DNA from: a virus | Virus record (IMG/VR): IMGVR_UViG_3300032315_000344 | Coordinates: 1-22,310 of that record | Direction: 5' to 3' (one strand) | DNA: 22,310 nucleotides | Shown here: positions 1 to 22,310 of the stretch, piece by piece | Position numbering within the stretch: position 1 is the stretch's first letter | How the letters are laid out: each line of letters starts with the position of its first letter | Made by a program: the position numbers and the translations under genes | The notes under the pieces: generated by a model | Database searches by the model: none | What the model saw: only the letters and a program-made list of their open reading frames with translations | What the model was told of the DNA's origin: nothing

Positions 1-35
1 GTCCCGCCACAAACCAATAGCTAAAGGGCCACGCC

Positions 36-179
36 ATGCAACGCAACTGGAACGCCGCCCTGCAATCGCTCGTTCTCGTCCGCCTAGGCCAGGAGCTCGG
101 CTGCGACTCGCCGGCTGCTCGAGCAGTCCACGATCTGCTGGAACTGCTGGCCAGCGTGGCCAGTGTTTTCCACCGTTGA
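36..179 (+). CDS. small hypothetical ORF, 47 aa
   Basis: This ATG-started frame runs to a TGA at 177-179. The product is mostly helical and rich in Leu, Ala and Val, with a central stretch (SPAARAVHDLLELLASVAS) that could form an amphipathic helix. There is no clear Shine-Dalgarno sequence ahead of the ATG; the closest purine run is AAAGGG about ten bases upstream. I recognise no family. It could equally be a chance frame at the window edge, and the DNA after it is non-coding until 485. Confidence 0.3.
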   Translation: MQRNWNAALQSLVLVRLGQELGCDSPAARAVHDLLELLASVASVFHR

Positions 180-181
180 CA

Positions 182-214
182 AAGTGACGCTAGCCAATAG
201 CCTAAGTGACGCTA
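182..214 (+). repeat. pair of 11-bp direct repeats (AAGTGACGCTA)
   Basis: AAGTGACGCTA occurs at 182-192 and again at 204-214, a 22-bp spacing or about two helical turns. A related string, CCAATAGCTAA, lies near 14-24, and CCAATAGCCTAA lies between the two copies. Evenly spaced short repeats in a non-coding stretch upstream of an operon suggest a protein-binding site, but two copies prove little. Confidence 0.4.
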
Positions 215-263
215 CCGGCATGCCGCAGCGGGGAGGACTAACACCACAGCACTGGAATCTTCG

Positions 264-300
264 TACAGACGCTTGCCCTGTAGGTGGACGGTTGTACACT
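264..300 (+). promoter_or_regulatory. possible sigma70-like promoter with an overlapping inverted repeat
   Basis: TTGCCC (273-278) and TACACT (295-300) are separated by 16 bp, and each matches four of six bases of the -35 and -10 consensus. An inverted repeat TACAG-N9-CTGTA (264-282) covers the -35 box and could be an operator. It lies about 185 bp upstream of the first convincing gene (485). The region from 180 to 484 otherwise holds no supported gene. Matches of this quality also arise by chance. Confidence 0.2.
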
Positions 301-408
301 ACCGCGACCACAGCGGGTGGGGCAGCCACCACGACTGAATCAACAAGTTACGCACCACGGAAACAACAGGATTTCCCTTTTTTTCTCGGCCATTTGGCAT
401 GAGTATTG

Positions 409-424
409 CCCCCCCCCCCCCCCC
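409..424 (+). repeat. homopolymer run of 16 C
   Basis: Sixteen consecutive C residues lie in the untranslated region about 60 bp upstream of the 485 start. A run this long is prone to slippage in replication and sequencing, so its exact length is uncertain. No gene frame crosses it, so it cannot switch a reading frame, but it could alter promoter spacing or leader structure. Confidence 0.9.
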
Positions 425-484
425 GTTTACACTCCTCCCCGCAATGGGGTTGGTGGACATGGGAACACAAGAGGAATCACAGCA

Positions 485-712
485 ATGGACGCACATGAAA
501 ACGAGTACCTCGCCGCCGTCGCCGGCCTGCACGAGCAGACGCTGAGCCCCGCCCACAAGACGCGAGAGCCCGCCGTTGGCGATTTCGTCAGCGGCACTAC
601 CTGCGGTCGCCGCTGGAGTGGCCGCGTTGAATGGGTGAACGATCGCGGCGAAATCTGCGTCAACACCGATGGCAGCTGGGTCTACGTGCCCGTCGCTGAC
701 ATCACGCACTGA
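485..712 (+). CDS. small hypothetical phage protein, 75 aa
   Basis: The ATG at 485 follows an AGAGGAA ribosome-binding sequence about ten bases upstream. The same frame is open upstream to 284, but that part crosses the C run and does not look like protein. The N-terminal third is acidic and helical (DAHENEYLAAVAGL). The rest, from about residue 30, reads like a small beta barrel (VGDFVSG, SGRVEWV, GEICVN, GSWVYVPVADI), similar to the SH3-like or KOW-like barrels of many small phage proteins. I do not recognise a named family. It is the first gene of the block and is followed by about 130 bp of hairpin-rich DNA. Confidence 0.6.
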   Translation: MDAHENEYLAAVAGLHEQTLSPAHKTREPAVGDFVSGTTCGRRWSGRVEWVNDRGEICVNTDGSWVYVPVADITH

Positions 713-728
713 AACAAGGGAACGCAAG

Positions 729-768
729 GCGGTGGAACCGCTGAGCGGAAGGAGTGGGGCGGAGCCCC
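729..768 (+). promoter_or_regulatory. two hairpins with GGA triloops in the leader of the Bet gene
   Basis: GCGGT-GGA-ACCGC (729-741) and GGGGC-GGA-GCCCC (756-768) are both perfect 5-bp stems with the same GGA loop. Two more GGA trinucleotides lie between them. GGA in a hairpin loop is the recognition element of CsrA/RsmA RNA-binding regulators, although their preferred sites usually have a larger loop. They lie 70-110 nt before the Bet start, in what would be its mRNA leader. Post-transcriptional control is an inference. Confidence 0.35.
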
Positions 769-790
769 GGCAGCAAGGACGCACTTACCA

Positions 791-821
791 CCCGCCGAGC
801 AGGACGCGGAGCGGGCTTTTT
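791..821 (+). terminator. weak candidate intrinsic terminator
   Basis: CCCGC (791-795) can pair with GCGGG (811-815) across a 15-nt loop, followed by C and then five T (817-821). The stem is short and the loop large for an intrinsic terminator, and a gene starts only 20 bp later. It may be an attenuator between the small gene at 485 and the Bet gene, or nothing. Confidence 0.2.
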
Positions 822-841
822 ACAACGCAGAAAGGGACGCG

Positions 842-1531
842 ATGACCACGACGATTGCAAACACGAACGACCGCAAGAGCATCTTGCTGAGCATGGCCAC
901 GAAGTTTGGCATGGAGCCAGCGGCCTTTGAGGCCACGGTGCGTGCTACCTGTGGCTGCGACAAGGCCACAAAGGAGCAGTTCGCTGCCTTCCTGCTCGTG
1001 GCCAACGAGTACGGGCTGAACCCTGTGACCAAGGAAATCTACGCCTTCCCGACACGGGCCGGCGGCATACAGCCCATCGTTGGCATCGACGGGTGGATGA
1101 CGATGGCGAACAACCACTCTGCCTACGACGGCATCACGTTCGTTGACCGCCTGGGCGATGACGGGCAGCTGGTGGCGATCACGGCCCAGGTGCATCGCAA
1201 GGACCGCAGCCATCCGGTGGAAGTCACCGAGTACCTAGCCGAGTGCCGCCAGGGCACGGAGCCATGGAAGAAGTGGCCCGCCCGAATGCTTCGCCACAAG
1301 TCAGCCATCCAGGCCATCCGCTACGCCTTTGGGTTCAGCGGCATTGTTGACCCAGACGAGGCCGACCGGATGCGTCAGCCGCAGGTGAGCGTGACGGTGA
1401 ACCACCACCCCGAGCCGCTGCAGCACCGGAGGTTTTCCGGCAAGCAGGAAGTGCCGTCGTTGACCGTTGAGCCCGAGGACCGTGGCACCGACTTCCCGCA
1501 CGAAGCCGCCGAGCACGAGGTGACGGCATGA
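842..1531 (+). CDS. bet: Bet/RecT-family single-strand annealing recombinase
   Basis: A single-strand DNA annealing protein of the Redbeta/RecT superfamily, which pairs complementary strands during phage recombination and end repair. The family core spans about residues 15-175. Diagnostic segments are LNPVTKEIYAFP, GGIQPIVGIDGW, HPVEVTEYLAECR, PWKKWPARMLRHKSAIQA and IRYAFGFSGIVDPDEADR, the typical Bet order. The C-terminal tail from about 180 is variable and charged, and is where family members contact SSB or partners. The 229-aa length fits. The start follows AGAAAGGGACGCG. No lambda Exo-like or RecE-like exonuclease is recognisable nearby, so its nuclease partner is outside the window or is one of the unknown genes. 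It ends in an ATGA overlap with the next gene. Confidence 0.94.
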   Translation: MTTTIANTNDRKSILLSMATKFGMEPAAFEATVRATCGCDKATKEQFAAFLLVANEYGLNPVTKEIYAFPTRAGGIQPIVGIDGWMTMANNHSAYDGITFVDRLGDDGQLVAITAQVHRKDRSHPVEVTEYLAECRQGTEPWKKWPARMLRHKSAIQAIRYAFGFSGIVDPDEADRMRQPQVSVTVNHHPEPLQHRRFSGKQEVPSLTVEPEDRGTDFPHEAAEHEVTA

Positions 1532-1746
1532 CGATTGACGAGGCCATCACGGCAATCCAGACGGCTGGCAACAAGCACGACGCCATGAAGATCGCCAACG
1601 CCGTCTCTATGGAATCAATGGCCATGGCTCGGCCATACGCAGACGAGTTGGCTGTGCGTCAGGCGTGGCGTGAGCGTTGGGGCAAGGAGCCCCAAACGCT
1701 TGGCGACGCAGGGCCACGGCCGGGCACGAACTGGACAGGAGATTAG
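1528..1746 (+). CDS. hypothetical protein, 72 aa
   Basis: The start overlaps the Bet stop codon (ATGA), so it is probably translationally coupled to Bet. The first 45 residues look helical (TIDEAITAIQTAGNKHDAMK, SMAMARPYADELAVRQAWRE), and the tail is rich in Gly and Pro. I recognise no family. By position it could be a Bet accessory protein, but nothing in the sequence proves that. It is followed by about 145 bp with no gene. Confidence 0.65.
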   Translation: MTIDEAITAIQTAGNKHDAMKIANAVSMESMAMARPYADELAVRQAWRERWGKEPQTLGDAGPRPGTNWTGD

Positions 1747-1764
1747 CCACGCCATTGGCAGCGG

Positions 1765-1877
1765 CTCGCCTCCATAAGCCCCATTGGCCGCCTAGCGGTA
1801 GGTGGCGAGTAACAACCGCAGCCGACGCCGTTGATCCGGCGGTGAGTCGGACGCGCCGGGCGTAACCCGGCAAAAAC
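1765..1877 (+). other. structured intergenic region upstream of a winged-helix gene
   Basis: This gap has several strong pairings. GCCGCC (1787-1792) pairs with GGTGGC (1801-1806). CTCGCC (1765-1770) can instead pair with GGCGAG (1804-1809), which excludes the first stem. CCGACGCCG (1822-1830) pairs with CGGC (1837-1840) and GTCGG (1846-1850) around a GGTGA bulge. GCCGGG-CGTAA-CCCGGC (1855-1871) is a perfect 6-bp hairpin followed by A-rich sequence and the Shine-Dalgarno AAAGGA (1881-1886). I match it to no named riboswitch or ribozyme. It may be a leader control element or a small structured RNA. Confidence 0.4.
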
Positions 1878-1892
1878 ACAAAAGGACTTGTG

Positions 1893-2222
1893 ATGAATCA
1901 CTACGGAATAGAAGACGCCGACGCCGGCCCGCTCTTCGCCACGCGAGCACCGAGCGTGAACGGATCTGCCACCTCGGCCGCTGCTGCGGACTCGCTGGGG
2001 CCAGCGACGCTCAACGCCATGCAGCGGCGCGTCTACGAGTTCATTTGTCGCACGCCGAGCACTGATGAAGAGATCACGACCGAGCTCGAGATGAACCCGA
2101 GCACCGTGCGGCCACGTCGAGGTGAGTTGGCACGGCGTGGCCTGATCGTGGAGGCCGGCACCAGGCGGACGATCAGCGGGCGGATGGCGGTGATTTGGAA
2201 AGCAACTGCGGCGTCTCGTTGA
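1893..2222 (+). CDS. winged-helix DNA-binding protein, 109 aa
   Basis: I prefer the ATG at 1893 over the GTG three bases upstream because AAAGGA is then correctly spaced. The first 40 residues are low-complexity and Ala-rich. From about residue 45 the protein shows a MarR/LexA-like winged helix: MQRRVYEFICRTPSTDEEITTELEMN is helix 1 and helix 2, PSTVRPRRGELARRGLIVE is the recognition helix and start of the wing, and ISGRMAVIWKAT is the closing strand. It has no enzymatic domain, so it is probably a small phage transcriptional regulator. It follows the structured leader, which it might bind or be controlled by. Its target is unknown. Confidence 0.75.
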   Translation: MNHYGIEDADAGPLFATRAPSVNGSATSAAAADSLGPATLNAMQRRVYEFICRTPSTDEEITTELEMNPSTVRPRRGELARRGLIVEAGTRRTISGRMAVIWKATAASR

Positions 2223-2269
2223 CGTGCGGCAGAGGATGGCGAAAGGGAACGAAGGCAAAGGAGATAGCA

Positions 2270-2971
2270 ATGGCTACGAAGGCAACGAAAGCATCAACGA
2301 ATGGCCACGTAAATCGTGTGGCTGAGGCTCTTGAATCAATGGGCAGCGAGCAGGCGGTGCGAGTGACTGCACCAAACTTCAAGTCTGCCGAGTTTAGGGT
2401 GGTCGGAACTGCGCCGTACGTGCAACTGGCGTTTGGCGAGAAGGCCCGGAACATCCTGCGGGCAAATCACGCCGCTGGCTCAACTGCCAAGAAGGGGAAG
2501 AAGCGGGAGGCGAAGGACTTTGACGGGCTCTTTATCGCGGCTCAGCACATCAGCCACGAGGGCTGGTCTGGCATTCCAGCCAGTGCGTTTCGGCACGCGA
2601 TGGTGGAGGCCTGCACTCTCGTGGACTTCCACAAGACCAAGGCAAAGAAGGCGGTCTTTATTGAGCCGCACGGGTTCGACAAGTCGGAGGGCCAGCCGCT
2701 GGTGCGAATCAACGGAAAGCCCAAGCACGTCGAGCACACGGTTCGCAACGCGAACGGTCAGCCCGACATCCGGGTGCGGGCGATGTTCGACGCCGGGTGG
2801 TCTACCACTCTCCGCGTGACGTTTGACGCGGATCTGTTCACGCTGACTGACATTACCAACCTGCTGATGCGGGCCGGGATGCAGGTGGGCGTGGGCGAGG
2901 GGCGGCCGAGTTCCAAGAACGGGATTGGAATGGGTTGGGGCACGTTTTCCATCGAAGGAGGCAAGGCATGA
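2270..2971 (+). CDS. phage protein of a conserved family, possibly RAMP/Cas7-like fold
   Basis: The ATG at 2270 follows CAAAGGAGAT; an upstream in-frame ATG at 2195 would overlap the previous gene and has no such signal. The product is 233 aa. After about 35 variable residues it reads FRVVGTAPYVQ, a Lys-rich KKGKKREAKDFD segment, GIPASAFRHAMVEACT (101-116), a middle domain with INGKP and IRVRAMFDAGW, and a Gly-rich C-terminus (206-233: VGVGEGRP, GIGMGWGTFSIEG). I recall similar uncharacterised proteins next to annealases in many phages. The GIPASAF segment and the C-terminal Gly-rich loop resemble the pattern of RAMP-superfamily RNA-binding proteins. That fold is an inference, not a match. 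It is coupled to the next gene by ATGA and lies just before the GGC array. Confidence 0.8.
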   Translation: MATKATKASTNGHVNRVAEALESMGSEQAVRVTAPNFKSAEFRVVGTAPYVQLAFGEKARNILRANHAAGSTAKKGKKREAKDFDGLFIAAQHISHEGWSGIPASAFRHAMVEACTLVDFHKTKAKKAVFIEPHGFDKSEGQPLVRINGKPKHVEHTVRNANGQPDIRVRAMFDAGWSTTLRVTFDADLFTLTDITNLLMRAGMQVGVGEGRPSSKNGIGMGWGTFSIEGGKA

Positions 2972-3429
2972 ACGAGCATCGGCTGTCGGTGACGGGCGAG
3001 CTTGAGCACATTCGCCAACAGCATGGAGGGCTGCTAAGGCCAGAGGATGTGGTTGCGTTTGCCCGCAACAAGCGGACCGCGCTCCACGGGGAGTTTGAAT
3101 GGAACGACGCAAAGGCTTCGGCGGAGTTTCGGCTGGAGCAGGCGCGTCGTGTGATTCGAGTGGCGGTGACTGTGCTGCCGTCTCCGCACTCGGATCAGGA
3201 GCCTGTTCGAGCATACGTGTCGGTGGCCAGCGACCGGGTGCAACCCGGCGGCGGCTACCGCTCGTTCGCTGACGTGATGACTGACGACGACATGCGTTCG
3301 GAGTTGGTCAACGAGGCGATTGGCGAGGCAAAGCGGTGGCGTCGAAAGTACGAGCGGCTCCGCGAGCTGTCTCCGATCTTTCGTGCCATTGACAAAGTTG
3401 AGGCCAAACAGGAGCAGGCGGTTGCGTGA
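2968..3429 (+). CDS. conserved phage hypothetical, partner of the upstream gene
   Basis: The start at 2968 forms an ATGA overlap with the upstream stop; an in-frame ATG at 2935 would give an unusual long overlap. The 153-aa product begins with a helical region (ELEHIRQQHGGLLRPEDVVAFAR), then a motif I recall from other phages, ALHGEFEWNDAKASAEFRLEQARRVIRV (about 38-65). It continues with a beta segment (VRAYVSVASDR, GGGYRSFADV) and a long charged helix at the C-terminus (about 105-150). I know no biochemical function. The two coupled genes look like a functional pair. The stop codon is followed within three bases by the repeat array. Confidence 0.8.
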   Translation: MNEHRLSVTGELEHIRQQHGGLLRPEDVVAFARNKRTALHGEFEWNDAKASAEFRLEQARRVIRVAVTVLPSPHSDQEPVRAYVSVASDRVQPGGGYRSFADVMTDDDMRSELVNEAIGEAKRWRRKYERLRELSPIFRAIDKVEAKQEQAVA

Positions 3430-3431
3430 TA

Positions 3432-3885
3432 TGGCAGGCATGGCGTGGCGCGGCATTGCAAGGCGAGGCAGGAACGGCACGGCACGTCGCGGATAGGCGT
3501 GGCAGTCTAGGACAGGCGAGGCCCGGCATGGCATGGCACGGCAAGGCAGGCATCGCACGACCCGGCTCGGCACGGTAAGGCAGGCGTGGCTAGGCAGGGC
3601 GCGGCCTGGTCCGTCTTGGCTTGGCAGGCACGGCTAGGCAGGGCATTGATCGGCACGGCGCGGTTAGTCGCGGCAGGCTAGGCGTGGCCCGGCCCGGCAA
3701 GGCATGGATCGGCAGGCATGGAAAGGTGCGGCATGACATGGATAGGCACGTCAGGCACGGCTAGGCGGGACACGGATAGGCGGGACACGGCAGTCGTGGC
3801 AGGTCGAGGATAGGCGAGGCGCGGCGCGGCCCGGCAGTCGCGGCTAGCTGCGGCACGGTAAGGCATGGCAGGCACGGCGGAATGG
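3432..3885 (+). repeat. array of degenerate GGCNN pentanucleotides
   Basis: About 455 bp made almost entirely of short units beginning GGC: mostly 5-nt GGCNN (GGCAC, GGCAT, GGCGC, GGCTA, GGCCC), interspersed with 4-nt GGCA and occasional decayed units (GGATA, GACAC, GTCGC). By hand I count roughly sixty GGC triplets, all in the same orientation. The bases after GGC vary freely, so this is not a simple microsatellite. One exact internal duplication, TAGGCGGGACACGG at 3762-3775 and 3777-3790, has a 15-nt period, or three units. There is no + strand ORF of note, and minus-strand frames give only spurious Pro/Cys/His/Arg-rich peptides. The array fills the gap from one stop codon to the next Shine-Dalgarno. 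Confidence 0.95.
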
Positions 3886-3898
3886 AAAGGAATCCAGT

Positions 3899-4627
3899 AT
3901 GACTTTTGATTTCACGAAAGTTTCGATAGTAAACGCAGACGGTCCGGACGTTGACGTGGACAACACGCCATGGGCCGACGATGGCGTAAATGTTAAAGCG
4001 TACTTTGGCGAGTTGGCTTCGCCATTGGCGTACCACATATCACAGTCCAAGTTTGTTGTTGGTTGCTGTGCGTGGCTGACGCACGAGCGAGTCATTGAGT
4101 CGCTCGGATGCGTTCAGTGCGGCTGCCAAATCATATGCCAGAAAGAGGATTTTCTGCGCCCAGATGCAGTGTCTTCTCGCGGCTGGAAATCTCGTCTACA
4201 CCGCTTGTATTCCACGCTTTCATGCCGGATAGGGAGGCATGATTGCGCTAAGGTGGCGGAAATGCCAGAGCTTAGCGTTTGCATGGACATGGGGGAGATG
4301 GAGCCTGTCCGTTGCGTAGGGAACCATAACTCGGACAAGCACCCAGCCTTTCCACGAATGCACCACAAGTTCCTCGTGTTTTGCGACTTGCTGGAGCTTG
4401 AAAGTGAAGATCCTTTTTATCAGTGGCGACCAAAGCCAAAGGCCGTATGGACGGGCTCATTTAACCCAACTGCAAACGGAACTCGCAGTAGGGAAAACTC
4501 GGTCGTCATCGAGGGTGAGCACATCGCGCTGGCCTACTTCCGCGAGTGGTACCAGATGTTCGCATTAAGCGAGCCTCTTGAGTGGAAAAGCGAGTGGTGT
4601 GCTCCCGAATACAGGATTGGCACATGA
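3899..4627 (+). CDS. phospholipase D-like (single HKD) nuclease-family protein
   Basis: A 242-aa protein starting after AAAGGAATCCAGT. The N-terminal half has the layout of a PLD-like domain, including a Cys-rich stretch (SLGCVQCGCQIICQ) where related proteins have a strand and loop. The C-terminal half has the catalytic signature: RMHHKFLVFCD (H155, K157), then after an unusual insertion VWTGSFNPT (G186, S187, N189), then ENSVVIEGEHIALAYFREW, typical of single-HKD PLD nucleases that act as dimers. The expected HKD aspartate (162) is Cys, with Asp shifted to 163. It may still be active, act as a DNA-binding or toxin-like protein, or be inactive. Codon use looks more AT-rich than the neighbours, suggesting acquisition. 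It directly follows the GGC array and overlaps the next gene by ATGA. Confidence 0.75.
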   Translation: MTFDFTKVSIVNADGPDVDVDNTPWADDGVNVKAYFGELASPLAYHISQSKFVVGCCAWLTHERVIESLGCVQCGCQIICQKEDFLRPDAVSSRGWKSRLHRLYSTLSCRIGRHDCAKVAEMPELSVCMDMGEMEPVRCVGNHNSDKHPAFPRMHHKFLVFCDLLELESEDPFYQWRPKPKAVWTGSFNPTANGTRSRENSVVIEGEHIALAYFREWYQMFALSEPLEWKSEWCAPEYRIGT

Positions 4628-5448
4628 GCAGCTGGTTCCCATTCTTCGGCCGCGACTTTCTAACCGCCACCAGCGGTTGGACGGCGGAGGAACGTGGCCA
4701 CTACATGACGCTTCTGATCGTCCAGTGGGAGCAGGGAGTGCTGCCCGATGACGCCACGCGGCTCGAGTTGATCTCGCCGGGCTTAGCCGGGTGCTGGGTT
4801 GTTGTGCAGGAGAAGTTTCCGAAGTGGAAGGACGGCAAGCGCCGGAACATCCGCCTGGAGCACGAACGGTCTAAGTCCCACGAACGGAGCGAGCGGGCTC
4901 GTCAGTCCGCCTCCAAGCGTTGGGAATCCGGCGTGTCAGACGGTGACCTAACCGAGCCTGACAAACCGCCGGAAATGCGAACGGATATGCCCGAGCAATG
5001 CGAACGCACATGCCCAAGCATTGCTCAGGCAGATGCTCCCATGTCCATGTCCATGAAGGGTACTTCTTCTTCCGCACGAGCGAAGGATTGGCCGGCACTG
5101 CGGGAGGCATGGAACGCCGGTTGCGGAGTCCGCTGGAGATCGTCCAGGCCATCGGACACCGTGATGGCCGCATTGTCGGAGGACGGATGGATGGAAACAG
5201 CACTTCAGGCCATCGGACACCTGCCGAAGTGCCTGTACTTCGATGACCCGGTGACTCTCAACCAGTTCTGCAAGCCGGGCTTTGTTGACGAGGTTTTGGG
5301 CGGGAAGTGGAACAACCGCAAAAGGCGGAAGCATGAGAGCAAAGACTTCGCGGACTCGCCACCGCCACCAAAAGCGTTCACCGGCGACGTAGCCGAAGCG
5401 TTTGACCGTACCCGTAGAAAACTTGCAGCCGCCAAGGAGGGCACATGA
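4624..5448 (+). CDS. DUF1376-type phage replication protein
   Basis: The ATG at 4624 overlaps the upstream stop (ATGA); an in-frame ATG at 4582 is inside the previous gene. The 274-aa product has an N-terminal DUF1376/YdaU-like domain (about 1-95) with SSWFPFFGRDFLTATSGWTAEERGHYMTLL and LPDDATRLELI, the usual opening of phage replisome-organiser proteins. A low-complexity linker (95-150) follows. The C-terminal domain (about 155-235: DWPALREAWNAG, LPKCLYFDDPVTLNQFCKPGFVDEVLGGKW) also recurs in phage replication proteins. It probably helps load the replisome or helicase at the phage origin. No helicase gene is visible here, so host helicase use is likely. Confidence 0.8.
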   Translation: MSSWFPFFGRDFLTATSGWTAEERGHYMTLLIVQWEQGVLPDDATRLELISPGLAGCWVVVQEKFPKWKDGKRRNIRLEHERSKSHERSERARQSASKRWESGVSDGDLTEPDKPPEMRTDMPEQCERTCPSIAQADAPMSMSMKGTSSSARAKDWPALREAWNAGCGVRWRSSRPSDTVMAALSEDGWMETALQAIGHLPKCLYFDDPVTLNQFCKPGFVDEVLGGKWNNRKRRKHESKDFADSPPPPKAFTGDVAEAFDRTRRKLAAAKEGT

Positions 5449-5681
5449 CCCCAGAAAACACCACCACCATTGAGCGTCTGCCGCTCACGCCCAGCCAGCA
5501 GCGGGCATACGAGTTCATTGCATCCACCGCCGGCATGTGGGGGCCAAGCGTCCGCGAGATCGCGGCAGGGCTCTCTTACAAGTCGCCGCACGCTGTGACG
5601 GTGATGCTCGAGCAGCTGGAGCGTAAGGGCTGGATTACACGCGAACCGGGCAAGTCACGAGGAATCAGGGTGCGAACATGA
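5445..5681 (+). CDS. LexA-type winged-helix DNA-binding protein
   Basis: A 78-aa protein made almost wholly of a LexA N-terminal-like DNA-binding domain: LTPSQQRAYEFIASTAGMWG (helix 1), PSVREIAAGLSYKSPHAVTVMLEQLERKGWI (helices 2 and 3), TREPGKSRGIRV (wing). It lacks the S24 autocleavage domain, so it cannot self-cleave in the SOS response. It is probably a small regulator or a DNA-binding antagonist that competes with host LexA for operators. It is coupled at both ends by ATGA overlaps. Confidence 0.8.
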   Translation: MTPENTTTIERLPLTPSQQRAYEFIASTAGMWGPSVREIAAGLSYKSPHAVTVMLEQLERKGWITREPGKSRGIRVRT

Positions 5682-5947
5682 CCACAGAAAAACTCATCAA
5701 GCGTCTGCTGCGTCTGCAGGGTGGTTGCATCCACGCGAGCGAAGACGCTGACAACTGGAGCATGCACGACTCGCTCGTTGCGAACGCTCGCACCATCGGG
5801 ATTGCCATTGCGTCCATCAAGACGCTTAAGGCCGAGAACGACGAACTGCGGGCACGGCTCGTCAGGCAGGCGTGCTACTTCGAGCACATTGAAGCCAAGC
5901 AAGAGCCGAAGGGCTGGCCGCTGCTGGAAGACGAGGAGGGGCTATGA
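5678..5947 (+). CDS. hypothetical protein with a C-terminal coiled coil, 89 aa
   Basis: The start overlaps the upstream stop (ATGA). The sequence is helical throughout, with a probable coiled coil at about 50-78 (ASIKTLKAENDELRARLVRQACYFEHIEAK) and a polar, Trp-containing N-terminal part (ASEDADNWSMHDSLVANA). I recognise no family. It could be a small dimeric accessory protein of replication or regulation, judged only from neighbouring genes. Confidence 0.65.
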   Translation: MTTEKLIKRLLRLQGGCIHASEDADNWSMHDSLVANARTIGIAIASIKTLKAENDELRARLVRQACYFEHIEAKQEPKGWPLLEDEEGL

Positions 5948-6195
5948 CGCTCACTGATTTCGTCTGGTTGGCAATCGGGGAAACACTTCTCGCGGGCACT
6001 TTCGCTCTCGGGATTTTGGTAGGTGTCGCATTAAAGCCACGAAAGGAATCGACTCATGGCAACTGCAACGAAAGAACGGAAGACGAGTGGAATCACGCTG
6101 GCAACCTCAACGCTCAGGGCGGCCCTGGCCGACGTGCTCAAGGCTGTCCCGACAAGGCACGCGAAGCCCATCCTGGGCAACGTCCGACTCGGTGA
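5944..6195 (+). CDS. small predicted membrane protein overlapping the clamp gene
   Basis: The ATG at 5944 overlaps the previous stop and follows a strong GAGGAGGGG Shine-Dalgarno, so translation starts here. Residues 1-32 form one membrane helix (DFVWLAIGETLLAGTFALGILVGVAL) followed by a positive stop (KPRK). The remaining 45 or so residues are read from the first 140 bases of the clamp gene in another frame and have no recognisable character. The long overlap is unusual in this otherwise 4-nt-overlap operon. The gene may have lost its own stop codon. Confidence 0.5.
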   Translation: MTLTDFVWLAIGETLLAGTFALGILVGVALKPRKESTHGNCNERTEDEWNHAGNLNAQGGPGRRAQGCPDKAREAHPGQRPTR

Positions 6196-7174
6196 CGGGC
6201 TGCTGACGGGCACGGATCTCGAGGTGCGTATCGACCGCGAGATTGACTACCACGGCGAAGCCATGCTGCTGCCCGCTCATCGGCTCAACGCTATCCTGCG
6301 GGCCGCGAGCGGCGACGAGGTGGTGCTGAAGGTTGGCGAGTCCAGCGTGACTGTGAAGTGCGGCTCTGGATCGTGGACGCTGCCAACCGAGGACGCAGCA
6401 GAGTTTCCGACGTGGGACGCTGGCGATCTCAAGGCTGTCTGCCGCCTGCCGGCGGATCAGTTCTGCCGTGCTGCCAAGGCCACGACGTACGCCACGGACT
6501 CTGAGTCCAGCCGCTACGCACTGGGCGGCGTCATGCTTGACGTGGAATCAACCGCAGACGGTTCTCGGCAGCACTGGGTTGGCACTGACGGACGCCGGCT
6601 GGCGTGCGTGGAGACTGAGAGCGACGATGCCGTTGACGCCTCGCAGACGATCGTGCCGGCCAGGTTACTGGCTACGGTGGCAAGCATGGCCACGGGTGAC
6701 GGGAGCGTGCAGGTTGAGTCCAACGGCAAAGAAGTCCGCTTCTCGCTGGACGGCTGCACCATCACGGGCAGGCTCGTTGACGGCCGATATCCACGCTGGC
6801 GTGACGTTGTTGGCGAGGCCGAAGGCGAGCCTACCGTAATCGACGTGGTTGAGCTGCTCCAGGCGGTGCGGTCTGCGTCCATCGTCACCAGTGAGCAGAG
6901 CAAGGGCATCTCTTTGACGTGGACCGCCAGCATGCTGGTGCTCGTTGGCCGCTCGAGCGAGTACGGGGAAAGCCGGGTTGTCTGCCCGACGATCGCGGCT
7001 GGCTCGACGGCGAGCACCAAGCTTGACCCGAAGTTTCTGGCCCAGTTTCTGGCGAACCTGCCAGCCGACGAAGAGCCGCACGTTGACGTGTACGCGAAGG
7101 ACGCTCAGAGCCGCGTGCTTCTTCGCTGCGGCCCGTACACCGGAGTCATCATGCCACTGGCGGAGGACGCATGA
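6056..7174 (+). CDS. dnaN: DNA polymerase III beta subunit (sliding clamp)
   Basis: A phage-encoded beta clamp of 372 aa, close to the usual 366-380. Three clamp domains are visible: the first at about 15-130 with VPTRHAKPILGNVRL, LTGTDLEVRID and LPAHRLNAILRAASGDEV; the second at about 140-250 with SRYALGGVMLD, HWVGTDGRRLACVE and VPARLL; the third at about 255-372 with DGRYPRWRDVV, LEV-like LVGRSSEYGESR and a C-terminal GVIMPLAED matching the end of the family. The clamp rings DNA and tethers polymerases and repair proteins. The start follows GAAAGGAATCGACTC. No phage polymerase or clamp loader is seen here, so it must work with the host's or with genes outside the window. Confidence 0.93.
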   Translation: MATATKERKTSGITLATSTLRAALADVLKAVPTRHAKPILGNVRLGDGLLTGTDLEVRIDREIDYHGEAMLLPAHRLNAILRAASGDEVVLKVGESSVTVKCGSGSWTLPTEDAAEFPTWDAGDLKAVCRLPADQFCRAAKATTYATDSESSRYALGGVMLDVESTADGSRQHWVGTDGRRLACVETESDDAVDASQTIVPARLLATVASMATGDGSVQVESNGKEVRFSLDGCTITGRLVDGRYPRWRDVVGEAEGEPTVIDVVELLQAVRSASIVTSEQSKGISLTWTASMLVLVGRSSEYGESRVVCPTIAAGSTASTKLDPKFLAQFLANLPADEEPHVDVYAKDAQSRVLLRCGPYTGVIMPLAEDA

Positions 7175-7557
7175 AGGCCAGCGACGTATCACGCAACCAC
7201 TCGCGGGCGGATCTCGTGCTTCTGCACAAGCTGTGGGCTGAAGGCGTGCCAACCGCAGAGATTGCCCAGCATTTTGGCGTTGCTTATTCCACCGTGACGA
7301 AGTGGGCACAGCGGTACAAGTTACCGAGAAGGACGCTGCACCCGGCTGACGAGCCCGAAGCACCGACGCCAGAAGACGATACTGCATCGCTGAACGGGCT
7401 GGCGTTGTCGCCGTGGGTTGAGCATCGGGCCAAGGTGGTGAGGGAGAAGCACTACGACAGCAGGCGGCGAGAGGAGCCATGCAACACGGGCCCGAGGACG
7501 AGCCGGCGGTCCGCTTCATCCGCTGGTTCTGTGAGCGTAGAAGAGAGACATGAGTGA
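7171..7557 (+). CDS. helix-turn-helix protein (Hin/GcrA-like N-terminus)
   Basis: The start overlaps the clamp stop (ATGA), with GGAGG upstream. Residues 10-52 form a homeodomain-like HTH: ADLVLLHKLWAEGVPTAEIAQHFGVAYSTVTKWAQRYKLPRR, as in resolvase, transposase and GcrA-like N-termini. The rest is linker-like and acidic. The last 25 residues (rich in Ser and Arg) are read through another small gene (7479-7553) in a different frame, so the C-terminus is suspect. Length 128 aa. A DNA-binding role is likely; the target is unknown. Confidence 0.7.
   Translation: MKASDVSRNHSRADLVLLHKLWAEGVPTAEIAQHFGVAYSTVTKWAQRYKLPRRTLHPADEPEAPTPEDDTASLNGLALSPWVEHRAKVVREKHYDSRRREEPCNTGPRTSRRSASSAGSVSVEERHE
7479..7553 (+). 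CDS. micro-ORF, 24 aa, first copy of a paralogous pair
   Basis: This ATG follows GAGAGGAGCC, a good Shine-Dalgarno, and the stop TGA overlaps the ATG of the 7550 gene (ATGA). The core PAVRFIRWF-CERRR recurs at about 8150-8193. Aligned by codon, the differences across the core are silent (CCG/CCC, GCG/GCC, TGT/TGC, AGA/AGG), and the only indel is one whole codon (TAT). This pattern suggests a translated, selected peptide. It is basic and aromatic, amphipathic in character, and nested within the 3' end of the HTH gene. No family is known to me. Confidence 0.5.
   Translation: MQHGPEDEPAVRFIRWFCERRRET
7509..7530 (+). repeat. 22-bp direct repeat, copy 1
   Basis: The sequence from GTCCGCTTCATC to GCTGGTTCT is identical at 7509-7530 and 8155-8176, about 646 bp apart. 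Both copies lie just upstream of a start codon (7550 and 8201) and are followed by a similar GAGCGTAG(A/G)AGA Shine-Dalgarno region. The repeat codes VRFIRWF in both micro-ORFs. Confidence 0.9.
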
Positions 7558-7774
7558 CATAGTTTTTGATCGGATGCTGCTTGACCACATGGAAAAGATG
7601 GCCGCTCTCCGCAATGACGCTGACCGGCTGGTGATCACAGAGGCCGAACGGGACGCGATTGCATGGGCATCAAAGACGTTGTGCGTCGGCTGGCACGACC
7701 TAAAACCAAAGGACAAGGACCGAAGCAGGCAGGCTGCGGCGACACTGAAAAGCCTGCTGGAGCGGATCGTTTAG
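7550..7774 (+). CDS. hypothetical protein, 74 aa
   Basis: The ATG overlaps the micro-ORF stop and follows GTAGAAGAGAC. The product is helical and charged: an N-terminal helix (FDRMLLDHMEKMAALRNDADRL), a second segment (TEAERDAIAWASKTLCVGWHDL) and a C-terminal helix (RSRQAAATLKSLLERIV). One Cys is seen and no zinc motif. I recognise no family. It lies in a cluster of small early genes between the clamp and RusA. Confidence 0.65.
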   Translation: MSDIVFDRMLLDHMEKMAALRNDADRLVITEAERDAIAWASKTLCVGWHDLKPKDKDRSRQAAATLKSLLERIV

Positions 7775-7822
7775 CCACAGAACGCCAGAGATGAATGGCT
7801 GCGAACACAGGAGCATGACACC

Positions 7823-8128
7823 ATGACAGACGACGCCGAGCAGTCCATTCCATCGCGTGGTTATCCGCAGGTGGCACACCGTTTCATCCTGCTTGGCGGA
7901 CCATGCTATTACGCCCGCGGCGGGTTCCACGATTTCATCTCGTCGCACGAAACCGAGGAGGAGGCCTTTGAGAAGGCTGCCCGGCTGGAGTCGGATGGCA
8001 AAATGGATTCTGTCGAGTGGTGGCAGATTTGGGACTGCGAGACGAACTCTATCGTGACCGTGGGTTGCAGGACGGCATACGGAGCGGACAAGCCGTGGCC
8101 GACGCTGGACGGAATGAGGGACGGATAA
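7823..8128 (+). CDS. hypothetical phage protein, 101 aa
   Basis: Begins at an ATG after GAGCATGACACC, with a weak ribosome-binding site. A mixed alpha/beta layout is visible: HRFILLGGPCYYARGGFHDFI (20-41), a helix ETEEEAFEKAARLESDG (44-60), and a strand pair VEWWQIWDCETNSIVTVG (63-81). This looks like the small phage proteins that display a query or address as two strands around a helix, but I cannot name a function. The last 34 nt overlap a possible second micro-ORF. Confidence 0.65.
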   Translation: MTDDAEQSIPSRGYPQVAHRFILLGGPCYYARGGFHDFISSHETEEEAFEKAARLESDGKMDSVEWWQIWDCETNSIVTVGCRTAYGADKPWPTLDGMRDG

Positions 8129-8220
8129 CACGCAGGATAAGCGGCGGCCCCGCCGTCCGCTTCATCCGCTGGTTCTATTGCGAGCGTAGGAGAATGAATC
8201 GTGATTCTGAAAGTTCCTGA
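8095..8220 (+). CDS. possible micro-ORF, about 41 aa, second copy of the paralogous pair
   Basis: This frame carries PAVRFIRWFYCERRR, matching the 7479 micro-ORF with only silent differences and one inserted codon. It has no upstream ATG close by; the nearest usable start is GTG at 8095, inside the end of the 7823 gene, with GGAG some way upstream. It ends at 8220 after a short tail (MNRDSESS), overlapping the 8201 gene by 20 nt. It may be a remnant that has lost its start, or it may use an unusual start codon. Confidence 0.35.
   Translation: MADAGRNEGRITRRISGGPAVRFIRWFYCERRRMNRDSESS
8155..8176 (+). repeat. 22-bp direct repeat, copy 2
   Basis: Exact copy of 7509-7530. It lies 24 bp upstream of the GTG start at 8201. 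Its 3' end continues into CTGGTTCTATTGC (8169-8181), whose reverse complement stands at 8414-8426. Confidence 0.9.
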
Positions 8221-8413
8221 AGATTTTGACTGCGATGTGTTCGACGCCAACGGCGTGCCGCTTGAGTATGTCGTGTGGTGCGACACCGAGACGGGCGAAG
8301 CGGTGCATGTCGTTCACCCGCTTGAGTCCACAGTGGACGAGGGCGGAGAGGCGGGCCTGCGAAAAGAGTGGCGGCAGCATCCTGCCCCGCTGAAGTTCAA
8401 CAGGTTTCGGTGA
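8201..8413 (+). CDS. hypothetical protein, 70 aa, GTG start
   Basis: The GTG at 8201 follows AGGAG with eight bases between, which fits better than an ATG at 8194 that would code only eight residues in another frame. The product is acidic: ILKVPEDFDCDVFDANGVPLEYVVWCDTETGEAVHVVHP reads as a run of beta strands with two conserved-looking Cys, then a charged tail ending KFNRFR. I recognise no family. Inverted 13-bp repeats stand at its two ends (8169-8181 and 8414-8426). Confidence 0.6.
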   Translation: MILKVPEDFDCDVFDANGVPLEYVVWCDTETGEAVHVVHPLESTVDEGGEAGLRKEWRQHPAPLKFNRFR

Positions 8414-8426
8414 GCAATAGAACCAG
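8414..8426 (-). repeat. 13-bp inverted repeat partner of 8169-8181
   Basis: GCAATAGAACCAG here is the exact reverse complement of CTGGTTCTATTGC at 8169-8181. The pair encloses the 8201-8413 gene. It could form a long-range stem in the mRNA, or mark the edges of a former inserted cassette. Confidence 0.75.
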
Positions 8427-8439
8427 TAAGTATGCGGAC

Positions 8440-8556
8440 CCGTATATCCGCCACCGCTGGCCGTATATCTCCAAGCCGTCAGCGCCGTGCAGCCGCTAGC
8501 CGCAGGCTTGCCGCGCTAACGCGGATTATCTGCCGCATATCTCGTTTGGCTTGACA
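8440..8556 (+). promoter_or_regulatory. intergenic regulatory region with short repeats and a possible -35 box
   Basis: About 180 bp without a gene. CCGTATATC occurs at 8440-8448 and 8461-8469, exactly 21 bp apart, and the near-copy CCGCATATC occurs at 8533-8541. A hairpin CCGCG-CTAA-CGCGG lies at 8511-8524 without a T-run. TTGACA, a perfect -35 hexamer, is at 8551-8556, but no good -10 follows at normal spacing. This is the largest gap after the GGC array and could hold a promoter for the block starting at 8609. Confidence 0.35.
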
Positions 8557-8608
8557 CGTTTGCCATCCTGCTGGCTGTGGATTTGTTCCAAGTCACAGGA
8601 GGACTGCT

Positions 8609-8905
8609 ATGCGTTTCTTTTTGCTTCTCGCCGCCCTGGCGTTCGCGGCCGTTGCCAACGCTGACACCACCGTGGTGGCCCGTCGTGGCTCTGTCATCAG
8701 TGCCCAGGATCACGCCGTCGTGATCGCTCGCCGTGGCTCGCTGGTTCACAGCAGTTGCGGCCAGTACGAGGGGATTGGCACCGGCTCAACGCCTGAGCAG
8801 GCCCGGCGCAACTGCTGCTTTTTTGGGAAGCGTGTCATCGTTGAGGAAGGCGTGGCCTACTCGCCCGTCGCCCGTCGCTGGTTCGCTGTCATCCGCTATC
8901 GCTGA
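8609..8905 (+). CDS. small secreted protein with Cys pairs
   Basis: The ATG follows CACAGGAGGACTGCT, one of the strongest Shine-Dalgarno sequences here. Residues 1-18 are a signal peptide (MRFFLLLAALAFAAVANA) with an AXA cleavage site. The mature part is about 80 aa and basic: TTVVARRGSVIS and VVIARRGSLVHSS are a duplicated strand motif, then CGQYEGIGTGSTPEQARRNCCFFGKR with three Cys, then GVAYSPVARRWFAVIRYR. The Cys could form disulphides in the periplasm. I recall proteins of this style in planctomycete genomes, which is a weak hint about the host. It may be a moron gene that alters the host envelope. Confidence 0.75.
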   Translation: MRFFLLLAALAFAAVANADTTVVARRGSVISAQDHAVVIARRGSLVHSSCGQYEGIGTGSTPEQARRNCCFFGKRVIVEEGVAYSPVARRWFAVIRYR

Positions 8906-9306
8906 TGCACGCCGTGTCGTTCACCGTCGCCGGGCAGCCCGTCGCACAGCCGAGGCCACGAGTCTCGACTGCGGGCGGGTTTGCCCGTGCGTACGTGCCA
9001 GGCAAGCACCCGGTGCATGCGTACCGCGAGGCTATCGCAGCAGCTGCTCGAGGTGCCGGGCTCACGACAACAGGCGAGGTGCTGAACGTGGTGATTGATG
9101 CAGTCTTTGAACGGCCGAAGTCGCACATGCGGAAGGCCGGCGTGAAACCCGACGCACCAAAGCTTCCCAGGCCCGACGTGGACAACATCGCCAAGGCGGT
9201 GCTCGACGCGCTGCAGGACGTGATTGGCGATGACTCTCTGGTAGGCCGCTTGGTGGTGGAGAAGTCGTACGGCCAGGAGGCACGGACTACCGTGCGTGTG
9301 TCGTGA
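8905..9306 (+). CDS. rusA: RusA-family Holliday junction resolvase
   Basis: A 133-aa endonuclease that cuts four-way junctions, resolving recombination or replication intermediates before packaging. The start overlaps the upstream stop (TGATG). The N-terminus has FTVAGQPVAQPRPRVS. The catalytic region reads KLPRPDVDNIAKAVLDALQDVIGDDSLV, with Asp91, Asp93 and Asp109/110 matching the acidic triad of RusA. The C-terminal LVVEKSYGQEARTTV matches the family's last strand. Length is near the usual 120. It pairs functionally with the Bet annealase upstream. Confidence 0.92.
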   Translation: MHAVSFTVAGQPVAQPRPRVSTAGGFARAYVPGKHPVHAYREAIAAAARGAGLTTTGEVLNVVIDAVFERPKSHMRKAGVKPDAPKLPRPDVDNIAKAVLDALQDVIGDDSLVGRLVVEKSYGQEARTTVRVS

Positions 9307-9833
9307 ATCACACTGAATACCTTGCCTCAGTTGATGACTCGCACCCGATGACAACATCGCGCGGACACATCGCGGAAATCTGCGAAGCCTGTGCTGGTGC
9401 AACTGGAAACATCCTTGAGCTTGGCAGCCACGCTGGCATATCCGCCGCCGCCATTGCGATGGCAGCATCGCAGGCCAGCGTCATTGCGGTGGACTTGTGC
9501 GACACGGTTCCAGAGCATGATCGCGTCATGTATTGGGCCGGGCTGAACCTCGCCAACATCACGCCCGTACGTGCTGACGCTGGCCAGTACCTGCGAAACG
9601 CTGAAGCCCTCGGCTTGCGGTACGGCGTGATCTTTCACGATGCCCGGCACGGTGAGTCTGTCGTTGGCGAATACGTCCTGGCCGCTTCGCTGTGTACCAC
9701 GCTCATCATCCACGACTTTGAGCAACTTGCGCCTGAGTCTCGCCACCGTGTGGCTTTGCTCTTTAACTCGTTCACCACAAGCGTAGACCAGAAGGGCCGC
9801 ATGCTCTTCATCGGCCGCAAGGAAATACCATGA
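9303..9833 (+). CDS. class I SAM-dependent methyltransferase
   Basis: The GTG at 9303 overlaps the RusA stop (GTGA), the coupling used elsewhere here; an ATG at 9348 is an alternative. The 176-aa Rossmann fold shows NILELGSHAGISAAAIAMAA (motif I, about 36-55), ASVIAVDLCD (motif II, acidic end of strand 2) and YGVIFHDARHG then TTLIIHDFEQL in the positions of strands 4 and 5. The pattern resembles the Methyltransf_24 group, often found with glycosyltransferases and acting on sugars or small molecules. It heads a three-gene modification cassette. Confidence 0.8.
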   Translation: MNHTEYLASVDDSHPMTTSRGHIAEICEACAGATGNILELGSHAGISAAAIAMAASQASVIAVDLCDTVPEHDRVMYWAGLNLANITPVRADAGQYLRNAEALGLRYGVIFHDARHGESVVGEYVLAASLCTTLIIHDFEQLAPESRHRVALLFNSFTTSVDQKGRMLFIGRKEIP

Positions 9834-10603
9834 AATTTGGCGTCAGCGTCTACATCCCGAATCGAAACCACGCCGCGACGCTCGGCGCTGCCATCTATTC
9901 AGCTGCGTCTCAAAGCCCAGTTGAAGTGGGTGTCATTGACGATGCCAGCACCGATGACAGCCTAGCCGTGGCTGACGCTGCAAAAATGACGCACGACTGC
10001 GTATGGGTTCAGCACAACGCCGAGAAGGCCAAGTGCTGGGAACAGAAAGCAGCGGAAGAGTTTGAGCTTTTGGGCGGCTCGCACGTCGTTAGCCTCAGTG
10101 CAGATGACGAGCTGATGCCAGGTGTGGTTCAGAGTGTCATGCGTCACCGGCAGGCTGCTGTGATTTTCCATGACTACTATTGCCGCAAGCCAGGTAAGTG
10201 GCCGCATGGCATTGTCAGGTGTGCTGAGCCTTCACAGCAGGTGACGATGCCTGCGTTGTTTGTTCGTGAACGCCTGCTAAGCGATGCCCTGCCGGTTGAG
10301 ACTGGCATTGGCTCTGCCATCAGGCACGACTGGCTCATGCGTCTTTGTGAGCTTGAGTATTGGCGAATGGGGCCATGGGCTGACGCCATCGGGTACGCGG
10401 TCGTGGCTGCTCTTGGTGGTGCTGTGTACGTTCCGCAGCCTGGGGCGATCTTCACGGAAGACGATGCCGGCTACGGCGAGAAGTCGAGAACTGGCCCTGA
10501 CGCTTCTCGGTACATGGTGGAAGTCTGGGCCTTTCTCAAGCGTGCAGAAGTTCCGCCAGACGTGGCGGCAGCCCTGTGCCGAAAGCGGGGCGTGCATGCC
10601 TGA
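9830..10603 (+). CDS. GT2-family glycosyltransferase
   Basis: A 257-aa GT-A fold protein with the GT2 N-terminus GVSVYIPNRNHAATLGAAIYSAASQ, then VEVGVIDDASTDDSL (nucleotide-binding, about 35-49) and HVVSLSADDELMPG (the DXD-like metal site, about 83-97). A later segment (ETGIGSAIRHDWLMRL, WADAIGYAVVAAL) fits the acceptor half. It has no membrane anchor. It overlaps both neighbours by a few bases. It would move a sugar from a nucleotide donor onto an unknown acceptor, for instance a virion protein, phage DNA, or the host surface. Confidence 0.85.
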   Translation: MKFGVSVYIPNRNHAATLGAAIYSAASQSPVEVGVIDDASTDDSLAVADAAKMTHDCVWVQHNAEKAKCWEQKAAEEFELLGGSHVVSLSADDELMPGVVQSVMRHRQAAVIFHDYYCRKPGKWPHGIVRCAEPSQQVTMPALFVRERLLSDALPVETGIGSAIRHDWLMRLCELEYWRMGPWADAIGYAVVAALGGAVYVPQPGAIFTEDDAGYGEKSRTGPDASRYMVEVWAFLKRAEVPPDVAAALCRKRGVHA

Positions 10604-11480
10604 GATGCCAGAGCGCCTGTGGCACCCGCACGAGCCCTTCTCGCAGGACTATTCCCGGCGTGCCGAAGAAGGCGCGGCCCGGCTGCGAAACTCTAACGTG
10701 GCTTTCGTCGGCCTGGCCCGCAACTGCGCGGTGCGACTCGCCCAGAACCTTGGCCTGCTCGAGCAGCTGCAGGATCTGTGCGGCTCGTGGTCGCTGCACA
10801 TTGAGAGCAACGATTGCGAAGATGCCACGCTAGACGTGCTGCATGACTACTGCCGCGAAAAGCCACAAGCCACGTTCCACTATCAGATTCTGGGCCGCGA
10901 GCAACACGGTGCTGAGTTCGCTGGCCGTCGCACGATCGCCCTGGCAGAGTACCGCGACTCATGCCAACGCTGGGTGCGTGCGTGTTCGCCAGACGCGGAC
11001 TATGTGGTTGTCATCGACTGGGATGCGTGGGGCGGTTGGAACCACAGTGGCGTGCTGAATGGCTTTGGCTGGCTCGTTGAGTTGCAAGGTGCATACGGCA
11101 TGGCCAGTGCCAGCCTGTTTCAGTACGACTTCGGACATGGGCCGCAGTGGCATCACTACGACTTGTGGGCATTGCGTGGCGTAGGCCAAGTCGATTGCTA
11201 CTGGGACACGTACCAAAATGGGTACGGTGGCTTCGGCTACACATGGCTGCCGCCAGTTGGCTCGCCTCCCGTGCTTGTCTCGTCTGCGTTTGGGGGCATG
11301 TGCATCTACCGCACCGATGCCTATCTCAAGGGAACGTACGACGGCACGACGGACTGCGAGCACGTTCGGTTCCATCAAAGCATCTCACGAGCGACGGGCC
11401 AGCACTTGTACCTAAACCCGTCGCAACGAATGCTGATGAGCTGGATGCCTGAGCCATGCGCGGAATCACCTCAACCATAA
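10596..11480 (+). CDS. glycosyltransferase-like protein with DWD motif
   Basis: I place the start at the ATG at 10596, eight bases before the upstream stop; the frame is open further upstream but overlaps the GT2 gene. The 294-aa product has NVAFVGLARNCAVRLAQNLGLLEQL (about 31-55), WSLHIESNDCEDATLDVL, a central RTIALAEYRDSCQRWV, and YVVVIDWDAWGGW with a DxD-like DWD. The rest is rich in Trp, Tyr and Gly, ending with SSAFGGMCIYR and HVRFHQSI. The layout resembles the GT69/CAP59-like capsule mannosyltransferases, but this is by eye. It is probably a second transferase acting on the same acceptor as the GT2. Confidence 0.65.
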   Translation: MPEMPERLWHPHEPFSQDYSRRAEEGAARLRNSNVAFVGLARNCAVRLAQNLGLLEQLQDLCGSWSLHIESNDCEDATLDVLHDYCREKPQATFHYQILGREQHGAEFAGRRTIALAEYRDSCQRWVRACSPDADYVVVIDWDAWGGWNHSGVLNGFGWLVELQGAYGMASASLFQYDFGHGPQWHHYDLWALRGVGQVDCYWDTYQNGYGGFGYTWLPPVGSPPVLVSSAFGGMCIYRTDAYLKGTYDGTTDCEHVRFHQSISRATGQHLYLNPSQRMLMSWMPEPCAESPQP

Positions 11481-11836
11481 GCGTGGCCGCGTTCCACGCA
11501 GACTGGATGACTCACATGCCCATGCGGGCACTGTGTGAGCGTTGGACGATTTCCCGCGATCAGGTCATCCGCCTGGCCGTGGTGTGGGAGTTGCCAAGAC
11601 GCCACGACAGGAAGCTCAGGGCAAAGCCACTACGGCAGCGAGATCCCACAACGACAGAGATTCAGCAGGCGTGCATTCGCATCCAAGCGACGTGGAGCAA
11701 AGACGTGGAAGAAGAGCGGCGAGTCGTGAAGTCCCAAGCGTTTTCCATGAAGCGGATACCGCTCGACAGCGCGACTCGTTCGCAAATCGACGTGGAATAC
11801 AACGGCGACTGTGACGTGTGGGAGGAACGACCATGA
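11456..11836 (+). CDS. helix-turn-helix-like hypothetical, 126 aa
   Basis: The ATG overlaps the previous gene by 25 nt. Residues 12-50 (AFHADWMTHMPMRALCERWTISRDQVIRLAVVWELPRRHDRK) look like a GcrA-like or homeodomain-like HTH with a basic tail. The second half is charged and helical (TEIQQACIRIQATWSKDVEEERRVV). Its resemblance to the HTH protein at 7171 is only at the level of fold. It is probably DNA-binding. Confidence 0.6.
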   Translation: MRGITSTISVAAFHADWMTHMPMRALCERWTISRDQVIRLAVVWELPRRHDRKLRAKPLRQRDPTTTEIQQACIRIQATWSKDVEEERRVVKSQAFSMKRIPLDSATRSQIDVEYNGDCDVWEERP

Positions 11837-12105
11837 ACGCCCCGCGAGGCAAGGAAGACGTGCTGCGGCGAATCGTCATCGAATACGGGCAGCTGTACGC
11901 CTACATCTACATGACCGATGGAAACGGGAAGCTGCTGGATGAAGAGGTTTTCAAGCAGCCCTTTCGGCTGGAGCGAAAGGAAGCCCACCAAGAAGCCAAG
12001 GACGCCTACGACGCCGCTTATGACTGGATGAACGAAATCGTGAACGTGACGCCGCCACTGCAAGGAGACGAGGACGGCGAGGCACAATCAGAAGCGGAGG
12101 ACTAG
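11833..12105 (+). CDS. hypothetical protein, 90 aa, acidic C-terminus
   Basis: The ATG at 11833 forms an ATGA with the upstream stop and follows GTGGGAGGAACG. An in-frame GTG at 11818 is less likely. Strands IVIEYGQLYAYIYMTDGNGKLL (about 12-35) are followed by a long helix (ERKEAHQEAKDAYDAAYDWMNEIV) and a very acidic tail (GDEDGEAQSEAED). I recognise no family. Confidence 0.6.
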   Translation: MNAPRGKEDVLRRIVIEYGQLYAYIYMTDGNGKLLDEEVFKQPFRLERKEAHQEAKDAYDAAYDWMNEIVNVTPPLQGDEDGEAQSEAED

Positions 12106-12107
12106 CC

Positions 12108-12410
12108 ATGCCATCGTATGAAGCCACGCCCGCCGAGCTCGAGCAGTACGGTGCCGGCCTGTCGATTTGGGACCAGATTCGCCTTCTACAGACTTGGTCG
12201 CCGCTCATCGGCTACGGCCAGCGGTTTATCAACGAGGCAGACCCGTACAAGCGAAGCATCATCGTCAGCGAGGCTTCGGAGTGGCTGGCGTCCAAGACCA
12301 ACGCCCAGGCCGATGACCAGCTGGTGCGTCTGCTTGGCGACTTGCTGAAGACTAAGCAAGGCGAAGCCTTGGTCCGGTGGTGCCTGCTCCAAGTGGAGGC
12401 CGTCCGTTGA
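12108..12410 (+). CDS. hypothetical phage protein, 100 aa
   Basis: Starts two bases after the previous stop, following GCGGAGGACTAGCC. The product is helical with YEATPAELEQYGAGLSIWDQIRLLQTWSPLIGYGQRFINEADPYKRSIIVSEASEWLASKTN, then VRLLGDLLKTKQGEALVRWCLLQVEAV. It looks like the small helical proteins that stand before tail or lysis genes in phages, but no function can be read. It ends in a TTGA junction with the next gene. Confidence 0.6.
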   Translation: MPSYEATPAELEQYGAGLSIWDQIRLLQTWSPLIGYGQRFINEADPYKRSIIVSEASEWLASKTNAQADDQLVRLLGDLLKTKQGEALVRWCLLQVEAVR

Positions 12411-13015
12411 GCGATGATTCAATCATTCGCCTTGTTGCCGTGGTGGCGGCGGTTGCTCTGCTGGCCGCCCCGTACCGGAAAACCATCGCCGGCTGGGTTT
12501 CTCAGGCCGCCGAAGCCTGCTACGCCGAACGCTCCGCTCTTAGCAGGATCGCAGCGGCGTTGCTGATTCTCGCGGCGGCATGGGGCCAGATCCCGATGCC
12601 CAAGCTTCCGACGGCTCCGACCGTCACTGTGGACGTGGAGACGCCGAGCGTGGAGATGCAGCAGCTGGTGAAGCCCGTGGCCGAGTCCCTCAAGGCGTTG
12701 CCAATGGGCGACCGGATGCTATGGGCTCAAACGTGGAACAAGGCCTCCACCGTCGTGGCCGGCGATGCCGTGACCACAGAAGTGGTGTTTACTGATACCC
12801 GCTCGCTGCGAATGTTCACCACACTGGCCATCGACATAGCATGGCGGCGCATCGGGCAGCACGCGCCCGGCTCAGTGGCGGGGCTCAGGGAGGCCGTGGA
12901 GGCCGCCTACGGGCAGGCTATTGGCGTGGACGTGGTTTCGGTCACGGCTGACGTGCGAAGCCGTTACGCAGCCTTTGCCAAGGCCGTGGCGTGGGCCGGC
13001 GTCAACGGAGGCTGA
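12407..13015 (+). CDS. membrane protein with two TM segments, TTG start
   Basis: I choose TTG at 12407: GGAGG sits at 12395-12399 and the codon overlaps the upstream stop as TTGA, matching the ATGA/GTGA pattern. An in-frame GTG at 12377 would overlap by 34 nt. The 202-aa protein has two hydrophobic helices: IIRLVAVVAAVALLAAPY (about 5-22) and ALSRIAAALLILAAAWGQI (about 44-62). A soluble domain of about 140 residues follows (KLPTAPTVTVDVETPSVEMQQLV, LWAQTWNKASTVV, SLRMFTTLAIDIAWRRIG). It may be a holin-like, spanin-like or superinfection-exclusion protein. Nothing decides between these. Confidence 0.6.
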   Translation: MSDDSIIRLVAVVAAVALLAAPYRKTIAGWVSQAAEACYAERSALSRIAAALLILAAAWGQIPMPKLPTAPTVTVDVETPSVEMQQLVKPVAESLKALPMGDRMLWAQTWNKASTVVAGDAVTTEVVFTDTRSLRMFTTLAIDIAWRRIGQHAPGSVAGLREAVEAAYGQAIGVDVVSVTADVRSRYAAFAKAVAWAGVNGG

Positions 13016-13018
13016 CGC

Positions 13019-13939
13019 ATGGCTGACCACGGCATGGGCTATGTGCCCGACCCCGAAGGTTCTGAGGCGTTCGTGGCAACGCTTCCGCACCCAACGCTTG
13101 CATCAGCCGGGCCTGATCTCAAGGCCGCCGACCAAGACGTGATGCTTTACCCGGCCCTGCTTCAGTGCATGCCGTCCTGGCGTCGAGGCTCGCAAGGAAA
13201 CGTTGGAAGTTGCGTTGGCTGGGGCGCGTCGCTCGCAGTAGACGTGCTCGCTGCGACGGACATCCATTGGCGGAAAGAGCCCGAAGCGTGGAACGGCCGC
13301 ACGATCGAGGCCAGTTTGTATGGTTTTTCGCGCGTCGAGGCTCGCGGCCAGAAGTCAAACACGGGCGGCGATGGCAGCACTGGCTTCCACGCTGCCAAGA
13401 GCGTCCGCGACTACGGTGCCCTGCACTACGGCGTGGACTATGGCGGCACCGTGTTTGAGAAGCACAGCAGCCAGCGGGAACGCGATTGGGGCCGCAACGG
13501 CGTGCCCGACGTGCTTGAGCCGTTTTCCAAAGAGCGGCGGTGCTCTGAGACAACGCTAGCCACGTCGTTTGCTGAGGCGGCGAAAGCCATCAGCAACGGC
13601 TACCCGTGTGTTGTGTGCAGCGGCCAGGGCTTTAGCATGAGCCGAGACGCTGACGGCTTTTGCAAGCCGGGTGGCGTCTGGTGGCACTCCATGTGCTTTA
13701 TCGGCGTGCGCTTTGGCAAGCGGCCCGGCCTCTTGTGTGCCAACTCGTGGGGCGACAGCAACACGGCTGGCAAGCACTTCCCCGAGACGATGCCGGATGT
13801 CGTCCGTAAATGTTCTTTCTGGGTGGATGCCGACGTGTGCGACCGCATGCTCAGTGGACGCGATTCTTACGTTTACGCCGGGTACAGCGGATTTAAGCCA
13901 ACGGCGATGCCTGACAACTGGCTGCGAGGTGTGCTGTGA
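13019..13939 (+). CDS. papain-like cysteine peptidase
   Basis: A 306-aa protein with the papain (C1) catalytic order: Q59 in RGSQGNVGSCVGWG as oxyanion Gln, C65 in GSCVGWG as nucleophile, H223 in GGVWWHSMCFIGV as general base, and N242 in CANSWGD as the third residue. NSWG is a textbook C1 motif. There is no signal peptide. Between the Cys and His halves is a Gly-rich polar domain (TGGDGSTGFHAAKSVRDYGALHYGVDYGG). It may cleave a virion or scaffold protein, act on host protein on entry or lysis, or inhibit a host peptidase. Viral papain-like enzymes at this position are uncommon. The start follows ACGGAGGCTGACGC. Confidence 0.85.
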   Translation: MADHGMGYVPDPEGSEAFVATLPHPTLASAGPDLKAADQDVMLYPALLQCMPSWRRGSQGNVGSCVGWGASLAVDVLAATDIHWRKEPEAWNGRTIEASLYGFSRVEARGQKSNTGGDGSTGFHAAKSVRDYGALHYGVDYGGTVFEKHSSQRERDWGRNGVPDVLEPFSKERRCSETTLATSFAEAAKAISNGYPCVVCSGQGFSMSRDADGFCKPGGVWWHSMCFIGVRFGKRPGLLCANSWGDSNTAGKHFPETMPDVVRKCSFWVDADVCDRMLSGRDSYVYAGYSGFKPTAMPDNWLRGVL

Positions 13940-14175
13940 GATTCCTTATCTGCCTCGTTGTCGTGCTGATTGGATGCGTGGCCACTCTGCCCGACGACCA
14001 CGGCGTATCCGCTGACATGGCCTGCGAGACAGCCCGCATGGTGACGCAGCTGCGGCACGAGATCGCCCCGACGCCGGCCAGCGACAAGTGTGACAACTGC
14101 GATGGCACGGGCACCATTGGCGACGGCCGTATTGCCCTGCCTTGCCCTGTCTGCAAAGGAACGGGCAAGAAATGA
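13936..14175 (+). CDS. small lipoprotein with DnaJ-type CxxCxGxG motifs
   Basis: The GTG at 13936 overlaps the peptidase stop (GTGA) and follows GAGGTGTGCT. Residues 1-14 are a lipoprotein signal (MRFLICLVVVLIGC) with the lipobox LIGC, so Cys14 would be lipidated. The mature 65 residues have a helical linker, then two DnaJ-like repeats: C52-D-N-C55-DGTG and C70-P-V-C73-KGTG. These usually bind one zinc. A membrane-anchored zinc module could be an outer-membrane spanin-like partner or a redox/chaperone element. It is 79 aa, with no J-domain. Confidence 0.7.
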   Translation: MRFLICLVVVLIGCVATLPDDHGVSADMACETARMVTQLRHEIAPTPASDKCDNCDGTGTIGDGRIALPCPVCKGTGKK

Positions 14176-14489
14176 CACGGGAAGAACTCGTTGCTGACGT
14201 GTGGAGCTCGCTGCCGATGCGCAAGCACTTGATTGGCCGTGAGCGTGTTGGCCGCATTGTTGAGCGGGCCTTGAGGGAATGGCCCATTCCGGTGCTGTAC
14301 CAGTGCGATGCCAAGCAAACCGAGGTGGTAGCCAAGCACTTCGCCCGCCGACTTGAACGCCAGGAGCGTGAGTACGGCATGGGCTTTCTGGCCAGCATCA
14401 TCCTGGCGGCCATCATCAGCGAGATCGTCAAGAAAATCGTGCAGCGGTGGCTGGATAATCGTGCCGAGATGCTGGAGGCCATGCAGTGA
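14172..14489 (+). CDS. small protein with a C-terminal membrane helix
   Basis: The ATG at 14172 overlaps the lipoprotein stop (ATGA); an in-frame ATG at 14142 would lie inside it. The 105-aa product is basic and helical (EELVADVWSSLPMRKHLIGRERVGRIVERAL), then a C-terminal hydrophobic segment (GFLASIILAAIISEIVKKIV, about 71-90) and a polar tail. It could be a holin or a membrane-anchored structural protein. It lies in a run with the two-TM protein, peptidase and lipoprotein, which together suggest a lysis or envelope-entry block. Confidence 0.6.
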   Translation: MTREELVADVWSSLPMRKHLIGRERVGRIVERALREWPIPVLYQCDAKQTEVVAKHFARRLERQEREYGMGFLASIILAAIISEIVKKIVQRWLDNRAEMLEAMQ

Positions 14490-14728
14490 CCGACCAAGCA
14501 AAGGAAACGCTGTACAGCATTATGGAGCGGTGGGGATTTCCCACTTTGGTAGCCATTGCCTGCGGCTGGGTGCTTCGCGCCGATGTTTTGCTACCTCTTG
14601 TTGAGGAGCACAGGGCCTTTGTGAAGAGCCTGAGCGAGACGCAGCGTGAGATCAGCAAGGCTGTGAGCGAGCAGACGCGGCTGCTGTATGCCCTACAGCC
14701 TCGAGCAGCAGAACAGCAGGAGAACTAA
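14486..14728 (+). CDS. single-TM protein, holin-like
   Basis: The GTG at 14486 overlaps the upstream stop (GTGA) with GGAGG seven bases earlier. The 80-aa protein has one hydrophobic helix near the N-terminus (FPTLVAIACGWVLRADVLLPLV, about 18-39) and an amphipathic charged helix after it (HRAFVKSLSETQREISKAVSEQTRLL). This N-terminal TM plus C-terminal helix layout resembles BhlA/UviB-type holins. The assignment rests on shape and position only. Confidence 0.5.
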   Translation: MTDQAKETLYSIMERWGFPTLVAIACGWVLRADVLLPLVEEHRAFVKSLSETQREISKAVSEQTRLLYALQPRAAEQQEN

Positions 14729-14731
14729 GAC

Positions 14732-15433
14732 ATGGGGATGAGTCCGACACTATTGAGGCCGCGAGCCAGGGGATTTAACCCGAAGAGCATCAGCGGGCTC
14801 AAGCTGTGGCTGGATGCTGCCAACGCTTCCACATTCACGCTCAACGGCACTGGAGTATCTCAGTGGAGCGACGGCAGCGGTAGCGGAAATCATTTCGTCC
14901 AAGCGACTTCGAACAACCAGCCATCTCGCACCGACACGCAAAACGGCAAAAGCGTTGTGACGTTTGACGGATCAAACGACAGGCTGGCAACTGCGTCTGC
15001 TATCTCGCTTGGCACTGGTGGCTATACAGTGTTTATCGTTGGATATCACGGCGGCAATTTTCAAGTAATGCTAGAAGGCGGAACACTCAACCCATATCTT
15101 TCGTCAAACTCAGACAACAGCACTGGCTTCATTCACTTTGATGGTGCTGCCGCTGTAAGCAGTACGGCAGGTACGTACTCGCTCAATACATGGTTTGTCC
15201 TTGAGTACGTAATCTCTCAGTCTTCAAGGCTTATTTCAGTAAACGGAACGCAGGTCGCTTCTGGCAGCGGAACGTCACGCGCCGCAAGCATTCAGTACCT
15301 AGGCTCAACTTCTAGCGGTTTCTACTGGAATGGAAGGTTTGCTGAGCTCCTGATTTATGGCTCCGCGCTTTCTGCTCAGAGATCAACCATCCGGAAATAC
15401 CTAGGCAGTAAGTGGGGAATCACCGTCGCATGA
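14732..15433 (+). CDS. LamG-like jelly-roll protein, probable adhesin or receptor-binding protein
   Basis: The 233-aa product opens with a basic tail (TLLRPRARGFNPKS), then ISGLKLWLDAANASTF, VSQWSDGSGSGNHF, QPSRTD and VVTFDGSNDRLAT, the typical first half of a concanavalin-like LamG jelly roll. It continues with TVFIVGYHGGNF, WFVLEYVISQSSRLISVNGTQV, YLGSTSSGFYWNGRFAELLIYG and a closing helix. It has no signal peptide, and phage proteins of this kind often end tail fibres or capsid decorations that bind host glycans. The DNA is visibly richer in A and T than its neighbours, which suggests recent exchange. A 4-nt overlap links it to the next gene. Confidence 0.7.
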   Translation: MGMSPTLLRPRARGFNPKSISGLKLWLDAANASTFTLNGTGVSQWSDGSGSGNHFVQATSNNQPSRTDTQNGKSVVTFDGSNDRLATASAISLGTGGYTVFIVGYHGGNFQVMLEGGTLNPYLSSNSDNSTGFIHFDGAAAVSSTAGTYSLNTWFVLEYVISQSSRLISVNGTQVASGSGTSRAASIQYLGSTSSGFYWNGRFAELLIYGSALSAQRSTIRKYLGSKWGITVA

Positions 15434-15720
15434 GATATTTCAGATGTCTGGCTGGCGATGAAGCGTATGAGCAAATCCGCACCACGCTTGATGCTGTCTG
15501 GGGCCACCCCAACCCCGAGACGAAAACGGTGACGTGCATTGACCCGGCGGCCGTTGCCCCGCGAGACACGCAGGGGCGCATCATGCTGGCTACGTCTGAG
15601 GAGTTCTGTGAGTACGCGGCGTCGGCTCAGATGCTTGCATCGGTACTCAGCAGCGGCGTAATAGAGGAGATTGACGCCGCGACGTATCTGCAAGAGTTGC
15701 CGCAGATTCCCGTACAGTAA
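15430..15720 (+). CDS. hypothetical phage protein, 96 aa
   Basis: The ATG at 15430 overlaps the LamG stop (ATGA); an in-frame ATG at 15412 is inside the LamG gene and less likely. Mixed alpha/beta content: MRYFRCLAGDEAYEQIRTTLDAVWGHPN, TKTVTCIDPAAVAPRDTQGRIMLATSEEFCEY, then helices to YLQELPQIPVQ. The wording is like small proteins between tail-fibre and head genes in phages, but I cannot name it. Confidence 0.6.
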   Translation: MRYFRCLAGDEAYEQIRTTLDAVWGHPNPETKTVTCIDPAAVAPRDTQGRIMLATSEEFCEYAASAQMLASVLSSGVIEEIDAATYLQELPQIPVQ

Positions 15721-15739
15721 CCACACCCAGGAGCTACCC

Positions 15740-16096
15740 ATGGCCGACAACATTCTGAGCCGGAAGAGCCGAGACATCGACATTACGCTGCACACGGCCA
15801 CGGCATCAGCTACCACGCTTGATATGCGTGACGTGGCTGGTGCTGTTGTGACGCTGGGCACCATGAGCACCAACGCCGCCACGCTCCAGATGTGGGTAGG
15901 CACGAGCACGGCCGGCACCTTTCGCCGACTCTACAAGCCTGACGGTAGCGTGGCTGACCTCACGCTTGCGGCCTCGAGCACGGACGGGCGAGCGTATGCC
16001 CTGCCTGATGAAGTCTTCGGTGCTGAGTACCTGAAGATCGTCTCGGCCACGACCAACAGCACGGGCACCGCTGGCGTGGTGATGCTGAAGAGCTAG
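15740..16096 (+). CDS. hypothetical protein, possibly virion-associated, 118 aa
   Basis: The ATG at 15740 follows CCAGGAGCTACCC, a clear Shine-Dalgarno. An in-frame start at 15671 gives a long overlap and no such signal. The protein is rich in Thr, Ala, Ser and Gly: NILSRKSRDIDITLHTATASATTLDMRDVAGAVVTLG, LQMWVGTSTAGTFRRLYKPDG, and TTNSTGTAGVVMLKS. The all-beta, low-Cys composition resembles phage decoration or head-fibre proteins. Function is not proven. Confidence 0.6.
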   Translation: MADNILSRKSRDIDITLHTATASATTLDMRDVAGAVVTLGTMSTNAATLQMWVGTSTAGTFRRLYKPDGSVADLTLAASSTDGRAYALPDEVFGAEYLKIVSATTNSTGTAGVVMLKS

Positions 16097-16098
16097 AC

Positions 16099-16434
16099 GT
16101 GCCTACCAAGATCCCCAGCCATAGGCCGCTGCGTCTTGGCCCTCGCATGCGAGAGGCCAGGCCCAACGCGGCAGCCCGTGGCTATTGCTCAGCCAGCCAC
16201 AAGGCGTGGAGGCAAGCGGTGCTGAACAGATGCCACTGGCAATGCGTTGACTGCGGCCGTGTGGCCTATGGCCGTGACATGCACGCAGATCACGTAGTAC
16301 CAGTGAGCGTGGCACCGGAGCGACGCTATGACGTGCAGAACGGTGCGGCCCTGTGCGTGTCGTGCCACAGCAGGAAGACCAACGCTGAGCGGCGAGGTGG
16401 GGAGGGCGGGTCTGCGAGCGCCGGTAGCGTCTGA
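16099..16434 (+). CDS. HNH endonuclease next to the terminase genes
   Basis: Starts at a GTG two bases after the preceding stop. The 111-aa product has a basic N-terminus, then GYCSASHKAWRQAVLNRCHWQCVDCGR (CxxC), MHADHVVPVSV with the catalytic HADH, and YDVQNGAALCVSCHSRKT with the second CxxC and the Asn and His of the HNH core. Free HNH nucleases beside terminases are common in HK97-type phages and assist specific cutting during packaging. Its proximity to the small terminase fits this role. Confidence 0.85.
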   Translation: MPTKIPSHRPLRLGPRMREARPNAAARGYCSASHKAWRQAVLNRCHWQCVDCGRVAYGRDMHADHVVPVSVAPERRYDVQNGAALCVSCHSRKTNAERRGGEGGSASAGSV

Positions 16435-16526
16435 GGAAAACCAGAAGTCCTGACGTGAGCGTGCGAGTGCAAGTTTTGGCTTAGGGGTAGGTCCGAAATG
16501 CTTGACTAGACACGCAGACTGCACGC

Positions 16527-17489
16527 ATGTGCATCACCTGCGTTGATTGCGGCACCAGCATTACAAGAAACGGCACCTGCGGAAGAAATCCAAAAAGGTG
16601 CAAGCAATGCCGCCTAGCATTCAGGGCACGCTCAGGCCGACGAGGGGGCGATAAGGCCAAACATCAGCACAGCTGCAGTGGCTGCGGCGTCTCGTTTACG
16701 TCGGGACGAGCCGTTCAAAAGTATTGCTCCATGAAATGCTGCCGCCGCGCCGGCCTGATTGTTATCAAGTGCAGCAATCCGCTTTGCAGCAACATGATTT
16801 CTCGCAGAAAAAGCAAAGTGAAGAAATGGAAGCCCTATTGCTCAACGAAATGCTCTGAGTCCAGATACCCACCTCCGCACGTATGCCAAAACCCTAAGTG
16901 CGGAAAGAGCTTTCGCATGAAGCACGTCACTAAAAATCAATGGCAGAACAAAGGAAAATACTGCTGCCCTGAGTGCTACCATGATCACAGGTGGGGGCAA
17001 AGCAGGCCAAGGAGACAATCTACCCGCGATCAAATCAAAAGGGCTTCTTCAAGTTCAATTGCAACGTCTCTCAGAAAGCGCTGCAAGGTGTTTGGCGTAA
17101 CCTTCGACCCCGCATGCACGCGGGTAAAAGTGCTTGAGCGAGACGGATGGAAATGCCAGAAGTGCGGCGTTCTGTGTAATAAAGAATACAGAAGAGATTC
17201 AGCGTCTGGCGCTTTTGAGCTAAGAAACGCGGAGCACGATCACATTATTCCGCTTTCTGTTCCAAGCAGCCCAGGCAACGTGTTTGAAAACTCGCAGTGT
17301 CTGTGTCGCCAATGCAATGGAACGAAGGGCAACAAGCCAGAAGGGCAGCTGCGGCTGTGCCTTGAGGAGGAAGCATGGGGAAGAGGGGTCCGCGTCCGCA
17401 GCCTACGCAACTCAAGATCATGCGAGGCAATCCCGGCCGAAGAACGATCAGCAAGCAGGAGCCGCTCCCGCCAGCCGATGGCGTTGTGA
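16527..17489 (+). CDS. second HNH endonuclease with multiple zinc fingers, probable free-standing homing type
   Basis: A 320-aa protein starting at ATG 16527 with no obvious Shine-Dalgarno. Residues 1-150 hold about five Cys pairs (CITCVDC, CKQC, CSGC, CSNPLC, CQNPKC, CCPEC), a series of zinc-ribbon modules. A basic linker follows, then an HNH domain (about 190-280: RVKVLERDGWKCQKCGVLC, NAEHDHIIPLSV, NVFENSQCLCRQCNGTKGNK). The tail from about 284 is read from the start of the small-terminase gene in another frame. Codon use is visibly more A-rich than the neighbours. Zinc fingers for DNA targeting plus HNH, inserted beside a terminase, suggest a mobile homing endonuclease. Confidence 0.8.
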   Translation: MCITCVDCGTSITRNGTCGRNPKRCKQCRLAFRARSGRRGGDKAKHQHSCSGCGVSFTSGRAVQKYCSMKCCRRAGLIVIKCSNPLCSNMISRRKSKVKKWKPYCSTKCSESRYPPPHVCQNPKCGKSFRMKHVTKNQWQNKGKYCCPECYHDHRWGQSRPRRQSTRDQIKRASSSSIATSLRKRCKVFGVTFDPACTRVKVLERDGWKCQKCGVLCNKEYRRDSASGAFELRNAEHDHIIPLSVPSSPGNVFENSQCLCRQCNGTKGNKPEGQLRLCLEEEAWGRGVRVRSLRNSRSCEAIPAEERSASRSRSRQPMAL

Positions 17490-17866
17490 TGCCTTCCCAC
17501 TTGGGGGAGGTTGCATCAGTTAAGTGGGCAGAGCTACTGCCGCTTCTTCAGTCAGTCAAGGTGATGACTCGCGCTGACACCGAAGCTCTCGCTCGATATT
17601 GCGATACATACGAATGGTGGCTTGCAACACGTGCAAAGCTCAAGGCTGAGGGCGATACCTACCCCATCCTGAACGATAAGGGAGAGATTAAATACATCGC
17701 ACAGCGTCCAGAGGTGTCGATAGCGAACAAGTTAGCGACGCAGTTGCGGCAGTTAGAGAACGACTTTGGCCTGTCGCCGGCGTCACGAACAAGCCTAAAG
17801 GTGGAGCCGGATGCCCAGGAAGAAAGCACACTGTCAAAATTCCTTGCCCGCCGCACGAAAGCGTGA
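17375..17866 (+). CDS. phage terminase small subunit, P27 family
   Basis: The ATG follows GAGGAGGAAGC. The 163-aa product has the P27 opening GKRGPRPQPTQLKIMRGNPGRRT, EPLPPADG, then a helical body (VKWAELLPLLQSVKVMTRADTEALARYCDTYEWWLATRAKL) and the family end ANKLATQLRQLENDFGLSPASRTSL. It recognises packaging sites on the genome and loads the large subunit. The first 115 nt overlap the end of the HNH gene, and its last 56 nt overlap the large terminase start. Confidence 0.92.
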   Translation: MGKRGPRPQPTQLKIMRGNPGRRTISKQEPLPPADGVVMPSHLGEVASVKWAELLPLLQSVKVMTRADTEALARYCDTYEWWLATRAKLKAEGDTYPILNDKGEIKYIAQRPEVSIANKLATQLRQLENDFGLSPASRTSLKVEPDAQEESTLSKFLARRTKA

Positions 17867-19430
17867 GTGGGTTGACGGGTTCCATTACGACCCCGCAGAC
17901 CCTGAGCTCGTAATTGATTTCTTGCAAGGCGTCTGCGTCCACACGAAAGACGGCGCGACCGCAAAGGCCGGCGAACCAGTAACGCTGCTGGAGTGGCACG
18001 CTGACGAAGTGATCAGACCGCTGTACGGATGGAAGGACAAGGACAATCTTCGCCGTTATCGAGTCGCGTACCTTGAGGTGCCTAAAAAGAATGCCAAGAG
18101 CACGCTGCTGTCGTGCCTAGCGATCTGGCATCTTGTGATGGAAGGCGTCGGAGAGCTTGGCTGCATTGCGGCAAAAGACCGCAACCAAGCGGCGATCATC
18201 TACGATGAGACGGCAAAGATGATCCTTGGTTCGCCTGAACTGCGAGGCGTGCTTGAGGTAATCGACAGCCGCAAGACGATTGTAAATCGAAGCAACAACA
18301 GCAGCCTGCGTGTCATATCTCGAGACGCCGGATCAGCCGAAGGCCCGTCATATTCGTTTGTGTTCTTTGACGAGCTGCATGCACAGCCTGACAGGAAGCT
18401 CTGGGAAGCATTGCGGTACTCGGGACGCTCCAGGCCGCAGCCGCTCATCTGCACAATCACCACGGCAGGCAGCGACAGGCAGTCAATTTGCTGGGAACAG
18501 CATGAATACGCTGAGCAGGTGATTGCTGACCCTGCGTATGATCCGCGATTTTACGGACGCATATGGGCCGCAAAAAAAGACGTAGATGACTACTTCTCGC
18601 CAGAAGTCTGGCGACGGTGCAACCCCGGCATGGGCATCACCATGACCGAGGAGTCCTTTGCGGCTGACGCGACAGAAGCCCGAAACAAGGCCACCAAGCT
18701 CAACGGCTGGCTCCGCTACTCGCTCGGAATTTGGACCGAGACAAACAATCGGTTTCTAGACCCAGACAAGTGGGCGGCGTGCGCATTGCCTCCACCAGTG
18801 CCTCTGTCTGGCCGTCCCTGCATTATCGGCATGGACTTAAGCAAGAGCACAGACTTGTCAGCGGTAGTCGCTTTGTTCCCGCAAGAAGACGGGACTTTCG
18901 ACATTGACGCCATGCTGTTCAGCCCGCGCGACCTAATCATGGAGCGCGAGCGCACAGACCGGCAGCCTTTCCAGCACTGGGTGGACTCTGGATACATAAC
19001 GGCCACCAGCGGCAACGTCATTGATCATGCAGTGATACGCGAATACGTGCTGAAGTACGCACAGGGCCATCAGGTTGAGCGGGTGCTTATGGACATGACT
19101 GGCGCTGTGCAGTTGGGCGTGGAACTGCAAGGAGCGGGGCTTGTTGTGGAATCATTTGGTCAGGGATTCCGCTCTATGAGCAGCCCTACAAAACTGCTGG
19201 AGAGCTTGGTGCTTCAGCAGAAAATACGCCACGCAGGCAACCCAGTGCTCTCGTGGATGGCTGCAGGCGTGACGGTTGAGACAGGAGCCTTTGAGGACAT
19301 TCGCCCTGTTAAGAAAAAGAGCACATGCCGGATTGACGGGATTGTCGCTCTGATCTTTGCGCTTGGCGGCTGGGAAACGAACAGCATCAAGAAGGCCACA
19401 GAACAGTCCTGGGACATGATGACGCTATGA
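17811..19430 (+). CDS. phage terminase large subunit
   Basis: The 539-aa motor and nuclease that pumps and cuts phage DNA. Walker A is VPKKNAKST (Lys96), Walker B is YSFVFFDELHA (Asp187, Glu188), and coupling motifs include ICTITTAGSD. The nuclease half begins IIGMDLSKSTDLSAVV (Asp342), then LMDMTGAVQLG and CRIDGIVALIFA with further acidic metal ligands. This is the Terminase_1/HK97 type usually found with P27 small subunits. Length is typical. The start overlaps the small subunit by 56 nt, which is common for this pair. Confidence 0.95.
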   Translation: MPRKKAHCQNSLPAARKREWVDGFHYDPADPELVIDFLQGVCVHTKDGATAKAGEPVTLLEWHADEVIRPLYGWKDKDNLRRYRVAYLEVPKKNAKSTLLSCLAIWHLVMEGVGELGCIAAKDRNQAAIIYDETAKMILGSPELRGVLEVIDSRKTIVNRSNNSSLRVISRDAGSAEGPSYSFVFFDELHAQPDRKLWEALRYSGRSRPQPLICTITTAGSDRQSICWEQHEYAEQVIADPAYDPRFYGRIWAAKKDVDDYFSPEVWRRCNPGMGITMTEESFAADATEARNKATKLNGWLRYSLGIWTETNNRFLDPDKWAACALPPPVPLSGRPCIIGMDLSKSTDLSAVVALFPQEDGTFDIDAMLFSPRDLIMERERTDRQPFQHWVDSGYITATSGNVIDHAVIREYVLKYAQGHQVERVLMDMTGAVQLGVELQGAGLVVESFGQGFRSMSSPTKLLESLVLQQKIRHAGNPVLSWMAAGVTVETGAFEDIRPVKKKSTCRIDGIVALIFALGGWETNSIKKATEQSWDMMTL

Positions 19431-20731
19431 GCGAAAACGCAGCCGCTGACTTCAAGATGTTCGACCTTCGCGGCATTGACTGGCCCGAGGTAAGTTCCAG
19501 CCGCACGCCTTCCGGCATCCGAGTCAACGCTGACAACTCCATGGCGTGCTCGGCGTACACGGCCTGCATCCGTGTCATATCGGATGCGGTATCAAGCCTG
19601 CCGCTGCACGTCTTTGAGCGGCTGGCCAACGGTGGCAAGGCCAAGGCCACGAGCCACCCGATATACCGGCTGCTACATATGCAGCCCAACCCGTGGCAGA
19701 CGGCCCAAGAGTTCCGCGATTGGATGACCGGGATGTACCTGCATTACGGTGCGAGCTACGCCGAGATCCGCCCAGGTGCTCGAGGTGCTGTGTCTGAGTT
19801 GTGGCCGCTGCACAGTTCCCGCATGGAGGCTGAGCGGCTGACTGACGGCACGCTGCGGTATCGCTACCGCGAGCCGAGTGGGCAGCAGACGATCTACAGC
19901 CAAGAGCAGATTTTCTGCCTGCGGTTCACGACCGAAGACGGCATCAAGGCCATCCCCACCTACAAGATTTTCCAGAACGCTATTGGCCTGGCCCAGGCCC
20001 TGGAAGCACACGGCAGCACGTACTTCGGCAACGGTGCCCGGCCCGGCATTGTGCTGGAGAGCGACAACCCGATTCCCATTGAGGCTGCCGAGCGACTCCG
20101 CGAGCAGTGGGAGCGGATGCACCGTGGTGCAGACCGTGCTTTCCGCACAGCTGTGCTGCCTAACGGCGTAAAGGCCCACGAGCTCAGCGGCTCAAACGAA
20201 GCAGCCCAGATGCTTGAGAGCCGGGCTTTCCAAGTGGTTGAAATCTGCCGAGCGTTTCGCGTGCCGCCGCACATGATCCAGATGTTGGACCGCAGCACGT
20301 TCAACAACATTGAAGTTCAGGGCACCGAGTTCGTGCAGCACTGCCTGCTGCCGCACTTGAAGCGGTGGGAGGCGGCCATCAGCCGTGACCTCATCGTTGA
20401 TGATGAAAAGTATTTCGCTGAGCACAGCGTGAGTGGCTTGCTTCGTGGCGACCACGCAAGCCGGTCTGCCTACTACGTTTCCGCCCTGCAGAACGGCTGG
20501 ATGACGGTGAACGAGATTCGTGAGCTCGAGAACCTCAACCCGATTGGCCCGCAAGGCGACCAGCACTTCATCCAGTTGAACATGACCACGCTAGAAAAGG
20601 CGGGCGAGCCACAGCCGCAAGATCCGCAGCCGATGCCGCAGGACACGCCGGGCGAGCCGGCGGACGGCACGCCAGAAGACGAGGCCGAAGACACGACTAC
20701 CGCCCAGGAGGATTCGACAGATGGAACTTGA
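19427..20731 (+). CDS. HK97-family portal protein
   Basis: The 434-aa protein forms the dodecameric portal through which DNA enters. Family features include SAYTACIRVISDAVSSLPLHVFER, HPIYRLLHMQPNPWQTAQEFRDW, the GMYLHYGASYAEI segment, a crown region with RPGIVLESD, and ESRAFQVVEICRAFRVPPHMIQMLDRSTFNNIE, the portal signature. The last 55 residues are acidic and rich in Pro and Gln (TPGEPADGTPEDEAEDTTT), a common variable tail. The start overlaps the terminase stop (ATGA). Confidence 0.95.
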   Translation: MSENAAADFKMFDLRGIDWPEVSSSRTPSGIRVNADNSMACSAYTACIRVISDAVSSLPLHVFERLANGGKAKATSHPIYRLLHMQPNPWQTAQEFRDWMTGMYLHYGASYAEIRPGARGAVSELWPLHSSRMEAERLTDGTLRYRYREPSGQQTIYSQEQIFCLRFTTEDGIKAIPTYKIFQNAIGLAQALEAHGSTYFGNGARPGIVLESDNPIPIEAAERLREQWERMHRGADRAFRTAVLPNGVKAHELSGSNEAAQMLESRAFQVVEICRAFRVPPHMIQMLDRSTFNNIEVQGTEFVQHCLLPHLKRWEAAISRDLIVDDEKYFAEHSVSGLLRGDHASRSAYYVSALQNGWMTVNEIRELENLNPIGPQGDQHFIQLNMTTLEKAGEPQPQDPQPMPQDTPGEPADGTPEDEAEDTTTAQEDSTDGT

Positions 20732-21365
20732 GCGACGCGACTTCGCCTTTGACGATACTGACGAGCTCATCGTTGAGCAGCGTGCTGACGGCCGGGCAGC
20801 CATCATCGGCTACGCCGCCGTCTACAACCGCATTAGCCTTGACCTGGGCGGGTTCAAGGAAGAAATCCTGCCGGGTGCTTTCGACAAGGTGCTGAGCCGC
20901 CAGCGTGGCAAGCAGGACGTGGTGGCCCTGTTCAACCATGACAGCAACATCGTGCTGGGCCGCACTTCGAGCGGCACGCTGGAACTGAGCAGCGACAGCA
21001 AGGGGCTGCGGTACGTGGTCACTCCACCCGTGAGCCGTGCCGACGTGCTTGAGCTCATCGCCCGCAAGGACGTTGCTGGCAGTTCATTCTCGTTCACGGT
21101 TGGCAAAGACGGGGAAGCGTTCCGAACTGGCGACGGCGGCCAAGCCATCCGCCAGATCCGCGAGGTAAGCGGGCTGTATGACGTTGGCCCAGTGCTCACG
21201 CCTGCGTACCCGTCAACGTCTGCCAGCGTCGCCATGCGTTCGTATGAGGCATGGATTGCATCGCAGTCCGCCGAAGAGCCGGCAGTTCGGGCGGTTAGTT
21301 CGCGTTCGGCCTTGCGGGGCGTCGCCGCCGCCTGGGCTGCCACCTTAAGGCTCAAGAATGTCTGA
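20721..21365 (+). CDS. HK97-family prohead protease
   Basis: A 214-aa serine protease of the S78 type that matures the head. Motifs: GRAAIIGYAAVYN, GGFKEEILPGAFDKVL, VVALFNHDSN with His73, and VAGSSFSFTVG with a Ser at 121-122, matching the usual His and Ser of the family, then VGPVLTPAYPSTSASVAMRS. It has no scaffold fusion. The scaffold probably lies in the capsid N-terminus. It overlaps the portal stop by 11 nt. Confidence 0.93.
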   Translation: MELERRDFAFDDTDELIVEQRADGRAAIIGYAAVYNRISLDLGGFKEEILPGAFDKVLSRQRGKQDVVALFNHDSNIVLGRTSSGTLELSSDSKGLRYVVTPPVSRADVLELIARKDVAGSSFSFTVGKDGEAFRTGDGGQAIRQIREVSGLYDVGPVLTPAYPSTSASVAMRSYEAWIASQSAEEPAVRAVSSRSALRGVAAAWAATLRLKNV

Positions 21366-21528
21366 GGCCCGCTGCACCTGCGGCGAGAAGTTGCGAACAC
21401 GCTCAAGCCGCGCATGCGGCGAAGAGAGACAGCGTTACATGCGCTGCCCAAGGTGCGGCGCTCGCGGCGTGGTGTTTGTGAAAACAACACTTTCTGAAGT
21501 CCGGTTCTGCAAGAGGCCGGCACGCTAG
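21358..21528 (+). CDS. small zinc-ribbon protein, 56 aa
   Basis: This ATG is eight bases before the protease stop, and the frame ends at TAG 21526-21528. Four Cys are arranged as CTC (CxC, 6-8), then CPRC (CxxC, about 29-32), with further Cys at 20 and 50. The middle is very basic (KLRTRSSRACGEERQRYMR). It reads as a zinc ribbon with strands GVVFVKTTL. It lies between protease and capsid, where an extra gene is unusual. It could bind DNA or RNA or be an anti-host factor. Confidence 0.55.
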   Translation: MSEARCTCGEKLRTRSSRACGEERQRYMRCPRCGARGVVFVKTTLSEVRFCKRPAR

Positions 21529-21575
21529 AGGCACAGTGGAATCCATCGGCAATACCGCCGGCGGAGATATACCAC

Positions 21576-22310
21576 GTGGACAACCTCAAGAAGCTGCAGG
21601 ACGAGGCCGTTAACCTCGCCAACCGTATCGACGCCGTGCGTGCGATCGAGAGCACCGATGCCGACAAGATTGCCGAGCGCGATCTTGAGCTCGAGGCGAT
21701 GAACACCGAGGCCGGCAAGCTGGCCAAGCGGATCGACTTTGAGAAGTCGGTGGCTGAGTCGGCCAAGAATCTCCGCAGCGTGGTTGACCGCTGCACGCCT
21801 GCTCCCGAAGTGACCGAAGAGCGTAGCGAGAAAGTCCGCGTTGAGGCGGTGCCGTTCTCGGGCCGGCTCCGTGCGTTTGAGAGCGCCAAGGACGCCTACT
21901 CGGCAGGCATGTGGTTTAAGGCCAAGAGCGGCGACGCTGACGCGAAGCGGTGGTGCCAAGACCACGGCATTGAGGCTCGTGCCCAGGGCTCGACTGGCAG
22001 CACCACGGGGGCGGCCTTCGTGCCCGACGTGGTGTCATCGACCGTGGTCCGGCTTGTGGATCAGTATTCGGCCTTTGCTCAGAACGCCACAAACGTGGTG
22101 ATGCCGAGCGACGTGCTGCTGTTCCCGCGACGGACGGCCGGTGCGACCGCGTACTGGATCAATGAGAACGCTGCCATCACTGCCAGCGACCCGACTTCCA
22201 ATCAGGTGACTCTGACTGCGAAGAAGGTCACGGGCGCGGTGACGATTGCGAGCGAGCTCCTGCAGGACTCCATCGTGTCGATTGCCGACTGGATCGCTGC
22301 GGAACTGGCA
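21576..22310 (+). CDS. HK97-family major capsid protein, partial
   Basis: The GTG at 21576 follows GGAGATATACCAC. 245 codons are visible and the gene runs off the window end in frame. Residues 1-80 are a charged coiled coil (LKKLQDEAVNLANRIDAV, ERDLELEAMNTEAGKLAKRI), the delta/scaffold region. ARAQGSTGSTTGAAFVPDVVSSTVV (about 136-160) marks the start of the mature shell domain, and FPRRTAGATAYWINENAAITASDPTSNQVTL and ASELLQDSIVSIADWIAAEL match the capsid core. The prohead protease probably cleaves the N-terminal part. Confidence 0.93.
   Translation, partial: MDNLKKLQDEAVNLANRIDAVRAIESTDADKIAERDLELEAMNTEAGKLAKRIDFEKSVAESAKNLRSVVDRCTPAPEVTEERSEKVRVEAVPFSGRLRAFESAKDAYSAGMWFKAKSGDADAKRWCQDHGIEARAQGSTGSTTGAAFVPDVVSSTVVRLVDQYSAFAQNATNVVMPSDVLLFPRRTAGATAYWINENAAITASDPTSNQVTLTAKKVTGAVTIASELLQDSIVSIADWIAAELA

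What the first reader, a model, noticed from the sequence alone, without database searches (positions are those of the whole stretch)
3432..3885. A 455-bp array of degenerate GGCNN units fills an intergenic gap
Seen: roughly sixty GGC triplets in one orientation, mostly every 5 nt (sometimes 4), with the bases after GGC varied, so ordinary slippage does not explain it. The array begins three bases after one stop codon and ends just before the Shine-Dalgarno of the next gene. Five is coprime to three, so it is not coding. I recall similar low-complexity stretches in other phage genomes, with false Pro/Cys/His-rich proteins annotated on the reverse strand, but know no described function. GG every 5 nt with 3-nt loops could form two-layer G-quadruplexes on the + strand. 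Other ideas: an annealase recombination hot spot, a long non-coding RNA read by a periodic RNA-binding protein, or a decoy for a host nuclease.
Basis: partly seen in the sequence, partly recalled or inferred. Interest (0 to 1): 0.88.

Follow-up and report, generated by a model that had tools for sequence, protein, structure and literature searches.

The report
Phage VIPR guide-RNA array
The odd GGC-every-5-bases stretch is very probably a guide-RNA array of VIPR, a phage weapon related to CRISPR that was described in a 2026 preprint; the spare bases between the GGCs would spell out which DNA of a rival phage to bind.

Summary
In detail: 92 units of degenerate GGCNN fill window 3433-3882 between two genes (lag-5 autocorrelation z = 10.9). 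It is not an orphan curiosity. Arrays of this kind sit, on the same strand and usually within 100 bp, next to one protein family (phrog_4652), encoded here at 2270-2971. A profile of that family matches a solved chain called 'SUSP1 Vipr protein' (PDB 36pp, E = 1.1e-32), and its AlphaFold model has the Csm3/Cas7 RAMP fold. This is the VIPR system (bioRxiv 2026.04.26.720920): Vipr uses vrRNAs of GGY/NN repeats, and the NN pairs read DNA with one skipped base per pair. The window holds Vipr, an adjacent accessory gene not found in SUSP1, and a long, tail-less array cut by twelve 4-nt units (eleven GGCA, one GTCA) into 11 blocks of 7-10 units. In related phages, single blocks match rival phages' DNA-methylase gene by the 1-nt skip rule (18/18), while the carrier's own allele mismatches (14/18). 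I found no significant target for this window's own blocks. Known kind, new member; the GGCA punctuation may be new detail.

The parts
2270..2971 (+). vipr gene: RAMP (Cas7-like) RNA-guided DNA-binding protein, phrog_4652, 233 aa
   Evidence: profile to PDB 36pp 'SUSP1 Vipr protein' E 1.1e-32; AlphaFold pLDDT 90.3; best PDB folds Csm3/Cas7, Z 11.9
2968..3429 (+). accessory gene (candidate vap), phrog_15946, 153 aa; ATGA overlap with vipr
   Evidence: same family found beside vipr in 108 of 212 vipr loci; AlphaFold pLDDT 95.4; no PDB fold match; no homologue in SUSP1
3433..3882 (+). VIPR guide array: 92 GGCNN-type units in 11 punctuated blocks plus a 2-unit remnant
3437..3470 (+). block 1, NN = AT-GT-GC-AT-AA-GA, ends in GGCA
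3471..3504 (+). block 2, NN = AC-AC-AC-GC-TA-GT
3505..3548 (+). block 3, NN = TA-CA-GA-CC-AT-AT-AC-AA
3549..3582 (+). block 4, NN = AT-AC-CC-TC-AC-AA
3583..3626 (+). block 5, NN = GT-TA-AG-GC-CT-CC-TT-TT
3627..3675 (+). block 6, NN = AC-TA-AG-AT-TC-AC-GC-TA-GC
3676..3714 (+). block 7, NN = TA-GT-CC-CC-AA-AT-TC
3715..3753 (+). block 8, NN = AT-AA-GC-AT-AT-TA-AC (ends in GTCA)
3754..3792 (+). block 9, NN = AC-TA-GG-AC-TA-GG-AC
3793..3836 (+). block 10, NN = GT-AG-GA-TA-GA-GC-GC-CC
3837..3870 (+). block 11, NN = GC-TA-GC-AC-AA-AT
3899..4627 (+). downstream gene, weak PLD-like domain; membership in the system not shown
   Evidence: PF13091 E 6e-4, below the curated cut-off

Best explanation
The array is the guide (vrRNA) array of a phage-encoded VIPR system. 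It is transcribed on the + strand behind vipr and the accessory gene. Vipr monomers, RAMP proteins of the Cas7 kind, coat the RNA one per 5-nt unit, each holding GGC; the two free bases (NN) of each unit pair with double-stranded DNA whose sequence reads NNxNNxNN (one skipped base per pair). Binding represses genes of competing phages. In this architecture a 4-nt unit (GGCA) shifts the phase every 7-10 units and so marks off about eleven separate short guides. Shown here: the array, its linkage to Vipr, Vipr homology and fold, hypervariable NN on a constant GGC scaffold, regular punctuation, and, in related phages, single blocks that match rival phages' genes by the 1-nt skip rule. Taken from the preprint, not tested here: transcription, RNP formation, repression. 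Inferred: that the window's own blocks are functional guides, that one Vipr sits on each unit, and that GGCA is the boundary.
For: Of 138 viral loci picked only by a degenerate array, 91 carry the window-type protein by a 5-sequence profile and 117 after iteration, against 3 of 54 viral loci with other repeats. In the converse test, 70 of 80 loci picked only by the protein have an array within 1.5 kb. The nearest array is on the same strand as vipr in 91 of 92 loci, median gap 29.5 bp. Profile to PDB 36pp SUSP1 Vipr E 1.1e-32 and to SUSP1 itself E 8e-36. Predicted fold is Csm3/Cas7, Z 11.9. The preprint describes GGY/NN vrRNAs, the 1-nt skip rule and phage targets. Guides turn over: window and L325 are 81% identical in DNA over vipr and the accessory gene, yet share no NN run longer than shuffled (3 against mean 3.0). 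The decoding works in relatives: the L332 block at 2153 matches L334 and L255 18/18 and its own allele 14/18; L334 block 5559 matches L255 23/24 against 17/24 in itself. The target is a phage DAM-like/GNAT gene. With skip 1, 11 guides score 18 or more, against 1, 1, 1 and 4 for skips 0, 2, 3 and 4, and 1-5 for scrambled controls.
Against: No significant target for the window's own blocks: exact hits in viral contigs 0, 7, 7, 4 against 3 for a scrambled control, and no self or relative target. Blocks are short (6-9 NN) next to the 9-16 repeats reported. No 3' tail like SUSP1's fits before the next ATG. No promoter found by the simple scan. The skip-1 excess is modest, and a few of its hits are low-complexity.
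Confidence: 0.93

Rival explanations
1. It is a VIPR array, but the GGCA breaks do not delimit guides: longer overlapping vrRNAs run across them, as in the preprint's 'staggered arrays with overlapping vrRNAs', and the 4-nt unit has another role (processing site, tail start or register change).
For: The preprint names staggered arrays but its supplement could not be read here; window blocks are shorter than the 9-16 repeats reported for type II; no tail is visible between blocks.
Against: In L332 a block that starts right after a GGCA break matches its target from its first NN and stops before the closing AA-AA; the next block hits a site 57 nt away in the opposite order, so the two are separate guides.
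Confidence: 0.35
2. The G-rich strand forms two-layer G-quadruplexes that stall polymerase or ribosomes.
For: GG recurs every 5 nt.
Against: C at position 3 is as conserved as the second G; linkage to a Cas7-like protein and decoded targets stay unexplained.
Confidence: 0.02
3. It is mutational debris of a simple GGCAN satellite with no function.
For: Simple GGCAG and GGCAA repeats also occur in viral contigs.
Against: Constant GGC with free NN, regular GGCA punctuation, fixed strand and position beside vipr across diverged phages.
Confidence: 0.02
4. It is a recombination hot spot for the RecT-type annealase encoded at 842-1531, or a nuclease decoy.
For: A RecT/Bet annealase lies 1.9 kb upstream.
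Against: The tight partner is Vipr, within tens of bp on the same strand; neither idea predicts decoded targets in rival phages.
Confidence: 0.01

Closest known systems
VIPR (Viral Interference Programmable Repeat), bioRxiv 2026.04.26.720920 / PMC13142463
   Same: Vipr protein family by sequence, RAMP fold, phage genome, GGY/NN tandem repeats beside the gene, hypervariable NN, and the 1-nt skip rule in relatives.
   Different: Nothing contradicts it. The window array is one long tail-less GGC array cut by GGCA units; whether this equals the preprint's 'staggered arrays' cannot be checked without the supplement.
SUSP1 VIPR (type II), phage KT454805
   Same: Homologous Vipr at 28474-29061 on the minus strand (E 8e-36).
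   Different: SUSP1 has four separate GGT-rich vrRNAs with structured tails and a different accessory gene; the window's accessory protein finds no homologue in SUSP1.
Class 1 CRISPR-Cas (Csm3/Cas7 backbone)
   Same: Fold of the RNA-coating subunit (Z 11.9 to Csm3) and the idea of periodic interruption of guide-target pairing.
   Different: No CRISPR repeats/spacers; guides are made of 5-nt units with 2 free bases; one small RAMP protein. The genes examined here gave no cas family match.
TRAP (trp RNA-binding attenuation protein) leader
   Same: RNA triplets repeated about every 5 nt read by a repeating protein (from my own knowledge).
   Different: TRAP reads constant NAG triplets in about 11 copies and is unrelated in fold; here the free bases carry the information.

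Membership tests
VIPR | Vipr protein of the family to which SUSP1 Vipr belongs | tested here: met
   A3 profile to PDB 36pp E 1.1e-32; SUSP1 genome hit E 8e-36
VIPR | RAMP/RRM fold of the Cas7 type | tested here: met
   AlphaFold pLDDT 90.3; all leading PDB matches are Csm3/Cas7 RAMPs
VIPR | vrRNA of tandem GGY/NN units beside vipr | tested here: met
   92 units, 63 GGC and 5 GGT; starts 3 bases behind the accessory gene
VIPR | NN hypervariable, GGY constant | tested here: met
   no shared guides with an 81% identical relative
VIPR | encoded by a phage | tested here: met
   terminase, portal, prohead protease in the window
VIPR | adjacent vap accessory gene | tested here: inconclusive
   a conserved adjacent gene exists; its identity with vap1-6 cannot be checked without the supplement
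VIPR | targets read by the 1-nt skip rule | tested here: inconclusive
   supported in relatives L332/L334/L255; no significant target for the window
VIPR | transcribed vrRNA bound by Vipr; DNA binding and repression | not testable with these tools
   needs RNA sequencing, pull-down and reporter assays
VIPR type II (SUSP1-like) | SUSP1-type accessory gene beside vipr | tested here: not met
   profile of the window's accessory protein finds nothing in SUSP1
VIPR type II (SUSP1-like) | separate vrRNAs each with an invariant 3' tail | tested here: not met
   one continuous array; about 16 bases between its end and the next ATG
CRISPR-Cas | array of identical repeats and unique spacers with several cas genes | tested here: not met
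   5-nt degenerate units; no cas match among the window proteins scanned

The most novel reading that the evidence does not exclude
A distinct punctuated VIPR architecture: about eleven very short guides (6-9 NN, 12-18 read bases) are strung together without tails or spacers, and a one-base phase shift (GGCA) alone marks where one guide ends and the next begins. Carriers of such arrays in one habitat target each other's DNA-modification gene while their own allele differs at the read bases.
Probability: 0.35. Interest if true: 0.65.

Novelty: new member of a known kind. Interest (0 to 1): 0.45.

Why it matters
It explains a long-unannotated kind of phage sequence, often mis-annotated as proteins, including in isolated mycobacteriophages (genus Cheoctovirus) and gordoniaphages that are easy to grow. 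These give ready laboratory systems for testing VIPR outside E. coli. The decoded guides allow phage-against-phage targeting to be read from metagenomes. The GGCA punctuation makes a specific, testable prediction about where guide RNAs begin and end.

Tried and rejected
(1) RNA structure: the array folds no better than shuffles (z 0.37). (2) Rfam: no match in the window and five related loci except one tRNA elsewhere, so no hammerhead ribozyme of a listed family. (3) Targets of the window's blocks: exact spaced patterns of blocks 6, 3, 10 and 5 gave 0, 7, 7 and 4 hits in viral contigs, against 3 for a scrambled control, so chance level. Two block-10 hits (L413, L415) lie at the end of what looks like the capsid gene of phages that share packaging genes with the window; a lead only. 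(4) Self-targeting: none. (5) NN spectrum against codon positions 1-2: r 0.40 against -0.17 to 0.04 for other phases; suggestive, not used as proof. (6) Function of the accessory protein from its fold: no PDB match with E below 0.1, only three phage hypotheticals. (7) Literature on such repeats in phages other than the VIPR preprint: none found. (8) My first target test used whole blocks and was swamped by simple repeats from actinobacterial genomes; redone with complexity filter and local scoring.

Full report
Observation. The 3433-3882 stretch is a genuine 5-nt periodic array: 63 exact GGC, spacings of 5 or 4 or their sums, lag-5 autocorrelation z = 10.9 against dinucleotide shuffles, no GGCNN x6 expected by chance, one array of 92 units with GGC the best-scoring of all 64 triplets. 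It starts three bases after the stop of one gene and ends before the Shine-Dalgarno of the next.

Relatives by array alone. Many contigs hold two or more degenerate arrays. Among isolated phages, similar arrays occur in Mycobacterium phages of genus Cheoctovirus, Gordonia phages and cyanophage Cy-LDV1, with ORFs annotated over some of them.

The partner protein. In the five isolated phages examined, the array lies beside homologues of two window genes, 2270-2971 and 2968-3429. Profiles from these five showed the first protein in 91 of 138 loci chosen only by a degenerate array, against 3 of 54 other viral loci; iteration raised this to 117 of 138. Conversely, 70 of 80 loci chosen only by the protein carry an array within 1.5 kb; in at least two of the other ten (L327, L369) the match runs to the contig end. 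The nearest array is on the protein's strand in 91 of 92 loci, with a median gap of 29.5 bp, and 26 loci have arrays on both sides. The second protein often directly follows the first, with overlapping stop and start.

Identity. The profile of 100 members matches PDB 36pp, 'SUSP1 Vipr protein', at E 1.1e-32. The AlphaFold model of the window protein (pLDDT 90.3) matches Csm3 and other Cas7-family RAMPs. The preprint PMC13142463 defines VIPR: a RAMP protein Vipr and vrRNAs of alternating GGY and NN, in which the NN pairs recognise double-stranded DNA with one skipped base, used against competing phages. The SUSP1 gene was confirmed with my profile (KT454805, 28474-29061 minus, E 8e-36), while the window's accessory protein has no homologue in SUSP1. 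SUSP1 units are GGT-rich with long tails. The window system is therefore a VIPR, but not of the SUSP1 type.

Array anatomy. Twelve 4-nt units (eleven GGCA, one GTCA) split the array into 11 blocks of 7, 7, 9, 7, 9, 10, 8, 8, 8, 9 and 7 units and a two-unit end. No random placement of 12 breaks in 100,000 is as evenly spaced. Across the loci, GGCA is by far the commonest 4-nt unit (720 occurrences; next CGCA with 44), and gaps of 8-13 units are common, with a peak at 11. In 498 GGCA-ended blocks AA is enriched in the last two NN (0.26 and 0.19 against about 0.10 elsewhere). Between the window and its relative L325, 81% identical in DNA across vipr and the accessory gene, the longest shared NN run equals that of shuffled blocks: scaffold kept, guides replaced.

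Code test in relatives. With the 1-nt skip, 11 guides reach local score 18 among the fetched loci, against 1, 1, 1 and 4 for skips of 0, 2, 3 and 4, and 1-5 for scrambled controls; some of these 11 are low-complexity. The clear cases come from L332 and L334, two contigs of one metagenome. L332 block 2153, which begins right after a GGCA, matches L334 and L255 at 18/18 bases and its own allele at 14/18. L332 block 2212 and L334 block 5559 match L255 at 22/24 and 23/24, and their own alleles at 18/24 and 17/24. L334 block 5363 fits the L332 allele (18/20) better than its own (15/20). In these matches the skipped base is the codon wobble position. The target is a phage DAM-like methylase plus GNAT gene. 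This supports, on data gathered independently here, inter-phage targeting and self/non-self distinction at the read bases.

The window's own targets. None is significant. Likely reasons are short blocks, exact-match searching and an unsampled rival.

Judgement. Membership in VIPR is firm at the level of protein family, fold, repeat grammar and setting. Function of this copy is inferred. The kind is already described, so novelty is low; the GGCA punctuation and the decoded mutual targeting may go beyond the main text of the preprint, whose supplement I could not read.

Noticed in passing
L375:5674-9659: Array of about 821 units (4 kb) between vipr and the accessory gene in a 114-kb viral contig; no block is repeated.
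   Followed up: partly
L332:2362-3657, L334:5708-7000, L255:296-1625 of the minus strand: Phage DAM-like/GNAT gene that lies just behind the array in L332 and L334 and is also the target of guides in related phages.
   Followed up: yes
L321:3951-4337, L323:3920-4243: Annotated 'hypothetical proteins' (Donkeykong gp48, UmaThurman gp40) that are array DNA read as an ORF; probably false genes.
   Followed up: no
L063, L042, L061: Contigs with three or more separate arrays, in L063 on both strands; perhaps other VIPR types.
   Followed up: no
window:3899-4627: Gene right behind the array with a weak PLD-like nuclease domain; could be cargo or a further accessory gene.
   Followed up: no
L101 (Patescibacteria), L095 (Fibrobacteres), L157 (Alphaproteobacteria), L188, L191: Vipr-family genes near GGCNN arrays in bacterial assemblies, perhaps prophages or chromosomal VIPRs.
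   Followed up: no
window:6056-7174: Phage-encoded DNA polymerase III beta clamp a short way downstream of a primosomal-type gene (4627-5448).
   Followed up: no
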